Shown: positions 1 through 64,000 of the stretch, in pieces | Layout of the letters: each line of letters begins with the position of its first letter | How positions within the stretch are numbered: position 1 is the stretch's first letter | From: an uncultured Spartobacteria bacterium | GTDB lineage: Bacteria; Verrucomicrobiota; Verrucomicrobiia; Chthoniobacterales; Terrimicrobiaceae | Assembly (NCBI GenBank): GCA_937919825.1 | Contig: CALFPA010000069.1 | Span: 1-64,000 of the forward strand | DNA: 64,000 bases | Reading direction: 5' to 3' | Position numbers and translations under genes: made by a program | Notes under the pieces: generated by a model | Told to the model about the DNA's origin: nothing | Database searches by the model: none | The model's input: the letters and a program-made list of their open reading frames with translations, nothing else

Positions 1-2
1 AC

Positions 3-680
3 GAGGACGAAGCCTTGATCGTGATCGACAAGCCCGCGCCGTTGCCGGTCCACCCCAGCGGGCGTTTCCACCGAAACACGCTCCTCTCCATCCTGCACAA
101 AGCCTACCATCCGCTGAAACCCCGCCCCGCCCACCGGCTCGACGCCAATACGAGCGGGCTCATTGTTTTCACCCGCACTCGGCATTTCGCCAAACTCGTG
201 CAACCCCAATTCGAGCGCGGTGAGGTCGAGAAAATCTACCTCGCCCGCATCCACGGCCATCCGACGGCGGAGGGATTTTCGTGCGACGCCCCGATCGCCT
301 CTGAGCCAACCAAAGCCGGCGCCCGTGACATCGACCCCGCCGGCCTCCCCGCGAAAACCGAATTCCGCCTCCTGCGCTGTGACCCCGACGGCACCGCCTT
401 GGTAGAAGCCCGCCCGCTTACCGGCCGGACCAACCAAATCCGCGCCCACCTCTGGCACCTCGGCTACCCCATCGTCGGCGATCCCGTCTATTTAGAAAAC
501 GCCAGCCTCGGGACGAGCCAGACCCTCCCCCTGTCCGCCCCTTCGATGTGCCTCCACGCCCACCGCCTCGCCTTCCGCCACCCGGTCGAAAACGCCCTCA
601 TGCGCTTCGAGGCTCCCATGCCCTCTTGGGCTCACACGGAGGCACGAAGCCACGAAAAGGAAGAGGCCGCCGTCGTGTAG
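3..680 (+). CDS. RluA-family RNA pseudouridine synthase (5' partial)
   Basis: Isomerises uridine to pseudouridine in rRNA or tRNA in the cytoplasm. The reading frame is open to the left edge and in-frame residues EDEA precede the TTG at 15, so the true start lies outside the window. The catalytic-loop motif HRLDANTSG (Asp near position 43 counted from the TTG) and a downstream GRTNQIRAHL segment are typical of the RluA catalytic domain. The final residues (AHTEARSHEKEEAAVV) look like read-through of an intergenic repeat, because 641..656 is copied in inverted orientation at 2470..2485, so the native C-terminus may have been replaced. Which rRNA or tRNA position it modifies cannot be told from sequence. 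Confidence 0.85.
   Translation, partial: EDEALIVIDKPAPLPVHPSGRFHRNTLLSILHKAYHPLKPRPAHRLDANTSGLIVFTRTRHFAKLVQPQFERGEVEKIYLARIHGHPTAEGFSCDAPIASEPTKAGARDIDPAGLPAKTEFRLLRCDPDGTALVEARPLTGRTNQIRAHLWHLGYPIVGDPVYLENASLGTSQTLPLSAPSMCLHAHRLAFRHPVENALMRFEAPMPSWAHTEARSHEKEEAAVV
641..656 (+). repeat. Outer inverted repeat A, left arm
   Basis: Sixteen bases that recur exactly in inverted orientation at 2470..2485. It lies inside the 3' end of the RluA-like gene and is the outermost member of a mirrored repeat set around 1032..2240. Confidence 0.6.
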
Positions 681-1031
681 AAAAACAGGGGTTTCTCACA
701 GAGGCACGGGGAGACAGAGGGGGGAGCGTTGTAGCAACGGCAGTCCTCTGCCGTTTTGGAGCAGCCCGCGAATGACGCGAATCCACGCGAATCGAAAAAA
801 TGGGGTAGGGTCGCCTCGCCGAGGGGACCCAAGCTTCAGGCGCGAACGCGCCGTTTCCCACAAACCAATTTCTCACGCAGAGCCGCCAAGGCGCAGTGAT
901 AGAAACAAAAAATTGTAGCCGCCCCACTCTGTTGGGGGGCGGGGTTTGGCCTCTGCCTACATCGTTTTGATATGTGAATGTATGGGTCTGAGGACTTTTA
1001 AATGTATCCAGCAACCGTCCTGATAATTACA
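681..1031. other. Intergenic repeat-rich spacer
   Basis: No convincing gene. It holds G/A-rich stretches of the type 'cacagaggcacgggga', a perfect 8-bp-arm hairpin (736..743 with 748..755, loop TCCT) and the left copy of inverted repeat B. The only long open frame here, on the minus strand, reads across these repeats and has no recognisable protein character. The hairpin is followed by only a short T run, so it is a weak terminator candidate for the RluA-like gene. Confidence 0.6.
804..862 (+). repeat. Inverted repeat B, left arm (59 bp)
   Basis: The 59 bases match the reverse complement of 2398..2456 with five mismatches by direct comparison. Together with repeat A and a looser G/A-rich element C (about 872..896 versus 2363..2390) the order is A-B-C on the left and C'-B'-A' on the right of two AT-rich genes. 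Confidence 0.75.
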
Positions 1032-1787
1032 TCACATTTTCAAAAACCCATGGCTTTTGACTTTGAAATACTCTTTGCCGCTTTTGCTATCTTTTAAAGG
1101 CTTATAAAACGCCTTTTTAATCGCGTTTTTGACTTCCTCTTCGCTGGATTGATTTGAAAGCAGGAAAAAAGCGATCTTTGCGGTTGGAACATATTCTGCA
1201 TTAAAGAAAGATGTAATTTCACTAGCCCAAATCATCTCGTGTGAGACTATATGCGCCCCTAAATGGTTTAGTATTTTTATATACTTTTCTTTAAGGATTT
1301 TGCTCGTCTGATCGAAAGGCAAAATGAAATATCCCCCATCGTGCTCTCGGAATTGCGGCACGCTAGCAATCCATTCACCAAGTCCGTTGAACTCCTCCAG
1401 AAGATCCATCGCCTGCCGGGGAATGTTAGTCTCATCTTTTTTGTATTTCTCTAGGTCGCCTTTCCAAAGAAGTTTATAAAGATTCCCTTGGGTAGTTTCA
1501 ACCGCCTTTGCCATTTTCTGCTTGTGGTCATACAACTCGAAAACCACCTTCGAGCGCCAATTTGAGGAAAATGCGCTCTCCAAATCTGTATCGACTTTTG
1601 AAGAAAGGCTACGAGGAGGATGTTTGATTTGAACGCTGTAGGTAATGTGTTTTTCGGCTTCACCCCAGGCACCTTCATAAGCCATCAGCGTATCATAAAG
1701 AATATCACCTTGTTCAAACCGGCATGCCGCCAGAGCGTCACTAAAAGCATGGGGCACGGCCCACTTGAATTTCGGGAAAAAGTCCAT
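1032..1787 (-). CDS. Hypothetical protein (251 aa)
   Basis: Not recognised. The protein is soluble-looking, with no signal peptide or membrane segment, and is rich in Lys, Phe and Glu. Codon use and base composition are clearly AT-richer than in the surrounding genes, and the gene sits inside a mirrored set of inverted repeats, which suggests acquired DNA. It is divergent from the SWIM-like gene at 1908, with about 120 bp between the starts. The start ATG at 1787 opens MDFFPKFKW. An even spread of charged and aromatic residues over 251 codons without a stop in AT-rich DNA supports a real gene, but there is no homology-based call. Confidence 0.6.
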   Translation of the reverse strand: MDFFPKFKWAVPHAFSDALAACRFEQGDILYDTLMAYEGAWGEAEKHITYSVQIKHPPRSLSSKVDTDLESAFSSNWRSKVVFELYDHKQKMAKAVETTQGNLYKLLWKGDLEKYKKDETNIPRQAMDLLEEFNGLGEWIASVPQFREHDGGYFILPFDQTSKILKEKYIKILNHLGAHIVSHEMIWASEITSFFNAEYVPTAKIAFFLLSNQSSEEEVKNAIKKAFYKPLKDSKSGKEYFKVKSHGFLKM

Positions 1788-1907
1788 GCGTTATCTCTAT
1801 ACTTGTTTTGGTGGGTTCAGGACCGCAAGAAAATCTCACCTCCCTACAACTTATTTCAGAATTTTTGGTTCCTATCTGGTCAGATCCTGCTTAACCCAAT
1901 CCAGTCT

Positions 1908-2240
1908 ATGGAAACTCTCGAATTTCTCGTCCAAGGATCAGAGCCTGATCCCTACCGCGTCACATTCAAAAAACTGGGTCAAAGCCTTAACGCGTATTGC
2001 ACCTGCACAGCGGGCCAAAACGGCATGTATTGCAAACATCGGTTCAATATTTTTAGTGGTTCGACTGACGGCGTCGTTAGCCCCAATTCAGATAAAGTTC
2101 CAATCGTTGCTGGCTGGCTGCCGGGCACTGATGTTGAAAAAGCGATGAGAGCGATAATAGCCCTCGAAAAAGAGCAGTCTCGACTCAAGAAAGAAATCTC
2201 CACTGCCAAAAGAGCCCTCGCTCAAACATTACTGCGATAG
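1908..2240 (+). CDS. Small SWIM-like zinc-finger protein (110 aa)
   Basis: The short protein starts METLEFLVQG. Around residues 30-45 it carries a CTCTAGQNGMYCKHRF stretch: the C-x-C-x(n)-C-x-H spacing is that of SWIM-type zinc fingers, which bind DNA or protein partners. The C-terminal third (residues about 75-110) is Lys/Glu/Arg rich and predicted helical, possibly a short coiled coil. The ATG at 1908 is preferred over an upstream frame extension because the extension would overlap the divergent hypothetical gene and lacks protein character. It is encoded in AT-rich DNA. The function is unknown; it may act with its divergent neighbour. Confidence 0.6.
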   Translation: METLEFLVQGSEPDPYRVTFKKLGQSLNAYCTCTAGQNGMYCKHRFNIFSGSTDGVVSPNSDKVPIVAGWLPGTDVEKAMRAIIALEKEQSRLKKEISTAKRALAQTLLR

Positions 2241-2397
2241 AACCGCACCTCCGCGCAGAAAACATGAAAAAGGGTCTCACACTTTCATATAATTGCGGGT
2301 GAGATTCATAAAGATCAGCAGCGCAGCGCGGCAGAATCCCGGGTTTTTCCAAAATTCCCTCCTCCGCGTCTCCGCGCCTCTGCGGGAGGATTTGGGT

Positions 2398-2456
2398 TGT
2401 GGGAGACGGCGCGTTCGCGCCTGAAGTTTGGGTCCGCTCGGCGAGCCGCCCCTACC
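2398..2456 (-). repeat. Inverted repeat B, right arm (59 bp)
   Basis: Reverse complement of 804..862 with five mismatches. The closest internal pairing is around the GCGCGAACGCGC core. Confidence 0.75.
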
Positions 2457-2469
2457 TTTGGTTTTTCAA

Positions 2470-2485
2470 TTCGTGGCTTCGTGCC
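2470..2485 (-). repeat. Outer inverted repeat A, right arm
   Basis: Exact 16-base reverse complement of 641..656. Confidence 0.6.
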
Positions 2486-2503
2486 TTCGTTTGAGTCCTT
2501 GGT

Positions 2504-3808
2504 TTAATCGTAGCGAAGGGCTGTGATGGGGTCGAGGTGGGCGGCTTTGGAGGCCGGGTAGAGGCCCGAGAGCAGGCCGGAGGCGAGGGCGAAGGCGACG
2601 CTGAAAAGGATGCTTCCGGTGGTGAGCACCGGGATATTCTCGGTCGGGGAGATCATTTTGAGAATTTCGATGAGGCCCAGCGAGGCTCCGACGCCGAGCA
2701 GGCCGCCGAGGAGGGAGATGAGCATGCTCTCGACGAGGATTTGGCGGAAAATATCGCGCGGCCGGGCGCCGACGGCGAGGCGGATGCCGAATTCGCGGAT
2801 GCGCTCGGAGATGCTGGCGAGCATGATGTTCATGATTCCGATTCCTCCGACGATCAGGCTGATGGCGGAAATCAACCCGCCGCTGAGCCGGGTGGCGCGG
2901 ACGCTGGATTCGATGCGGTCAAACCAATCCTCGCGCGTTTCGAGATCGTAGTCGTCCACTCCCCGGTGGGAGAGGTCGAGCACCGAGCGGATCTGGCCGA
3001 GGGCGGCGCGGAAGTGGTCTAGGTTGCCGATTCGCACGGTCAGCGCGTCGAGCTTGAGCGAGTCCATCGAATTCTCGGGAAACGCCCCGGAGCGGAATTC
3101 GTGGAACATCGTGCTGAATGGGATCAAGACCGCTTCGTTTTTTTGTCGGAAGGGATCCCAGCGGCGAGCGCGAGGTTTTTTTCCGAGTTGGCGGGCTCGG
3201 GTATCCTCCTCCTGTTCGTAGAGAGGCAAAACGCCGACCACCTCGAACGGGGTTTGGTCGAGGAGTATTGTGCGTCCAATGATGTCGGCGGCGGGAGTTC
3301 CCGGCCAGAGTTGATTGGCGACGGTGTGGCCGATGACCGCGCAGCGGGCGCCACGCTCGATATCGAGATCCACGAGCCAGCGGCCGGCGGCGAGGCCATG
3401 TATGCCGATCACAAAATGGTCGGGCAGGATGCCTCTGGCCTTACGGCGCTCGGAGTTTCCGGCATCGCTGCAGGCGGCCGAGACGGTATGCGTGATTTCG
3501 GGCGAGATATGGGAAATGAGCGTCGCGGAATTTCGGAGCGAGTGGGCGTCGCGCAGGGTCAGGCCCGGCGAGAGGTTCGCGAATTCGAGCATGAGGCTCG
3601 AGGGTTCATTTGGCACGACTTTCACGAGTTCGAGGCCGCCGAGTTGTTGCATAAAAATATGCATTCCCTCTTCGATGCCGCGCGTGAGGGCCATTGTGGC
3701 AATGAGGCTGCTCACGCCGAGAACCACGCCGAGCATGGAGAGGAAACTCCGAAATTTGTGAGAAAAAATTTCGCGAAACCCTATGGCGATAGCGGCAAGA
3801 AAACTCAT
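2504..3808 (-). CDS. MacB-type ABC transporter permease
   Basis: Membrane subunit of a tripartite efflux or lipoprotein-type ABC system. The 434-residue protein begins MSFLAAIAIGFREI. It has one N-terminal membrane segment (about residues 20-42), a large periplasmic domain, then three C-terminal segments around LIVGGIGIMNIMLASI, LISLLGGLLGVGASLG and FALASGLLSGLYPA, the FtsX/MacB topology. The start at 3808 overlaps the upstream ATPase stop as ATGA, and this decides it over an ATG 33 bases upstream. It is the last gene of an adaptor-ATPase-permease operon. The substrate is unknown; there is no outer-membrane TolC-type partner in the window. Confidence 0.88.
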   Translation of the reverse strand: MSFLAAIAIGFREIFSHKFRSFLSMLGVVLGVSSLIATMALTRGIEEGMHIFMQQLGGLELVKVVPNEPSSLMLEFANLSPGLTLRDAHSLRNSATLISHISPEITHTVSAACSDAGNSERRKARGILPDHFVIGIHGLAAGRWLVDLDIERGARCAVIGHTVANQLWPGTPAADIIGRTILLDQTPFEVVGVLPLYEQEEDTRARQLGKKPRARRWDPFRQKNEAVLIPFSTMFHEFRSGAFPENSMDSLKLDALTVRIGNLDHFRAALGQIRSVLDLSHRGVDDYDLETREDWFDRIESSVRATRLSGGLISAISLIVGGIGIMNIMLASISERIREFGIRLAVGARPRDIFRQILVESMLISLLGGLLGVGASLGLIEILKMISPTENIPVLTTGSILFSVAFALASGLLSGLYPASKAAHLDPITALRYD

Positions 3809-4485
3809 GCTTTCGCCTCCTTCACAATGCGGCCGTCGCAAAGCTCGATCACCCGTGGCGCCTCGGCGGCGATGGCGGGATCGTGGGTGACGAGGATAAT
3901 GGTTTTCCCGGCGGCGTGGAGTTCCTTAAAGATCGTGAGGATGTTTCGTCCCGTGGCGGAATCGAGGTTTCCGGTGGGTTCGTCGCCGAAGACGATGCGG
4001 GGGTTATTCACCAAGGCGCGGGCGATGGCGACGCGCTGGCATTGACCGCCGCTGAGTTGGGGTGGGCGGTTCGCCAACCGGTCGCCGAGTCCCACACGGC
4101 GGGCGGCCTCTTCGGCGCGGGCGCGCTGGTCGCGTCGGGGAACTCCCGAGTAGACGAGAGGAAGCCCAATGTTGGCGACGACATCGAGTTGGGGGAGGAG
4201 GTTGAAGGATTGAAAGACGAAGCCGATCTCGCGGTTTCGCATTCGCGCGAGGGTATCCGGCGTGGCGCGGCTCAGGTCGGTCCCGCAAACCACCATCCGG
4301 CCTTCCGTGGGCGTGTCGAGACACCCGAGGAGATGCATGAGCGTGGACTTGCCGCTGCCACTCGGGCCGATGATCGCGACAAATTCTCCCTCCTCGATTC
4401 GGAGGTCGATCCCCGCAAGGGCGTGGATTTCCTGCTCGCCGACGCGGTAGGTTTTTCGAACGCCCTCGAACTCGAGAATGCTCAC
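3805..4485 (-). CDS. ABC transporter ATP-binding protein (MacB/LolD type)
   Basis: Cytoplasmic ATPase driving the adjacent MacB-like permease. All nucleotide-binding motifs are present: Walker A GPSGSGKS (residues 40-47), Q-loop FQSFNLLPQL (91-100), signature LSGGQ (144-148), Walker B IVFGDE (164-169) and the H-switch VTHD. At 226 residues it is a stand-alone domain, unlike E. coli MacB where ATPase and permease are fused. It overlaps both neighbours by four bases (ATGA at 3805..3808 and at 4482..4485), indicating translational coupling in a three-gene operon. Confidence 0.92.
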   Translation of the reverse strand: MSILEFEGVRKTYRVGEQEIHALAGIDLRIEEGEFVAIIGPSGSGKSTLMHLLGCLDTPTEGRMVVCGTDLSRATPDTLARMRNREIGFVFQSFNLLPQLDVVANIGLPLVYSGVPRRDQRARAEEAARRVGLGDRLANRPPQLSGGQCQRVAIARALVNNPRIVFGDEPTGNLDSATGRNILTIFKELHAAGKTIILVTHDPAIAAEAPRVIELCDGRIVKEAKA

Positions 4486-5585
4486 CGGGCTGGGGTTTTC
4501 TCCGGCATCTCGGGCTTGGCGAGCAGAACCTCCTCGCCTTCCGAGAGACCGGATTGGATTTCCACGAGGGAGAGGTCCGAAAGCCCAATGGCGACCTCAC
4601 GGCGCTCGGGTCCGGATTTCTTCGGCACATAGACGATCTTGGTTCCCTTCTCCTCGAAAACGGCGGTGATCGGCACGGTGAGGACATTTTCAGCGGTGCC
4701 GAGGGGGATGCTCATGCTCACGGAGACACCGGGTTTCAGGCCTTCCTGCCTGCCTTCGAGCGCGCCGGTGACCTCGAAGCCCTTGATGTTATTTTTTACA
4801 GTGGCCAGGGGAGCAATGAAGCTCACGACGGCTTCGGCGCCTTGGCCGTCATCGGCCGGGTTCGGTTCGCCATCAGGCGGCGTGACGCTCATTCGCTGGC
4901 CGGTGGAGAGTTTGCCGGCATCGAGCTGGTTCACATGGGCATTGATGAGAAGGCGGGAGAGGTCGGCGAGTGTCATGAGGGTGGTTCCGGAATTGATGCT
5001 TGCGGCTCCGACCACGACTTGGCCTTGGATGATGGGGATTTGCAAAACAGTGCCATCGAAAGGTGCGAGAATCCGGGTTTTCGAAATGCGGTCGTCCACG
5101 AGTTGGCGGCGGCGGCGGGAGCGCTCGAGTTCGTTCTCGGCGATGCGCCAGTCGGCTTCGAGATTCACGAATTCCTCCTTGCTGAGAAGTTTGCCGGCGA
5201 AGAGTTTTTCGGCGCGTTGGTAGTTCCCGCGAATCCGCTCCACGGCGAGGCGCGCGCCCTCGATCTCGGCATCGACCCCGGCGCGTTCGTTCAGGAGATC
5301 CGTGTCATCGATCGTCACGAGCGGTTCGCCTTTTTTGACCTCCTGGCCGGCCTGGACATGGATGGAGGCCACCTTGCCGCCGATCTCGGGTTTCACCTCC
5401 ACTTGGAAGGCGGGAGTGATTTGACCAGCGAGCGGGAGGACGGGTTTGACGCTGGCGCGGACGACCTTCGCGCTGGGCGGCGGGTTTTCTGCCTTGGCGT
5501 TTCGGGGCAGGAAGGGAATCCAATCCATCCACCAAGCCGCAGCGGCGAGGGCAACAAAAAGGGCGGCGAGGAATTTTAGATTCAT
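4482..5585 (-). CDS. HlyD/MacA-family periplasmic adaptor
   Basis: Periplasmic adaptor that links the inner-membrane ABC pump to an outer-membrane channel. It has an N-terminal signal anchor (residues about 4-25, FLAALFVALAAAAWWMDWIP), a biotinyl-lipoyl-like half (VEVKPEIGGKVASIHVQAG), a helical hairpin rich in Arg/Glu (about 95-160), a second lipoyl half (LAPFDGTVLQIPIIQGQ) and beta-barrel/membrane-proximal domains. The length of 367 residues is usual. It is the first gene of the operon with the ATPase and MacB-like permease. The substrate is unknown; macrolides, peptides or lipids are all possible for the family. Confidence 0.88.
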   Translation of the reverse strand: MNLKFLAALFVALAAAAWWMDWIPFLPRNAKAENPPPSAKVVRASVKPVLPLAGQITPAFQVEVKPEIGGKVASIHVQAGQEVKKGEPLVTIDDTDLLNERAGVDAEIEGARLAVERIRGNYQRAEKLFAGKLLSKEEFVNLEADWRIAENELERSRRRRQLVDDRISKTRILAPFDGTVLQIPIIQGQVVVGAASINSGTTLMTLADLSRLLINAHVNQLDAGKLSTGQRMSVTPPDGEPNPADDGQGAEAVVSFIAPLATVKNNIKGFEVTGALEGRQEGLKPGVSVSMSIPLGTAENVLTVPITAVFEEKGTKIVYVPKKSGPERREVAIGLSDLSLVEIQSGLSEGEEVLLAKPEMPEKTPAR

Positions 5586-5652
5586 GCGTAATGGAACACG
5601 GGATGCCCGCGAAAGTTACCCGCAGTTTCAAAAAATGCGAGGGGCCGTGTGG

Positions 5653-6855
5653 CTACTTCACCAGCGAATCGTAGAGAGACTTGGTTTTTTGGGCGATGGC
5701 GGACCACGAGAAAACCTCGGCAGCGCGGCGGCGGCCGGCTTGGCCGAAGGCTTCGCGTTTGGCGGAGTCGGCCATAAGTTCGTTGATGCGCGCGGCGAGG
5801 TCGTGGGAGAATTTGGCGGGTTCGATGGGCTCGAACGGGCTTTCGTTCATTTGCTGAACGGGCACGAGGTAGCCGGTTTCACCATCGACCACGACCTCGG
5901 GGATTCCGCCCACGGCGGCGGCGACGACGGGGCGTCCGCAGGCCATGGCTTCGAGGTTGATGATGCCGAAGGGTTCGTAGATCGAGGGACAGACGAAGAC
6001 GGCGGCGTGGCTGTAGAGTTCGATCTTGGAGGGGTTGTCGATCATCTCGCCGATCCAGATGATGCCGTCGCGCTTGGCTTGAGCGGCGGCGACGGCGGTT
6101 TTCATTTCCTCGGCGATCTCGGGCGTGTCGGGCGCGCCGGCGCAGAGGACAACTTGGAAGCCGAGGTCGAAATGCTGGATGGCGTTGACGAGATGGATGA
6201 TGCCCTTCTGGCGCGTGATGCGGCCGACGAAGAGGGCATAGGGCTTCGAGCGGTCGATGCCGAAGCGGTCGAGGACGGCGTGGGTTTTGGCTGGCTGGTA
6301 TTCGTCGGGGTCGATGCCGTTGTGGATGATGTGAAGGCGCGAGGGTTCGATCTGGAAAAGGGCTTCGACATCGCGGCGGGTTCCTTCCGAGACGCAAATG
6401 ACGGCGTCAGCCATCTCGAGCGCGGTTTTTTCGAGCCAACAGGTGAAATCGTAGCCGCCGCCGAGTTGCTCGCGTTTCCAAGGGCGGAGCGGTTCAAGCG
6501 AGTGGACGGTGATGACGAGCGGGATGCCGTAGTTGAGCTTCGCGAGGATGCCGCCGAAATGGGAATACCAGGTGTGGCAATGGGCGACTTGGGCATCGAC
6601 GGCGGTGGTGTTGAAGTCCAGGCAGCGCTGGAGAGCACCGAAGGCGGATTGGAGTTTTTTCGGCGCGGTCCAATCTGAGGCGTCGAGACCAAATCCTCGC
6701 GCGGCGGGGTTGGAAGCGGGGCTGTTCTGGTCGCCGAAGCAGCGCACCTCGACAGGCATGAGTTTGGCGAGTTCGCGGCAGAGGTATTCCACATGAACAC
6801 CGGCGCCGCCGTAGATGTGGGGTGGATACTCGTTGGTGAGGAACAGGGCTTTCAT
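5653..6855 (-). CDS. GT4-family glycosyltransferase, glycogen synthase-like
   Basis: Retaining glycosyltransferase with GT-B fold, 400 residues from MKALFLTNEYPPHIYGGAG. The N-terminal glycine-rich loop YGGAGVHVEYL and the C-terminal nucleotide-sugar motif EPFGIINLEAMACGRPVVA, with its E-x7-E spacing, are typical. The overall pattern resembles the actinobacterial-type glycogen synthase or GlgM group, which uses ADP- or UDP-glucose, but the acceptor cannot be proved here. The ATG at 6855 is preferred to an upstream one because the family starts at KALFLTNEYPP and because it then lies four bases after the sixA-like stop, which suggests co-transcription. Confidence 0.8.
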   Translation of the reverse strand: MKALFLTNEYPPHIYGGAGVHVEYLCRELAKLMPVEVRCFGDQNSPASNPAARGFGLDASDWTAPKKLQSAFGALQRCLDFNTTAVDAQVAHCHTWYSHFGGILAKLNYGIPLVITVHSLEPLRPWKREQLGGGYDFTCWLEKTALEMADAVICVSEGTRRDVEALFQIEPSRLHIIHNGIDPDEYQPAKTHAVLDRFGIDRSKPYALFVGRITRQKGIIHLVNAIQHFDLGFQVVLCAGAPDTPEIAEEMKTAVAAAQAKRDGIIWIGEMIDNPSKIELYSHAAVFVCPSIYEPFGIINLEAMACGRPVVAAAVGGIPEVVVDGETGYLVPVQQMNESPFEPIEPAKFSHDLAARINELMADSAKREAFGQAGRRRAAEVFSWSAIAQKTKSLYDSLVK

Positions 6856-6859
6856 GGGA

Positions 6860-7327
6860 TCAAAGAAGTTTGGGTGGTATACTGAATTCCAGAGCGCCGG
6901 AGCCTTGTTCAAGCCAAGGCGCGTCGATGGCTGTAAGGGAGGCTTTGCGGATCGGGAAATTGACGGGCTCGGGCAATCCAAGAAGATGGCTTACGGCGGC
7001 GCTGAGATCGGGTTCATGGCCGACGAGCAGCACCGAGGATTTGGTGGTGAGTGGCTCGAGTTGCGCGATCAAAGTCTCGGGAGTCATTCCGCAGGCCAGC
7101 CAATCGGCGATGACAGGATCGACACCGATTTTTTTACCGACGATCTCGGCGGTCTTGCGAGCGCGGACGAGCGGGCTGCTCAGGAAAACCTCGGGTTTGA
7201 TCCCGTTTTGTTTGCAGAATTTTCCGACACACCCGGCTTGCTTGTGGCCTTTGGGAGTGAGTTTGCGCTCGAAATCACTCTCCGCAAAATCCTCGGCTTC
7301 CGCGTGACGAAGAAAGTAGATGATCAT
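6860..7327 (-). CDS. sixA: Phosphohistidine phosphatase, SixA type
   Basis: Small histidine-phosphatase-superfamily protein (155 residues) that removes phosphate from phosphohistidine in cytoplasmic phosphotransfer proteins. The catalytic RHAEA motif lies at residues 7-11 with the nucleophilic His8, followed by LTPKGHKQA, an SSPLVRARKTAEIV segment and the C-terminal LLVGHEPDLS histidine motif. Length and motifs match SixA rather than the longer phosphoglycerate mutases. The stop is four bases from the downstream glycosyltransferase start. The substrate is inferred from the family only. Confidence 0.82.
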   Translation of the reverse strand: MIIYFLRHAEAEDFAESDFERKLTPKGHKQAGCVGKFCKQNGIKPEVFLSSPLVRARKTAEIVGKKIGVDPVIADWLACGMTPETLIAQLEPLTTKSSVLLVGHEPDLSAAVSHLLGLPEPVNFPIRKASLTAIDAPWLEQGSGALEFSIPPKLL

Positions 7328-7344
7328 CCGGGGGCGGGATTTTT

Positions 7345-8097
7345 CTACATGCTCATCCCGCCATCCACGGCGAGGACTTGGCCGGAGATGTAGCCAGCTT
7401 CGGCGCTTGAGAGGAAACTCACGGCGGAAGCGATGTCATCGACCGACCCGAAGCGCGAGACGGGAATCTGCGCGAGCGCGCCCTTGCGGATTTCCTCGTT
7501 CAGCACGGAGGTCATGTCGGTTTCGATGAAACCTGGAGCGACGACATTCACGGTGATGCCGCGGCTGGCGATTTCGCGGGCGATGCTTTTGGTCATGCCG
7601 ATGAGGCCGGCCTTGCTGGCGGCGTAGTTGGCTTGGCCGGCGAGGCCCATGAGGCCGCTTACGGAGCTGATGTTGATGATGCGGCCCGAGCGTTGTTTGA
7701 CCATCGCGCGCAGGACGGCGCGGGTGAAATTGAAGGCGCCTTTGAGGTTTGTCTGGAGAACGAGATCCCAGTCCTCGCTCGACATCCGCATCGCGAGGGT
7801 GTCGCGGGTGATGCCGGCGTTGTTCACGAGGATGTCGCAACGGCCGAAGTCAGCGAGGATTTGGTCGCCCGCTTTTTGGACGGCGTCGAAATCAGCGACA
7901 TCGACCGCGTAGGGTTTGGCGGTGTCGGGAGCGAGGGCGTTGATGGCTTCGGCGACTTTGGCGGAGTTCGCCTCGGTGCGGCTGACGACGGCGATTTTGG
8001 CGCCCTCGGCGGCGAGGCGTTTGGCGATGGCTTCGCCGATTCCGCGACCGGCTCCGGTCACGACGGCGACTTGGTTTTCGAATCGTTTGTTGCTCAT
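7345..8097 (-). CDS. fabG: 3-oxoacyl-[acyl-carrier-protein] reductase
   Basis: NADPH-dependent reduction of 3-oxoacyl-ACP in fatty acid elongation, cytoplasmic. This 250-residue short-chain dehydrogenase has TGAGRGIG (14-21), NNAG (92-95), catalytic Ser145, Tyr158 and Lys162 (YAASK), and the C-terminal SAEAGYISGQVLAVDGG characteristic of FabG. The ATG at 8097 (MSNKRFENQVAVVTG) is chosen because the upstream frame extension runs into the acetyltransferase gene. No other fatty-acid genes are adjacent, so a related oxidoreductase role cannot be fully excluded, but conservation is strong. Confidence 0.88.
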   Translation of the reverse strand: MSNKRFENQVAVVTGAGRGIGEAIAKRLAAEGAKIAVVSRTEANSAKVAEAINALAPDTAKPYAVDVADFDAVQKAGDQILADFGRCDILVNNAGITRDTLAMRMSSEDWDLVLQTNLKGAFNFTRAVLRAMVKQRSGRIINISSVSGLMGLAGQANYAASKAGLIGMTKSIAREIASRGITVNVVAPGFIETDMTSVLNEEIRKGALAQIPVSRFGSVDDIASAVSFLSSAEAGYISGQVLAVDGGMSM

Positions 8098-8104
8098 GGG
8101 AAAT

Positions 8105-8773
8105 TCAGCGTGCGGGAACAGGGTTGGTGAGTTGTTTGATGACGGTGGTGAGGTAGACCGGTTCGGGGTGTTTGCCCCGGTATTTGGTAATTTCGCGTTT
8201 CTCGACCACACGGAATCCGAAGCGCTCGAAAACTTTCGCGCCCCGACGGGATTCAAAGGTCACCATTTGGCCGAAGACCTGCGTTTCCCCCTTCGAGCGG
8301 AGGAAATCGCAATAGCGCGTCATCATTTCATGCGAACCGGCGAGGCCCTTCGCCTCGGGGAGGATATTGATGTGAAAATGCGCGGTGCGGCGGGGTGCGG
8401 CGGGCACTTCGCGCCAAGAGTTTTTGAGAATCCACTGGATGAACTCGCGGGTGGCGCGGTTGTAGCCTCGGTAGCGCCACATGCCGATCGCGAAGAGGCG
8501 GAGGTTTTGGAAAAACCCGAACCATTGCTGGCGCAGCGGACGCCGGGAGCCGAGGAGGTAACCTTTGACGACGCCGTTTTGCTCGAGGACGAACGACGCC
8601 TCGGGCTCCACATCGGTGTAGTAGGCGGTGAGGTAGTCAGCGAAGAGATCGCGGTCCTGGAAAACCGGGTCGATCGGGTTGCCCAAAAACCCGGTTTCGC
8701 AGCACAGGCGGCGGATCGCCTCGCGGTCGCGGGCTTCGTAGGAGCGGACGGAAATGCCTTCGGGTAGGGCCAC
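8105..8773 (-). CDS. GNAT-family N-acetyltransferase
   Basis: Predicted acetyltransferase of 222 residues from the GTG at 8773 (VALPEGISVRSYEARDREA); an ATG at 8833 would add 20 residues but overlaps the likely start region of divergent recF. An N-terminal GNAT beta-alpha start (ISVRSYEARDREAIRRLCCE) and a VLEQNGVVKGYLLGS strand fit the fold. The C-terminal part FGQMVTFESRRGAKVFERFG fits the acetyl-CoA site region and the usual late strand with RYRGKHPEPVYL. It lies eight bases upstream of fabG on the same strand. The substrate is unknown. Confidence 0.65.
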   Translation of the reverse strand: MALPEGISVRSYEARDREAIRRLCCETGFLGNPIDPVFQDRDLFADYLTAYYTDVEPEASFVLEQNGVVKGYLLGSRRPLRQQWFGFFQNLRLFAIGMWRYRGYNRATREFIQWILKNSWREVPAAPRRTAHFHINILPEAKGLAGSHEMMTRYCDFLRSKGETQVFGQMVTFESRRGAKVFERFGFRVVEKREITKYRGKHPEPVYLTTVIKQLTNPVPAR

Positions 8774-8868
8774 AATGGCGCGAAGAATGCGTGGTATGGT
8801 TTTCCATGGCAAACCGAAATCCCGGCAACGCATTTGACGCCCCGCGCGAGACGGGCAGAATCCCTCGC

Positions 8869-9909
8869 GTGATCACTGAGGTTCGCCTGCGACATTTCCG
8901 CTGTTTCGACGCGCTGGATTTCCAGCCTGGGCCGGGCCGGACATGTATCGTTGGCCAAAACGCGCAGGGCAAAACTTCGATTCTCGAGGCGGCCTGCGTC
9001 CTGCTCCGTCTCCAATCGCCGCGCACTTCCACACCGGTGGAAATGATCCAAGCCGGCCAAGCCGCCTGCGCGCTTGAGGGGCGGGTGGGGGACTCGCATC
9101 TGGCCTGCCGCTTCGCGCATGGTTCGCGCGAGCTGATGCTCGATTCCAAGCCACAGTCGAGGTCGGACGACTACCTCTCCGTGGCGCGCATCACTTGGTT
9201 CGCCAACTCGGACCTCGAACTTGTGAAGGGCGGTGGCTCGGTCCGGCGAAGGTTCTTGGATTTTTTGGGTGTCCAATCGGTGCCCGGCTACCGCAAGGCG
9301 CTGCGCGACTACGAGCGAACCCTGCGTTCCCGAAACGCCCTGCTGAAAGAAGGCCGGCCGCGACGCGAGGTTTTGGCGTTCGACTCGCCGCTGATCGAAG
9401 TCGGGGAGGTTTTGGTCAAAGTCCGCCGCGCGCTGGTCCAGGCGATCACACCATTGGCACAAACAGCCTGCACCGGAATTAGCGGAGCGGCAGATGCTTT
9501 GTCGGTGGTTTATGTGCCGGGATGCGCGGAGCCTTTCGCCGAAAGCCTCGCCGCCTCGCGCGGGGAGGAGGAGCGTTTGCGCCAGACGGTGCGTGGCCCC
9601 CACCGCGATGATTTGGAGATTTCCCTGAACGGACTCAAAGCCTCCGCCTTCGCCTCGGAGGGACAACACCGTAGCATCGTCTTGGCCCTCAAAATCGCCC
9701 AGGCCCGCCACCTCGAGTCCTTGCATGAAAAGCCACCGGTGTTGTTGCTGGACGACATCTTCGGCGAACTCGACGCCGCCCGCCGGAATCGCCTGATCTC
9801 AAGCTTGCCCGCCGATGCCCAAACCATCATCACAACAACTTTTCTGGATTGGGCGGAAGGACACCCGATCGAGAAGGTGTTTCAACTCGCCGAGGGGAGA
9901 CTTTCGTAG
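8869..9909 (+). CDS. recF: DNA replication and repair protein RecF
   Basis: SMC-like ATPase that binds gapped DNA and helps RecOR load RecA. The N-terminal VITEVRLRHFRCFDALDF and Walker A GQNAQGKTS, the GPHRDD motif, the ABC-like signature region EGQHRSIVLALKIAQ and Walker B PPVLLLDDIFGEL are all present. The GTG at 8869 aligns with the usual RecF N-terminus (346 residues); ATGs at 8791 and 8806 would add unconserved residues. The gene is divergent from the GNAT gene. It is not next to dnaN or gyrB as in many bacteria. Confidence 0.88.
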   Translation: MITEVRLRHFRCFDALDFQPGPGRTCIVGQNAQGKTSILEAACVLLRLQSPRTSTPVEMIQAGQAACALEGRVGDSHLACRFAHGSRELMLDSKPQSRSDDYLSVARITWFANSDLELVKGGGSVRRRFLDFLGVQSVPGYRKALRDYERTLRSRNALLKEGRPRREVLAFDSPLIEVGEVLVKVRRALVQAITPLAQTACTGISGAADALSVVYVPGCAEPFAESLAASRGEEERLRQTVRGPHRDDLEISLNGLKASAFASEGQHRSIVLALKIAQARHLESLHEKPPVLLLDDIFGELDAARRNRLISSLPADAQTIITTTFLDWAEGHPIEKVFQLAEGRLS

Positions 9910-9937
9910 CTCAGATTAGAAAAATCCAACGGTGAGA

Positions 9938-10237
9938 TTATCCTGTAGACCGAATTTGTTTTTGTATCCAGATGGGATCGCTGCGCAAATCCAAGACCCT
10001 CCAGACGAAAACCTGCTCTCCCTCCAATTTGTAGTAGATGGCAAACGGAAACCTTCTGCACAGCTGGCGATGGTAGCCAAAAATCTTTCTGTGGATTCCC
10101 GCGTAGAGCAGGAGCGAGTCGATTTCCGAATAGATGGAATCGAGAAAAAAATCTCCGATGCCAATTTGTTGGGCTTCGTAAAAACTAAAGCCCGCTTGCA
10201 AATCCCGCTCTGCGAGATCGAGGATTCTGATTTTCAC
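9938..10237 (-). CDS. RelE/ParE-superfamily toxin
   Basis: Small basic protein of 99 residues starting with GTG (VKIRILDLAERDLQAG). The layout (beta strand, two helices with AERDLQAGFSFYEAQ, then FPFAIYYKLEGEQVFVWRVLDLRSDP) is that of the ParE/RelE fold, whose members block gyrase or cut ribosome-bound mRNA. Its GTG overlaps the antitoxin TGA as GTGA (10234..10237), a tight toxin-antitoxin arrangement with the antitoxin first. Whether it acts like ParE or RelE cannot be told. Confidence 0.78.
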   Translation of the reverse strand: MKIRILDLAERDLQAGFSFYEAQQIGIGDFFLDSIYSEIDSLLLYAGIHRKIFGYHRQLCRRFPFAIYYKLEGEQVFVWRVLDLRSDPIWIQKQIRSTG

Positions 10238-10458
10238 CGGGCAGACACGGCTGCACGAACCCTCTCCTTGGCATCGTTCCAATCGGAGAATTTTGATTTG
10301 CCTTCCGCGTGAAGGCGTTTGGCCTCGAGAAGAGCTTCTTCATGCCAACTAGGGGAAACGATGTCGTGTTCCTCGACGGATAAATCGATCCAAAGCGCCT
10401 CAAGCAGCCGAAGCTTTTCGCTTTTCGACATTTTCTTCATGTCCAGATCGGCAACCAT
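10234..10458 (-). CDS. Antitoxin, addiction-module component family
   Basis: Short acidic protein (74 residues) whose core MSKSEKLRLLEALWIDLS and following HEEALLEAKRLHAEGK match the putative addiction-module component family often paired with ParE/RelE-like toxins. It is upstream of and overlaps the toxin start. An internal ATG (MKKMSKSEK) six codons in is an alternative start. It is expected to neutralise the toxin and repress the pair; I did not find a clear palindrome just upstream. Confidence 0.72.
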   Translation of the reverse strand: MVADLDMKKMSKSEKLRLLEALWIDLSVEEHDIVSPSWHEEALLEAKRLHAEGKSKFSDWNDAKERVRAAVSAR

Positions 10459-10550
10459 GATTAATCAATACTCCAACCCTATGCTATGGCAAGGAACAGC
10501 CTTGATTCAGTCTTAATCCTTAAAAAGGGGTAATCGCATCGAAAATGAGC

Positions 10551-11102
10551 TCAGACCACGGGCCGGGCGAGGCGGCGGATGGGATCTTCCAATTCGGCGC
10601 GGGTTTCGGGGGTGGCGCGGTCGATGAAGAGGATTCCTTTCGTGTGGTCGAGTTCGTGCTGGACGGCGCGGGCAAGAAGGCCGTCGGCTTCGAAGGCGAT
10701 CTGCGTGCCGTCGATCAACTGGGCTTTCACCCGGACGGAGAGTGGGCGGGGCACATCGGCGTCGACTTCGGGGAAACTCAGACAGCCTTCGCCTTCGGTG
10801 AAGATTTTGCCGAAGGTTTCGACTTCAGCGTTCAGGAGGACCATGGGCATGAGGGCTTCGAAATCGGCGGGCTTGCCGTCGAGTCGCATCGCGCTGGGGC
10901 GTTTCGGCATTTGCGGGACATCGAGGACGAACATCTGGAGCGGCAGGCCGACTTGCTGGGCGGCGAGGCCGAGGCCGTCGGCGTCGCGCATGGTTTCGAT
11001 CATGTCGTTCGCGAGTTCCTGAATGCGGGTGTCGATTTTTTCGATGCGTGAGCCGGGCGTGCGGAGGGCGGGGTGGTCGAAGGTGGTGATGTCGAGAATC
11101 AT
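10551..11102 (-). CDS. def: Peptide deformylase
   Basis: Metal-dependent hydrolase removing the formyl group from nascent polypeptides at the ribosome. All three motifs are intact: GLGLAAQQ (residues 43-50), EGCLS (105-109, metal ligand Cys107) and QHELDH (148-153, ligands His149 and His153, catalytic Glu150). The length of 183 is normal. It overlaps the exbD stop by ATGA (11099..11102), so def is the last gene of the tonB-exbB-exbD-def run, an unusual partner for a translation gene. Confidence 0.93.
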   Translation of the reverse strand: MILDITTFDHPALRTPGSRIEKIDTRIQELANDMIETMRDADGLGLAAQQVGLPLQMFVLDVPQMPKRPSAMRLDGKPADFEALMPMVLLNAEVETFGKIFTEGEGCLSFPEVDADVPRPLSVRVKAQLIDGTQIAFEADGLLARAVQHELDHTKGILFIDRATPETRAELEDPIRRLARPVV

Positions 11103-11521
11103 GGTTTGCCAGGTTCGGGTTGGGTGAAGGCGGGCACATCCTGGATGCCGGCCTGCTTGAGGGCGTCGAGGACTTTCACGACGACGCCAAACGGGGCCTC
11201 GCGGTCGGCCTGCAGGGCGATACCGCGCTGGGGATGGGCTTCGCGGGACGCTTGGATCGCGGCGGCGAGTTGGTCGAGGGCGACGGGTTTGTCATCGAGA
11301 GAAATCTGGTCGCCGTTTTTGACGCGGAGGACGACGGGTTCGGTGGACGGGGCCGGGGCAGATTCGGCTTCTTTGGACTCGGGGAGGTTGATCTGAACTT
11401 GGGGCTGTTTTTTGCGGAAGGTCGTGGTGACGATGAAAAAAATCAGCAGGATCGCAAGAATGTCGATGAGGGAGACGACATTGACGAAAAGGTTGCGGCG
11501 CTTGCGGGTGTAGAACTGCAT
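11099..11521 (-). CDS. exbD: Biopolymer transport protein ExbD/TolR
   Basis: Single-pass stator subunit of the proton-driven ExbBD motor energising TonB. An N-terminal cytoplasmic stretch is followed by one membrane segment VSLIDILAILLIFFIVTTTF carrying the conserved Asp, then a periplasmic domain ending in KVLDALKQAGIQDVPAFTQP, the usual ExbD fold. The length is 140 residues. It is translationally coupled to def and preceded by exbB; the 67-bp gap to exbB contains a G/A-rich tandem repeat. Confidence 0.88.
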   Translation of the reverse strand: MQFYTRKRRNLFVNVVSLIDILAILLIFFIVTTTFRKKQPQVQINLPESKEAESAPAPSTEPVVLRVKNGDQISLDDKPVALDQLAAAIQASREAHPQRGIALQADREAPFGVVVKVLDALKQAGIQDVPAFTQPEPGKP

Positions 11522-11548
11522 TTTCCGAGTTACGCCGCCAAGAATTTA

Positions 11549-11580
11549 ACCACGGAGGACACGGAGAACACGGAGGGAGA
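11549..11580 (+). repeat. Short G/A-rich tandem repeat (ACACGGAG type)
   Basis: Three imperfect copies of a roughly 9-10 bp CACGGAG-containing unit lie in the gap between exbB and exbD. On the mRNA strand it reads as repeated CTCCGTG. Similar G/A-rich runs occur around 640..720, so this is an interspersed family within the window. Confidence 0.55.
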
Positions 11581-11588
11581 GAAGAGTT

Positions 11589-12218
11589 TCATCGGTCGGA
11601 TTGGGGTTGGTAGAGTTTGGCGAGGAGGTCGGCGGCGATGGATTCCATTTGGACGGCCATCATTTCGATGCGGCGGGTGAAGTAACTGTGGGCGGTGAGG
11701 CTGGGAACGGCCACAGCGAGTCCGACGATGGTGGTATTGAGGGCTTCGGAAATGCCTCGGGCGACGATGACCGGGTCGCCCGAACCGCCGAGTTCGGCGA
11801 AGATCGAGACGAGGCCGGAGAGGGTTCCGAGCAAGCCGAGGAGGGGGCCGGCGCCGGTGGCGATCTCGAGGATGACAAGGCCTTTTTCCATGCGGGCGAT
11901 TTCGTGGCGCGCGCAGGTTTGCACGGCTTCGAGGTTTTCGGATTTCGACCAGTTGAGGTGGTTGAGAAGGGTGCGGAGGATGCGCGAGATGGCCGAGGGG
12001 CGGGCGTCCATTTCCTGGAAAAGCGCCTCGAGAGTGTCGCCTGGCTTGAGATCCTCGACGGCGTCGGTGATTTGCCTGGGGATGATGGTGGATTCGCGGA
12101 GGCGCCGCATCCGAAGCAGAATCGCGGTGAGCGAGATGATCGAGAGCAGGACGAGCAGGACCATGAAGGGCCCACCTTTTTCAAAGAAGCTGAGGACGGC
12201 GTGGAGCGTGGAATTCAT
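11589..12218 (-). CDS. exbB: MotA/TolQ/ExbB proton channel protein
   Basis: Pentameric inner-membrane channel subunit of the Ton motor. There are three membrane segments: an N-terminal one (MVLLVLLSIISLTAILLRM) and two around GAGPLLGLLGTLSGLVSIFA and LNTTIVGLAVAVPSLTA, with the conserved ExbB Gly-rich and Thr-containing helices. The length of 209 residues fits ExbB/TolQ. It overlaps the tonB stop by ATGA (12215..12218). It works with the ExbD at 11099 and the TonB-like protein at 12215. Confidence 0.88.
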   Translation of the reverse strand: MNSTLHAVLSFFEKGGPFMVLLVLLSIISLTAILLRMRRLRESTIIPRQITDAVEDLKPGDTLEALFQEMDARPSAISRILRTLLNHLNWSKSENLEAVQTCARHEIARMEKGLVILEIATGAGPLLGLLGTLSGLVSIFAELGGSGDPVIVARGISEALNTTIVGLAVAVPSLTAHSYFTRRIEMMAVQMESIAADLLAKLYQPQSDR

Positions 12219-13198
12219 CGATTGCCGAGGATCGTAAACGAGTAGTCGATTTCGAGGCGACCGTTTTCGAGGAGGCCCACGAGTTCTGGCGGGATGGGAG
12301 GGATTTCCGCTTGCAGAACGGCGGCGAGGCTTACGGAGGCGAAGCTTTCGTTCGACGAGTTTGAGAGGACGCGCGGGGCTTTGACTTTGCCGTTTGGGAG
12401 GACTTGGAAGCGGATGTCGACGGTGCCGATGTTCAGCAGGCCCATCTGGGAATTCACATGGTAATACCAGCGTGAGCCGATGGCGTCGGAGACCTGTTTT
12501 TTGTAGCGGCCGAGCGGGGTGGCGTTGGCTTCCACCGAGGCACGGCCGCGGTTCGAGATGTTGCCGCGCAGGCGGGTGATGCGGGTTTCGGGCTGGAAGC
12601 CGCCTTGGGAGGCGGGGCGGGCGGGAGTTTCCTTGGCGGTTTTTTCGGGGGTGGGTTTGGGCTGGGCGGTGGGTTGGGGAGTGGGCTTCGGGGGTTCGAG
12701 GAGCGCGAGGTCTTGAGTAAGTCGAGGGGTGGGTTTTGCCTCGGGTTCGGGTAGGATTTCGGCTGCGGCTGCGGCGGGTTGGGTTTGGGGAACGGCGGGG
12801 GCGGGCGTGTCGAGTTTGCCGGCGGTGTATTGTTGTTCCTGAAACTGGAGGCCAGGCTCTTCGCGGCCCTCTTGCGAGGGGATGGGTTCGGCTCCGGTGG
12901 GTGTGGCTTCGCTGGCGGCGAGAGAGTCGTTGTCGGATTCAAAAGCCGCGTCCTTGCTCGGGCGGCGTTCAAGGTTTTCCCGCTTCGGGGTGGCGATGAA
13001 TTGAGGTTTGGGAGTCGGCTTGGGCGAGGGTGGGAGGATGGTCAGGCGAATGGGTTCCTCGTCCAGAGGTTTTGGAGGAACGACGCCGGTGCTGGCGCGT
13101 AGCAGGAACCATGCGGCACCGAGAATGAGCAGGAGGTGGATGAGAACCGAGGCGAGCAGCGCCGCGAGATTTTCGCGGCGCTCGTCAGACCGGCTCAT
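12215..13198 (-). CDS. TonB-family energy transducer
   Basis: Periplasm-spanning protein that passes proton-motive energy to outer-membrane receptors. It has a short basic N-terminus (MSRSDERREN), one signal anchor (LAALLASVLIHLLLILGAAW), a long Pro/Lys/Thr/Glu-rich spacer (about residues 40-215) and a C-terminal TonB-like domain from about 225 (YKKQVSDAIGSRWYYHV ... VDIRFQVLPNGKVKAPRVL). The spacer is typical of TonB/TolA. The ATG at 13198 is the most likely start; one five codons upstream is possible. It heads the cluster with exbB and exbD; the cognate receptors are not in the window. Confidence 0.85.
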   Translation of the reverse strand: MSRSDERRENLAALLASVLIHLLLILGAAWFLLRASTGVVPPKPLDEEPIRLTILPPSPKPTPKPQFIATPKRENLERRPSKDAAFESDNDSLAASEATPTGAEPIPSQEGREEPGLQFQEQQYTAGKLDTPAPAVPQTQPAAAAAEILPEPEAKPTPRLTQDLALLEPPKPTPQPTAQPKPTPEKTAKETPARPASQGGFQPETRITRLRGNISNRGRASVEANATPLGRYKKQVSDAIGSRWYYHVNSQMGLLNIGTVDIRFQVLPNGKVKAPRVLSNSSNESFASVSLAAVLQAEIPPIPPELVGLLENGRLEIDYSFTILGNR

Positions 13199-13242
13199 GA
13201 CCCCCGTAGACATCGCGGGAGATTGGATCCCGTGGGATCGCG

Positions 13243-14406
13243 TTACAGCGAGCGGCAGAATTCTTCGATGCGGTCGAGGCCCGACTTGATGACATCGAGG
13301 CTGGTCGCGTAGCTCAGGCGGACCGTGCGGTCGTCACCGAAGGCGACGCCAGGGACAACGGCCACGCTGGATTTGCTGAGCAGGCGGTCGGCGAAATTTT
13401 GGGATTTGAGGCCGAGCGCGCTGATGTTCGCGAGGACATAGAAAGCACCCTGCGGGCGAACGGCGCTGACGCCCTGAATCTGGGTGAGGCGCTCGAACAT
13501 GTATTGGCGGCGGATGTCGAATTCCTCGCGCATGTCGACCACGCATTGCTGGTCGCTGGTGAGCGCGGCGAGCGCGCCGTATTGAGCGAACGAGCAGGGG
13601 TTGGAGGTCATGTGGCTCTGCATCGAATCAATCACGCGGGCGATCGGCTCAGGAGCGGCGAGGTAGCCGAGGCGCCAACCGGTCATGGCGTAGGCTTTGC
13701 TGAATCCGTTGATGGTGATGGTGAGGTCGTAGGCTTCGGGGGAGATCGAGGCGACGCTCACATGCTCGGCACCGTCGTAGGTGAGTTTCTCGTAAATTTC
13801 ATCGGAGAGGATGTAGATGTCCTCCTCGGCGGCGACTTCGGAGAGGGCTTTGAGTTCCTCGCGGGTGTAGATGGATCCCGTCGGGTTGCCCGGCGAGTTG
13901 AGGATGATCATCTTCGTGCGGGGCGTCATGGCGTTTTCGAAATCCTCGGGAGTGATTTTCCAGTTGTTCTCCTCGCGGGTCGGGACGAAAACTGGTTCAC
14001 CGCCGACGATGCGAACCATCTCGGGATAGCTGAGCCAGTAGGGTGCGGGGATGATGACTTCGTCGCCCTCGTTCACCACGGCGGCGATGGCGTTGAAGCA
14101 GGATTGCTTCGCGCCGTTGCTCACTATGACTTGGCTGGATTTGTAATCGAGGCCGTTGTCTTTAAGGAGCTTTTGGGAGATCGCCTGGCGGAGTTCGGGA
14201 ATGCCAGCGCTGGGGGTGTATTTGGTGCGTCCCTCTTGGAGTGCCTTGATCGCGGCGGCCTTGATGTGCTCAGGGGTGTCCATGTCCGGCTCGCCGGCTC
14301 CAAAACCGAAAACTTCGATGCCTTCGGCGAGCATGGCTTTGGCTTTGCTGTCGATGGCGAGTGTGAGGGAGGGGGTGAGTTGTTGGAGTCGGGACGCTGT
14401 TTCCAT
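13243..14406 (-). CDS. aspC: Aspartate aminotransferase (class I/II)
   Basis: PLP-dependent transfer of the amino group between aspartate and 2-oxoglutarate, cytoplasmic. The 387-residue protein has the subgroup Ib features: GFGAGEPDMDTPEHI near the N-terminus, NSPGNPTGSIYT, SDEIYEKL, the PLP lysine in SKAYAMTGWRLGYL and the C-terminal RLSYATSLD arginine motif. Some members of this subgroup also accept prephenate, so arogenate synthesis is possible. A promoter-like TTGACG/TAGGTT pair lies upstream (14455..14484). It is separated by 44 bp from the tonB start. Confidence 0.88.
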   Translation of the reverse strand: METASRLQQLTPSLTLAIDSKAKAMLAEGIEVFGFGAGEPDMDTPEHIKAAAIKALQEGRTKYTPSAGIPELRQAISQKLLKDNGLDYKSSQVIVSNGAKQSCFNAIAAVVNEGDEVIIPAPYWLSYPEMVRIVGGEPVFVPTREENNWKITPEDFENAMTPRTKMIILNSPGNPTGSIYTREELKALSEVAAEEDIYILSDEIYEKLTYDGAEHVSVASISPEAYDLTITINGFSKAYAMTGWRLGYLAAPEPIARVIDSMQSHMTSNPCSFAQYGALAALTSDQQCVVDMREEFDIRRQYMFERLTQIQGVSAVRPQGAFYVLANISALGLKSQNFADRLLSKSSVAVVPGVAFGDDRTVRLSYATSLDVIKSGLDRIEEFCRSL

Positions 14407-14454
14407 GGAATGATTTGAAATGGTTGTAATGACGCTTTTTTGCGTGAGCCGCGT

Positions 14455-14484
14455 AACCTATCGGCGCATGTCGCCGGGCGTCAA
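14455..14484 (-). promoter_or_regulatory. Candidate sigma70 promoter for aspC
   Basis: On the minus strand TTGACG (14479..14484) is followed after 18 bases by TAGGTT (14455..14460), about 50 bases ahead of the aspC ATG. The -35 box is good and the -10 box is poor. Confidence 0.35.
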
Positions 14485-14519
14485 CCTTGCAATCGCTTAA
14501 AAATAGAAACCGTGCCGGC

Positions 14520-16085
14520 TCAGAGTGCGGCGAATCGCAAGAACAGGGAGGGTTTCTGGTGTAGGGACGAGGGTTTTGTGGAGATCCAGTCGTTGCCGTA
14601 GAGGACAAACTGCCATTGGCCCTTGTAGGTGCCGAGGGCTCCGTAGAAGTGAAGTTGCTTGGTTGACTCGGCGATTTCGCGGAGGCGTTTGAAGACTTTT
14701 TTGTTGTGGGCGTAGACGCCGAAATCCTGGCCGTTGACGCTCACGGTGATCTGGCCGCGATTGTCGACTTTGGCGGGGGCGTGGATGGAAAAAATCCGGC
14801 CCTCGTAGGAGCCATTGCGATAATCGACATCGGTTTTTTTCGTGGGGTCGATGGCGTTTTTAAAAAGCTCGGCGGAGGTGGTGAGGAGGAGCGGTTCGGC
14901 ATCGCCTTGCTCGGTAGTGCTGGGTTTTTTGAGAGCCATCCAGGAGTCCTTGGATTCGGAATCCACGGTGCGGAATTTGGCCATGATCGGGAAATGATCG
15001 GAGAAGCCGCCGGGCCGCGCGCCGCGGAACCAACGGAGCGGGCGTCCGAAGACATCGGTGTTCAAACCGGGGAAGCTGAGGACGCGAAAGCTGTTGTCCA
15101 CATACTGCAGATTGGAATTATCGTAGAGTCCCCGGGAGACGATGAGGTGCATGAGGGTGCCCCATTCATCGCGGTAGATGTCACTGCGGCGTTCTTTTGG
15201 TGGGAGCTCGAACCACAGGTCGTAGAGGTCGCGCTTGCCGGAGATCAGGGCGGGTTCGCTGCCTTGGGTGCCGAGCACATCGATGACCCCGGTTTTTTTC
15301 AACTCGGGGTAGCGTTGGTTTTGGTTGTAGTGGGAGTTGAGGTCGCCGGCCACGATGATGTCGGCGAGGGGATTCTCGCGGAGGATTTCATCGATTCGTT
15401 TGCGGAGGTCTTTGGCGTTCGAAACCCGAGCGGACTCGCTTTTGGGATCGCTGGCGCCGGATTTCCAATGGTTGGCAAAGATGGTGATCGGGCGGCCATC
15501 GACATCGAGGCGCGCCTCGAGGAGGTCGCGGGCGGTTGGCGAATGGTGGGACTTTGTGGCGAGAACCGGGAAGCGGGAGAAAATGACATTCCGCACCGTG
15601 CGTGGGCGGCCTCCGCTGTAGGCATCTCCGCTTTTCTCCGTGGAGATGATGACATGGTAACCTTTGAGGCCGGCTTCTTCGCAGGCTTTGAGCAGCCAGG
15701 CCTCGGCGGGGATTCCGGCGACCTCGGGAGCGAGGGGTTTTTCAGAAAGGAGGCTGTCGATGGATTTTTCCTTGGTGGATTCCAGCCACGCCGAATAGTC
15801 GCTCACCGTTGTCTCGGGGGATTGGTCGATCTCGATTTCATTGAAAATGATCACATCCGGGCCTTTTGGCGAATCCGCTTTGGCGAGAATGCTGGCGATG
15901 TTTTGGAGTTTGGCGAGAAGGTGCTTCGGGGTGTATTCGCCGGGGACATACTCGCCGTAATTCGAGATGCCATCGGCATCGAAGAGGTTTTCGACATTGT
16001 AGGTGACAACGGAAAACTCGCGGGCGCGGGAGAGCCCGATCGTGAGGCAAAGCGCCAGGGTGATGAGGGCGAAAAATCGGATCAT
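14520..16085 (-). CDS. Secreted endonuclease/exonuclease/phosphatase-family protein
   Basis: Predicted exported phosphodiesterase of 521 residues. The signal peptide MIRFFALITLALCLTIGLSRA is followed by an EEP domain with TYNVENLFD, the metal-binding Glu in FNEIEID, AGDLNSHYN and the terminal SDHFPIMAKF. A C-terminal region (about residues 400-510, DVDYRNGSYEGRIFSIHAP ... VSVNGQDFGVYAHNKKVF) looks like a separate beta-rich, possibly OB-fold domain. The substrate could be extracellular DNA, sugar phosphates or phospholipids. Its start is three bases from the WYL regulator stop, so the two may be co-transcribed. Confidence 0.8.
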   Translation of the reverse strand: MIRFFALITLALCLTIGLSRAREFSVVTYNVENLFDADGISNYGEYVPGEYTPKHLLAKLQNIASILAKADSPKGPDVIIFNEIEIDQSPETTVSDYSAWLESTKEKSIDSLLSEKPLAPEVAGIPAEAWLLKACEEAGLKGYHVIISTEKSGDAYSGGRPRTVRNVIFSRFPVLATKSHHSPTARDLLEARLDVDGRPITIFANHWKSGASDPKSESARVSNAKDLRKRIDEILRENPLADIIVAGDLNSHYNQNQRYPELKKTGVIDVLGTQGSEPALISGKRDLYDLWFELPPKERRSDIYRDEWGTLMHLIVSRGLYDNSNLQYVDNSFRVLSFPGLNTDVFGRPLRWFRGARPGGFSDHFPIMAKFRTVDSESKDSWMALKKPSTTEQGDAEPLLLTTSAELFKNAIDPTKKTDVDYRNGSYEGRIFSIHAPAKVDNRGQITVSVNGQDFGVYAHNKKVFKRLREIAESTKQLHFYGALGTYKGQWQFVLYGNDWISTKPSSLHQKPSLFLRFAAL

Positions 16086-16088
16086 AAA

Positions 16089-17138
16089 TTACACGGCGTA
16101 TTGGAGAGCCATCGAGCGGGCGATGGCGGCGATCCGCTCGCAGAGCGCATGGGGCTCGAGGACCTTCGCGTGATTGCCCCAGCCGAGGATCCAGTTTTCG
16201 AGATCGGGCGCGAGGCCGACTTCGAGAGTCAGCTCGGCCGCGCCGCCTGGGAGGCTTTTTATTTTTTGGGATTTGTGCCAGACGCGTTCAGCGGCAAGCC
16301 GCGCGGCGAAAGGATCGAGGCGGATGATCACGCGCGAGGGTTTGGGTGTTTCGAAGGCCGAGAAACTCTCTGACATCATTTTAGAGACCGAGAAATCCGC
16401 AGGGCGCGTGAACATTTGCTTCATCATTCGGGGGCGGCTCAGGCGGACAAGGGCGAATGTGCGAATTTTACGTCGCACAAGATCATGGCCGATCAAATAC
16501 CACTGATTGTCGATGCAACCGAGATGGTAGGGCTCGATGCGGCGGCGCTCGGTTTTTGCGCTCTGGAGCTTGTGGTAGTCGAACTCCACGACACGCCCGT
16601 GCAGGAGGGCTTTCGAGAGCGTTTCAAAAACCTTCAACTCCTGGATCGCAAAGCCAACCGGCCGGAACGAAATCGCCTGCCCGAGTTCCTTGAAAGAAAA
16701 AGTGCCCTCATCCTCGAGTTGGGCGGTCATTTTATCGAAGGCGGCTTTGAGCGGTTTTTCAAAAACCGAGCCCTGGTATTGCTCGAGTGCTTTTTGAGCG
16801 ACCAGCAGAGCAACGATCTCGCCTTCGGTCATGGCGATGCGCGGGAACGACGAGACTTTTCTCGTGTAGTAAAAACCCCGGTTCAGCGCGCTGTATTCGA
16901 GCGGCAGGCGGAGCTGGTCGCGCATGAAGTCGATGTCGCGCTGGATGGTTTTTGCGGAGACCTCGAACTCATCGGCGAGCGAGAAGCAATTCGGGTGGCC
17001 GCCCTCTTGGATCAACTCGTGGATGCGCAACATCCGCGCCACGGGCGGGCGGGATTTCGAGCGGGCGTTCATTCCTCGTTTCGCAAGAGGCGGCTTGGCC
17101 AGCACGAGGGGGAGTTCCGGAACATCGGGTCGCGGCAT
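16089..17138 (-). CDS. WYL-domain transcriptional regulator (YafY-like)
   Basis: DNA-binding regulator with an N-terminal winged HTH (NCFSLADEFEVSAKTIQRDI) and a WYL ligand-sensing domain (EPYHLGCIDNQWYLIGHDL), followed by a C-terminal WCX-like extension ending ARSMALQYAV. Many WYL proteins respond to nucleotides or DNA damage. The start is uncertain: ATGs at 17186, 17138 and 17072 are in frame, and the HTH begins after the last one. It is divergent from the BASS transporter at 17231, so it may control that gene or the nuclease downstream. Confidence 0.8.
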   Translation of the reverse strand: MPRPDVPELPLVLAKPPLAKRGMNARSKSRPPVARMLRIHELIQEGGHPNCFSLADEFEVSAKTIQRDIDFMRDQLRLPLEYSALNRGFYYTRKVSSFPRIAMTEGEIVALLVAQKALEQYQGSVFEKPLKAAFDKMTAQLEDEGTFSFKELGQAISFRPVGFAIQELKVFETLSKALLHGRVVEFDYHKLQSAKTERRRIEPYHLGCIDNQWYLIGHDLVRRKIRTFALVRLSRPRMMKQMFTRPADFSVSKMMSESFSAFETPKPSRVIIRLDPFAARLAAERVWHKSQKIKSLPGGAAELTLEVGLAPDLENWILGWGNHAKVLEPHALCERIAAIARSMALQYAV

Positions 17139-17230
17139 GGGGTTTCGTATATCAATGCTCGGGGAAGCCTGAAAGAGGAAAGGCACGGTGTTTGTTTGCA
17201 GGGCTGCAGGCGGGCTGGTTGTCTTCCGCC

Positions 17231-18151
17231 ATGCGAGATTTCATGGGCAAGGCGGCGAATGCGTTTCCACTCTGGCTTCTGGTTTTCAGCGGTCTCGCGA
17301 TGTGGCGGCCGGTTTTTTTCACTTGGTTCGGCGGGGAGTGGATCGTGTTGGCGCTCACTCTTGTGATGCTCGGCATGGGGGTGACGCTCGACGGCGGGGC
17401 GTTTCGCGAGGTCGCGCGGGATTGGCGGGCGGTCGTGCTCGGATTTATCGCCCAATACATCATCATGCCCGCCTCGGGTTGGGCGGTGGCGAAGGCGATG
17501 AATTTACCGCCGGATTTCGCGGTGGGTCTGATTCTGGTGGCCTGCTGCCCCGGCGGCACGGCCTCGAATGTCGTGACCTACATTGCCCGCGCGAATGTGG
17601 CGCTTTCGGTGGTGATGACCACTTGCTCCACGCTCGCCGCTGTGGCGGTGACGCCTTGGCTGACGCACCAACTCGCCGGCGCGTATCTGCAGGTCGATGG
17701 CTGGGGGATGTTTGTCACAACGCTTCAAGTCGTGGTGGCGCCGGTGGTGATCGGGGTGTTTCTGCACCACAAATTCCCCGGCCTCCACAAGCCCGTGGCC
17801 GAGGTCGGGCCACTGGTATCCGTGCTGCTGATTTGCATGATTTGCGCGAGCATCATCGGGAACAGCCGCGGTGCGATTCTGGAAAACGGCGGCAAACTTT
17901 TGCTGGCTGTGGCACTGGTGCATTCGTTCGGCTTCCTGCTCGGTTGGCTGGCGGCGAAGGTTTTTCGATTCGCCAATCCCGAGGCGCGCGCGATCTCGAT
18001 CGAGGTGGGAATGCAAAACTCCGGCCTCGCGGCGGTGCTGGCAAAAACCCACTTCGCCGCAAATCCTCTCACGGCCGTGCCGGCGGCGATTTCGAGTGTG
18101 ACGCACAGCTTGATTGGCAGCCTGCTGGCCGCCATCTGGCGCAGAAATTGA
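17231..18151 (+). CDS. Bile acid:sodium symporter family (BASS) transporter
   Basis: Inner-membrane sodium-coupled organic anion transporter of 306 residues with about nine to ten membrane segments. Typical family motifs are LVMLGMGVTLDGGAF near segment 2, CCPGGTASNVVTYIARAN (the conserved Pro/Gly crossover of the BASS fold) and EVGMQNSGLAAVLA in the second repeat. The ATG at 17231 (MRDFMGKAANAF) is the first that leads directly into segment 1. Substrates in bacteria include pyruvate, pantoate and other organic acids; none can be assigned here. It is divergent from the WYL regulator. Confidence 0.88.
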   Translation: MRDFMGKAANAFPLWLLVFSGLAMWRPVFFTWFGGEWIVLALTLVMLGMGVTLDGGAFREVARDWRAVVLGFIAQYIIMPASGWAVAKAMNLPPDFAVGLILVACCPGGTASNVVTYIARANVALSVVMTTCSTLAAVAVTPWLTHQLAGAYLQVDGWGMFVTTLQVVVAPVVIGVFLHHKFPGLHKPVAEVGPLVSVLLICMICASIIGNSRGAILENGGKLLLAVALVHSFGFLLGWLAAKVFRFANPEARAISIEVGMQNSGLAAVLAKTHFAANPLTAVPAAISSVTHSLIGSLLAAIWRRN

Positions 18152-18157
18152 CCCGCG

Positions 18158-19186
18158 CTACTCGGCGGCGGGAGCAAGCGCCTCGGCGTGAAGCGGCGCG
18201 GAAGAGGCGTTGGGATGAAGCGCGGGGTTCACGGTGACATCCATCTTCTGTCCATTGCGAACGATGTGAATTTGAGCATCCTCGCCAGCAGTGAGGTAGT
18301 AGGCGGCATCGACGAGGTCTTGGATGGAAGCGACCTTGTTGTTGTCGATTCCGAGAAGAACATCGCCTTTGAGTAGGCCGAATTTCGCGGCGGGCGTCTC
18401 GGGTTTCATATCCACCACGCGGGCGACTGATCCCTCCACGGCGTCGGGAGCGTCCTCGACCTCCACGCCGACCCAGCCGGGTCGTAGTTCAGCAAAGCGG
18501 TCCATATCCGAACGAATCTTCTCAGCCGCGCGAATGGGGAGGATGTGGCAGGAAGCGCCGTCGCCGATGCGCGCCGCGACGATACCGATCACCTCGCCGT
18601 CCATGTTCAACACCGGTGCACCACCAAAGCCGGGCTGCACAGCCATGTTCATGCGAAAGTGCGAAGTGGAAAATTGTTTGCCGTTCTGGTGGAAGTCCCG
18701 ACCGGCGACGAGGCCGATGATGGGACTGACCTCGCGCTCGCCGGGAAAGCCAAGAGCCAGCACCGGGTGGGAAATAGCCACGGCGTCCGAGTTTCCCAGC
18801 GGAATGAATGGGCTGAGGCAATCGATTTTCAAGAGCGCAATGCCCGAGCGGGCGTCAATAGCTAGGACCTTGGCTGGCAGCGAGCGACCTCCAAAATTCA
18901 CTCTCACATCTTCGGCTTTCAGGACCACGCCAGCGTGCGTGTAGATTGTTCCAGCGGCATCGACAAAGAAACCACTTCCAAGCCGGACGCCCATCGAGTC
19001 GCTAGCATACACGCGAACGACAGCCGGATGGTGCTGGTTGAAAAGACGCTGGAGTTCGGCGTTGATTTGTTCGCCCAGAGGCGCGGCGCTCAGGCTTTGC
19101 ACCCACGCAAAGAGAGTGAGTGCGACAAATGCGGCAGGCATTAAACGGACGGCGGAGATTTTAGAAACTCCGGCGTGCCGATGCAT
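18158..19186 (-). CDS. Degenerate HtrA/DegP-like protein with PDZ domain, catalytic triad lost
   Basis: Exported trypsin-fold plus PDZ protein, 342 residues from the ATG at 19186 (ATGs at 19213 and 19141 are also possible), with a signal peptide ending near SLSAAP. The layout is that of HtrA: GSGFFVDAAGTIYTHAGVV, DARSGIALLKID, QPGFGGAPVLNMDGEVIGI, then a PDZ (about 240-325, WVGVEVEDAPDAVEG ... LLKGDVLLGIDNNKV). Against the family pattern the catalytic His is Gly86, the Asp is Gly115 and the Ser is Gly188. It should therefore not be a protease. A chaperone, sensor or scaffold role is inferred. It follows an ECF sigma and a membrane anti-sigma candidate, a layout resembling rpoE-mucA-mucD. Confidence 0.82.
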   Translation of the reverse strand: MHRHAGVSKISAVRLMPAAFVALTLFAWVQSLSAAPLGEQINAELQRLFNQHHPAVVRVYASDSMGVRLGSGFFVDAAGTIYTHAGVVLKAEDVRVNFGGRSLPAKVLAIDARSGIALLKIDCLSPFIPLGNSDAVAISHPVLALGFPGEREVSPIIGLVAGRDFHQNGKQFSTSHFRMNMAVQPGFGGAPVLNMDGEVIGIVAARIGDGASCHILPIRAAEKIRSDMDRFAELRPGWVGVEVEDAPDAVEGSVARVVDMKPETPAAKFGLLKGDVLLGIDNNKVASIQDLVDAAYYLTAGEDAQIHIVRNGQKMDVTVNPALHPNASSAPLHAEALAPAAE

Positions 19187-19547
19187 AGGTGACGACTTCT
19201 GCCGGGAGGACATATTGAACGGAGGGAGAGGATTTGGAGGAAACTTGGGGGATTTTTTGGGCCAGGGGCGCTTGGGTTTCGGAGTCAGACCAAGTTAGCA
19301 CCGAGCCGGTGGCAATCACCGCCACTGCGAACGAGCCCGCCATGGCCAATCGCGGGAAGTTTGGCGGGGCGAGGAGGTGACAGAGCCGGTCCCAAGCGAT
19401 CTGAAAAAACGGCCGGTGAATCACCTCCGCGCGTTGGCGAAGTTGAAACTCGGTAAGGAAATTTTCGAAATACTCGGCGGGGGGGTGCTCGTAGCGTTTC
19501 AGCCGGAGAAGTTTTGAGATGTTGTCGTTATCCATGTTTGGACTCAT
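19161..19547 (-). CDS. Single-pass membrane protein, candidate anti-sigma factor
   Basis: The 128-residue protein (or 124 from an internal MDNDNIS start) has a soluble N-terminal part (LLRLKRYEHPPAEYFENFL), one membrane segment at about residues 66-86 (RLAMAGSFAVAVIATGSVL) and a short periplasmic tail. It lacks the HxxxCxxC zinc motif of the classical anti-sigma domain. Its ATG overlaps the sigma-factor stop as ATGA (19544..19547), and this coupling is the main reason to suggest it holds the sigma factor inactive. The downstream HtrA-like gene overlaps its end slightly. Confidence 0.65.
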   Translation of the reverse strand: MSPNMDNDNISKLLRLKRYEHPPAEYFENFLTEFQLRQRAEVIHRPFFQIAWDRLCHLLAPPNFPRLAMAGSFAVAVIATGSVLTWSDSETQAPLAQKIPQVSSKSSPSVQYVLPAEVVTYASARRSF

Positions 19548-20128
19548 TTCTTGATAAACTCTTGGAGGTGGTTTTGCAACTGCTTGTGTGCATAAAATAA
19601 ACGAGATCTCACCGTGCCCTCGGAGATTTTCAGGATTTTCGCGATGTCCAGGTGGGGCATGCCCTGAATATCAAACATAGTGACGACGGCTCTATGCTCA
19701 TGGGACAGCTTCATCATGGATTCGTTCAGTTTTTTTTGTAGTTCCACGAGATTTGCCGAGTGGCTGGGGTCGCCGTTGCTCGTGGCTGCAATGAAATCCG
19801 GGTCGTTCAGGATGCCGTTATCGACATCATCCAAGCTCATGGTTTTCCGTCGGTTGCGCTTTTTCAGGAAATTGATCGTCATGTTGACGGAGATCGTGTG
19901 CATCCAGGTGTAGAAGCTGGATTTTCCCTGAAATCCCCGGATCGAGCGGTAGGCCTTGGCGAAAACCTCCTGCAAGAGGTCGTTCGTGTCCTCATGGCTC
20001 GAGGTCATGTTGTAAATCAACCCGTAAAGTCGAGGGCTGAACCGCACGACCAATTCGTCAAACGCCCGCGCGTCGCCCGCTTTGGTGCGGTCTACGAGCT
20101 GATCGTCTGTTGGGTCGAGCGTTTCCAT
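19544..20128 (-). CDS. ECF RNA polymerase sigma factor (RpoE-like)
   Basis: Directs RNA polymerase to an envelope-stress-type regulon. The 194-residue protein METLDPTDDQLVDRTKAGD carries region 2 (FDELVVRFSPRLYGLIYNM ... DLLQEVFAKAYRSI ... FYTWMHTISVNM) and region 4 (HRAVVTMFDIQGMPHLDIA ... SEGTVRSRLFYAHKQL). The ATG at 20128 is chosen because conserved sequence begins shortly after it; an ATG nine codons upstream exists. It is translationally coupled to the candidate anti-sigma gene. Confidence 0.88.
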   Translation of the reverse strand: METLDPTDDQLVDRTKAGDARAFDELVVRFSPRLYGLIYNMTSSHEDTNDLLQEVFAKAYRSIRGFQGKSSFYTWMHTISVNMTINFLKKRNRRKTMSLDDVDNGILNDPDFIAATSNGDPSHSANLVELQKKLNESMMKLSHEHRAVVTMFDIQGMPHLDIAKILKISEGTVRSRLFYAHKQLQNHLQEFIKK

Positions 20129-20199
20129 AACGGAGAGGGAGCGGCTTTGTATCAAACCCGAATCCCCTTTGCGGAGAAAAATCGTGCCGACCTGTGGAG

Positions 20200-20970
20200 T
20201 TAAATTTCGGGCAGCGCGCGGAGGAGGAGCTCGACCATCTGGCCAGCGGCCTGGCGGCCAACGGCGGTGACATCCTCGTGGGCGAGTTCGGCGCCGGAGA
20301 GCCCCGCGCCCCAGTTTGTGAGACAGGAAAACCCCGCCACCTCGATCCCGAGGAAACGCGCCTTCGTGGCCTCGTGAACCGTGGACATGCCGACCGCGTC
20401 GGCGCCGATTATTTGTGCCATACGAATCTCGGCGGACGTCTCAAACTGCGGCCCTTGCATGGCGACATAGACTCCCTCGTGCAGATTCACGCCAAGCGCC
20501 TTGGCGGAACGGCGGAAGATTTCTCGGATGCGCGGGCTGTAGACATTTGTCATGTCGATGAAGTTTGGCCCGCCTCGGAGAGGGCTGTGACCAGTGAGGT
20601 TGATATGGTCGGAAATCATCATCCAAGTCCCCGGCTCAAACGCGCGGTTCAGCGTGCCGGCGGCGTTCGTGAGGAGGAGTTTTTTTATCCCCGCCGCATG
20701 CATGAGGTCCACATGCCGCACGACCTCCTCCGCGCTCCAGCCTTCGTAAAGATGGACCCGCCCCTGCGCCACGAGCAGAGGTTTTCCGCCGAGTTCGGTC
20801 ACAAGAAATCGCCCCGCGTGGCCGGGAACTCCCGACTTCGGCAGGCCTTCGATTTTGTCATACTCGCAAACAAATTTCTGCAGAAGGCTATCAGCAAACG
20901 GACCCAGCCCGGAGCCCAGCACAATCGCGGTCTCCGCACCGCAATCGAGGATTTCGGATGGAATTTTCAT
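20200..20970 (-). CDS. Purine nucleoside phosphorylase (trimeric type)
   Basis: Phosphorolysis of inosine and guanosine to the base and ribose 1-phosphate in purine salvage. The 256-residue protein has the phosphate loop VLGSGLGPFADSL, the AQGRVHLYEGW segment, LLTNAAGTLNRAF, the purine-site GPQFETSAEIRMAQ, DAVGMSTVHEATKAR and the base-binding Asn in SCLTNWGAGLSG, the low-molecular-mass trimeric PNP pattern. It stands between the sigma locus and the GT2-GtrA gene on the same strand, six bases from the latter's stop. Confidence 0.88.
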   Translation of the reverse strand: MKIPSEILDCGAETAIVLGSGLGPFADSLLQKFVCEYDKIEGLPKSGVPGHAGRFLVTELGGKPLLVAQGRVHLYEGWSAEEVVRHVDLMHAAGIKKLLLTNAAGTLNRAFEPGTWMMISDHINLTGHSPLRGGPNFIDMTNVYSPRIREIFRRSAKALGVNLHEGVYVAMQGPQFETSAEIRMAQIIGADAVGMSTVHEATKARFLGIEVAGFSCLTNWGAGLSGAELAHEDVTAVGRQAAGQMVELLLRALPEI

Positions 20971-20976
20971 AGGGCG

Positions 20977-22083
20977 TCAGCGTTTCCGCAAAACACCTGG
21001 AAGCCAAGTCCAGACGATCTGCGTGGAGACGGCATAATTCCAAACCGCCCCGACCAACGCCCCGGCCGCTCCGGCGAACCACCACGGGATTTGGCTTTCG
21101 AAAAGATATTCGGCCGCTTGGACATTCACCACCGCGCCGATGCCGCAGATCACCATGTAGGCTAGGAGCCCCGGCACGAGGAGTCCCCCCTTGAGACGCT
21201 GCTGCCGGAAGGTGATCGAGTTGTTCACCAAAAAATTCGACACCATCGCGGTGAGCGTTGCGGCGATCTGGGCGGTGACAAACGGCGTTCCAGCCAGCTT
21301 GTGAAGCATCCCGAGCACCGCGAGGTGGAGCAGCAACCCGCTCAAACCCGCCAACACATAAAGAACAAACCGCACCGGCACGAACCGGCCGAACATTTTA
21401 TCCGCCAGCAGGTAGAGATATTCGAAGGCAACGACGATATCGAGCTTGCTCTCGCCATGCTGACGGGTGCGAAATTCGTAGGGAAACTCCCGCACGCGGA
21501 GAGGCCGCCCGGCCGAGAGAACGATATCGAGGAGGATTTTGAAGCCCTTGCCAGTCATCGAGCGCACGGTCTCCTCAAAAAGCTCGCGCCGGATGGCAAA
21601 AAAACCGCTCATCGGATCGGTCAGCGGGGTTTTTCGGACGATCGAGCCGATCCGCGTGGCGAAGCGGCTGACGAACACGCGGGCCTTAGACCAATCGCCT
21701 GTGCCGCCGCCCTGGCCGGTGTAGCGGCTGCCCACCGCCAACTCCAACTTCGGATCCTCCTCAAAAGCCCGAAGCATCGCAGGAAGAATCGTTTCATCAT
21801 GCTGAAGATCGCAATCCATCACCGCAAAAACATCCGCATCGCTCGAAGCCATCCCCTCCAAACACGCCGAAGCCAACCCCCGCCGCCCGATCCGCCGAAT
21901 AAACCGCACATGCCGCTTCTCGCGCGACAACCGCATCAAAACCTCCCGCGAGCCATCCTTCGAATCGTCATCCACAAAGACGATTTCCCAATTTTCGCCC
22001 GGCAGGAGTTTTTCCAGACGCTCAACGATGAGCGGGATGTTATCGCGCTCGTTAAAGGCGGGGATGACGATTGTAACCCTCAA
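20977..22083 (-). CDS. GT2 polyprenyl-phosphate glycosyltransferase fused to GtrA-like membrane domain
   Basis: Dolichol-phosphate-mannose-synthase-like enzyme that loads a sugar on a polyprenyl phosphate carrier. Residues 1-230 are the GT2 catalytic domain (TIVIPAFNERDNIPLIVE, VDDDSKDGS, the VMDCDLQHDE metal motif). Residues about 240-360 hold four membrane segments of the GtrA type (VRFVLYVLAGLSGLLLHLA ... FLVNNSITF), implicated in flipping lipid-linked sugars. The fused layout (368 residues) is common in bacteria. Next to GDP-mannose dehydratase, this suggests surface polysaccharide or lipid glycosylation. Confidence 0.86.
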   Translation of the reverse strand: MRVTIVIPAFNERDNIPLIVERLEKLLPGENWEIVFVDDDSKDGSREVLMRLSREKRHVRFIRRIGRRGLASACLEGMASSDADVFAVMDCDLQHDETILPAMLRAFEEDPKLELAVGSRYTGQGGGTGDWSKARVFVSRFATRIGSIVRKTPLTDPMSGFFAIRRELFEETVRSMTGKGFKILLDIVLSAGRPLRVREFPYEFRTRQHGESKLDIVVAFEYLYLLADKMFGRFVPVRFVLYVLAGLSGLLLHLAVLGMLHKLAGTPFVTAQIAATLTAMVSNFLVNNSITFRQQRLKGGLLVPGLLAYMVICGIGAVVNVQAAEYLFESQIPWWFAGAAGALVGAVWNYAVSTQIVWTWLPGVLRKR

Positions 22084-22089
22084 ATCTGG

Positions 22090-23106
22090 TTACCGATACG
22101 CCGGCGTTAATGGATCAGGAACCGGTTGTCCTTGAAGCGCCGCGAGGTCGGCATCGACCATAATTTTGACGAGTTCCGGGAAACGAACTTTGGGTTCCCA
22201 GCCGAGTTGTTTTTTGGCTTTTGAGGCGTCGCCGATCAAGAGGTCGACTTCGGCGGGGCGTTCGTAGCGGGCGTCGTATTTTATATGCTTCTCCCAATCG
22301 AGGCCGACATGGGCGAAAGCTTGCTCAACGAATTCGCGGACGGTGTGCGTTTCGTTGGTGGCGATGACATAGTCGTCGGGCTGGTCCTGTTGGAGCATGA
22401 GCCACATGGCTTCGACATACTCGGGGGCGTAACCCCAGTCGCGCTGGGCATCGAGGTTCCCTAGGTAGAGGTGTTCCTGACGGCCGAGTTTGATGGCGGC
22501 GACGGCGCGGGAGATTTTGCGGGTGACGAAGGTTTCGCCCCGGCGTGGGGATTCGTGGTTGAAGAGGATGCCGTTCGAGGCATGCATGCCGTAGCCCTCG
22601 CGGTAGTTCACTGTGATCCAGTAGGCATACATTTTCGCCGCGCCGTAGGGACTGCGAGGCCAGAAGGGGGTGGTTTCGGTTTGAGGAACCGCTTGAACTT
22701 TCCCGAACATCTCGGAGCTGGAGGCCTGATAAAAACGGGCATCCGACCCCGTCTCGCGCAAGGCCTCAAGAATCCGCGTCGTGCCGATGCCGGTGACATC
22801 GCCAGTGTATTCGGGGATGTCAAAACTCACGCGCACATGACTCTGCGCGCCGAGGTGGTAGACCTCTTCGGGTTTGAGGTCATAGATGAGTTTTACAAGA
22901 TTCACCGAGTCGGCGAGGTCGCCGTAGTGCAGGAAAAGCCGGGTGCTGTCGATGTGTGGGTCGGTGTAAATGTGGTCGATGCGCGCCGTGTTGAAGGTGC
23001 TCGCGCGGCGGATGATTCCGTGGACTTCATAGCCTTTGTGAAGAAGAAGGTCGGCGAGGTAGCTGCCGTCTTGGCCGGTAATGCCGGTGATGAGTGCTTT
23101 TTTCAT
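22090..23106 (-). CDS. gmd: GDP-mannose 4,6-dehydratase
   Basis: Converts GDP-D-mannose to GDP-4-keto-6-deoxymannose, the first step to GDP-L-fucose, GDP-rhamnose or perosamine. The 338-residue extended SDR has [16 protein letters not shown] at the NAD site, HGIIRRAST, the catalytic [10 protein letters not shown] (Tyr and Lys) with preceding SSSEMFG, and a C-terminal [15 protein letters not shown]. The ATG at 23106 ([14 protein letters not shown]) is preferred over one 18 codons upstream. The stop lies six bases ahead of the GT2 start. No fucose synthase (fcl) is present here. Confidence 0.93.
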
Positions 23107-23232
23107 GAGGCCTTTGGAAATACGAGCCATGAGAGTGAAGTTCGACGGGCGCGAACGCAAGCGGCGTTTGCGCTTTGCGATGGGGCGCGGGCTTGACTTC
23201 GGTAGGGGGTATCACAACCTCCGGCTTTGCTC

Positions 23233-23690
23233 ATGAAAGCTCTCCGGATCATCCTTGGCATTCATCTCTTGGTCGCCACAGCGCTGGCTCAGAAAGTCGA
23301 AATCGGCAACCTCGCCTACGAGAAAAACCCACCGTATCCCGAAGCGCAGAATCCGCAGTTGCCGCTCGAAGTCTACGACGACGAGTTTGCCGAAATCCTC
23401 GGCAAGCAGCCTCAGCTCACCATCTCGCGAACGGCTTCGGCTTCACCGAAGGGCCGGTTTATTTGCAGGTGAAAAACTCGGATGCCGGCTACCTCGTCTT
23501 TACCGACCAGATCAACGACAACATCAACCTCATCCGCTGGCACGGCCTCACGCCCTACAATACGATCACGCCGGCCTCATGGGACGCTCCGGTGATTTTC
23601 CGCCACCCTTCGAGCATTGCCGACGGTCAGACTGCCGACCTCGAGTCGCGCCTGCTCACCGCCGAGACAACTCGTCGCCGTGTTCGTCGG
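23233..23690 (+). pseudogene. SMP-30/gluconolactonase-like gene, frameshifted and 3'-truncated
   Basis: The reading frame opens at ATG 23233 with a signal peptide (MKALRIILGIHLLVATALAQ) and runs to about 23425 (FAEILGKQPQLTI). It then must drop one base to continue in the next frame as ANGFGFTEGPVYLQV ... GYLVFTDQINDN ... FRHPSSIADGQTADLESRLL, the recognisable start of the beta-propeller of SMP-30/gluconolactonase/LRE proteins. A single missing base at 23425..23426 would restore the frame. Similarity stops at about 23670..23690, where an MFS transporter begins in another frame. Roughly the last half of the propeller is gone. Confidence 0.75.
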
Positions 23691-24369
23691 CCTCGGATTT
23701 TGGTGGGGACTGCCCGTCCTCGTTGCCACGCTGAGCGCCGGGCTCCTCGTTTTCTCCCTGCCCCTCGCGATCTCGGCAGGCACGCCAACCGCCGATAAAT
23801 CCAGCGCCGGCCTGCCTGCGGCCTTTCCCGCCTTCGCCGCCGCCCTGCTCTACGGCATTTGCGAAACGATGAATGGCAACTGGGCTTCGATCCTGATGTC
23901 CACCACGCTCGGCAACACCCCCGCCGCCTCGTCGCTGGCCCTCACGATTTTCTGGGGAACCGTCACCGGTGGACGCCTTCTCTTCGCCTCGATCGACCGC
24001 TGGTTCCCCGAGGACCGCGTCTTCCGCATCCTGCCCTTGGTCATCCTCGCCTCGTTTTGCCTGACCCCGCTCCTGCCCGCGAAGTCGCCACTCCCCGGAC
24101 TCGCCGCCTTCGCGCTCGCCGGACTCGGTTGTTCCGCCATGCTCCCGCTCCTCATCAGTTTCGGACAAAAACAAATGTCCACCATCGCCGCCTCGGTCGC
24201 CGGATTGATGATCGCCTTCTACCAACTCGGCTACGGCCTCGCTGCCTTCGGCGTCGGCCCCCTCGAAAGCCTCCTCAAGCTCCAACTCCCCCACATCTTC
24301 GCCGCCACCGCACTCCCCGCCATCGGCTTAGCCGTCCTCGCCTTCTCCCTCGCGCGCCGGCAGGGGTAG
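23669..24369 (+). pseudogene. MFS transporter remnant (N-terminal half missing)
   Basis: From about 23669 the frame reads LVAVFVGLGFWWGLPVLV and continues through seven or so membrane segments (YGICETMNGNWASILMS, LTIFWGTVTGGRLLFASI, AGLMIAFYQLGYGLAAFG) to the stop at 24369. This matches the C-terminal part (about segments 5/6 to 12) of a major facilitator superfamily permease. The first four or five segments are replaced by the gluconolactonase fragment, so a deletion joined two genes. An upstream ATG in this frame at 23617 exists but encodes gluconolactonase DNA out of frame. It is unlikely to function. Confidence 0.7.
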
Positions 24370-24378
24370 GGGGTAGAT

Positions 24379-24394
24379 TGTTCACTGCTCCACG
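24379..24394 (+). promoter_or_regulatory. Possible degenerate LexA site before umuD
   Basis: TGTTC at 24379..24383 is followed after four bases by CTCCA, directly ahead of the umuD ATG. The verrucomicrobial LexA motif I recall is TGTTC-N4-GAACA. Only the left half matches fully, so this is a weak candidate. Confidence 0.25.
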
Positions 24395-24823
24395 ATGATT
24401 TCCGGCGAACCCATTCCTTTTGAAGCCCGCACCCGGCTGAGGATTCCCCTCGTTTCGGCGAAGGTGCAGGCGGGTTTTCCCTCGCCGGCGGACGACCACA
24501 TGGAGCGCTCGCTCGATCTCAACGAGCATCTCGTGGCCAACCCCGCTTCGACATTTTTCGTGCGGGTCCAGGGCGACTCGATGCGCGATGCGGGCATTCG
24601 GGATGGCGACATCCTCGTGGTGGACCGCTCGGTGGAGCCGAAGGACCGCCAGATCGTGGTGGCGATGCTGGATGGAGACTTCACCGTGAAGCGTCTCTGC
24701 AAGCGGGAGGGAAAAGTTTTTCTCGAGGCGGAAAACAGCGCCTATCCGCCGATTGAGGTCGCGGCGGACAGCGAACTTGTCATCTGGGGTGCGGTGACTT
24801 TTGTAATCCACAAACCGCAGTGA
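24395..24823 (+). CDS. umuD: UmuD-like S24 peptidase, Pol V accessory subunit
   Basis: Self-cleaving SOS protein that activates UmuC. The predicted cleavage site is Ala26-Gly27 in QAGFPSPADD, as in UmuD/LexA. The catalytic pair is Ser62 (QGDSMRDAGI) and Lys99 (GDFTVKRL). The length of 142 residues equals E. coli UmuD (139). Its stop overlaps the umuC GTG start as GTGA (24820..24823), so the two are coupled. SOS control by LexA is expected; only a poor half-site is visible upstream. Confidence 0.9.
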   Translation: MISGEPIPFEARTRLRIPLVSAKVQAGFPSPADDHMERSLDLNEHLVANPASTFFVRVQGDSMRDAGIRDGDILVVDRSVEPKDRQIVVAMLDGDFTVKRLCKREGKVFLEAENSAYPPIEVAADSELVIWGAVTFVIHKPQ

Positions 24824-26088
24824 AAACCCGGTTCGCGCTGGTCGACTGCAATAATTTCTACGCGTCCTGCGAGCGCGTTTTTGATCCACGCCTGATCGGT
24901 CGTCCGTTGGCGATTTTGAGCAACAACGACGGCTGCGTGATCGCGCGCAGCGAGGAGGTGAAGCGACTCGGCGTGCCGATGGGCGCTCCGGCGCACGAGC
25001 ACAAGGCGACCTTTGAGAAGAACGCCGTGGTGGTGATGAGTTCCAACTACGCGCTCTACGGCGACATGTCGGCACGCGTGATGGAAACGCTCCGCCCGTG
25101 CGTGCCGACGATGGAGGTTTACTCGATTGACGAGGCGTTTCTGGCGCTCGAGGACTGGCAGGGTGTGGAGTTTGCGCGGGAGTTGCGGGCGCGCGTGCGG
25201 CAATGGACCGGAATTCCTGTTTCAATCGGCATCGGGCCGACCAAGACGCTGGCCAAGATGGCCAACCGCCTTGCCAAGAAAACGCCGGAACTCGGCGGCG
25301 TGCTGGATTTGGAAACCGTGCGGGACATGGATGAATTGCTGGCTCGCGTTCCCTGCGAGGACATCTGGGGCATCGGCAAACGGCTCGCCGTTCGCCTCGC
25401 AGCGGGAGGCATTCGCACGGCCTGCGATCTAAAACACGGCGAGGCGGCTTGGGTTCGAAAAACCCTCGGCGTCGTGGGTGAGCGAATCCGGCTTGAGTTG
25501 CAGGGCGTCTCGTGCCTCGCGCTCGAGGAGGTGCCTGCGCCGAAGAAAGGCATCGCCTCGGCGAAGTCGTTCGGCAGGCCGGTGGAATCTTTGCGCGAAC
25601 TCGAGGAGGCGCTTGCCACCTACACCGCGCGGGCGGCCGAGAAACTCCGCGCGGGGCGGCTTCTGGCGCGGCAGGTCCATGTTTTTGTGGCGACGAATCC
25701 CTTCTCGGCGCGCCAGCCCCAATACAGCGCCGGAGCGCAAACCGCTTTGGTTCGTCCCTCCAACCACACGCCGGACTTGATCGCCGCCGCGCTGGAGCTG
25801 TTGCGGGAAATTTACCGGCCCGGCCACCAATACAAAAAGACAGGCATTTTCGTGACGGACTTGATCGCGGAGTCGGACCTGCAGCCCGATTTGTTCGATG
25901 CCGCGCCGGAGGCCGCTGGGCGCGTTCAGGAGCTTGATCAGATCGTGGACGGGCTCAACCGCAAGCTCGGGCGAAATGCGATTCGCTACGGCTCGATGGG
26001 CGTGAAATCGCGTTGGGCGATGCGGCAGGATCGGCGTTCGCGGAAATTCACCACGCGCTGGGACGAGCTGCCGGTGGCGAAGGCTTGA
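24820..26088 (+). CDS. umuC: Translesion DNA polymerase V subunit UmuC
   Basis: Y-family polymerase of 422 residues. Catalytic motifs: VDCNNFYASCERVF (first metal Asp), YALYGDMSARVM, VYSIDEAFLAL (Asp/Glu of the active site), GIGPTKTLAKMAN and the WGIGKRLAVRL helix-hairpin-helix region. The little-finger domain follows, and the C-terminal DUF4113-like tail (GVKSRWAMRQDRRSRKFTTRW) is typical of UmuC rather than DinB. The GTG start is set by overlap with umuD. It is convergent with the rhamnulokinase gene, 13 bp apart. Confidence 0.92.
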   Translation: MKTRFALVDCNNFYASCERVFDPRLIGRPLAILSNNDGCVIARSEEVKRLGVPMGAPAHEHKATFEKNAVVVMSSNYALYGDMSARVMETLRPCVPTMEVYSIDEAFLALEDWQGVEFARELRARVRQWTGIPVSIGIGPTKTLAKMANRLAKKTPELGGVLDLETVRDMDELLARVPCEDIWGIGKRLAVRLAAGGIRTACDLKHGEAAWVRKTLGVVGERIRLELQGVSCLALEEVPAPKKGIASAKSFGRPVESLRELEEALATYTARAAEKLRAGRLLARQVHVFVATNPFSARQPQYSAGAQTALVRPSNHTPDLIAAALELLREIYRPGHQYKKTGIFVTDLIAESDLQPDLFDAAPEAAGRVQELDQIVDGLNRKLGRNAIRYGSMGVKSRWAMRQDRRSRKFTTRWDELPVAKA

Positions 26089-26101
26089 GAACCCGAAAAG
26101 C

Positions 26102-27577
26102 TTATCCGAGGATTTGGTCGAAGCGGGCGGCTTTGGCGTCCCACGCGGCGGTGTCGCCGGGCTCGTAGGAGGAAATTTCGAACGAATTCCTGAGCAGTTC
26201 GCGGCCCTCGGAGAGCGAGGAGATGTCGCCAGAGGCGATCATTTGGGCGATGACATTGCCGGCAGCAGTGGCTTCGACGGGACCGGCCTCGACGCGGAGC
26301 CCAGTGGCATCAGCGGTCATTTGATTGAGAAGTTTATTCTGCCCGCCACCGCCCACGATGTTGAGTGTGGAGGGCATCTCGGGCACGAGCTCGGCGAGGC
26401 GGCGGACCATGCGGCGGTATTTGAGGGCGAGGCTCTCAAGGATGGTGCGGATCAGCTCGGAATCGTTGGCCGGAGCGGTCTGGCCGGATTTTTCGATCCA
26501 ATCGAGGATCGCCTTCGGCATGTCGCAGGGCTTTTGGAACTCGGTTGCGTCGGGGTTGATAAACGCAGGGGCCTTGGCCTGAGCGGCCATCTCGACCATC
26601 GTGCCGTAGTCGATATTTTTGCCCTGCTCGGCCCAGACGCGGCGGCATTCCTGGAGGAGCCACATGCCGGCGATGTTCGTGAGAAAGCGGGTGCGGCCTT
26701 CGAGGCCTTGCTCGTTCGAGAATCCAGCCTCGCGCGCGGCGGTGCTGTTGATCGGGCGGCGGAGTTCAATGCCGAGGAGCGACCAGGTGCCGGAGCTGAG
26801 GAAGAGCGGGTGTCCGCGCGAGGGCGCTCCGGCCACGGCGGAGGCGGTGTCGTGGCTGCCGCAGGTGCAGACATTCACGCCGTGCAGACCGGTCTCAGCC
26901 GCGATCGACGGGCTGATCTCGCCCAGCACGCGGCAGGGCTCGGTGACGGGGGAGAGGAGCAGGGTGGGGATGTTGAGTTCGGCGGCGATCTCGACATCCC
27001 ACTCGGGTGAACCGGCAAAGAGAAGGCCGGAGGTGCTGGCGATCGTGCGCTCGATGGCGCGGACTCCGCTGAGGCGGTAGTTGATGTAGTCGGGAATGAA
27101 GAGGATTTCGTTCGCCTTGCGGAGGCGCTCTCCGTTGCGGGCGACTTCAGCCATGAGCTGGTAGATGGTGTTGAAAAACATCGGCTGGATGCCGGTGCGC
27201 TCCCAGAGCCGGTCGGGGCCGAGCGTTTTGTTCGCCTTGTCCATCATGCCGTCGGTGCGCGAGTCGCGATACATCCACGGGGGATTGAGCGGTTTTCCGG
27301 CCTCATCGAGGATCACATAATCGACGCCCCAGGTATCAACGGCCACCGAGACGATGTCGTCACCGAAACGCTCGGCGGCGGTGGCGAGGCCTTTTTTGAT
27401 CTCCTCGAAAAGCCCCTCGGCATCCCAGTGCCAGCCGTCGGAAAGCTCGACACCGCTATTGCCAAAGCGGGCGACCTCCTCGATCTCGAGGCGTCCGCCG
27501 TCATGGTGGCCCGCCATTACGCGTCCGCTGGAGGCTCCGAGGTCGATGGCAAGATGGGTTTTGCGTCGGTTTTTCAT
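26102..27577 (-). CDS. rhaB: Rhamnulokinase (FGGY family)
   Basis: Phosphorylates L-rhamnulose to L-rhamnulose 1-phosphate with ATP; fuculose is a possible alternative substrate. The 491-residue FGGY kinase has AIDLGASSGRVMAG at the phosphate loop, VDTWGVDYVILDEAG, PPWMYRDSRTDGMMD, the CGSHDTASAVAGAPS hinge and the NIVGGGGQNKLLNQM adenosine region, all as in RhaB. It is divergent from the DeoR regulator and the BMC operon, with a palindrome in between, and supplies the phosphorylated ketose to the BMC aldolase. It should act in the cytosol, as no encapsulation peptide is visible. Confidence 0.88.
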   Translation of the reverse strand: MKNRRKTHLAIDLGASSGRVMAGHHDGGRLEIEEVARFGNSGVELSDGWHWDAEGLFEEIKKGLATAAERFGDDIVSVAVDTWGVDYVILDEAGKPLNPPWMYRDSRTDGMMDKANKTLGPDRLWERTGIQPMFFNTIYQLMAEVARNGERLRKANEILFIPDYINYRLSGVRAIERTIASTSGLLFAGSPEWDVEIAAELNIPTLLLSPVTEPCRVLGEISPSIAAETGLHGVNVCTCGSHDTASAVAGAPSRGHPLFLSSGTWSLLGIELRRPINSTAAREAGFSNEQGLEGRTRFLTNIAGMWLLQECRRVWAEQGKNIDYGTMVEMAAQAKAPAFINPDATEFQKPCDMPKAILDWIEKSGQTAPANDSELIRTILESLALKYRRMVRRLAELVPEMPSTLNIVGGGGQNKLLNQMTADATGLRVEAGPVEATAAGNVIAQMIASGDISSLSEGRELLRNSFEISSYEPGDTAAWDAKAARFDQILG

Positions 27578-27697
27578 AACGGGAATGACTTAAAGGTGTG
27601 GATTCAGGGAGAATTTTCGAGGTGATCGATGTTAGGAAGTTTTTCGGTTTCGGCAATGAAAAAGACCGGAGCTCCCGGGCGGGTGGGGGAGGGCTTG

Positions 27698-27721
27698 AAA
27701 ATGATTGCAATCGATCATTTT
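27698..27721 (+). promoter_or_regulatory. Perfect palindrome AAAATGAT-N8-ATCATTTT, candidate DeoR operator
   Basis: Arms 27698..27705 and 27714..27721 are exact reverse complements with an 8-base spacer, itself containing part of an inner palindrome GATTGCAATC. It lies 21 bases before the deoR-like ATG and in the region shared with divergent rhaB, as expected for a site bound by the regulator to control itself and rhaB. Confidence 0.6.
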
Positions 27722-27742
27722 TCAGAGAAATTTCAGCGAAAC

Positions 27743-28585
27743 ATGCGAGTTCCCCTACACATTGTGGAGGCGCGCCGGGATAAACTGGCGCAACTGATCG
27801 AAACTCATCGCTATCTGCCATTAAGGGAGTTGTGCGAGCGATTGGGGGTTTCCGAGGCCACTGCGCGGCGTGATTTGGCGGAACTGGCCAAGCGGAATGT
27901 CGTCAAGCGCACCCACGGCGGTGCCTTGGCGGAATACAATGAGCGTTTCCCTTCGTTTAATGAACGCCGGTCGCTCGGCGGGGCGGGAAAACAAAAGGTC
28001 GCCAAGGCCGCCGCGCGCTTCATCGAACCGGGCGGAACCTATTTTCTCGACTCGGGAACGACGATTTTCGCCATGGCGGAATTCCTCCGCGATGCCCCCG
28101 TCACACCAGCGACCATTGTCACTTCGAACCTGCCTGTGGGCGAGCTTTTGGCAGGGGTTGAGGGCTTGAGCGTCTATCTCACCGCCGGCCAAATCCTCGG
28201 GCGGCAGTCCGTCCTTCTTGGTGAAACGGCCCTCCACAGCCTCGAGTTTTGGAATTTCGACATCGCATTTCTCTCCGCCGAGGCCGCCAATGCGGAGGGG
28301 GTTTGGAATTCCCAAGAGGCGATTGTCGAGATGCAGCGCGTGGCGATGGAGCGCTCGAAACGGGTTTTGCTTTGCCTCGACGACACCAAAATCGGAACTA
28401 CGGCGCCCCAATCGCTGGTTGGTTGGGATCGGGTGGATATTTTGCTCACGGATGCCAAAACCGATCGCCTCCGCGGAGCCGGAATCCTCCCTGGATTTTC
28501 CGGTATCATCGACTGCCATGCCGCTCCACCACTGCCTCCGCGGTTGGTTGGCAATACCTCCGAACTGCCGGTTCACTTCCTCTAA
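27743..28585 (+). CDS. DeoR-family transcriptional regulator of the BMC/rhamnose locus
   Basis: Sugar-phosphate-responsive repressor of 280 residues. The N-terminal winged HTH (IVEARRDKLAQLIETH, LPLRELCERLGVSEATARRD) is followed by the DeoRC effector domain with the DSGTTIFAMAEFL ribose-phosphate loop, TSNLPVGELLAG and the late LLTDAKTDRLRGAG. The ATG at 27743 is preferred because the family HTH begins a few residues later. It sits between divergent rhaB and the pduL-led BMC operon and is the obvious regulator of both, likely sensing a rhamnose/fucose phosphate intermediate (inference). Confidence 0.88.
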   Translation: MRVPLHIVEARRDKLAQLIETHRYLPLRELCERLGVSEATARRDLAELAKRNVVKRTHGGALAEYNERFPSFNERRSLGGAGKQKVAKAAARFIEPGGTYFLDSGTTIFAMAEFLRDAPVTPATIVTSNLPVGELLAGVEGLSVYLTAGQILGRQSVLLGETALHSLEFWNFDIAFLSAEAANAEGVWNSQEAIVEMQRVAMERSKRVLLCLDDTKIGTTAPQSLVGWDRVDILLTDAKTDRLRGAGILPGFSGIIDCHAAPPLPPRLVGNTSELPVHFL

Positions 28586-28616
28586 AACCTCCTGATAATT
28601 TTTTTTAAAAATCCTG

Positions 28617-28644
28617 TTGACGATCCGATGCGAATTTATATGAT
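28617..28644 (+). promoter_or_regulatory. Candidate sigma70 promoter of the BMC operon
   Basis: TTGACG (28617..28622), a 16-base spacer and TATGAT (28639..28644), 33 bases before the pduL ATG. CGATC (28621..28625) and GATCG (28642..28646) form a short inverted repeat overlapping both boxes, which could be a repressor site. Confidence 0.6.
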
Positions 28645-28677
28645 CGGTTCCGTTCATTAAATTTCTCTCTCGAAAAA

Positions 28678-29349
28678 ATGTCCTCTCCCGCCGCCCAAAA
28701 CCGCTCTGTGGTTGAAACCCTCGTCCGCGAGGCGCTTTTCCGCCAACTCGGCAAACCCGCTCCCGTTGCGGCGCCCACGCTTCTCGTGAACAGCTCCGCA
28801 CGCCACATGCACATCTCGCCGGAAAACCTCGAGGTGCTTTTCGGCAAAGGCGCGGAGTTGACCGTGCACAAAATGCTTTATCAAACCGACCAGTTCGCCT
28901 CACAGCAGACGGTGACGATGGTCGGTCCCCGCAAACGAATCATTCCGAATCTCCGAATCCTTGGCCCTTGCCGGAATCTCACCCAGATCGAACTGGCATT
29001 GACCGACTCGATCCAACTCGGTATCGACATCCCGGTCCGCATGTCCGGCGACATCGAGGGAACGCCTGGCGCCTACATCATGGGACCAAAAGGCATGCTC
29101 GAGATGAAAAACGGCGTCATCCGCGCCGCACGCCATGTCCACATGTCGCCTTCGGACGCCGAATTCTACGGCGTGAAGCACCTCGACAAAATCACTCTCA
29201 AAGTCACCGCGAAGGGCTGCAACACGCGCTTCGACGACCTCCTCGTTCGTGTGGATCCCTCGTTCAAACTTGAGGTGCACATCGACACCGACGAGGCGAA
29301 TGCCTGCGATCTCGACAACGCCGAGAAGGTGGAACTTTTCAAATCCTAA
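28678..29349 (+). CDS. pduL: Phosphate propanoyltransferase PduL (BMC-associated phosphotransacylase)
   Basis: Exchanges CoA for phosphate on the acyl-CoA made by the aldehyde dehydrogenase, here probably lactyl-CoA to lactyl-phosphate, recycling CoA inside the shell. The 223-residue protein has two PTAC repeats with zinc-binding SARHMHIS (His43, His45) and ARHVHMS (His153, His155). Residues about 8-25 (NRSVVETLVREALFRQLG) form an amphipathic helix before a Pro/Ala linker, the classic encapsulation peptide. It is the first gene of the operon behind a good promoter. Confidence 0.93.
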   Translation: MSSPAAQNRSVVETLVREALFRQLGKPAPVAAPTLLVNSSARHMHISPENLEVLFGKGAELTVHKMLYQTDQFASQQTVTMVGPRKRIIPNLRILGPCRNLTQIELALTDSIQLGIDIPVRMSGDIEGTPGAYIMGPKGMLEMKNGVIRAARHVHMSPSDAEFYGVKHLDKITLKVTAKGCNTRFDDLLVRVDPSFKLEVHIDTDEANACDLDNAEKVELFKS

Positions 29350-29379
29350 CCCCGAACCCAACCAACCAAAATAAACCAA

Positions 29380-29649
29380 ATGAGCGAAGCAATCGGACTA
29401 CTCGAAACCCGCGGCTATGTCGGCCTGGTGGAAGCCAGTGACGCAATGGTCAAGGCCGCGAATGTGCAACTGGTCAAATCCGTCCCCATCGGCGGAGCAT
29501 TGATCACAACCATCGTCCAAGGCGATGTCGGCAGCGTCAAAGCGGCCGTCGAAGCCGGACGCGAAGCGGCAAACCGCGTCGGCAATCTCGTGGCCTCCCA
29601 TGTGATCGCCCGCCCCGCGACGGAACTCCTGAAATTTTTCACCGCCTGA
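29380..29649 (+). CDS. BMC-H shell protein 1
   Basis: Single-BMC-domain hexamer subunit (89 residues) forming facets of the microcompartment shell. IGLLETRGYVGLVEASDAMV and QGDVGSVKAAVEAG are the conserved Pfam BMC segments. The pore-lining loop is VPIGGAL. It lies 30 bp after pduL and 20 bp before the second BMC-H. Confidence 0.95.
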   Translation: MSEAIGLLETRGYVGLVEASDAMVKAANVQLVKSVPIGGALITTIVQGDVGSVKAAVEAGREAANRVGNLVASHVIARPATELLKFFTA

Positions 29650-29669
29650 TTCTTTAGAAAACCAATTTT

Positions 29670-29969
29670 ATGGCAAACCAAGCACTCGGAATGATTGAAA
29701 CCAAGGGCCTCGTGTCTCAGTTCGAAGCAACTGACGCGATGCTCAAAGCCGCCAATGTCGACCTCGTCGGCTGGGAAAAAGTCGGCTCCGGCAATGTCGC
29801 CGTTTTTGTCGCCGGCTCTGTCGCCGCCGTGAAGTCCGCCGTCGAAGCGGGCGCCACCGCCGCCAGCACGATCGGCGAAGTCGTCGCTGTCCATGTGATC
29901 CCTCGTCCGCACGAGGATCTCATCAAACTCGGCAAGTTCCTCGGCGGAAAACCCGCCGCCGCCAAGTAA
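29670..29969 (+). CDS. BMC-H shell protein 2
   Basis: Single-BMC-domain shell hexamer subunit of 99 residues ([20 protein letters not shown] ... [12 protein letters not shown] ... [11 protein letters not shown]). The pore loop VGSGNVA differs from that of its neighbours, so the pore may pass different molecules. A ten-residue C-terminal extension ([10 protein letters not shown]) goes beyond the core domain. It lies 22 bp before ackA. Confidence 0.95.
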
Positions 29970-29991
29970 TCCACGCGATCCGGTAAGATCC

Positions 29992-31179
29992 ATGTCCGCC
30001 AAAAACAAAATCCTCGTCTCCAATATCGGGAGCACTTCGTTCAAGTTCCGCTTGTTCGAGATGCCTTCCGAGAAGGTTCTGGCGAAGGGCGGCGTGGAGC
30101 GCATCGGATCGACCGATTGCCCATACACCATCTCGCTCGGGGATGCCGCGCCGGAAAAAGGCACGGCATCCTTCCCCGACCACGGCGCCGCCATCCGCTT
30201 CATCGAGCAAAAGCTCGGCGGTTTCGACGGCATCGCGGCGGTGGGTTTCAAGCCCGTGATGGCAAAGGGTATTTCCGGCACGCAGATCATGGACGAGCCA
30301 GTGCTCCGGGCCATGGAGGACTACAACACCCTCCTCCCCGCGCACAACCCGCCCTACATCGCCGGCGTCCGGCTTTTCAATCAACTCCACCCCTCGCTGC
30401 CCTGCATCGGCACCTTCGAGACCGCGTTCTACGACCACATCGGTCCCGCGACCTACCGTTACCCGGTGCCGCTCGAGTGGGAGGAAAAATACGGAATCCG
30501 CCGCTACGGATTCCACGGAGCGAGCCATCGGTTCGTCTCCCAGCGCTGCGCCGAACTCCGCGGCACCGACAAGCTCCGCGTCATTTCCTGCCATCTCGGC
30601 GGGAGTTCCTCGATCGCGGCCGTCGTCGATGGCAAAGCCGTTGATTCAAGTTGGGGCATGACCCCACAGAGCGGCCTGCCGCAGAACAACCGCGCCGGCG
30701 ACTTTGATTGCTTCGCGCTCATCTACCTCGCCCGCAATCTCGGCCTCGGACTCGACAATGTCGAAAAGGCGCTCACCAGCCAGTCCGGCCTCAAAGGCAT
30801 GTCCGGCCTCGCAACCGGCGACATTCGCGACCTAGACGAAGCCGCCGCGAAAGGCAACGCCAATGCCCGCATCGCGCTGGATATGTTTGCCAATCAAATC
30901 CGCCGCTTCATCGGCCAATTCCTCCTCCGCATGAACGGAGCGGATACCCTGATTTTCACCGCCGGCATCGGCGAGAACAGCCCAAGTCTCCGCGCCGCCG
31001 TCTGCGCGAATCTCGATTTCTGCGGGCTCGAACTTGACCCCGAACTCAACGCCGCCACCCGCGCCACAGAGACCGTGATTTCCAAACCCTCCTCGAAAAT
31101 CGAGGTCCGCGTGATCCCGACCAACGAGGAAATCGTCATCGCCCGCAACGCCTGGGCCAAGCTTCAAGAATCCCACTAA
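29992..31179 (+). CDS. ackA: Acetate kinase-type acyl kinase
   Basis: Transfers phosphate from acyl-phosphate to ADP, here likely lactyl-phosphate (or acetyl/propionyl-phosphate) to give ATP plus the acid. The 395-residue ASKHA-fold protein has VSNIGSTSFKFRLFEMP at the N-terminus, the YGFHGASHRFVSQR catalytic region (family His and Arg) and FTAGIGENSPSLRA near the C-terminus. It has no encapsulation peptide, so it probably works in the cytosol. It lies between BMC-H genes. Confidence 0.92.
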   Translation: MSAKNKILVSNIGSTSFKFRLFEMPSEKVLAKGGVERIGSTDCPYTISLGDAAPEKGTASFPDHGAAIRFIEQKLGGFDGIAAVGFKPVMAKGISGTQIMDEPVLRAMEDYNTLLPAHNPPYIAGVRLFNQLHPSLPCIGTFETAFYDHIGPATYRYPVPLEWEEKYGIRRYGFHGASHRFVSQRCAELRGTDKLRVISCHLGGSSSIAAVVDGKAVDSSWGMTPQSGLPQNNRAGDFDCFALIYLARNLGLGLDNVEKALTSQSGLKGMSGLATGDIRDLDEAAAKGNANARIALDMFANQIRRFIGQFLLRMNGADTLIFTAGIGENSPSLRAAVCANLDFCGLELDPELNAATRATETVISKPSSKIEVRVIPTNEEIVIARNAWAKLQESH

Positions 31180-31217
31180 ACCAACCCCGAATCAGTCAAC
31201 CAACCAAACCAAACACC

Positions 31218-31499
31218 ATGTCACAACAAGCACTCGGAATGATCGAAACCCGCGGCCTCATCGCCCTCGTTGAAGCCACGGACGCCATGCTCAAATCCGC
31301 CAATGTCGAACTCATCGGCCCAATGACCCAAGTCGGAAACGCCATGGTCACCGCCTGCGTGTCCGGAGATGTCGCCGCCGTCAAAGCCGCCACCGAAGCC
31401 GGCAAAACAGCCGCCCAGTCGCTCGGTGAAGTCATCAGCGTCAGCGTTATCGCTCGCCCACACGGCGATCTCGGCGCCGTTCTGCCCAAGGCCAAATGA
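31218..31499 (+). CDS. BMC-H shell protein 3
   Basis: Third single-BMC-domain shell subunit (93 residues, ALGMIETRGLIALVEATDAM ... GDVAAVKAATEAGKTAA ... SVIARPHGDL). The pore loop is VGNAM, different from the other two. Its stop overlaps the following BMC-P ATG as ATGA (31496..31499), so the hexamer and pentamer genes are translationally coupled. Confidence 0.95.
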   Translation: MSQQALGMIETRGLIALVEATDAMLKSANVELIGPMTQVGNAMVTACVSGDVAAVKAATEAGKTAAQSLGEVISVSVIARPHGDLGAVLPKAK

Positions 31500-31804
31500 T
31501 CTTAGCCAAGGTCGAAGGCAGCGTCGTTGCCACCAAGAAGAACGCCAAGATGACGGGGACCAAGTTCCTCGTCGTCCGTCCGCTCGTGATCGATTCGCCC
31601 GCCGCGAAGGAATTGCGCCTCGGTCAATCCACACTCGTTGCTTCCGATAGTCTCGGCGCTGGCGAGGGCGATTGCGTTCTTGTGGTTCAAGGTAGCTCCG
31701 CCCGCCTCGCGGCCGAGGACAAGAACTCCCCCGTGGACGCGGTCGTCATCGGTATCGTTGACGCCGTCGATCTCGGAAAACGCATTCTCTATAAGGCCGA
31801 ATAA
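31496..31804 (+). CDS. BMC-P shell vertex protein 1 (EutN/CcmL family)
   Basis: Pentamer subunit capping shell vertices, 102 residues. MILAKVEGSVVATKKNAKMTG and DAVVIGIVDAVDLG are the conserved start and end of the EutN/CcmL barrel. The first of three BMC-P genes in this operon, it overlaps BMC-H 3. Confidence 0.93.
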   Translation: MILAKVEGSVVATKKNAKMTGTKFLVVRPLVIDSPAAKELRLGQSTLVASDSLGAGEGDCVLVVQGSSARLAAEDKNSPVDAVVIGIVDAVDLGKRILYKAE

Positions 31805-31809
31805 AAACC

Positions 31810-33246
31810 ATGCCAGCGATTGACGAAAAACTAGTGGCCCGTGTGGTGGGAGAAGTTCTCACCCGCCTTTCAACTCAACCCTCCGCCGCGAAAGCCGCGC
31901 CCTCGCAGACCGCCTATGGCGTTTACGAGGACATGAACGCCGCCGTCGAGGCCGCCCAGCGCTCGTTCGAGAAACTCCGCGCAGGGGGCATGACAGCCCG
32001 CAAGAAAGCGATTGCCGTCATTCGCAAGCTTTGCGTTCAAAAAGCCAAGGAGTGGGGCGAGATCGAATTCAACGAGACCAAAATCGGCCGCCTCGATCAC
32101 AAGATCGAAAAGCTCTCGATTTGCGGAGAACTTGTCCCCGGCGTCGAAATGATCGACCGCATGGCCTTCAGCGGCGACTCCGGCCTCACCGTCATCGACT
32201 ACGCTCCTTGGGGAGTCATCGGTGCGATCACGCCGTCCACTCACAGTGTTCCGACCCTCACCGGCAACGCGATCAACATGATCGCCGCCGGCAATTCCGT
32301 GACCTACAACACGCACCCTTCCGCTGCGAAGTGCGCCGCCATCGCTGTCCGCGAATACAACCAAGCGATCGCAAAAGAAACCGGCATCACCGACCTTCTC
32401 ACAACCGTCGTGAAGCCGACGCTCGAGACCTTCGACGCGCTCTGCAAGCACCCGCATGTGAAATTGCTCTGCGTCACTGGCGGTCCGGCCGTCGTCGCCG
32501 CCGCGATGAAAACCGGCAAGCGTGCCGTCTGCGCCGGCCCGGGAAATCCTCCCGTGGTCGTTGACGAAACCGCCGACCTCGATGCCGCCGCCCGTGCGAT
32601 CATCCAAGGCGCTTCCTACGATAACAACCTTCTCTGCATCGGCGAGAAGGAGGTTTTCGTCGTCGCCTCCGTTGCTGACAAACTCCTGGAGGCCCTCCGC
32701 AAGGCCGGAGCCGTCCAGCTCGACGCCCAGCAAATCGAGGCCCTCGCCGAAAAAGCCTTCGTCTTCCCGCAAGGCAAAGGCGCTGGTTGCCCTCACCCTG
32801 TCGTCAACCGTGACCTTGTGGGCCGCGACGCCGCCGTGCTCGCGAAAGCCATCGGCCTCGACATTCCCGCTTCCACGCAACTCCTCTTCGGCGAGGCCAA
32901 GGCCGACCACATCTTTGTGGACGAGGAGCAAATGATGCCGTTCATCCCGGTCGTCCGTGTTCCTGATGTGGACGCCGCCATTGCCGAAGCCATCAAGGCC
33001 GAGCACGGCTACAAGCACACCGGCGTGATGCATTCCCAAAACATCCGCAACCTCACGAAAATGGCCCAGGAGATCGACACAACGCTCTTCATCAAAAACG
33101 GCCCGTGCATGACCGGCCTCGGCCTCGGCGGCGAAGGATTCCTCAGCTTCAGCATTGCCACGCCCACGGGCGAAGGCGTCACCACCCCCATGACCTTCAC
33201 CCGCTCACGCCGCTGCGTGATGGTCGAAAATTTGAACCTCTACTAA
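31810..33246 (+). CDS. BMC-associated CoA-acylating aldehyde dehydrogenase (PduP-like)
   Basis: Oxidises an aldehyde, expected to be L-lactaldehyde, to acyl-CoA with NAD+ and CoA inside the shell. The 478-residue protein has the nucleophile Cys276 in YDNNLLCIGEKEVF, PSTHSVPTLTGNAINM for cofactor binding and CAGPGNPPVVVDETADLD. Residues about 4-20 (IDEKLVARVVGEVLTRLS) form an amphipathic helix followed by a Ser/Ala/Pro linker, the usual N-terminal encapsulation peptide. It lies five bases after BMC-P 1 and directly before BMC-P 2. Confidence 0.93.
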   Translation: MPAIDEKLVARVVGEVLTRLSTQPSAAKAAPSQTAYGVYEDMNAAVEAAQRSFEKLRAGGMTARKKAIAVIRKLCVQKAKEWGEIEFNETKIGRLDHKIEKLSICGELVPGVEMIDRMAFSGDSGLTVIDYAPWGVIGAITPSTHSVPTLTGNAINMIAAGNSVTYNTHPSAAKCAAIAVREYNQAIAKETGITDLLTTVVKPTLETFDALCKHPHVKLLCVTGGPAVVAAAMKTGKRAVCAGPGNPPVVVDETADLDAAARAIIQGASYDNNLLCIGEKEVFVVASVADKLLEALRKAGAVQLDAQQIEALAEKAFVFPQGKGAGCPHPVVNRDLVGRDAAVLAKAIGLDIPASTQLLFGEAKADHIFVDEEQMMPFIPVVRVPDVDAAIAEAIKAEHGYKHTGVMHSQNIRNLTKMAQEIDTTLFIKNGPCMTGLGLGGEGFLSFSIATPTGEGVTTPMTFTRSRRCVMVENLNLY

Positions 33247-33510
33247 ATGCGACTCGCCACCATCCGCGGCTACGTGACCAGCACGATCAAGCATGCCAGC
33301 CTTGAGGGTTGGCGTTTGATGTTGGCTGAGCCGGATTCGTCGGATTTGGCGCCGCAGATCGTGATCGATAACCTCGGCGCCGCCATCGGCCAGAAGGTCA
33401 TGATCTCGAGTGATGGCAGTGAGGCCCGCAAAATCGTGGGCGACGAACTCAGTCCCGCCCGCTGGACCGTGATGGGCATCATCGACCTCGAAAGGAGCCT
33501 CGCTGTATGA
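33247..33510 (+). CDS. BMC-P shell vertex protein 2
   Basis: EutN/CcmL-family protein of 87 residues (MRLATIRGYVTSTIKHASLE ... WTVMGIIDLERS). It starts at the first base after the aldehyde dehydrogenase stop and overlaps BMC-P 3 by four bases (ATGA at 33507..33510). Confidence 0.92.
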   Translation: MRLATIRGYVTSTIKHASLEGWRLMLAEPDSSDLAPQIVIDNLGAAIGQKVMISSDGSEARKIVGDELSPARWTVMGIIDLERSLAV

Positions 33511-33785
33511 GAATGGGCACCGTCGTCGGTCGAGTGACTCTTTCCGTTCGCAACAAGCGGTTCGTGGGTGAGCGTCTTCTCCTCACGCTGCCTTGGACGA
33601 GTGACACCTTCGATGGCAAAGACACCTACGCGCCATCGATCGTTGTTTACGATCAACTCGGTGCCAATATCGGCCAAAACATCGCCATCAGCGAAGGCCG
33701 CGAGGCTGCTTGCCCATTCCCTGAACCAACCCCTGTGGACGCCTACTGCGCCGCATTGGTCGACGACCACTTTTACAAAAAATAA
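33507..33785 (+). CDS. BMC-P shell vertex protein 3
   Basis: EutN/CcmL-family protein of 92 residues (MRMGTVVGRVTLSVRNKRF ... VDAYCAALVDDHFYK). Its C-terminus departs from the other two, ending in an acidic/aromatic tail instead of the common GIID strand, so it may serve a special vertex or bind cargo (inference). It lies three bases before the aldolase. Confidence 0.88.
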   Translation: MRMGTVVGRVTLSVRNKRFVGERLLLTLPWTSDTFDGKDTYAPSIVVYDQLGANIGQNIAISEGREAACPFPEPTPVDAYCAALVDDHFYKK

Positions 33786-33788
33786 ACC

Positions 33789-34838
33789 ATGAAACTGATC
33801 GCACAAAAAGAAGCCGAAGCATTCGTGAAGACGGGAGCCACCGAGTTCCGCTACAACCGCGACATCCGCCTCACCCCCGGAGCCAAAGATGTTTTCTCTG
33901 AAGCGGGAGTGAAGGTCGTGTTCGACGCCGAGGTCTCCGCCTCGGAGTCCACACCCGCGCCCTGCGCTGCCGCTGCTGGCACTTCGGATGATCAGAAACT
34001 CTTCAACAGCCCCGAGGCCGAGCGGATCAAAAAAGAAATCTGCGACATCGGTCGCCGCATCTGGGCCCGTGAATACTGCGACGGCAACGGCGGCAACATC
34101 TCCGCCCGCCTCGGCCCAGACCGTTTCATCATCACGCCCACCGGCGTCAGCAAGGGTTTCATGACCCCCGAAATGCTCTCGATGGTGGACATCAAGGGCA
34201 ATCAACTCGCCGGCTCTTGGAAGCGCTCGAGTGAGTTCACCACCCACGCGGCGATTTACGAGACCACTCCCGAAGCTGCCTCGGTCTGCCACGCCCATCC
34301 CGTGCACGCGGGAGCTTTTGCGATCAAGGAACTCCAACCGCCCGCCCGGCTCATTCCGGAACTCGAGGTTTTCGTCGGCCAAGTCGCCGTCGCCGGTTAC
34401 CAAACTCCCGGCTCGCCCGAGATCGCCGCGAGCATCCGCCCGCTCGCTCCGCAGCACCAATCGATCATCATGGGCTGCCACGGCGTGATCTGCTGGGGCA
34501 AATCCGTTGAGGACGCCTACTTCAAGATGGAGATCACCGACGCCTACTGCCGCACGATCATCCTCGCCCAATCCCTCCCCGGCTCCGCTTCGATCCCGTG
34601 CGAGAAGATGGACGACCTCCTCAACATCAAGAAGAGCATGGGCCTTCCCGACAACCGCTACGAACTCAAGAACGCCGAACTCTGCGAAGTCGATCCTTGG
34701 ACCGAAATGTGCGGAAGCCGCGGCTGCTCCACGCCCGTCACTCCTTTCAATCCCATGACTGCTCCGCAGTCGGATGCGGACCTCGAATCCCTCGTTCAAA
34801 AACTCACGAACGAGATCATGGCCAACCTCAACAAATAA
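33789..34838 (+). CDS. BMC-associated class II aldolase (fuculose/rhamnulose phosphate type)
   Basis: Zinc-dependent cleavage of L-fuculose-1-P or L-rhamnulose-1-P to DHAP and L-lactaldehyde. The catalytic domain (about residues 80-300) has GNGGNISARLG, SSEFTTHAAIYE and zinc ligands in CHAHPVHAGA and GCHGVICWG. It is long for the family (349 residues). An N-terminal small domain (1-45, LTPGAKDVFSEAGVKVVF) precedes an Ala/Pro linker, and after a linker the C-terminus SDADLESLVQKLTNEIMANL is a predicted amphipathic helix, a likely encapsulation peptide. The sugar preference is inferred from nearby rhaB. Confidence 0.9.
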   Translation: MKLIAQKEAEAFVKTGATEFRYNRDIRLTPGAKDVFSEAGVKVVFDAEVSASESTPAPCAAAAGTSDDQKLFNSPEAERIKKEICDIGRRIWAREYCDGNGGNISARLGPDRFIITPTGVSKGFMTPEMLSMVDIKGNQLAGSWKRSSEFTTHAAIYETTPEAASVCHAHPVHAGAFAIKELQPPARLIPELEVFVGQVAVAGYQTPGSPEIAASIRPLAPQHQSIIMGCHGVICWGKSVEDAYFKMEITDAYCRTIILAQSLPGSASIPCEKMDDLLNIKKSMGLPDNRYELKNAELCEVDPWTEMCGSRGCSTPVTPFNPMTAPQSDADLESLVQKLTNEIMANLNK

Positions 34839-34845
34839 TCATCCC

Positions 34846-35769
34846 ATGAAAGTTGCAATCATCGGCGGCGGTGGCCGCGTCGGCTCCTGCGCCGCCTTCG
34901 CCCTCCAATGCTCCGGCATCGTCCGCGAACTTGTCCTTCTCGACGCCAACCAAGCCACAGCCGAAGGCGAGGCCCTCGATCTTCTTCACGGTGCCGCCTA
35001 CTGCGCCGACCAGAAAATTTCCGCCGGCACCTACGCCGACTGCAAAGATGCTGACATCATTTGCATCACCGCCGGGCTTCGCCGCAAACCCGACGAGTCC
35101 CGCCTCGATCTCATCAACCGCAATGTCACCCTCTTCCTCGGCATCCTCGAAAGCCTCAAGGTCGCCGGGATGAAAAAAGACGCGATCGTCTTCGTGGTTT
35201 CGAATCCCGTCGACATCCTCACCCAGCTCGCCGTCGAAAAAACCGGCCTCCCCGCCGCCCAAGTCCTCGGCCTTGGCACTGTGCTCGACACCTCGCGTTT
35301 CTGCTCGCTCATCGCCTCCTCGCTCGACCTCCCCGCCACGCAGGTCCGCGCGATGATCCTTGGTGAACATGGTGATACCATGCTCCCCGTGTGGTCCTCG
35401 GCTTCCGTGGACGGCTTCCCGCTCACGAAATTCCCTGGAGTCACTCCCGCCTTCCAAACCCAAATCTTCGAGCGCACGCAGAAGAGCGGCGCGGAAGTCA
35501 TCTCCCGCAAAGGCGGAGCCGGCTATGCCGTCGGCGTCGCCATCCGAGAGGTCATCGACTGCATCGCCCTCGATCGTCGCCTCATTCTTCCCGTCTCGAG
35601 CCAGATCAACGGCGCCTACGGCATCCGTGGCGTTTCGATCAGTGTGCCCACCGTTGTCGGCCGCGCCGGCGCGCTGAAGCACATCGAGCTCGAACTCTGG
35701 CCCAAAGAAATCCAAGCGCTCCAAGCCTCCGCCCAGGCCCTCAAAAACACCCGCGCGAAGATTTCCTAA
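34846..35769 (+). CDS. Lactate/malate-type dehydrogenase of the BMC locus
   Basis: NAD-dependent 2-hydroxyacid dehydrogenase of 307 residues, the last gene of the BMC operon. The Rossmann loop IGGGGRVGS, the active loop AGLRRKPDESRLDL, VVSNPVDILTQL, VLGLGTVLDTSRF and the catalytic LGEHGDTMLP (His) are present. At the specificity position where L-lactate dehydrogenases have Gln (NQKPGE) this protein has Arg, as in malate dehydrogenases. It may recycle NADH produced by the aldehyde dehydrogenase; the real substrate is open. The ATG at 34846 follows the aldolase stop by seven bases. No encapsulation peptide was seen. Confidence 0.85.
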   Translation: MKVAIIGGGGRVGSCAAFALQCSGIVRELVLLDANQATAEGEALDLLHGAAYCADQKISAGTYADCKDADIICITAGLRRKPDESRLDLINRNVTLFLGILESLKVAGMKKDAIVFVVSNPVDILTQLAVEKTGLPAAQVLGLGTVLDTSRFCSLIASSLDLPATQVRAMILGEHGDTMLPVWSSASVDGFPLTKFPGVTPAFQTQIFERTQKSGAEVISRKGGAGYAVGVAIREVIDCIALDRRLILPVSSQINGAYGIRGVSISVPTVVGRAGALKHIELELWPKEIQALQASAQALKNTRAKIS

Positions 35770-36115
35770 CGCGCCAACGCCACCAAGCTGCCGAGATGGC
35801 AGCTCCAGTTGCGTAGTAGACAATATCCAGCGGGTCGGCCGTGCAATGGACGAATAGCATTGGAGCGATGCCCTCGGCGGCTACCGACCAGGCAGCAGTG
35901 AGGAAAACGATTTCGCGGATCGATGGAAAATTGTCGTGAGTCCGGAGACCGATTTGACGCTCAATCCATAGAAAAGCCGGCGCGGCAGCGGGGATCAAAA
36001 GGATGTCAGCAAACCATCCACTCAGAGCCTCAAAATCAAAAATCCAACGATTGATCGCATACAGGGCGACAGCACCAAAGCAGAGCGGGTCGAGTGCGTA
36101 GCGGAACCGCTTCAA
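35741..36115 (-). CDS. Small four-helix membrane protein
   Basis: Unknown function. From a TTG at 36115 the 124-residue product (LKRFRYALDPLCFGAVALY) has four hydrophobic segments: ALDPLCFGAVALYAINRW, WFADILLIPAAAPAFLWIE, REIVFLTAAWSVAAEGIAP and LDIVYYATGAAISAAWWRW. The pattern and length recall a family of uncharacterised membrane proteins in this phylum (recollection, not checked). Its 3' end overlaps the convergent dehydrogenase gene by 29 bases. No ATG is available close to the first segment, so the start is uncertain. Confidence 0.6.
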   Translation of the reverse strand: MKRFRYALDPLCFGAVALYAINRWIFDFEALSGWFADILLIPAAAPAFLWIERQIGLRTHDNFPSIREIVFLTAAWSVAAEGIAPMLFVHCTADPLDIVYYATGAAISAAWWRWRVRKSSRGCF

Positions 36116-36295
36116 AAAAGGCCGGTGATCACAATTCCCGTTCCGAGAGCAAGAGCTGCCTTGATCAAAATTAAACCCATGAGGCAGGGATCTATCAGGG
36201 CCCCGGGGCAGCGTCAAACCGCACTCGCTCGTGTCGCATCGATGGGGTCGGGACTCCAATTGACACGGCATATCCTCGGCTTAGCCTCCACGCGC

Positions 36296-36973
36296 ATGTT
36301 GGATTTGGAATTCAACCTTAAAACATTTTTTGTAAACCGAGTCGCATCCGCTCTGGTAGCCGTCGCATGGGCTGCCCTGCTCGGCGCCTGTGCGCCGCAG
36401 GCAGATTCTTCGCATTCGCGGATTTCGGTTTATTCGACGGCATATCTCACCGACGACAATCAGGTCGTTTACGCGGTAAATTCCGGGGCGCATCCGAAGC
36501 CGACCCCAAAACCCTCGCTCGAATGGACTTGGACGGGCGACGGTGTGCTAGGGACCCCATCCCTCACGATCGATCTCGGCTCACAGACGGCGACATTTTT
36601 TAAAGGTGAACAACCGGTCGGCAAATCGCCGGTTTCGACAGGCCGGGAGGGCTTCGGCACGCCGACGGGCAGTTTCAAAATCACTCAGAAAAACAAAAAC
36701 CATGCTTCGAATCTCTACGGCGATTTTGTGGATGGGGAGGGGAATGTCGTGAAGGCGAATGTCGCGCTCGGTCGGGACAAATGTCCGGCTGGCGCGAGGT
36801 TTCGCGGGGCTTCGATGCCGTATTTTATGAGAATCCATGGAGCGGTGGGGATGCATGCGGGCTACCTCCCGGGCTATCCTGCCTCGCATGGCTGCATCCG
36901 GATGCCTCGTGGTGCGGCTCAGCGTTTTTTTGAAAACGCTCCAGTTGGCATGCCGGTGCGGGTGGTTCATTGA
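36296..36973 (+). CDS. L,D-transpeptidase (YkuD domain) lipoprotein
   Basis: Envelope enzyme that forms 3-3 peptidoglycan cross-links or attaches proteins to peptidoglycan. From the ATG at 36296 (225 residues) there is a hydrophobic signal with lipobox LLGAC near residue 33, then a linker and the YkuD domain: SLTIDLGSQTATFFKGEQ, PTGSFKITQKNK, RIHGAVGMHAG and the catalytic SHGCIRMP (Cys). The arrangement is normal. It stands alone, with a 72-bp gap to the transporter fusion downstream. Confidence 0.86.
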   Translation: MLDLEFNLKTFFVNRVASALVAVAWAALLGACAPQADSSHSRISVYSTAYLTDDNQVVYAVNSGAHPKPTPKPSLEWTWTGDGVLGTPSLTIDLGSQTATFFKGEQPVGKSPVSTGREGFGTPTGSFKITQKNKNHASNLYGDFVDGEGNVVKANVALGRDKCPAGARFRGASMPYFMRIHGAVGMHAGYLPGYPASHGCIRMPRGAAQRFFENAPVGMPVRVVH

Positions 36974-37045
36974 TCAGCTAAACCTGGCACGCTTGCGGCG
37001 AGAGAAGTTGCGGGAGAGGGAGTGGCGTTGTATGGATACGGCCGC

Positions 37046-38899
37046 ATGGCACAATCCTCCACCTTTCAACTACCGCGTCCGATCGGGGCGGTGCTCTGGG
37101 GAATTTCCGTGGCCCTCTCCTGGATGTGGGGCCTCGGGTTGTTTTTCTCGGTTCAATTCACCACGCAGTTCGGGCTGTTCGGCCTGCTGACTTTTGCGAT
37201 TCCAAATTTCCTCGGCCTGCTGATTTTCGGGTTGGTCACCCACCATCTGGCGCGCCGCCAGTCCGGTTCGGAGTCGCTGGCGCAGTTTTTCAACTCGTGG
37301 TCGCGGCCATTCCGCCTCGTTTTTTTCCTCTACCAACTTCTCGCGATCACGCTCACGATTTTCGCGTTCATCCGCTACGCGTGGCAACCGTTGGGCTTCA
37401 CGCCGGAGTTGCTCTACCTGCCTCTCACGATGTTCGTCATCCTCGCGGCGGCGATTCTTTTTGGTGAGGAATTCGACATCAAGCGAATCAAATACAGCCA
37501 CGGCGTGATGTTTCTGATTCTGGCGGCTGCGGTGACGATTCTGATCGGCCATGCGGCGCAAAAAGGAACCGGCCCGCTGTCATTTCCGAAGCTCCCGACG
37601 AACGACTGGAACTACTGGGGCTACGCCGTGCCGATCATCATCGGGTTTCTGGTCGGCCCCTGGCTCGACCTCCAGCAATGGCAGCGCGCGATCCAAATGC
37701 ACCGCGAGCGTGTCTCGATCGCGGCTGGCTATATCATCGGCTCCAGTCTGTTTCTCGCGCTGATTCTCTTCCACGGCCTGATGGCGCTCTGGGCGTTGAA
37801 CTGGGGCGCAGCGGAGTTTGTGCGGGTCGGCATCACTGGCCACAACTACGGCCAGGAAATCCTCGCCAAAGTCCTGCCGGTGGCCTCGCCGTGGACTTTT
37901 GCCGCCTATGCCGTGTTTATTTGCGTGTGCGTGCTCACCACGCTGGATAGCGGCTACATCGCGCTGAAGTGGTTCCTCACCTCGAACGCCAGCACGAGCA
38001 ATCATCCGATCTTTTCACTGATTCCCACCAAGCTCCTGACTTCCCCGATCCCGGCCTATCTGCTGGCGGGCATCGTCGCGCTGGTTGGGGTGATGCTGAA
38101 ATTCGAGCTCGAGTTTTTCATGATCTTCTACGCGACCTTTTTCGTCGGGTATTCGATTTTGGCCATTGCGCGGTGTTTCATCGTGAGCCCCGCGAATGCC
38201 ATCCCTCAGGTGAAAATGTTCTGCATCGGCAGCATCGCCGTGCTGATCTTTTCGTTCGGATATTTTCTTCGCTCGCCGGAGATGCAAATCGTCGGGTCGC
38301 TTCTCCCTCTTGGCTATGTGATCTGGCTGCTCATCAAGCCCAGCGCCACCGAGGATTTCGCCACCGACACGGCGGAGTTGGAAGCCCCGGCTTCTAGTTC
38401 ACTGGCAACCTCTCCTCAAAGCGCCGTGAGCGTCGCAAGCCCGGTGACCATGCTCGATCCCAACGCGATCCAGCATAGCCTCGCGGGACATTTTGAAGGG
38501 AAATGGTTCGTCCACACGCTCATCGCCACCTATGCCGACACCAACTCGGTCGGGAATGTCTATTTCGGCATGTATGCCATGTGGGTCGGCAAGACGCGCG
38601 AGCTTTTCTTCAACCGCGTGATGCCGAAGTTCAACCTTCAGAACACGCCGTTCTACATCCTCACGCGCTCGTTCGAGCACAAGTTCATCCGCGAGACCCG
38701 CGAGTTCGAGACCGTGCAGGTGAAAATCCGCGTGGCGGGCTACAACCGAAAATTTGCCACCCTCGAGCACGAAATCTACGACTCGCTCGGCCAAATGCTC
38801 GGGAAGGGAAAACAGAGCCTGCTGTTCGTCTCCTCGACGGACTACAAGATGCTCGATATCCCGCCGGATGTTTACTCGGCATTCATTGCCCACACCTGA
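37046..38899 (+). CDS. Sodium/solute symporter-like permease fused to a hotdog thioesterase domain
   Basis: Single 617-residue frame from ATG 37046 (a GTG at 37022 is possible). Residues about 10-430 have 11-12 membrane segments; GPWLDLQQWQRAIQ and LTTLDSGYIALKWF recall the SSS/APC transporter fold. After a low-complexity Ala/Ser/Thr/Pro linker (about 435-465), residues about 480-612 form a hotdog acyl-CoA thioesterase-like domain: TYADTNSVGNVYFGMYAMWV carries the Asp and the G-N/H-V-Y pattern of 4-hydroxybenzoyl-CoA-type thioesterases. No stop separates the two parts. The substrate is unknown. The C-terminal domain should be cytosolic if the segment number is even. Confidence 0.78.
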   Translation: MAQSSTFQLPRPIGAVLWGISVALSWMWGLGLFFSVQFTTQFGLFGLLTFAIPNFLGLLIFGLVTHHLARRQSGSESLAQFFNSWSRPFRLVFFLYQLLAITLTIFAFIRYAWQPLGFTPELLYLPLTMFVILAAAILFGEEFDIKRIKYSHGVMFLILAAAVTILIGHAAQKGTGPLSFPKLPTNDWNYWGYAVPIIIGFLVGPWLDLQQWQRAIQMHRERVSIAAGYIIGSSLFLALILFHGLMALWALNWGAAEFVRVGITGHNYGQEILAKVLPVASPWTFAAYAVFICVCVLTTLDSGYIALKWFLTSNASTSNHPIFSLIPTKLLTSPIPAYLLAGIVALVGVMLKFELEFFMIFYATFFVGYSILAIARCFIVSPANAIPQVKMFCIGSIAVLIFSFGYFLRSPEMQIVGSLLPLGYVIWLLIKPSATEDFATDTAELEAPASSSLATSPQSAVSVASPVTMLDPNAIQHSLAGHFEGKWFVHTLIATYADTNSVGNVYFGMYAMWVGKTRELFFNRVMPKFNLQNTPFYILTRSFEHKFIRETREFETVQVKIRVAGYNRKFATLEHEIYDSLGQMLGKGKQSLLFVSSTDYKMLDIPPDVYSAFIAHT

Positions 38900-38905
38900 T
38901 CTGGC

Positions 38906-40207
38906 ATGAGGAACTGGGCGGTCACACGAGGGCTTCTGTTTTCGACTTCGGCAGCCGCCGCCTTGCTTCTGACCGCCTGCCCGAAGCCGCCGCCCCCGCC
39001 TCCTCCACCAACCCCCGCGCCGACTCCGACGCCCGTTCCCACCCCCACGCCGATCCCTGCGCTGGTTCGCAAGCCGCTCCCCACCGCGACGCTCTTCAAT
39101 GGCATCGCCCTCGAATCTGCGGTTGTCACGGAAACCGGCGCGGACCTCGCCTCCGCCGACCGCAAGGAAAACAACGCTTACAAAGTCGAAGTCACCCTGC
39201 GCCTCCGATTGCCCCGCCCTGCCGCCACGCTGGAGGACATCCTTTCCAACAAGCCGGACTTGGCCGCTGTGCTTCCGACCCTGCCGACGCTTCTCGCCAA
39301 CGCCACCGTCTCCCCGTTTTTTGAGAAATTCTACGACCTCAAAGTCCGTGATGTGCGTCGCAAGCAGGCCAATCTCGACGCCATCCTCTCTCGCCACAAT
39401 TTCTACGATTGCGAGACGATGCTCGAACTCCAGAACCCTGCGACTTCGCGCCGCGCCCTGATGGTGCTTTCGGATATGGATGTGAATACCGACGGTTCCG
39501 ATGGCGACCGCAATGTCGCCGTGGATAGCTCGTCCATGTTCTTCCTGCCACAGACGAGTTATCGCTGGCTGAAGCAAACCGACCGCGTGAATCCCTGCCT
39601 GCCGATCGAGGAAAAAAAACTCGCCGACTTCGAGGCGGAGCTGGCCAAGCCGGGTCTCAAGACCGCCCGCATTCAAGAAATCAAAGACGGCATCGACCTC
39701 GCCAAACGCCGCATCCACGATCTCAAGAAGTGGAGTTTCCTTGTCTCCTCGGTGGACCCCTTCATCGTTCTTCCCGGTTTCATCATGCGCGACCACACCG
39801 GGCCGTTCGTTCCGAAAGTGGGCGACTACGCCGTGGTGATCCACGAGGGTCGCGCCTTCCCGGCGATCCTCGGCGACTCCGGCCCCTCCCACAAAGCCGG
39901 TGAAGCCTCGCTCCTGCTCTGCCGCGAACTCAACGGCAATTCCTCCAATCTCAGCCGCCCGATCAGCGATCTGAAGGTCGCCTATGTTGTTTTTCCCGGC
40001 TCCGCCGAACCAGAAAACACACCGCCTGACTTGGAAAAGTGGCAGGCGAAATGCCAAACCCTCATCGACGAACTCGGTGGCCTCGGCGTCCCGCTCCACA
40101 CTTGGCCAAATCTCGTCCCGCCATGGCCCACCCCCACGCCAAGCCCTGAGCCCACTCCAGCGCCGTCGCCGCAGGAATCACTCACTCCTTCGCCGGAAGC
40201 TCGTTGA
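38906..40207 (+). CDS. GH75 chitosanase-like lipoprotein with Pro/Thr linkers
   Basis: Predicted lipoprotein (lipobox LLLTAC, Cys25) of 433 residues. A Pro/Thr-rich tether spans residues 26-55 and a similar one closes the C-terminus (about 405-433). The region about 165-370 matches glycoside hydrolase family 75: DCETMLELQ, LSDMDVNTDGSDGD, SSSMFFLPQTSYRW, DPFIVLPGFIM, GDYAVVIHEGRAFPAILGDSGP and KAGEASLLL. The acidic pair Asp324/Glu333 (GDSGP...GEAS, nine apart) corresponds to the residues known as essential in fungal GH75. It may cleave chitosan or partly deacetylated glycan at the cell surface. The middle part (65-160) is unassigned. Confidence 0.72.
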   Translation: MRNWAVTRGLLFSTSAAAALLLTACPKPPPPPPPPTPAPTPTPVPTPTPIPALVRKPLPTATLFNGIALESAVVTETGADLASADRKENNAYKVEVTLRLRLPRPAATLEDILSNKPDLAAVLPTLPTLLANATVSPFFEKFYDLKVRDVRRKQANLDAILSRHNFYDCETMLELQNPATSRRALMVLSDMDVNTDGSDGDRNVAVDSSSMFFLPQTSYRWLKQTDRVNPCLPIEEKKLADFEAELAKPGLKTARIQEIKDGIDLAKRRIHDLKKWSFLVSSVDPFIVLPGFIMRDHTGPFVPKVGDYAVVIHEGRAFPAILGDSGPSHKAGEASLLLCRELNGNSSNLSRPISDLKVAYVVFPGSAEPENTPPDLEKWQAKCQTLIDELGGLGVPLHTWPNLVPPWPTPTPSPEPTPAPSPQESLTPSPEAR

Positions 40208-41204
40208 TCGCGTTCAGAAGGAGACGGATTTTTCCAAAGTCCCGCTTGTGCGGAGTCAGCACGATGCGGGGCATGTGGTGCAGGTGCGCGTCATCGATTT
40301 CCTCTTCGAGCGCGCCGGTCTGTTCGATCCGGTCGGCGGCGAGCATCCCGTCGAAACGGCTATTCAAGGCCTGAACCGACTCCTCCGTGAGCGGGTGGTG
40401 GATGCGGATGACCATCTTTTCGCGGACCCAGCGGTAGGAATGGAAATTCCGGTAAAAGGCGTTGATGTGCCGCACCGCGTCGTCCACATCGTAGGTGATG
40501 TGGATGAGGTGGAAGTCCGAGTCGGAAACAAGCCCGTTGTGCAGAAGATCGTTCGTGATGAACCGGCGCCAGGTCTCCCAATAGTGGCCGTTCTGGCGGT
40601 CGATCATCACGATCGGCACGATCGGCATCTTGCCAGTCTGCATGAGCGTCAGAATTTCAAACCCCTCGTCATGCGTGCCGAAGCCGCCCGGGAACAAGGC
40701 GAACGCGTGGGTTTCCTTGGCGAAATTCAATTTGCGGGTGAAAAAATAATTGAAGTTGATGAGCTTCGGATCGCCATGAATCGTCTCATTTGCCGCCTGC
40801 TCGAAGGGGAGTCGGATGTTGAGCCCGAAGCTCTTTTCCGCGCCCGCACCCTTCTGTGCCGCGCCCATGATGCCGTCCCCGCCGCCGGTGATGAGCATGT
40901 AGCCGTGCTCGACGATTTTTTCTCCGAAGGCCACGGCCTGCTTGTATTCGTCCTGCTCCGGCTTGGTGCGCGCGCTGCCGAAGACCGCCACTTTCTTCAC
41001 GCGGTTGTAACGGGCAAAAATCCTCGCCGCATTGCGCATTTCTCGCAGGGCGCGGCTCATGAGCTTCACCTCGGCGATCGTCGCCCGGTCCCGCCCGAAA
41101 CCGAGCGCGGTGTTGATCATGTCTTCGATGTGACGGGCGTTTTTTCCCTCGGCGACTTCGCCAGTCAGGGCCTTGATTCGGGGGTCGACTTCTTTTGATT
41201 TCAT
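40182..41204 (-). CDS. LOG-family protein (lysine decarboxylase-like Rossmann fold)
   Basis: Member of the LOG/YgdH superfamily, whose characterised members are cytokinin-activating or nucleotide 5'-monophosphate phosphoribohydrolases. The 340-residue protein has VAVFGSARTKPEQDEY, MLITGGGDGIMGAAQKGA and the family signature PGGFGTHDEGFEILTLMQ. It carries about 55 extra N-terminal residues and a C-terminal extension, as in the longer bacterial PpnN-like forms. Its 3' end overlaps the convergent GH75 gene by 26 bases. The substrate is inferred only. Confidence 0.85.
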   Translation of the reverse strand: MKSKEVDPRIKALTGEVAEGKNARHIEDMINTALGFGRDRATIAEVKLMSRALREMRNAARIFARYNRVKKVAVFGSARTKPEQDEYKQAVAFGEKIVEHGYMLITGGGDGIMGAAQKGAGAEKSFGLNIRLPFEQAANETIHGDPKLINFNYFFTRKLNFAKETHAFALFPGGFGTHDEGFEILTLMQTGKMPIVPIVMIDRQNGHYWETWRRFITNDLLHNGLVSDSDFHLIHITYDVDDAVRHINAFYRNFHSYRWVREKMVIRIHHPLTEESVQALNSRFDGMLAADRIEQTGALEEEIDDAHLHHMPRIVLTPHKRDFGKIRLLLNAINELPAKE

Positions 41205-41258
41205 GCGATCGAGGGTTTAACACTAGGCACTGCGCCAGAACCTCGCCAACCGAAAATC

Positions 41259-42275
41259 ATGATCATCGTCCTTCGTCCACACACCTCCCGCGACCTCATC
41301 GAAGAGGTCATCTCCGAAGTCGCCAAGCTTGGCTACGAGCCTGCACCCATCCACGGCGCCACCCAAACCATCGTGGCCGCCATCGGTGATGAGAGCACCC
41401 ACCAAAACCTCGAATCCCTCAGCGCCCTCCCTCAGGTGGAGCGCGTCCTTCGCGTTCAGAAACGCTTCAAGCTCGCCAGTCGCGAATCGCAGCCCGCCGA
41501 CTCCGTCGTCGATGTGGATGGCGTCAAAATCGGCGGCGGGCATTTCGCTATGATGGCCGGCCCGTGTTCGGTCGAAAGCGAGGAGCAACTCCTCACCACC
41601 GCGCGCGCGGTGAAGGCCGCCGGCGCCAAAATCCTCCGTGGTGGGGCCTACAAGCCCCGCACCTCGCCCTACGAATTCCAAGGCCTCGGCAAAGAGGGCC
41701 TGCGCCTCCTCGAACTCGCCCGCCGCGAGACCGGCCTGAAAATCATCACCGAGGTTTTGAGCGAGCGTGATGTCGAGCATGTCGCTGCCACGGCCGACAT
41801 CCTTCAAATTGGCGCGCGCAACGCCCAGAATTTCCAACTCCTCATCGAGTGCGCGAAGTCCGGCAAGGCCGTCCTGCTGAAGCGCGGCATGAGCGAGCGC
41901 ATCGAGGAATGGCTCCTCGCCGCCGAATACCTCCTCGCCCATGGAAACCCCAAGGTCATCCTCTGCGAGCGCGGCATCCGGACCTTCGAGACTTACACGC
42001 GCAACACACTCGACCTTGCCGCCGTGGCGATTGCCAAAAAAGAATCCCACCTGCCGGTTGTCGTTGATCCGAGCCAGGGTTGCGGCCGCTCCGATCTGGT
42101 CACCGAATTGTGCAAAGGCGCCGTGGCGCTCGGCGCGGACGGCCTGCTGGTGGAGGTCCACCCGAACCCCGCCGAGGCGATGAGCGATGGCCAACAGCAA
42201 GTCGATTTCCACGCGTTCCGCGGGCTCATGGAGGGCATCCAGCCGTTTCTCCAAGCCACCGGCCGCACGCTGTAA
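41259..42275 (+). CDS. aroF: 3-deoxy-7-phosphoheptulonate synthase (DAHP synthase, type I beta)
   Basis: First step of the shikimate pathway: phosphoenolpyruvate plus erythrose 4-phosphate to DAHP. The 338-residue protein has an N-terminal ferredoxin-like regulatory domain (about 1-70, MIIVLRPHTSRDLIEEVISE) and a TIM barrel with MAGPCSVESEEQ, RGGAYKPRTSPYEFQG, the metal Cys/His/Glu set and LPVVVDPSQGCGRSDLV. This is the I-beta layout, in which the extra domain can bind aromatic amino acids. It is followed by sppA 50 bp downstream. Confidence 0.93.
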   Translation: MIIVLRPHTSRDLIEEVISEVAKLGYEPAPIHGATQTIVAAIGDESTHQNLESLSALPQVERVLRVQKRFKLASRESQPADSVVDVDGVKIGGGHFAMMAGPCSVESEEQLLTTARAVKAAGAKILRGGAYKPRTSPYEFQGLGKEGLRLLELARRETGLKIITEVLSERDVEHVAATADILQIGARNAQNFQLLIECAKSGKAVLLKRGMSERIEEWLLAAEYLLAHGNPKVILCERGIRTFETYTRNTLDLAAVAIAKKESHLPVVVDPSQGCGRSDLVTELCKGAVALGADGLLVEVHPNPAEAMSDGQQQVDFHAFRGLMEGIQPFLQATGRTL

Positions 42276-42325
42276 AAAAGAACCAGACTTGGCGGCGCGC
42301 GCCAGATGATCCAGAGTTTCAAACC

Positions 42326-43327
42326 ATGAAAAAATCCGGATGTCTTGTGGCCTTCCTGCTCGTGGCCGTATGCGTGAGCCTTTTCGCGAACCTCATTCTC
42401 CTCGCCCTGCTCGGTGCTAAGGGCGCGACCTCGATGGCGGGCATGAAAGTTCTCGAGCCCCGTGAATACGATGAGGAGGTCATCGAAGAAGGCAGCGATC
42501 CGCACCACAAAATCGCCGTCATCCCGCTCGCCGGCATCATCGCCTTCGAGGCCGAGGGCAGCCTTGGCGATGCCATGGTCGAGGATTTCAAGCTCGCGCT
42601 CAAACAAGCCGCCGCCGATCCCGATGTGAAGGCCGTGGTGATCGAGACCGACTCACCCGGCGGCGAGATTACTGCTTCCGATGTGCTCAATGACGCGGTC
42701 CGGAACTTCGATGCCGACAAGCCCGTGATCGTTTATTTCAACGCCATTGGTGCCTCCGGAGCCTACTACATGGCCTGTGGTGCGGATTGGATCATGTGCA
42801 ACGACACGACCTTCACCGGCAGCATCGGCGTGATCATTTCCACGCTGAACTACCGCGACCTCTTTGGAAAAATCGGCCTCGAATCCGTGGTTTTCAAAAG
42901 TGGAAAGTTTAAAGACATGCTCAATGGCGCCCGCGAGATGTCCCCCGTGGAGAAGGACTATGTGCAGGGCCTGGTCATGCAGAGCTACGACCGCTTCCTC
43001 GGAATCGTCGCCGCCTCGCGCAAGCTCGATCCTGAAAAACTCCGCGATGGTCCTGCTGACGGCCGCATCCTGAGCGGCACCGATGCCCTCCGCGAGAAAC
43101 TCGTCGATCAACTCGGCTACATCGAGGATGCCTACGCCAAGGCCCGCGAACTCGGCGCTGCGCCGAATGCCTCGGTCGTCCGCTATCTCCGCCACTACCA
43201 TTTCGGCAAGCTCCTCCAATTCCTCGGCGAATCGCGCGCTCCGAAAATCCAGATCGATCTGCCCGGCAAACGCACGGCGCTTGAGCCCGGCCGCGTTTAC
43301 CTGCTCCCGCCGTTCTTCGCGCCTTGA
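42326..43327 (+). CDS. sppA: Signal peptide peptidase SppA (36-kDa type)
   Basis: Membrane-bound serine protease that degrades leftover signal peptides. The 333-residue protein has an N-terminal anchor (LVAFLLVAVCVSLFANLILL), then the ClpP-like domain with ETDSPGGEITAS, the nucleophile Ser144 in NAIGASGAYYM and the general-base Lys196 in FKSGKFKDM. The Ser-Lys distance of 52 equals that of Bacillus SppA (147/199). The ATG at 42326 opens MKKSGCLVAFLL. Its stop overlaps the SUI1 gene start by one base (TGATG). Confidence 0.88.
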   Translation: MKKSGCLVAFLLVAVCVSLFANLILLALLGAKGATSMAGMKVLEPREYDEEVIEEGSDPHHKIAVIPLAGIIAFEAEGSLGDAMVEDFKLALKQAAADPDVKAVVIETDSPGGEITASDVLNDAVRNFDADKPVIVYFNAIGASGAYYMACGADWIMCNDTTFTGSIGVIISTLNYRDLFGKIGLESVVFKSGKFKDMLNGAREMSPVEKDYVQGLVMQSYDRFLGIVAASRKLDPEKLRDGPADGRILSGTDALREKLVDQLGYIEDAYAKARELGAAPNASVVRYLRHYHFGKLLQFLGESRAPKIQIDLPGKRTALEPGRVYLLPPFFAP

Positions 43328-43698
43328 TGAAAGCCCGCATCGACACCTCCGGCAATCAGAGCGCGCTCCAATCGCCCTTCGCGGGCCTTCAGCTCGACGG
43401 CCTACCCGAGGGACCCGCCGAGCCTTTGGTGCCGGAAAAGCCCGCGCCACCGAGTCGTCACGGCCGTGTGGTTCTGCGACGCGAGAAAGCTCAGCGCGGA
43501 GGAAAGACCGTGGTTGTCGTTTATGATTTCGAGCCGCAAATCACCGCTGACCACATCGACCGCCTCGCCCGTGAGGCTCGCCAGGCCTGCGGTTGCGGTG
43601 GCACCGTTCGAGAGCGCGAGATCGAACTCCAAGGCGACAATGCGCAAAAAGTTCGCTCGTTTTTTGAGTCCGCCGGCTTTCGCGTCGCCGGCGTCTAG
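43327..43698 (+). CDS. SUI1/eIF1-family translation factor (YciH-like)
   Basis: Small basic protein of 123 residues with an unstructured N-terminal half and a C-terminal SUI1 domain (VVVVYDFEPQITADHIDRL ... ACGCGGTVREREIELQGD ... VRSFFESAGF). Homologues influence start-codon selection in translation. It starts at the ATG overlapping the sppA stop, so the two are co-expressed. Confidence 0.85.
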   Translation: MKARIDTSGNQSALQSPFAGLQLDGLPEGPAEPLVPEKPAPPSRHGRVVLRREKAQRGGKTVVVVYDFEPQITADHIDRLAREARQACGCGGTVREREIELQGDNAQKVRSFFESAGFRVAGV

Positions 43699-43750
43699 GG
43701 CCCCATCACCCGATGCCGCTCCCGACTCCATCATAAAAAATTCCTGCGTC

Positions 43751-43778
43751 TTGACATGAGGAACCCTTTTTATATCGT
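43751..43778 (+). promoter_or_regulatory. Candidate promoter upstream of the ExbB/ExbD-like system
   Basis: TTGACA (43751..43756), a 16-base spacer and TATCGT (43773..43778), 147 bases before the ATG at 43926. The remaining leader to 43925 holds no convincing gene. Confidence 0.4.
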
Positions 43779-43925
43779 CCGGCCCAGCTATCCCGTCATG
43801 CGACAACACCCCAGATCCGAACGCCTTCTTCGAGCCCACTCGCTCGGGGCATTGGTTTTGGAATTTAGCGAGCCAGTTCGCCGTCGGGACCACTCATCGT
43901 AGATCACCAAACTCCATCCACGCCC

Positions 43926-45275
43926 ATGCTCATCGCCTGCTCCCACTGCCAAGCCAATCTAGACATCTCTCCCGATCTCTACGGTCAGGTCGTTCAATGC
44001 CCCGTCTGCAATGGCAAACTCAAAATCGACGCCCCCGCCGAGGATCTTCCGACCCTCACCGGCAAGCCTGTCCGCCACGGTTGGCAGGAGTCCGACCACG
44101 CGAATGTCAATGCCCTCCATGCCTTCCTTATCGGCTTAGTCACCTCGACGATCTGGCTCGCGTGTATGTATATCCCGCCGATCCGCGCCTCGTTCGGTTC
44201 CATTTTCGTCGATCGCGGTTGGGTCGACTTTGCCGAGACCTGGTTCTTCTTCTGGGGTATGGCGATCATTTATCTCAAGTTTCAAAAAATCAAACACCAA
44301 GAGCGCTCGCTGCTGCTAAATCTCTTTCCCTCAAATATCAGTGAGGTTGTCGATTCCTCCACCGTCGGAGCCTTCGTTGATAATATCTATGATATGCCCG
44401 CCTCGATGAGAGACAGCATCATCGTGAACCGCATTCGCAAGGCCCTCGAGCTTTTCGAAGCCCGGAACAGCAAATCGGAAACCGAGGCCATGCTCAACTC
44501 CTCCTCCGCTGTGGATGCCAACCGAGCCACCGGCTCCTACTCCCTTGTGAAAGTTTTCCTCTGGGCCATCCCGATCTTGGGCTTCATCGGAACGGTGCAA
44601 GGTCTTGCCCAAGCCGTCGGATCCTTGAACATCGACGCTTCCGACCCCGAAGCCCTTAAAGCAGCGATCGGAAACCTCACCGGTGGTCTCGGCATCGCCT
44701 TCGACACCACGCTCCTTGGTCTGATCCTTTCGATGTTCATGAGCTTTCCCTTGGCTCTCGTCCAAAAGAAAGATGAAGACGCCCTCACTCTCATCGATGT
44801 CTTTTGCACCGAGAAGCTCCTCCCCAAACTCAATGAGGAAAGTGGCCAGCCCGATCCTTCCGCTGATACCACACTCGCTCAAGCCGAGAACCTCCCCGAG
44901 ATGGTGAACTCCCTCTCAAAGGCCCACTCGACCTTCTTGGAGAACCTGAACCAAGCCACCCTCGCCGTGCGACAGTTGCTGCATGATAACCAAAAGGCCG
45001 CCACAGAATTGCACAGCACCATGGCCCAAGCATTCAGCGCCTCGAATAACCAACTGGTCGAGACCCAAAAGGCGATCACCCGCTCCTATACCACCGCCAC
45101 CGATCAACTCACCAAGTCCGCCACCCAACTCATCTCCCAGACCGAGGGAGAGCTGAATTCCTCCCTCCGTCGCATCGCCACAGGCATCGACTCCTTCAAT
45201 GAAAGCATGAAGCGCTCCGGCATCCCGGTCCAAGGGGGCGGTGGTGGCTTCTTTGGATTGTTTAAGAAAAACTAA
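43926..45275 (+). CDS. MotA/TolQ/ExbB-like channel with N-terminal zinc ribbon and long cytoplasmic tail
   Basis: The 449-residue membrane protein starts with a zinc ribbon (Cys5, Cys8, Cys25, Cys28). It has four hydrophobic segments (about 62-83, 100-119, 207-232, 257-280). The last two carry the MotA/ExbB signature IPILGFIGTVQGLAQAVG ... LTGGLGIAFDTTLLGLI, with the conserved Thr in the last helix. Residues 300-440 are a helical, Gln/Ser/Thr/Ala-rich tail likely to be coiled coil, followed by a Gly-rich end. The layout is closer to ZorA-like stators with tails than to short ExbB. It is followed by two ExbD-like genes. The function is unassigned. Confidence 0.82.
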   Translation: MLIACSHCQANLDISPDLYGQVVQCPVCNGKLKIDAPAEDLPTLTGKPVRHGWQESDHANVNALHAFLIGLVTSTIWLACMYIPPIRASFGSIFVDRGWVDFAETWFFFWGMAIIYLKFQKIKHQERSLLLNLFPSNISEVVDSSTVGAFVDNIYDMPASMRDSIIVNRIRKALELFEARNSKSETEAMLNSSSAVDANRATGSYSLVKVFLWAIPILGFIGTVQGLAQAVGSLNIDASDPEALKAAIGNLTGGLGIAFDTTLLGLILSMFMSFPLALVQKKDEDALTLIDVFCTEKLLPKLNEESGQPDPSADTTLAQAENLPEMVNSLSKAHSTFLENLNQATLAVRQLLHDNQKAATELHSTMAQAFSASNNQLVETQKAITRSYTTATDQLTKSATQLISQTEGELNSSLRRIATGIDSFNESMKRSGIPVQGGGGGFFGLFKKN

Positions 45276-45299
45276 ACATCTGGATCCTTTCTGGAAACG

Positions 45300-46214
45300 A
45301 TGCCCGTAACGGAACAGCTGGAATCCCGCTCTGCGAGAAACCCAGTAGCGGAAAATGGAACATTTTTCGCCAAGCCCGCCCCTGCCATGAAGCCCCTGAT
45401 CGCCACCCGGCGCGGGGCCGTCTCCCTCTTCCCGTTCATGAGCATCTTGGCCAGCCTCATCGGGATTCTCTCCCTGCTCATCGGCTTGAGCATGGCGGTG
45501 AACCAGAAAAAAGAGGGAATGACCGAGGAGGATGTCAAGCGGGCGCAAGAAGCTAAGTCGCTTGCATTCTTGCTAAAACAGAAAAAAGCCGAGCTTGATA
45601 AAATCAAGCCCGAACCGACCAAAAACAACCTCGACGCCCTGGAGTTGGAAAAGCTCAAACTCCTGCTTTTAGAGCTGGAAAAGCAAAAAAATGAGCTCGA
45701 TAAGGTGAAGATTTCTCCGGAAGACGAGCTGAAGATGAAAATCCAGCTTTATTCGGAAGAAAAGATAGCCATCGAAAAAGGGCACCCGCCCATGCAGAAA
45801 AAGATCGAGGAGTTGAAAGCCAAAGTCGCTGCGCTCAAAGAAAAACCAGTTCCCAAAGAATCGGTCAAAATCAAACCTCCCAAGATCGGCACCAAGGCTC
45901 CTCGCAACTTGTTCTTCGTCGAGTGCAACTCGACTGGCCTCGTCCTCCGCGGAACCGGCGATGAGACCAAAATGATTACTTTTGAAGCCATCAAATCCGG
46001 CTCCAGTGTGGAATTTCACGATTATTGTATCAATGCCAAGCAATCCTCCGGCGAGGATTATATGATTCTCTTCCTCGTCCGAAAAGACGGGGTCCTTTCT
46101 TACAATTACGCTAACGCCCTTGCAGAACTCGATTTCAAGGTCAAAACCTCCAAACTTCCCGTGCCCAACGACGGCAAAATCGACCTCTCCGGTTTCCGCT
46201 TGAAGAAACTCTAA
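45300..46214 (+). CDS. ExbD-like single-pass coiled-coil protein lacking the TM Asp
   Basis: The 304-residue protein (an internal ATG at 45387 would give 275). One membrane segment at about 42-64 (VSLFPFMSILASLIGILSLL) is placed as in ExbD, but the position of the proton-carrying Asp is occupied by Ser. A long Lys/Glu/Leu-rich coiled coil follows (about 75-190), then a compact C-terminal domain (about 200-304) with YMILFLVRKDGVLSYNYANA and PNDGKIDLSGF. The downstream gene product has a similar C-terminal motif. Likely periplasmic except for the N-terminus. The role is unknown; a non-protonatable partner of the other ExbD-like protein is inferred. Confidence 0.72.
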   Translation: MPVTEQLESRSARNPVAENGTFFAKPAPAMKPLIATRRGAVSLFPFMSILASLIGILSLLIGLSMAVNQKKEGMTEEDVKRAQEAKSLAFLLKQKKAELDKIKPEPTKNNLDALELEKLKLLLLELEKQKNELDKVKISPEDELKMKIQLYSEEKIAIEKGHPPMQKKIEELKAKVAALKEKPVPKESVKIKPPKIGTKAPRNLFFVECNSTGLVLRGTGDETKMITFEAIKSGSSVEFHDYCINAKQSSGEDYMILFLVRKDGVLSYNYANALAELDFKVKTSKLPVPNDGKIDLSGFRLKKL

Positions 46215-46220
46215 AAAACC

Positions 46221-47429
46221 ATGCCTCAAAGAAGAAAAGTCGTCGAAGAGGAAGGAAGCAGCCTGGATTCCTTGATGGACGCCCTCACGAATGTCGTGGC
46301 GGTTCTCATTTTCGTCCTTCTTCTGGTGAATTGCGAGGTGTCTCAGAAGATTGTGCAAATGATGGATGATCTCGTGCCTGCCTCCCCGGAGGAGATTCAG
46401 AAACTTAAGGACATGCTCAAGCAACTCGAGATCGATAAGAAAAAACTCGAAGAGCTCAAAAAACTCCCGCCACCCCCTAAGGTGGACCTCGATAGTATCA
46501 ATAAAAAAATCTCGGCACTCCAGACATTGATCAAAGACAAAAAATCCGCGATCGACACCAACAATAAAAATATCGCGGAATTACAAAAACTTCATGATGA
46601 AAAACTAGCGGCTCGCGATGCAGAGCAAGTAAAGGCCGATGCTATGATGGAGGAGATCGCCAATTTGGAGGCCATGCTCGATACCACCCCTGTGGCTAAA
46701 GACATTCCCGCAACCGAGATCACCATTCCCGCCACGCGCGCCATTCCCAAGGGAGCCAAAGTTCATTATGTCTATATTACAGGAGACAGAGCTTATTTCG
46801 TTGATGCTCCCAAATACATGGAAGAAATCGCTGAGATTGTGGATAAACTCAAGGATGACAAGGGGAACCATATGGCCACAGGGGAAAAATCTGAAGAGGA
46901 AGAGGACCAAAAGTTGTCGGCTGCAGAAAAAAGGGCCGCTCGAGAAAAAGAAAAAGCTGAGAGCAAGAAAGAAAAGCCCGTTGTCTTTGATCGTGACAAA
47001 GTCATTCCGATCTTGAGTGAAAAACTGAAGAAAATTTTGTCTCCCGGTCTGGTCGGTAGTGTGCAAACAGCGCCTCATTGGGGTTTTGCTCGTATTGATA
47101 TTAGTTTTGACAGAAATGCTGGCACCCCTATTGAGGCGCTCACACAGCCGACCAACGGGTTTGCTTCCGATCTCAGCAAGCTTCGTCCGCCCAATGATGT
47201 GCTCATGTTTGTGGTGGATTCCCCATCAATGTATGCCTACGCTCTGGCGAGGGAAATTGCAGATAAAAAAGGAATACCTTGCGGGTGGTCGATTAGTTTG
47301 CCTAACGAATGTGTTTCCCGCACCCAAATTCCCAATTTGGCGATCAATGTGACTGGTAAAGCTCCAGAAAAGCCACCCGGCTGGAAACCGCCGGAACGCG
47401 CGCGCGGAACCGGGTCCAAATTGGATTAA
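46221..47429 (+). CDS. ExbD-like single-pass coiled-coil protein with TM Asp
   Basis: The 402-residue protein is seven bases behind the previous gene. After a charged N-terminus the segment SLDSLMDALTNVVAVLIFVL holds Asp20 at the start of the membrane helix, the position of the essential Asp in ExbD/TolR. There is a Lys/Glu-rich coiled coil at about 55-150, a second charged stretch at 215-260 and a C-terminal domain (about 265-375) including DVLMFVVDSPSMYAYALARE and KKGIPCGWSISLP, resembling the end of the upstream protein. The Pro-rich tail ends at 402. Probably the force-transmitting stator partner of the channel at 43926. Confidence 0.72.
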   Translation: MPQRRKVVEEEGSSLDSLMDALTNVVAVLIFVLLLVNCEVSQKIVQMMDDLVPASPEEIQKLKDMLKQLEIDKKKLEELKKLPPPPKVDLDSINKKISALQTLIKDKKSAIDTNNKNIAELQKLHDEKLAARDAEQVKADAMMEEIANLEAMLDTTPVAKDIPATEITIPATRAIPKGAKVHYVYITGDRAYFVDAPKYMEEIAEIVDKLKDDKGNHMATGEKSEEEEDQKLSAAEKRAAREKEKAESKKEKPVVFDRDKVIPILSEKLKKILSPGLVGSVQTAPHWGFARIDISFDRNAGTPIEALTQPTNGFASDLSKLRPPNDVLMFVVDSPSMYAYALAREIADKKGIPCGWSISLPNECVSRTQIPNLAINVTGKAPEKPPGWKPPERARGTGSKLD

Positions 47430-47514
47430 TTCGAGCGTGAGCGACTTGGTCGGATAACTCCCCAAGTTACGAAACGCCTCGACACCCGGCTACTGGATGG
47501 ACATTTTCCAACCC

Positions 47515-48051
47515 ATGAACACCAACACTGAAATCCAGCTCTCCCGCGATTGCGATGCGGTGCAGATCCCAAGCGGCCACCCGATCGTCCTTCCCGCTGG
47601 GATGGAAGTCGTCGTCACCCAATCTCTCGGCGGCACCTACACCGTGGCCACGCCCGGTGGCCTCGCCCGCATCGACATCAAGGATGCCGACGCTCTCGGC
47701 CTCGACGCCTCCAAAGCCCCGGAAAAAATCAAAGTCGAAGGCACCACCCAAGACGCCGTGTGGAACCAGCTTAAATCCGTCTTCGATCCCGAAATCCCCG
47801 TGAATGTCGTGGACCTCGGCCTGATCTACGATTGCAGCGTGAACACCGCCGACGGCAAAACCTCGGTCCTGGTGAAAATGACGCTCACCGCCCCCGGTTG
47901 CGGCATGGGCCCCACGATCGCCGCCGACGCCAAAGGCAAAATCCTCGCCCTCGAAGGCATCGACGACGCCGAAGTCGAATTGGTCTGGGACCCGCCATGG
48001 AACCAATCCATGATCACCGAAGCCGGCAAAATGAAGCTGGGCATCCTGTAA
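47515..48051 (+). CDS. sufT: SufT-like iron-sulfur assembly protein (DUF59/MIP18 family)
   Basis: Auxiliary factor in Fe-S cluster maturation. The ATG at 47515 gives 178 residues; one six codons earlier is possible. A SufT-specific N-terminal domain (CDAVQIPSGHPIVLPAGMEV ... LGGTYTVATPGGLARI) precedes the MIP18 domain (VWNQLKSVFDPEIPVNVVDLG ... MTLTAPGCGMGPTIAADAKG ... ELVWDPPWNQSMI) with its conserved Cys. No other suf genes are adjacent, which is unusual since sufT often closes a suf operon. Confidence 0.86.
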   Translation: MNTNTEIQLSRDCDAVQIPSGHPIVLPAGMEVVVTQSLGGTYTVATPGGLARIDIKDADALGLDASKAPEKIKVEGTTQDAVWNQLKSVFDPEIPVNVVDLGLIYDCSVNTADGKTSVLVKMTLTAPGCGMGPTIAADAKGKILALEGIDDAEVELVWDPPWNQSMITEAGKMKLGIL

Positions 48052-48074
48052 CGCCGCCTTTAAAAAACTTGTCG

Positions 48075-48104
48075 TGCCTGCACTCCTGCATTTGAGTGCA
48101 GGCA
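48075..48104 (+). promoter_or_regulatory. Perfect inverted repeat abutting the antitoxin start
   Basis: Arms TGCCTGCACT (48075..48084) and AGTGCAGGCA (48095..48104) are exact reverse complements with a 10-base spacer. The last base of the right arm is the A of the antitoxin ATG. Position and symmetry suit an autoregulatory operator of the toxin-antitoxin pair, or an mRNA hairpin that hides the start codon. No T-run follows, so it is not a terminator. Confidence 0.6.
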
Positions 48105-48367
48105 TGGAAAAGAAACCAACAGTTCAATACACAGTCCGGGATGTTCCGGAGGAAGTGGATGGCCTTTTGCGTGAATGCGCCGCCATGGAAGGGGTGAGCC
48201 TCAACCAAGCCACCTTGCGAGCCTTGGAGCGGGGACTTGGGACCGAGCGGCAACCCGTCCGCTACCGGACTCTGCGCCAAATGATCACCCAGAACAAAGT
48301 TTCCACCAAAGCGTGGCAAGCCGCGCTCCAGGAGCAAGACCAGACGAATCCCGAGGACTGGAAGTGA
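48104..48367 (+). CDS. Antitoxin of a VapBC-like pair (RHH-type candidate)
   Basis: The 87-residue protein MEKKPTVQYTVRDVPEEVDG has the short beta strand plus two helices (VPEEVDGLLRECAAMEGVS, NQATLRALERG) of ribbon-helix-helix antitoxins such as FitA/VapB types, and a flexible C-terminal toxin-binding part (KAWQAALQEQDQTNPEDWK). It overlaps the PIN toxin start by GTGA (48364..48367). A perfect palindrome overlaps its start. Confidence 0.75.
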   Translation: MEKKPTVQYTVRDVPEEVDGLLRECAAMEGVSLNQATLRALERGLGTERQPVRYRTLRQMITQNKVSTKAWQAALQEQDQTNPEDWK

Positions 48368-48750
48368 GGATCCTCATCGATTCCAACCGCTTCATCGACT
48401 TCTGCGCCGGGGTGCCAGAGGTCGTTGATGTTTTCGAACAAGCCGCCTTGCTTGTCGTGCCGTTCATCGTATTGGCAGAAATCCGCGTCGGCGCGACGTC
48501 GATCAAACGCGGCGACGCCCAAGTGCGGATCCTCGCGGAACTCCTCCAGCAACCCGGTGTGCGGGTCGTCCACAGCAGCGACACCACAGCCCACCACTAC
48601 GCCACACTTTACGCCCGCTTAAAAAAAGACGGCACGCCGATCCCCACGAACGCCCTCTGGATCGCCGCTCTCGCCATCGAGCACTCTCTCGTCCTCTATT
48701 CGCGCGACGCCCATTTCGACAGAATTCCTAGCCTCCCCAGGTTGGGGTAG
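48364..48750 (+). CDS. vapC: PIN-domain ribonuclease toxin (VapC-like)
   Basis: The 128-residue endoribonuclease toxin starts at a GTG (VRILIDSNRFIDFCAGV). PIN acidic residues are visible: Asp in LIDSNRFIDF, Glu in VLAEIRVGA, and a late Asp in LYSRDAHFDRIP; the NALWIAALAIEH segment replaces the usual NDLWIAA, so the third acidic position is Ala here and activity may be reduced. It is coupled to the upstream antitoxin by a four-base overlap. Confidence 0.8.
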   Translation: MRILIDSNRFIDFCAGVPEVVDVFEQAALLVVPFIVLAEIRVGATSIKRGDAQVRILAELLQQPGVRVVHSSDTTAHHYATLYARLKKDGTPIPTNALWIAALAIEHSLVLYSRDAHFDRIPSLPRLG

Positions 48751-48803
48751 GGTTTTTTTCTCCCCCGCCATCCCGCACGGAATCAAAACTCAGGATCCCA
48801 AAT

Positions 48804-48953
48804 CCCGTTCGTAGCGGAACCCGAAACAGGTTTCGAAAGGCAAACCGCGTCCCCATCCAAAAGTTGGAGGGCGACGCTCCGTCGGCGCCGGGGAAAGGGT
48901 TTGAGAGCAAAAATCCATGGCGCTCTTCGAGTCCAAAACATGTGAATACGCGG
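48804..48953 (+). repeat. Tandem repeat copy 1 (150 bp, period 163)
   Basis: Repeats at 48967..49116 with seven mismatches by direct comparison. It begins CCCGTTCGTAGCGG and contains a small inverted repeat CGAAAC-AG-GTTTCG near its start. Confidence 0.85.
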
Positions 48954-48966
48954 GACCGACCCCGAG

Positions 48967-49116
48967 CCCGTTCGTAGCGGAACCCGGAACGGGTTTCGAA
49001 AGGCAGACCGCGTTCCCATCCAAAAGTTGGAGGGCGACGCTCCGTCGGCGCCGGGGGAAGGGTTTGAGAGCACAAATCCATGGCGCTCTTCGAGTCCAAA
49101 ACATGTGAAAACGCGG
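48967..49116 (+). repeat. Tandem repeat copy 2 (150 bp, period 163)
   Basis: Second copy of 48804..48953, separated by a 13-base spacer. The small inverted repeat is retained here as CGGAAC-GG-GTTTCG, with one G-T pair in RNA. Confidence 0.85.
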
Positions 49117-49239
49117 CTGACCCCGCGTCCGCCATGGCGGGGGAGGAGTGACGCCACTCAGTGCATCCTGAAAACAACTCCGAGGATTTGGCTGACGAGG
49201 GCTTTTCGACGGGCGGAGGGCGTGCTTAGATCGCCGCTC

Positions 49240-51129
49240 ATGCGTTTGGAATCAACTAAAAACGCGGGCGTTGCGGGGATGGCGCTTTTGGCGCTGGGGG
49301 TGGTTTTTGGCGATATCGGAACGAGCCCGCTTTATGCATTTCAGACGGCGGTGGCTTTGACCGGGGCGGCGGATGCGACCGGGGTGGCGTCGCTGATTGT
49401 GTGGACGCTCTTTCTTGTCGTGGCGGTGAAATATGTGCTGCTGGTGATGCGGGCCGATTACAATGGGGAGGGTGGGATTTTTGCGCTGATGGCACTGGCG
49501 TTCGGCGGCAAGCCCTCGGCGGCGATGGATCGGGGATTTCTGGCGTTGCTGATGATTTTCGGGGCGGCGTTGCTTTTTGGTGACGGCGCGATCACTCCGG
49601 CGGTGTCGGTGCTGAGTGCGGTGGAGGGGCTGGCGACCGTGAATGCGGCGTGGGCGAGTTATTCGCTTCCGGTGAGCGTGGCGATTTTGGTGGCGTTGTT
49701 TTTTTCACAAAGATTCGGGGTGGCGCGGTTGGGCGAGCTTTTTGGGCCGGTGATGGTTGTGTGGTTTGCGGTGTTGGCGGCGCTCGGAGCGTGGCAGATT
49801 ATTTTGGAGCCTGGGGTGCTCGAGGCGTTCAATCCTGCGCTGGCGGCGGAGTTGTTGGCGCGCGGGGGTTGGGGGGCTTGGGCGTTGGTGGGTGCGGTCG
49901 TGCTGGCGGTGACGGGGGCCGAGGCGCTCTATGCGGATCTGGGGCATTTCGGCCGGGGGCCGATTGTGCGGGCGTGGAAATGGGTGGTCTTTCCATCGCT
50001 CGTGCTGAACTACCTCGGCCAGGCAGCGCTGGTGCGGCGGTTGCCCGAGGCGGCGTTGGACACGAATTTGTTTTTCCTGCTTTTGCCCGATCCACATTGG
50101 CGCGGGGCGCTCGTGATTTTGGCCACGCTGTCGACGGTGATCGCGTCGCAGGCGTTGATCAGCGGGGTGTTCTCGCTCGCGAGTCAGGCGATGGATTTGG
50201 GGTATCTGCCGAGGCTATATGTGAAACACACGGACGCCGAATCTCGCGGTCAGGTTTACATTCCGGTCGTGAATGCCGTGCTGGCGGTGCTCTGCATTTT
50301 GCTGGTGCTGGGATTCCGGACCAGCGATGCGCTGGCGAGTGCCTACGGGATCGCGGTGACCGGGGCGATGGCTTCCACCTCGGTGGCATTCGCGTATGTG
50401 ATGGTGCGGTGTCGCGGGCTGGCGGCTTGGAAGGGTGCGTTTTTGCTGGTGGCGTTGCTGTGTCTGGATTTGCCGCTCTTTGGCGCGTGCCTGACGAAAC
50501 TTGCGGACGGTGGCGTGGTGCCACTGCTGATCGCCGCCGGGGTGGGGGTGGTGATGCTGACTTGGCGAAAAGGTCGGGACTTGGTGAGGCGCTCGCTCAA
50601 TGAGCGTGGAGCCTCGCTGGCGCGGTTGGAGCAGGTCGCGGGAGATCATGGAACGGGCCGGATTCCGGGCGCGCAGGTTTTTGTTTTAAGGCAATCAGAT
50701 CCGGACTACGCGGCGGCGCGGGTATTGGAGCAATTCCGGCGAATGCATGTGCTGCCCGAGAATATCGCGATTCTTTTGCTGAACTCCTCGTGGGGAAAGC
50801 CTTTCGCGAAGGCTGACAATATCGAGGTGCGGCGGTTGGCGGGCGGGCTGAGTGTGATCACGGCGGACCACGGCTACATGCGCGAGCCGGATGTGCCGTT
50901 GATCCTGCGGCGGGCGATCGCCGAGAGCGGGCTGGAGCTCGAGGAGAGCCGGGTTTTCTACATTCTCGCGCAGGAGTTGATCCTGACTTGTCCGAGGCGC
51001 GTGATGCGGCGCTGGGAGCGGGTGCTTTTTGGATTCCTCGCCCGGAACACGCTTCCCGGGCCGGACTACCTCGCGATCCCGACCGAGCGGCTGGTTGTTT
51101 ACAACTGGATGCTGCGTCTCCAGGGCTGA
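49240..51129 (+). CDS. kup: KUP-family potassium transporter
   Basis: Inner-membrane K+ uptake by proton symport, 629 residues from the ATG at 49240 (MRLESTKNAGVAGM). The family signature ALGVVFGDIGTSPLYAFQTA is at residues about 17-36, followed by NGEGGIFALMALA, LLFGDGAITPAVSVLSAVEG, GAEALYADLGHFGR, LVLNYLGQAAL and FSLASQAMDLGYLPR. About 12 membrane segments are followed by a C-terminal cytoplasmic domain (YILAQELILTCPRRVMRRW). An upstream frame extension into the tandem repeats is rejected. Confidence 0.93.
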   Translation: MRLESTKNAGVAGMALLALGVVFGDIGTSPLYAFQTAVALTGAADATGVASLIVWTLFLVVAVKYVLLVMRADYNGEGGIFALMALAFGGKPSAAMDRGFLALLMIFGAALLFGDGAITPAVSVLSAVEGLATVNAAWASYSLPVSVAILVALFFSQRFGVARLGELFGPVMVVWFAVLAALGAWQIILEPGVLEAFNPALAAELLARGGWGAWALVGAVVLAVTGAEALYADLGHFGRGPIVRAWKWVVFPSLVLNYLGQAALVRRLPEAALDTNLFFLLLPDPHWRGALVILATLSTVIASQALISGVFSLASQAMDLGYLPRLYVKHTDAESRGQVYIPVVNAVLAVLCILLVLGFRTSDALASAYGIAVTGAMASTSVAFAYVMVRCRGLAAWKGAFLLVALLCLDLPLFGACLTKLADGGVVPLLIAAGVGVVMLTWRKGRDLVRRSLNERGASLARLEQVAGDHGTGRIPGAQVFVLRQSDPDYAAARVLEQFRRMHVLPENIAILLLNSSWGKPFAKADNIEVRRLAGGLSVITADHGYMREPDVPLILRRAIAESGLELEESRVFYILAQELILTCPRRVMRRWERVLFGFLARNTLPGPDYLAIPTERLVVYNWMLRLQG

Positions 51130-51180
51130 ATAGAAGCAGGGGCTTGTGGCGCGCGCGGGGTGGGGTAGGTTGCGCGGCGA

Positions 51181-52365
51181 ATGGGCAAACGCGTTTTGAT
51201 TTTATCGGCCTCGGTTGGCTCCGGCCATGTAAAGGCCGCCGACGCGTTGGCCCGCGCGATGCGCGAACGGCCTGATGTGGAAGAGGTGCTGTGTGACGAT
51301 TCGCTCGATCACACGAATATCCTGCACAAGCAGTTCTACTCCACGCTCTACAAAAAACTCTCCGAGATGCTGCCGGAATTTCTCGGCTGGTGGTATGAGA
51401 CAAGCGATGACCCGTGGGTCGCGGACAAAAGCCGCCTCGCGATCGATCTCCCCCAAGCGCTCCCGCTGATCAGTCTGGTGAAGGAATTTCGCCCCGATGT
51501 GATTCTCTGCACCCACTTCATGCCGGCGGGGGTGATTTCCTGGCTCATCGCGAATGGAAAGTTGGAGGCGCGGCTCGGCGTGGTGGTTACGGATTTTCAC
51601 TTCCATGCCTTTTGGATCACGCGGGCATTCAACTGGTATTTCGTGGCTCAGGAAGATGACAAAATCCACATGGAGGCGCTCGGACTACCTGGCGACCGCA
51701 TCATGATCACAGGAATTCCCGTCGAACCCGAATTCGGGCAACCGGTGAATGCCGATGCCGTGTTGCAGCGGCATGGATTGCAAGTCGGGCGACCGACTTT
51801 TTTGGTGGTTGGAGGCGCACTGGGCCTGAGTCCGGCGACGGCAGTCGTCCGTCAGCTCCTGAATCTCGATCGGGATTTTCAGGCGGTGATTGTGTGCGGT
51901 CGCAACGAGGAAATGCAGGATGACATCGTGCAACTCGTAAAATCCCGGCCGGGGGACTTCCGCGTGCTTGGCTACACGGCGGAAATCTCAGAACTCATGG
52001 CGGCCTCGACGATGATTCTCACGAAACCTGGCGGAATGACGACCGCCGAGGCTTTGGCGCGGGGCCTGCCCATGATGATTCTCGACCCGATCGGAGGACA
52101 GGAAGAACGAAACTCCGATGTGCTCCTCGAGGCGGGAGCGGCCGTGAAGTGCACGGAGGTGACGCTGGTCGCCCACAAGCTTCGCCGCTTGCTGGACGAC
52201 CCCGCGCGTCTGGAGCGAATGCGCGAAGCGGCGCGCCAACTGGGTCGCCCGAATGCCGCCCGGGACATCGCGCGAATCACGCTGGAGGAGCCCGAGAAGC
52301 GACCAGTCATTATTTCCAAGCTTCGCGTGAAGGTCCTCCGCAAGCGCATCGCCGAGGGGGCCTGA
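51181..52365 (+). CDS. MGDG-synthase/MurG-like glycosyltransferase (GT28 type)
   Basis: Predicted transfer of a hexose from a nucleotide sugar to diacylglycerol or a similar lipid at the membrane. The 394-residue GT-B protein has LILSASVGSGHVKAADAL at the N-terminus, the VVVTDFHFHAFW segment of the MGDG synthase N-domain, FLVVGGALGLSPATAVVRQL and the C-terminal donor site MILTKPGGMTTAEALARGLP ... IGGQEERNSDVLL. Two bases separate it from the GH1 gene. Product identity (mono- or diglycosyl-diacylglycerol) is not provable here. Confidence 0.82.
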   Translation: MGKRVLILSASVGSGHVKAADALARAMRERPDVEEVLCDDSLDHTNILHKQFYSTLYKKLSEMLPEFLGWWYETSDDPWVADKSRLAIDLPQALPLISLVKEFRPDVILCTHFMPAGVISWLIANGKLEARLGVVVTDFHFHAFWITRAFNWYFVAQEDDKIHMEALGLPGDRIMITGIPVEPEFGQPVNADAVLQRHGLQVGRPTFLVVGGALGLSPATAVVRQLLNLDRDFQAVIVCGRNEEMQDDIVQLVKSRPGDFRVLGYTAEISELMAASTMILTKPGGMTTAEALARGLPMMILDPIGGQEERNSDVLLEAGAAVKCTEVTLVAHKLRRLLDDPARLERMREAARQLGRPNAARDIARITLEEPEKRPVIISKLRVKVLRKRIAEGA

Positions 52366-52367
52366 GC

Positions 52368-53894
52368 ATGGAGCCGATGAAATCTTTTCTTATTGGAGTC
52401 GCCACCTCGGGCTATCAAAGCGAAGGAGGCTACAACGGGCCCGGCGAGCCGAAAAACAACTGGGGCGGCTGCGAGGCCACTGGGCGGGTTCAAAAAACCG
52501 GAGCCGCCGTGGATTTCTGGAATCGCTACCGGGGGGATTATCAACTCGCGCGAGGGCTTGGTTTGAACGCCTTCCGGCTCGGCCTCGAGTGGGCGCGGAT
52601 TCAGCCCTCGACCTCCACCGCTCGCGGGGCCGCGCCGGAGTTCGACAACGAGGCGATCGATGCCTATGCGCTGCGTATCGCCGCCTGCCGAGAGGAAGGC
52701 TTGGAGCCTGTCGTAACGCTCCAACATTTCACCCATCCCGCCTGGCTGGGAATCGATGCGTGGCTCATGGATGAGACGGTCGATCTCTTTGAAATCTTCG
52801 TTCGCCACACGATCACCCGGCTCAATGACCGTCTAACCGATGTCCACGGCCAGCCGCCGGTGCGTTGGTATGTCACCATCAACGAGCCAAACATGCTCGT
52901 GCTGAATACCTATCTGAACCGCTGCTTTCCCGGCGGGCCGGATGCAGGCGTGGCGATCGGCCTGCGGGCCTACAACCGCCTGCTGGCGGCGCATGTGCGT
53001 GGCTACAACGCCGTCCACGACCTCTACGAATCGCGCGGCTGGTCGAAGCCGCTCGTCTCGATGAACACCTTTTGCAGCGATGTGTATTGGTCGGATGTGA
53101 TGTTGCTCGACTTGCTTTGCCTCAGAAAAACCGGAGTGAAGCCTGCCGAGGTCGGCGGATACTTTAAATCACGCGCCGAGGATTTGTCCCTCCACTTCGG
53201 AGTCGCTGCCCTGCGCCGCCGCACGGACCTTGCCGCGCTCGCCGGAGCCGGTCTCCACGGCATTGCGAACTTCCTCGCCTCGCGCGCCGCGACGGAGCAG
53301 GGGTGCGGCTTTTTTTTGAAAGAGCTGGAACGCGCCAAGCGGGACAGCACGCTCGACTACCTCGGAGTGGACTACTACGACCCGTTCCTCAGTCACGCGC
53401 TGCGGATGCCCGATTTTTCCGATCTCGAATTCAAAAGCCGAAGTGTCTCCGCGCATTTGTTTGATGTGCTCACCAGCAAGTGGTGGGACTGGCATTTTCT
53501 TCCCGAGGGCATGACGGCTTTTTGTTCGTATTACGCCAAAGCCTTCCCCGGCCTCGGAATCCTGATCGCCGAAAATGGAATGTCTCAGCGTTGCAGTTTG
53601 GACAACTCCGTCGTCGCCCAGCGCCCTGATAAGATTCTGCGTAGCGATTATCTCGACGCCCACCTGCGCGAGGTTCGGCGAATGCTCGATCAGGGTGTGC
53701 CGTTGATCGGATACTTGCACTGGTCGCTCACCGACAACTACGAGTGGGGCTCGTTCACACCACGCTTCGGGCTTTACCGGATCGACTTCACGCGCGGCCT
53801 GGAGCGTCTCGCAGTGGACCACCTCGGCGACAATCCCTCCCAAACCTACGCGAGGCTCGTTCGGGAGTTTGGGCTGGGTGGCACGGGAAGTTGA
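52368..53894 (+). CDS. Glycoside hydrolase family 1 (beta-glucosidase-like)
   Basis: Retaining beta-glycosidase of 508 residues, cytoplasmic (no signal peptide). IGVATSGYQSEGGYN opens the barrel, followed by LGLEWARIQPS, acid/base Glu173 in VTINEPNMLVL, nucleophile Glu402 in LIAENGMSQ and YLHWSLTDNYEWGSF. The ATG at 52368 is fixed by the preceding stop. Being directly coupled to a glycolipid-type glycosyltransferase, it could trim a glycoside made by that pathway; the usual role on cellobiose-like sugars is equally possible. Confidence 0.9.
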   Translation: MEPMKSFLIGVATSGYQSEGGYNGPGEPKNNWGGCEATGRVQKTGAAVDFWNRYRGDYQLARGLGLNAFRLGLEWARIQPSTSTARGAAPEFDNEAIDAYALRIAACREEGLEPVVTLQHFTHPAWLGIDAWLMDETVDLFEIFVRHTITRLNDRLTDVHGQPPVRWYVTINEPNMLVLNTYLNRCFPGGPDAGVAIGLRAYNRLLAAHVRGYNAVHDLYESRGWSKPLVSMNTFCSDVYWSDVMLLDLLCLRKTGVKPAEVGGYFKSRAEDLSLHFGVAALRRRTDLAALAGAGLHGIANFLASRAATEQGCGFFLKELERAKRDSTLDYLGVDYYDPFLSHALRMPDFSDLEFKSRSVSAHLFDVLTSKWWDWHFLPEGMTAFCSYYAKAFPGLGILIAENGMSQRCSLDNSVVAQRPDKILRSDYLDAHLREVRRMLDQGVPLIGYLHWSLTDNYEWGSFTPRFGLYRIDFTRGLERLAVDHLGDNPSQTYARLVREFGLGGTGS

Positions 53895-53895
53895 A

Positions 53896-53923
53896 TTGAC
53901 ACTCTGGAGCGCAGGGAGAAAAT
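53896..53923 (+). promoter_or_regulatory. Candidate promoter for lipA
   Basis: TTGACA (53896..53901), a 16-base spacer and GAAAAT (53918..53923), 30 bases before the lipA ATG. The -35 is perfect, the -10 weak. Confidence 0.4.
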
Positions 53924-53953
53924 CCCACCCGCGTCTCTGCTAATTTTTTTCGA

Positions 53954-54841
53954 ATGGCCACCATTAAAATCGACCCCACGCTCCACCAAGCCAAGAAGCC
54001 CGATTGGATCAAGGTCCGGTTGCCCTCGAATCCCGTCTTTTTTTCGACCAAGGGCCTGATCTCCGACCTACGCCTCCACACGGTTTGCGAAAGCGCGCAG
54101 TGCCCGAACCGCTGGGAGTGCTGGAGCAGTGGCACGGCGACTTTCATGATCGCCGGAGATCGCTGCACTCGCGCTTGCGGGTTTTGCGCGGTCGATACCG
54201 CAAAGCCTTTTCCGCTCGAGCAGGACGAACCCCAACGCGTGGCCGAGGGCGTGAAGCGTCTCGGGCTCAAGCATGTCGTCATTACCGCTGTGGCGCGCGA
54301 CGACCTTGCCGATGGCGGGGCGGATCATTTTGGACAAACGATCGAAGCCATTCGCGTGCTTGATCCGAAGATTGTTATTGAGGTTTTGGTTCCCGATTTC
54401 AACGGCAAGGACGAACCGCTCCAGCGAGTGCTCGAGGCCGCCCCCGATGTTTTCAACCACAACCTCGAAACCGTCGAGCGCCTCACCCCGCTCGTCCGCT
54501 CCCGTGCGAAATACCGACTCTCGTTGGATTTTCTCAAGCGCGCCGGCGAGCTCCGCCCTGACATCATGACGAAAAGCGGCCTGATGCTCGGCCTCGGCGA
54601 AACGGAGATCGAACTTTTCCAAGCGATGGATGACCTGCGCGAGTCTGGAGTGAAAGTCCTCACGCTCGGCCAATACCTTCGCCCCACGCCGAATCACCTG
54701 CCTGTGGTCGAATACATCAATCCGGAGACCTTCGAACTCTACGGCACGATCGCCCGCAACAAAGGCTTCGAATTTGTCGCCAGCGGACCGCTCGTGCGCA
54801 GTTCCTACCACGCGGCGGACTTCAACCCGGTCCAGCGTTGA
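53954..54841 (+). CDS. lipA: Lipoyl synthase
   Basis: Radical-SAM enzyme inserting two sulfurs into octanoyl groups on lipoyl domains. The 295-residue protein has the auxiliary-cluster CESAQCPNRWECW, the radical-SAM CTRACGFC, VVITAVARDDLADGGADHF and the C-terminal GPLVRSSYHA with the Ser ligand. The length is usual. Its TGA overlaps the TTG of rlmH as TTGA. The partner lipB is not nearby. Confidence 0.95.
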   Translation: MATIKIDPTLHQAKKPDWIKVRLPSNPVFFSTKGLISDLRLHTVCESAQCPNRWECWSSGTATFMIAGDRCTRACGFCAVDTAKPFPLEQDEPQRVAEGVKRLGLKHVVITAVARDDLADGGADHFGQTIEAIRVLDPKIVIEVLVPDFNGKDEPLQRVLEAAPDVFNHNLETVERLTPLVRSRAKYRLSLDFLKRAGELRPDIMTKSGLMLGLGETEIELFQAMDDLRESGVKVLTLGQYLRPTPNHLPVVEYINPETFELYGTIARNKGFEFVASGPLVRSSYHAADFNPVQR

Positions 54842-55272
54842 CCTGGAAAGTCCTCGCCGCCGGCAAGCCCGCGCTGCATTTTGCTCGCCTCGGCATCGAG
54901 GAATACTCACGCCGGCTCGGAGGTTGCTCGAAGTTTGAAATTCACTTCGTCAAAACCGGCCCGCGTCTCGCGGAGCGGATGGGTGAACTCGCCAAGGGCT
55001 GCTTTCGGATTCTTCTCGATGAACGCGGAAAGCAATTTTCCAGCCGTGCCTTCGCCTCGGAAATCCAAACCCTGCAAAATCGCAGCATCTCGCGGTGTGC
55101 GTTGATGGTCGGCGCCTCGGATGGTTGGGACGACACCGCCCGCGCCGGGGCCGACATGCTTTGGTCACTCGGCCCGCAAACCCTCCAGCACGAACTCGCG
55201 TTACTGGTCGCCCTCGAGCAACTCTACCGCGCCGAATCAATCCTCGCCGGTTCGCCGTATCATCGCGATTGA
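54838..55272 (+). CDS. rlmH: 23S rRNA (pseudouridine1915-N3)-methyltransferase RlmH
   Basis: SPOUT-class methyltransferase acting on pseudouridine 1915 in helix 69 of assembled 70S ribosomes. The 144-residue product from a TTG start (MTWKVLAAGKPALHFARLGI) has RILLDERGKQFSSRAFA, LMVGASDGWDDTARAGAD (SAM knot) and the conserved C-terminus ALEQLYRAESILAGSPYH. The TTG is supported by the overlap with lipA and by the family N-terminus. Confidence 0.9.
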   Translation: MTWKVLAAGKPALHFARLGIEEYSRRLGGCSKFEIHFVKTGPRLAERMGELAKGCFRILLDERGKQFSSRAFASEIQTLQNRSISRCALMVGASDGWDDTARAGADMLWSLGPQTLQHELALLVALEQLYRAESILAGSPYHRD

Positions 55273-55276
55273 TCTT

Positions 55277-55849
55277 GTGAAAATCCCCCGCGAGTTCTTC
55301 CAGCGCGATCCTCTCTCCTGCGCGCGAGAATTGATCGGATGCGAGTTGGTTTGGAATGGCACGGGCGGTGTGATCGTTGAGACCGAGGCCTACTCGGTGC
55401 GGAATGACGAGGCGTGCCACACTTTCAGTCGTCCCTCCTCGCGCGGATTTGTCGCCGAAAAGCCGCCCGGCACCGCGTATGTGTATTTGAATTACGGCAT
55501 GTATTGGCTGCTGAATTTTCTGGTGAAAGGGGGCTCGGAGGATGGCTTCGTGCTTATCCGCGCCCTCGAGCCCACGCGGGGCATCGAGGAAATGCGACAG
55601 CGCCGGGGAATGAATGAACTGAAAAACCTATGCTCCGGACCGGGAAAACTCACCCGCGCCTTGGGCATGGATGGGGATTTTCATGGACGTGACATTTTCG
55701 AGTCGCCGGGCCTTAAGCTGTTCTTGCCATCCGATCAGCCGGAAATCCTCGAAGGTCCTCGAATAGGAATTTCTCGCTCTGCCGAACTGCCTTGGCGTTT
55801 TACCAAGGCAGGGAGTCGATTTCTCAGTGCGCCGATGAAAGCCCACTGA
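55277..55849 (+). CDS. DNA-3-methyladenine glycosylase, AAG/MPG type
   Basis: Base-excision repair glycosylase removing alkylated purines. From a GTG (VKIPREFFQRDPLSCARELI) the 190-residue protein has VIVETEAYSVRNDEACHTFS with the catalytic Glu, GTAYVYLNYGMYWLLNFL (the Tyr wedge region), RALEPTRGIEEMRQRR and LCSGPGKLTRALGM. The GTG lies four bases after the rlmH stop. The gene is convergent with the long GreA gene. Confidence 0.88.
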   Translation: MKIPREFFQRDPLSCARELIGCELVWNGTGGVIVETEAYSVRNDEACHTFSRPSSRGFVAEKPPGTAYVYLNYGMYWLLNFLVKGGSEDGFVLIRALEPTRGIEEMRQRRGMNELKNLCSGPGKLTRALGMDGDFHGRDIFESPGLKLFLPSDQPEILEGPRIGISRSAELPWRFTKAGSRFLSAPMKAH

Positions 55850-55866
55850 AGATTTAGGAAGTTTTC

Positions 55867-57753
55867 TTACTCCGCAGCGGCTTCGGCTTTCAAAGCGTGG
55901 ACCTGATTTTTTAACAGGTCGAAATCCGTGAAAGCGCGGATCGATTCAATGGTCGCCTTGCGCACGCCGTTCTCGGCGGGAAATTCCACGGCGGCTCCAG
56001 CTTCGGAGCCGAGGAGAGCCTGGCCGATGCCGGCCTTGTAGGAAATGAGGCCCAAATCTGGCGCGCTGTCCCACGCTCCGAGGATGCTGAAGGTTTCCTT
56101 GCTGCCATCCTCGAAACGCACCGTCACAACCGTGCCGATCGAAACTTGCGAGGTGTTGGGATTTTCAAATTCCGTGCCGCGGGCCAGGGCGAGTTCGCGC
56201 TCCATCTCCACGCGGCGGCTCTGAAGCACGCGCTGGTGCTCTTTAGCGGCTTTGAAGCCGGCATTTTCACGAAGGTCTCCCTGCTCCTTGGCGATATTGA
56301 TATCGCGAAGATTCTGCGGAATGTCCTTGGTGACGAGATGGTCGAACTCGGCCTTGCGCTTCTCCAAGCTGGGCCAGGAAACGGTGAGGCTGGTGTCGCC
56401 CTCATCGGCCTGCGCGCCGGTGATCATGTTTTGCGTCTCAGGGTAAAGCTTCACGATGCGGGCCATGAGCGAGCGCTTCGAGAGGTCATCAAAAACCGGC
56501 GTGAGAAGGAGCTTCCGCATGGAGTCGCGAACGACATCGCGGCTGGCATTCACCAGCAGGTCGCCGACCAATTCGCGGTCGTCCATAAGGAGGTCCTTGA
56601 GGCGCGAGGTGCGCTTCTCGGCGAGCATGTCGGCTTCGAGCGCACTGAAGACGGAGGCCAGAAGCTCGGCGTTGAAGAGGTCCGGGAATCGCTTGTCGCG
56701 CTCCTTGCAGAGCCAGATGAGCATTTCCGAGGTAATCGAGCGTTCGCTGATCCAGCGCTCGAGGGTGGATTGGAACTGATCCTTTTGGCCGTGTTTTTCA
56801 AACAAGCGGCAGATGTCCGCGATGAGGCGCCCGCCCGCTTCGCGAAGGAGTCGCAGGGATTTGTCGGGCCAGGAGTCGCCGAACGCGGCGTCGAATTTTT
56901 CCAAAACCTCACGCTGTTTCGAGCCGGGTAGGGTGTTGAAAATCTCGATCAGTCGCGAGGACTCGCTGGAGAGAATGTCCGCGATGGTCGGGGCGGTTTC
57001 GCCGGCCTCGAGCGCCGGAAAGCGCAGGAGGATTTCGTCACGGGCAACGAGGAGTTCGATCGCCGAGGCGGGTTGGAGGCGGCGGAGCTTTTGGGTGATG
57101 TCGTGGATGCGGTCGATGGCCTCTTGCAAGGCGGCTTCCTGGCCGGCCAGTTCGGTGAGGGATTTAAGGATCTGATCGAGGGCGAGGAGTTGGTCCTTCG
57201 TGTGGCGGGCTTCCTTGAAGGTGTTCACGAGGCCTTCGCCTGTGTTCACGCGGTTCTCGAGAAGCACATACGGGTCGGTTTTTTTCGCAGGAAGTTTGAA
57301 GTGGCCGTCGCTCTTCATCTTCTTCCGAGCCCCATCCCACCAGCGTTTGAAAGCGGCTGTGTCGAGCACGGACGGGGAAAGCGTGGTAGCGATCTGGTCG
57401 GCATTCGCCTTGCCGCCGAGGTCGGCGATGATTTGGCGGACGACGCCGAGAGTGTCCGAGGAGCAGCGCTCGCGCAGGGCGGCGGGATCATTGGCTCGCT
57501 GGGCGAGGATGTGCTCAGCAGGAATCGGAGTGAGAGTCTCGGCGGCGTATTCGGCCTGCATCGGGTGGCTTTTCTTAGGGCCGAAATCGATGAGGATTTG
57601 GCCGGCGATGAGGTTCCACTCCGCAACGCGTCCGAAGCCCCAGCTCTTGTGGGTGCAGAAGGATCCGGGCGCGAGGCGGGCGAGTTTGTCGGCGGTTTTC
57701 TTATCGAATTTGCCGCTCTCAACGGCTTGGGTCAGTTCTTCAGTCATCGACAT
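55867..57753 (-). CDS. GreA/GreB-type transcript cleavage factor with long N-terminal extension
   Basis: Rescues backtracked RNA polymerase. The 628-residue protein (from MSMTEEL; an upstream ATG would add nine) has a Gre coiled coil at about 465-535 with the catalytic acidic tip EQGDLRENAGFKAAKE (Asp and Glu kept) and a C-terminal FKBP-like domain (VSIGTVVTVRFEDGS ... YKAGIGQALLGSEAGAAVEF). Normal GreA has about 160 residues; the extra 460 begin with APGSFCTHKSWGFGRVAEWN and are mostly helical. Chlamydial GreA is also far longer than the usual form, so this is a PVC-type architecture. Confidence 0.88.
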   Translation of the reverse strand: MSMTEELTQAVESGKFDKKTADKLARLAPGSFCTHKSWGFGRVAEWNLIAGQILIDFGPKKSHPMQAEYAAETLTPIPAEHILAQRANDPAALRERCSSDTLGVVRQIIADLGGKANADQIATTLSPSVLDTAAFKRWWDGARKKMKSDGHFKLPAKKTDPYVLLENRVNTGEGLVNTFKEARHTKDQLLALDQILKSLTELAGQEAALQEAIDRIHDITQKLRRLQPASAIELLVARDEILLRFPALEAGETAPTIADILSSESSRLIEIFNTLPGSKQREVLEKFDAAFGDSWPDKSLRLLREAGGRLIADICRLFEKHGQKDQFQSTLERWISERSITSEMLIWLCKERDKRFPDLFNAELLASVFSALEADMLAEKRTSRLKDLLMDDRELVGDLLVNASRDVVRDSMRKLLLTPVFDDLSKRSLMARIVKLYPETQNMITGAQADEGDTSLTVSWPSLEKRKAEFDHLVTKDIPQNLRDINIAKEQGDLRENAGFKAAKEHQRVLQSRRVEMERELALARGTEFENPNTSQVSIGTVVTVRFEDGSKETFSILGAWDSAPDLGLISYKAGIGQALLGSEAGAAVEFPAENGVRKATIESIRAFTDFDLLKNQVHALKAEAAAE

Positions 57754-57864
57754 GGTTGTCACAGAAAAGGGCGCCCCCATGCAAGGGGAAGTAAATCAAG
57801 GGGCGTGGAGGGAATCCGCTTTTGGCCTTGCCGCAGGGCGACGCGTCGTCAAAATCCGCGCCCC

Positions 57865-58482
57865 ATGGGTAATAACGAAGAGCAAGTTTTAGTGGTGAAG
57901 CGGAGTTTTTTCGACGAGCTGGGGAGCTTTCAAGGCCTCTGCGCGGCTGTCGATGACTACCTCCCGAAGTTTATGCTGAAGGAGAATAATTTTTTCGCTC
58001 CGAGATCGACGGCGGAGGACGATCCCTCGCTGAAACAAATCATCCCGTATGCCGTCTTCCTGCACGGGGGAAAAATCCTGCACTACACGCGCGGCTCGAA
58101 GTCCGGCGAGAAGCGGCTCGTCGCCAAATCCTCGATCGGAATCGGCGGGCACATCAACGATACCGACGAGAGCTTTCTTCACTTTGACCAATCGACCTAT
58201 CACAACGCGGTTCAACGCGAGATCCGCGAGGAGCTCCGGCTCGGCGGGGGATTCACCGAGCGGGCGGTGGCTCTGATCAATGATGACTCGACGGAGGTCG
58301 GGAGCGTGCATTTGGGTGTCGTTCATTTGGTGAATTTGGAGAACGACGATGTCCGAGCTGGCGAAAAGGCGATCGCGGAACTCGGCTTCGCCACGCGCGA
58401 GGAATTGCTCGTGCGGCGGGAGGGTTTTGAAACCTGGTCGCAGATCGTTCTTGATGCTTTGCCCGAATTACTCGCGCGCTGA
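57865..58482 (+). CDS. NUDIX-like phosphohydrolase
   Basis: The 205-residue protein starts MGNNEEQVLVVKRSFFDELG. The pattern SSIGIGGHINDTDESF followed by NAVQREIREELRLGGGF contains a NUDIX box (G-x-E-like start, REIREEL core) with an enlarged loop between Gly and the REUxEE helix, as in the COG4112-type predicted phosphoesterases. The substrate is unknown; nucleoside diphosphate derivatives are expected for the fold. It is divergent from the GreA gene, 111 bp between the starts. Confidence 0.75.
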   Translation: MGNNEEQVLVVKRSFFDELGSFQGLCAAVDDYLPKFMLKENNFFAPRSTAEDDPSLKQIIPYAVFLHGGKILHYTRGSKSGEKRLVAKSSIGIGGHINDTDESFLHFDQSTYHNAVQREIREELRLGGGFTERAVALINDDSTEVGSVHLGVVHLVNLENDDVRAGEKAIAELGFATREELLVRREGFETWSQIVLDALPELLAR

Positions 58483-58497
58483 AGCCGAAGATCGGTT

Positions 58498-59406
58498 TTG
58501 CCACTCGGTCGGGCCTGTGCGTTGATTTTCGCCATATCTCAACACGACATCCAAAATACCCCCGAAGACCGGATCCAGTATCACGAATACAAGATCATCC
58601 TGCAGCCGCAGCACTTCACGAGCCCGCAGGCTTTCAAAGATTTTTGGCAGATCGTGAAAACGACCGCGAAGAAATATGACGTAAAGGTTAAGGAGGCGGA
58701 GGCGGCTTTTGAAAGCCATGTGCGGGAGGTTTTGTTTTTCGACACCGAGGATTTCGCTCTTTATCGGAACCATTTTATTTTCCGCCTGCGAACCCGCTAC
58801 AAGGGTGGTTGGCCGGATGGCATCCCCGAAGTGACATTCAAATTCCGGCATCCGGAATTCGAAAAAGCCGCCGCCGTGGATGTGCGGCCCGGAGCGAGTG
58901 GAGGGATCGCCCGCATCAAGTTCAAAGAAGAGTTCCTGCCGATGCGTGAAACATTGGGTGGCAAGCGTTCGATTTTTTCCCACAACTGCGTTCTTGCAAA
59001 ACCGCGCGAGGATTTGGACATGGCGGTCAAAGACCTCGCTGCTGCATTTCCTGCGGTGGAAACTCTGGAAGCCAACCACGAATCACCGCTCCGCTTGGTC
59101 AACGATATGGCTGTCGAGGAAGTGTAGGTCGATGTCAGGGAATTGCATTTTGGGAACGGCTTCAACGGAAAGACCTCGATCGCCGTATGGCGCTCGCGCA
59201 AATACGAAAAGGCGTTCTGCGGGGAGTTCGCCTTCCAGTGCAAGTTCGACAGCGCGGACGATCTTCACAAATCAAGTGTTCGGCGCGCGGAGGATTTCTA
59301 CAAGGCGCTCCAATTGGACGCGCACGATTGGGTCTCACTCGGCACGACCAAGACCGCACTCGTTTATCAAATCGGCCAACCCGCCCATGCAGCCCAAAGC
59401 GAGTAA
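58498..59406 (+). pseudogene. CYTH-like domain gene interrupted by an in-frame TAG
   Basis: The frame runs from a TTG near 58498 (or 58522) through IQYHEYKIILQPQHFTS, FRLRTRYKGGWPDG, VTFKFRHPEF and HESPLRLVNDMAVEEV to TAG at 59125..59127. It then continues in the same frame without shift as VDVRELHFGNGFNGKTSIAV ... FAFQCKFD ... DWVSLGTTKTALVYQI to 59406. The two pieces together look like one protein of CYTH/triphosphate tunnel type (repeated charged strands binding polyphosphate), so a single nonsense change seems to have split it. The first piece alone would give 209 residues. Confidence 0.6.
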
Positions 59407-59947
59407 TCGCCCCACGCTCGCACAAATCTTCACGGCGTTCGCCCGAATCGGCGCAGCCAGCTTCGGCGGGGGACTCGTTGCTTATTTGCGCGACGCGTTG
59501 GTGGATGAAAAAAAATGGATGGATGAGGAGGAATTTCTGGCCGCGCTGGAGATCGGGCAGACGCTGCCGGGATTGAACTCGGTGAATGTCTCGATCATTG
59601 CCGGTCGCCATCTCGCCGGTCCACTGGGTGCCATTTCGGCCGCTGCTGGAATCATCCTGCCGGGGGTTTTAGCCTTGGTGGTTCTAGGTCTGCTTTACGA
59701 CAAGTTCCGCCAAAATCCTGATGTCGCCGCCGCGCTGGCAGGCGTCGCTGCCGCCGCAGTGGGCCTGCTTTTGCAGGTCACTCTCAAAATTGGCGCGAAG
59801 CAATTTTCAAACCTGAGGGATCTTTTCTTCGTCGTCGCAACTTTTGTGATGGTGGCATTTTTTCATGTTTCCCTGCCGACGGTTTTGTTCCTCGTGGCGC
59901 CGGTTGCCATCATCCTCTGCCGCCCGAAAACCCAGCCCAAACCATGA
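59387..59947 (+). CDS. chrA: Chromate transporter, N-terminal-half subunit
   Basis: One of two half-size CHR-family membrane proteins. The 186-residue protein has FTAFARIGAASFGGGLVAYL (conserved in the amino-half), WMDEEEFLAALEIGQTLPG and NSVNVSIIAGRHLAGPLGAI, with about five to six membrane segments. It starts inside the end of the broken CYTH-like gene and overlaps the next subunit by ATGA (59944..59947). Many such pairs are not proven chromate exporters. Confidence 0.85.
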   Translation: MQPKASNRPTLAQIFTAFARIGAASFGGGLVAYLRDALVDEKKWMDEEEFLAALEIGQTLPGLNSVNVSIIAGRHLAGPLGAISAAAGIILPGVLALVVLGLLYDKFRQNPDVAAALAGVAAAAVGLLLQVTLKIGAKQFSNLRDLFFVVATFVMVAFFHVSLPTVLFLVAPVAIILCRPKTQPKP

Positions 59948-60495
59948 GTGATCTTGTCCGGTTGCTGAATGTTTTTTGCCTCCTCTCCCTGCTCGCTGTG
60001 GGCGGCGGGAGAGCGGTGCTTCCAGAAATGCAGCACGAAACCGTCGCCGTTCATCACTGGGTCACTGACGATCAATTTGCGACGATCTACAGCCTCGGCC
60101 AAATGGCGCTAGGGCCGAACATGTCGATGGTCGCGTTGATCGGTTGGCAGGTCGCCGGCGTGGCGGGGCTCCTCGTCGTGCTGGTGGCGTTCTACCTACC
60201 TTCGAGTTTTCTGGTCTACGGGTGCAGCTACATTTGGGATCAATTCAAAGACAATCCCTGGCGCGATGCGGTGCAGCGAGGCATGGCGCCGATCACGATC
60301 GGCCTGATGCTAGCGGGCGTCCACGCCGTCGGAAAAACCGCCTGCATCAATTCCGACCGACCACTGGATTTCAATATCATCGCCTCAATTGTCGCGCTGG
60401 CCGTTGCAGGCATCCTTATCGCAAAACACATCAACCCCGTTTTGTTGATGCTGCTTGGCGGTGGGGTGGGTTGGTTTTTGTTGAGGGGTGGCTGA
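59944..60495 (+). CDS. chrA: Chromate transporter, C-terminal-half subunit
   Basis: Second half-size CHR-family subunit, 183 residues. FCLLSLLAVGGGRAVLPEMQ, TDDQFATIYSLGQMALGPN and SMVALIGWQVAGVAGLLVVL correspond to the family motifs, with about five to six membrane segments. It is translationally coupled with the preceding subunit, and the pair should fold as an antiparallel heterodimer. Confidence 0.85.
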   Translation: MSDLVRLLNVFCLLSLLAVGGGRAVLPEMQHETVAVHHWVTDDQFATIYSLGQMALGPNMSMVALIGWQVAGVAGLLVVLVAFYLPSSFLVYGCSYIWDQFKDNPWRDAVQRGMAPITIGLMLAGVHAVGKTACINSDRPLDFNIIASIVALAVAGILIAKHINPVLLMLLGGGVGWFLLRGG

Positions 60496-60536
60496 GCCAT
60501 TTTTTGTATTGATTTCAAAGGAGTGATCAGCGACAA

Positions 60537-61154
60537 ATGGTTTCAATGAATTTTATCAAGCGCCTCAGAGCATTTACCCTTATCGAACTCTTGGTGGTTA
60601 TATCCATCATAGCAATTCTCGCTGCTCTAGCGCTACCTGCCATTACAGGCGCTTTAACCCGTGGACAAGCGTCGCAAACTTTAAGCAATGCCCGAAATCT
60701 TTATATTTCCACATTCGCCATGGCTGCAGATGGTATAGCGACCTCTGATGCTACTTTGGCCTGGCCTGGCGACACAGGAGTTAATTCTTGGGCTAATTGG
60801 GCAGGTGCGCTCACTACTAATGGATATATGACTACTAATGATTTTAATAAAATGCTTCTAGCTCCAGGAATGGCTAGATTGGCTAATGCTGTCCCAACAT
60901 CAAGTGATGAATCTGCTATCAATCTATATGCAGTAACTTCTTCCAGTCCAATGAATGCAGTTATATTTACAACTGCTAACATTGCAGATCCCGGAAACGA
61001 GGATATAGATGCTGATGCTTTGCCTTATGGAAATAAGGTTTTTATTGTCTTTAGAAAAGGCGGTGATGGAAATATTTACCTAGGCTCTCAATCTAAAAAA
61101 TCTGAATTAATTTACGATGACGCTTATACAGCTATTGATACTCAATTAGAATAA
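60537..61154 (+). CDS. Type IV pilin-like pseudopilin (AT-rich)
   Basis: Exported fibre subunit candidate of 205 residues. The prepilin signal RLRAFTLIELLVVISIIAIL has the peptidase site before Phe and Glu at mature position 5, followed by a long hydrophobic helix. The rest is Ser/Thr/Asn/Ala rich with a C-terminal part (NKVFIVFRKGGDGNIYLG) typical of the short verrucomicrobial pseudopilins. The ATG at 60537 is favoured by AAAGGAG at 60517..60523. The DNA is markedly AT-rich against both neighbours, suggesting transfer. No secretion genes are nearby. Confidence 0.8.
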   Translation: MVSMNFIKRLRAFTLIELLVVISIIAILAALALPAITGALTRGQASQTLSNARNLYISTFAMAADGIATSDATLAWPGDTGVNSWANWAGALTTNGYMTTNDFNKMLLAPGMARLANAVPTSSDESAINLYAVTSSSPMNAVIFTTANIADPGNEDIDADALPYGNKVFIVFRKGGDGNIYLGSQSKKSELIYDDAYTAIDTQLE

Positions 61155-61188
61155 GTTAAGTATAGTATTTTAATCATTTAAAATTATC

Positions 61189-61542
61189 ATGACCATCATA
61201 CAAAAAATCGAATCCGAGCAATTCAAGTCCGACCTCAAGCCCTTCAATGTCGGCGATACAGTCAAAGTCCACACCCGCGTAGTGGAAGGCGACAAGGAGC
61301 GTATCCAGGTTTACTCCGGTATCGTAATTGGCCGCAAGGGAACTGGGATTAATGAAAACTTCACTGTTCGTCGTGTTTCTTACGGTGAGGGTGTGGAGCG
61401 CGTTTTCCCGATCCACTCGCCCCGTATTGCGAAGATTGAGGTGGAGCGCAAGGGTGCCGTTCGCCGTGCCAAGCTCAACTACCTCCGTTCTCGCAAAGGC
61501 AAGTCCGCTACAACTGTCAAAGATCAGGTCGTTCGCGGTTGA
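61189..61542 (+). CDS. rplS: 50S ribosomal protein L19
   Basis: Ribosomal protein at the interface of the subunits, 117 residues. The canonical [60 protein letters not shown] and [16 protein letters not shown] blocks are all present. It heads rplS-rnhB-yraN, a common genome order. Confidence 0.97.
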
Positions 61543-61548
61543 TTGAAG

Positions 61549-62163
61549 ATGGCGTGCTCCTTCGAGCACGAGCTTTTGCTCCGCGCCTCGGGAGTTTTTC
61601 CGGTTGCGGGAATTGACGAGGCTGGTCGTGGGCCGCTCGCCGGTCCGGTGGTTTGTGCGGCGGTCATTCTGCCACTCACAATCAGCCTGTATGGGTTGGA
61701 CGACTCGAAAAAACTGACGCCACGCCGTCGTGAGTCACTCTATTTAGAGCTCACTCGGAATCCCGAGATTCGTTGGTCCGTCGTATCGATTGCTTCCGAG
61801 GAAATCGATCGTTTGAACATTCTCCGCGCGACCCATGTCGGGATGGGGCGGGCTTGGGAAAAACTCGATCCTCGTCCCGCCCATGTTCTCATCGACGGCT
61901 TACCGGTTTCGGATTTTCCCTGTGCTCAGACGGCTTTGGTCGGAGGTGATGGCATCAGCCTCAGCATCGCCGCCGCGAGCGTGATTGCGAAAGTCGAGCG
62001 CGATCGCGCCATGCTGGAATACGACCGGCTCTATCCCGAATATGGTTTCGCGAAGCATAAAGGCTACCCAACCGCCGCTCACTTTGCCAAACTGCGTGAG
62101 CATGGGCCTTGTCCAATTCACCGAAGAAGTTTCTCGCCTGTGGCGCAGGCCGAACTCTGGTGA
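61549..62163 (+). CDS. rnhB: Ribonuclease HII
   Basis: Removes ribonucleotides from RNA-DNA hybrids. The 204-residue protein has the metal-binding GIDEAGRGPLAGPVVCAAVI (Asp, Glu), LDDSKKLTPRRRE, HVLIDGLPV, AAASVIAKVERDRAM and YGFAKHKGYPTAAHFA. The ATG at 61549 is two codons after a TTG that directly follows rplS. It overlaps the yraN start (62102). Confidence 0.94.
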   Translation: MACSFEHELLLRASGVFPVAGIDEAGRGPLAGPVVCAAVILPLTISLYGLDDSKKLTPRRRESLYLELTRNPEIRWSVVSIASEEIDRLNILRATHVGMGRAWEKLDPRPAHVLIDGLPVSDFPCAQTALVGGDGISLSIAAASVIAKVERDRAMLEYDRLYPEYGFAKHKGYPTAAHFAKLREHGPCPIHRRSFSPVAQAELW

Positions 62164-62545
62164 AGCACCTCACATCGAGCTTGGCCAACGCGGGGAGGCC
62201 CTTGCCGCCAAATTTCTCCGCAGCCATGGGCACCGGGTTCTCTACAAAAATTTCCGCGCTCCGCATGGTGGCGAGGTGGATATCGTCTGCCGCGACAAAA
62301 AGCACAGCGAACTCGTATTTGTCGAAGTGAAGACCCGCTCAAGCGAAGCCTTTGGAGCGCCGGCCGAGGCGGTGGATCAAAAAAAACGCCGCCTCATCAT
62401 TCGCGGTGCCATGCAGTGGCTCCGGATGCTCGACAAGCCAGAAATCACCTATCGATTCGACATTGTGGAAGTCCTCATCGGCCCGCCCGTCGAAATCCGT
62501 CACATCGAAAATGCCTTTCCGATTCCTTCAAACTATATCCGCTGA
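62102..62545 (+). CDS. yraN: UPF0102/YraN-family nuclease-like protein
   Basis: The 147-residue protein has an endonuclease-like PD-(D/E)XK core: LGQRGEALAAKFLRSHGHRV, NFRAPHGGEVDIVCRDKKH and LVFVEVKTRSSEAFGAPAEA. The biological role of the family is not settled, although it keeps nuclease residues. It starts within the end of rnhB and its stop overlaps the ABC-F start by one base (TGATG). Confidence 0.88.
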   Translation: MGLVQFTEEVSRLWRRPNSGEAPHIELGQRGEALAAKFLRSHGHRVLYKNFRAPHGGEVDIVCRDKKHSELVFVEVKTRSSEAFGAPAEAVDQKKRRLIIRGAMQWLRMLDKPEITYRFDIVEVLIGPPVEIRHIENAFPIPSNYIR

Positions 62546-64000
62546 TGTCTGTATCTCTTCTTTCGGCCAATGAAATCCGTCTTGCCTACGGCCACCAACT
62601 TCTTCTTGAAGGAATCACGCTGACCGTCTCTCCCGGCGAAAAAGTCGCGCTGGTGGGTCGGAATGGATGTGGCAAGACGAGCCTCCTCAAAATCCTCGCC
62701 GGGGAAAACGAAGCCGACTCGGGCGAAATCTCCCGCCGTCGGGGATTGCGTGTCGGTTATCTGCCGCAAGAGTTCGAGCTCGATCCCGCCGCCACCGTCC
62801 TTGCAAACATCGAGGCTGGCGCTTCCGATCTCGTTGAATCCTTGCGGCGCTATGAGGCGGGCGAGGGCTCGGATAAAGAACTGCACGACATGCTGGAATT
62901 CATCCAGCACGCGGACGGATGGAACCTCGAGACCCGCATCAAAAGCCTCGCCGGCGCCCTCCATGCCCCGCCGCTGGACGCGCTGGTTGGCCCGTTGTCA
63001 GGTGGTGAAAAGCGCCGTGTTGCGCTCTGTCGCGCTCTTGCGTCCCAGCCCGATCTTTTGCTTCTCGACGAACCCACCAACCACCTCGACTCCGAGTCCA
63101 CAGGCTGGTTGGAGGATTTTCTTCGTAGCTTTCCTGGCGCGGTGGTGATGGTCACACACGACCGGTATTTTCTCGAAACCATCGCCACGCGGATCATCGA
63201 AATCTCGCAAGGGAAAGCCCACTCGCATCCGGGCAATTACGCCGCCTATCTGGAGTCCCGTGCGCTTCGACAACAGATCGCCTCGCTGGCCGAACGCCGC
63301 CGGCAGCGTTTCATCCGCGCGGAACTTGAATTCGTCCGCGCAGGCGTCCGCGCCCAGCGTTCCAAGTCCAAAAAACGACTCGAAACTTTTTATCAAATCG
63401 CAGGACAGGAAACTCCGCCCGAGGAGCGCGAGATGGATCTCTTGATTCCGCCGGCGCCGGAGTTGGGCAACAATGCTGTCGAACTTGTGAATGTCGGAGT
63501 TCGTTTTGAGACCGATGGACGCTGGATTTTTCGAAACCTCGACCTCTCGCTTCGTCCTGGCGAATGCACGGGAATCGTTGGTCGCAACGGAGCGGGAAAA
63601 TCGACTTTGCTTCGAGTCTGTCTTGCCGAGCAGATCCCAACCGAGGGAACGGCGACCATCGGAAAGCGCGTTGTTTTTAATTACATCGATCAGGGTCGAA
63701 TGAAGTTGAAGGGCTCCAATACCGTCATTGAGGAAATCGGTGGCGATGGCGGGTCCATTCCATTTGGAAACCGCGAAATCCCCGTGCGATCTTACTTGCG
63801 GCGCTATTTGTTCGACGATGTCCGGATGAACGATCGGGTGGACAAACTCTCCGGCGGCGAGCGAGCTCGGCTCATGCTCGCGAAGGTGCTCAGCCGTGGT
63901 GGCAATGTGCTGGTTCTCGACGAGCCCACAAACGACCTCGACCTCGGCAGCCTGAGAATGCTCGAGGAGGCGCTTGCCGCCTTCGATGGCACCATTTTGG
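62545..64000 (+). CDS. ABC-F family ATPase (3' partial)
   Basis: Soluble tandem-ATPase protein of the ribosome-associated ABC-F group, cut by the window end after about 485 residues. The first ATPase has GRNGCGKTS, LSGGEKRRVALCRAL and LLLDEPTNHLDS. The linker with a charged Arg/Lys-rich helix (about 235-290, ERRRQRFIRAELEFVRAG) is the P-site tRNA-interaction motif region. The second has GRNGAGKST, LSGGERARLMLAKVL and LVLDEPTNDLDL. The layout resembles Uup more than EttA. No membrane partner is present. Confidence 0.9.
   Translation, partial: MSVSLLSANEIRLAYGHQLLLEGITLTVSPGEKVALVGRNGCGKTSLLKILAGENEADSGEISRRRGLRVGYLPQEFELDPAATVLANIEAGASDLVESLRRYEAGEGSDKELHDMLEFIQHADGWNLETRIKSLAGALHAPPLDALVGPLSGGEKRRVALCRALASQPDLLLLDEPTNHLDSESTGWLEDFLRSFPGAVVMVTHDRYFLETIATRIIEISQGKAHSHPGNYAAYLESRALRQQIASLAERRRQRFIRAELEFVRAGVRAQRSKSKKRLETFYQIAGQETPPEEREMDLLIPPAPELGNNAVELVNVGVRFETDGRWIFRNLDLSLRPGECTGIVGRNGAGKSTLLRVCLAEQIPTEGTATIGKRVVFNYIDQGRMKLKGSNTVIEEIGGDGGSIPFGNREIPVRSYLRRYLFDDVRMNDRVDKLSGGERARLMLAKVLSRGGNVLVLDEPTNDLDLGSLRMLEEALAAFDGTIL

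Follow-up and report, generated by a model that had tools for sequence, protein, structure and literature searches.

A putative ion-driven motor with a two-protein axle encoded by a three-gene set in Verrucomicrobiota

Gene set and encoded proteins

The window (64,000 nucleotides, the whole stretch of DNA that was analysed) belongs to a 2.7 Mb Verrucomicrobiota genome and carries three genes, here called A, B and C, which were found to be real, intact open reading frames lying in one direction (window ORF check; Table 1). Gene B has a second in-frame ATG upstream at 45300; its start was placed at 45387, the most likely position judging from the sequences, because most homologues begin there. 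Identity between the window and a sister genome is 96% for A, 93% for B and 87% for C (dN/dS 0.13, 0.20 and 0.28, respectively), and by this measure all three genes are under purifying selection.

Table 1. Positions of the three genes and of their features in the window.
Feature	Position	Strand	Basis
Gene A, MotA/TolQ/ExbB-like wheel (channel) protein, 449 aa	43926..45275	+	PF01618 36.9 bits; orthologues in 28 clade-1 loci
Zinc ribbon of A, N-terminal: Cys5, Cys8, Cys25, Cys28	43938..44009	+	CxxC..CxxC in 28/28 clade-1 A proteins
Channel domain of A	44424..44774	+	PF01618 match 167-283; invariant Pro216, Thr223, Thr262; switching residue Thr261
C-terminal helical tail of A, ~147 aa, presumably cytoplasmic	44832..45272	+	Alignment A1; weak profile overlap with ZorA tails
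Gene B, putative axle subunit 1, 275 aa (304 aa from upstream ATG 45300)	45387..46214	+	ORF, homologues, AF2 model m46ec546ff3bf
Ser19 of B, where other sets have the presumed ion-binding Asp	45441..45443	+	Alignment comparison
Head of B, C-terminal alpha/beta, TolR/ExbD-like predicted fold	45864..46211	+	Foldseek
Gene C, putative axle subunit 2, 402 aa	46221..47429	+	ORF, alignment, AF2 model m935891bcf249
Asp16 (switching) and Asp20 (invariant) of the C membrane helix, motif DSLMDALTN	46266..46280	+	Alignment A7

Protein A matches PF01618 in the profile search (36.9 bits; cut-off 22.9), and Pro216, Thr223 and Thr262 are invariant among the 25 aligned sequences; by motif position we take these to be the conserved Pro and Thr residues of the inner channel helices of TolQ and ExbB. 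The zinc ribbon (CxxC-x16-CxxC, with nearly constant spacing) is present in every clade-1 member (28/28) and in none of the other clades, and the tail differs in length among relatives (alignment A1). An earlier sequence-only reading had seen in A a MotA/TolQ/ExbB channel to which a zinc ribbon of four Cys and a helical tail are added, and this is borne out.

The AlphaFold2 models of B and C agree with the layout proposed in that reading: in each, a single N-terminal membrane helix is followed by a coiled coil spanning ~100 residues and then by an alpha/beta domain at the C terminus (mean pLDDT 77.8 for B and 76.6 for C; the underlying alignments comprised the window and genome loci, with plasmid rows left out). 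The predicted head of B resembles TolR (5by4; Foldseek probability 0.97, TM 0.54) and ExbD (8p9r; probability 0.87, TM 0.63), both with E values in the range 0.01-0.1, and the predicted head of C returned no match among solved structures. Sequence searches of the PDB with B and C returned coiled coils only, and neither protein matched a Pfam family, PF02472 included; at E<=10 there was no PF02472 match for B or C in their own genome, in which six true ExbD proteins score. Comparison with ordinary ExbD proteins of the same phylum gave hhalign probabilities of 3.1% (B) and 1.7% (C). The term "ExbD-like", formerly applied to both proteins, would hold for the predicted fold of B only; it fails for both by sequence profile, and for the matchless head of C.

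Within clade 1 (see below) B and C match one another with a profile-profile probability of 99.0, and by this comparison they are diverged paralogues. The probabilities across clades were 99.5 for B1-B2 and for C1-C2, 98.9 for C1-C3 and 96.7 for B1-B3; like-with-like matches were stronger (B1-B2 2.9e-23, C1-C2 8.8e-23) than crosswise ones (B1-C2 1.1e-11, C1-B2 1.5e-13), and judged by these profiles B and C are the counterparts of the first and the second axle gene, respectively, of other clades. Since the clade 3 and cyanobacterial proteins are devoid of the long coiled coil, the matches are not coiled-coil artefacts.

Neighbourhood and host genome

The host genome encodes six further PF01618 and six PF02472 proteins. 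A separate, complete TonB-ExbB-ExbD set lies on the minus strand of the window (PF01618 11643-11993, PF02472 11117-11503, TonB_C within 12215-13213), which rules out that A-B-C is a second copy of the Ton set, in agreement with what had been stated before. The genome also contains an ordinary PF02472 pair outside the window, that is, two adjacent ExbD genes (G000:C68 45975-46790). No ton, tol or pal, gliding or Zorya genes were found in the flanks of A-B-C; no TonB gene adjoins the set, the TonB of the window being part of the other set, and no functional partner gene was found. SppA and SufT, which flank the set in the window, sit on different contigs in other genomes of the genus, so that an empty-site comparison within the genus is uninformative.

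Distribution of clade 1

Relatives were sought in 117 related and 388 phylum-wide genomes as well as in plasmid records. A tree of A contained four groups, and the window set was placed in clade 1. The order A-B-C is kept in 25 Verrucomicrobiota clade-1 loci with unrelated flanks, so the three-gene linkage predicted earlier was recovered in the neighbourhood survey; the clade-1 loci lacking the full order are two that are cut by contig ends and L091, in which the C gene is apparently replaced by a foreign ORF resembling the start of an ISL3-type transposase (7039-7356). The flanks consist of housekeeping genes that change from genus to genus. Among 124 flanking genes each Pfam family occurred at most three times and each PADLOC family at most twice, without enrichment of defence genes; neither Ton, Tol or Zorya genes nor any other defence cluster was found beside these loci, and here, too, the former statement stands.

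The set was found in 4 of 16 genomes of the window genus at two different sites, one shared by the window genome and G003 and the other by G011 and G005; the nearest relatives of the window set outside the genus belong to another order. This patchy presence at two sites, together with the relatives in another order, suggests that A-B-C moves horizontally between bacteria as a unit. The only close plasmid relatives in the plasmid records are two cyanobacterial ones. A viral origin of the genes was rejected, as viral contigs and phage records held no relative.

One alternative is a role in gliding or surface movement, for which AglRQS of Myxococcus would be the model. The number and type of genes are the same (one TolQ-like and two TolR-like, aglR-aglQ-aglS; PMC3169522), and the long coiled coils of B and C could extend towards the cell wall. 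AglQ and AglS, however, match PF02472 well and B and C do not, the occurrence of the set is scattered, and no Glt-like genes were noticed in the flanks; such a role is considered very unlikely.

Other clades and a possible role in defence

In clade 2, of which 23 loci were mapped, the A proteins are shorter and the set lies mostly inside operons with DO-GTPase/FHA, GAP1-N2, a protein of ~1010 aa, a GYF or CD225 protein and often a vWA protein. The loci of this type (L051-L053 and L110-L129, all Verrucomicrobiota) have the wheel gene and two axle genes within DO-GTPase/FHA - GAP1-N2 - ~1010 aa - GYF/CD225 operons; the B gene of L051 forms a fusion with a trypsin-like peptidase. Kaur et al. 2020 (PMC7159879) presented the GAP1-N2 systems as predicted conflict systems; TolQ, ExbB and MotA are absent from the main text of their paper. 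No GAP1-N2 gene is present in the genome of the window.

Clade 3 sets precede fabZ-lpxA-gspD-gspE or accompany a secreted repeat protein. In L104-L107, L165, L166 and L176 the set is located directly 5' of fabZ-lpxA, mostly followed by gspD-gspE (type II secretion), and in L107, L170 and L175-L179 a secreted repeat protein of ~650 aa is encoded between A and B. On the Anabaena cylindrica plasmid pANACY.03 (L085, 12312-16502) the set begins 78 bp after type III-B CRISPR genes and a CARF-HEPN gene, with a viperin gene nearby; an island on a Microcystis plasmid (L086, 5470-17331) comprises a type IIG restriction-modification gene, SLATT, an SNF2 helicase, the set and a DUF559 gene. More distant MotA-like genes were seen beside PP2C phosphatase and FHA-domain genes in Verrucomicrobiota and Rhizobium (L054, L087).

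Such company, with the CRISPR genes and CARF-HEPN of L085, the restriction/helicase island of L086 and the DO-GTPase/GAP1-N2 conflict genes, would fit a stand-alone phage-defence motor resembling ZorAB, in which the heads would sense damage of the envelope by phage and the zinc-ribbon tail would signal to a cytoplasmic effector or be the effector itself. The patchy presence in the genus agrees with this, as do the PADLOC families, of which ZorA is the best for A (ZorA2, 6e-13), and the A profile, whose top MotA-family match in the PDB is ZorA (8vvn, 2.8e-4); the cytoplasmic tail of ZorA is functional (PMC11890865). Against it, A remains far below the ZorA cut-offs (18.5 bits versus 500 for NF033917, 16.7 versus 100 for NF033915), B and C are without the ZorB/OmpA-like peptidoglycan domain (Pfam, PADLOC), no Zorya effector gene adjoins the clade-1 sets, and the 124 flanking genes are of the housekeeping kind. 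Membership in Zorya itself is ruled out by the ZorA scores and the missing partners. A Zorya-like role was retained as an alternative on account of how the set is built and of the genes that accompany its relatives, and is regarded as unlikely; the earlier suggestion of defence by analogy to ZorAB is weak for clade 1, with its housekeeping flanks and distant ZorA cut-offs, and may apply to those relatives that lie in conflict or defence clusters.

Concerted changes in the presumed ion path

Asp20 of C is kept in every clade-1 member (alignment A7). The residue of B at the presumed ion-binding position is Asp in 13 clade-1 loci and Ser in the window and the remaining clade-1 loci. Within clade 1, Ser in B goes with Asp16 in C, one helix turn before Asp20 (position -4), and Asp in B with Val at that place. 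The column scan showed that Ala stands in place of Thr261 of A, beside the invariant Thr262, wherever clade-1 loci have Asp in B (13/13); columns 97, 104, 210, 236 and 239 of A also change with the switch in B and C, the columns of A having been chosen for separating the two types and the independent switches numbering only about three. Combinations of A261, C -4 and the B axle residue were T/D/S in 16 loci, A/V/D in 12 and T/(E or D)/D in 19. Throughout all clades, Ala261 of A occurs only with Val at C -4, never with an acid there.

In the tree of A, B and C without the switching columns, the starred branches demand at least three switches. The clearest is that between L092 (Asp in B) and L094/L095 (Ser in B), which belong to one genus and share the upstream flank ribBA-ribH-nusB. 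Two simpler descriptions were discarded: Asp in both B and C is ruled out by the Ser of B in the window lineage, and the strict rule of Asp in B or an acid at C -4 is broken by part of clade 3 (Asn in B, Ser at C -4).

The concerted switching is evidence, at the level of aligned residues, for a single motor with a mixed B-C axle; it may possibly also come from recombination of gene segments. If B and C instead formed homodimeric axles of their own, A would take part in two alternative motors (A5B2 and A5C2), a question that is likewise unsettled for AglQ and AglS (PMC9389320). B of the window lineage, however, is devoid of the membrane acid that an axle homodimer needs, and B and C switch their residues together, which makes two separate motors quite unlikely.

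Motor model

We consider it reasonably probable that A, B and C make up a single ion-driven motor of the MotA/TolQ/ExbB superfamily, with a wheel and an axle and complete in itself, which would stand alone, apart from Ton, Tol and Zorya, and most likely serve envelope work or sensing. This reading draws on the conserved linkage, the membrane motifs, the paralogy of B and C and the concerted switching of the ion path. From the motor family (PMC9389320, PMC11890865) we infer the stoichiometry, the type of ion and the rotation, by analogy a pentamer with a B-C heterodimer (A5:B1:C1). A would be the wheel, a pentameric ring, with one helix of B and one of C as the axle inside. Ions would pass from the region of Thr223 and Thr262 of A to the membrane acids of C, Asp20 and Asp16, with Ser in place of Asp in the path on the B side in the window lineage. 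Rotation or strain would travel along both coiled coils to the periplasmic heads, and the long heads of B and C may touch the cell wall or the outer membrane; the zinc ribbon and tail of A may bind a cytoplasmic partner. From its architecture and relatives, and because clade 1 is not located in defence islands, the window set is thought more likely to act at the envelope than in defence against phages.

A broader proposal is more tentative, and we would give it somewhat less than an even chance: the sets may represent a class of ion motors that is widespread and has escaped recognition, whose axle always requires two proteins and whose ion-carrying acids have been traded between the axle helices. 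Such motors may have been built into GTPase conflict systems, CRISPR/defence islands and outer-membrane/secretion operons, the window carrying the stand-alone zinc-ribbon form.

Whether the two TolR-like proteins of AglRQS three-gene motors share one axle was stated to be unknown (PMC9389320); here, the sequences show that the wheel changes state in concert with the two axle helices. The natural variants differ in the number and position of axle acids, so that the two-Asp model of rotation can be put to the test in motors that exist in nature. Through the DO-GTPase/GAP1-N2 genes linked to close relatives, a predicted immunity-like system would gain a membrane motor.

Comparison with known systems

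ExbB-ExbD and TolQ-TolR have in common with A-B-C the PF01618 wheel, the conserved channel Thr and Pro and, probably, the TolR/ExbD-like fold predicted for the head of B; A-B-C differs from them by its zinc ribbon and tail, by two axle paralogues that have diverged strongly, and by the absence of a TonB, TolA or Pal partner. GldLM (T9SS/gliding) is similar in its long periplasmic axle and cytoplasmic wheel tail, whereas A-B-C is without Gld/Spr genes or GldM domains, and the channel of A is a clear PF01618 member. AglRQS likewise has one TolQ-like wheel and two TolR-like proteins per cluster; AglQ and AglS, however, are ordinary PF02472 proteins of 162-194 aa, and B and C are longer and contain coiled coils. 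ZorAB shares the MotA-like core, the long cytoplasmic helical tail of the wheel and a membrane Asp on the axle. The axle of ZorAB consists of one protein, ZorB, which carries an OmpA/Pal-like peptidoglycan domain, in contrast to the two axle proteins with other heads, the zinc ribbon and the lack of effector genes in A-B-C. The DO-GTPase/GAP1-N2 conflict systems are related in that their operons in Verrucomicrobiota contain A-B-C sets of a sister clade, unlike the window genome, which has no GAP1-N2 gene. As far as can be judged from its sequence, A-B-C would belong to a known kind of ion motor, and its unusual part would be the axle made of two proteins.
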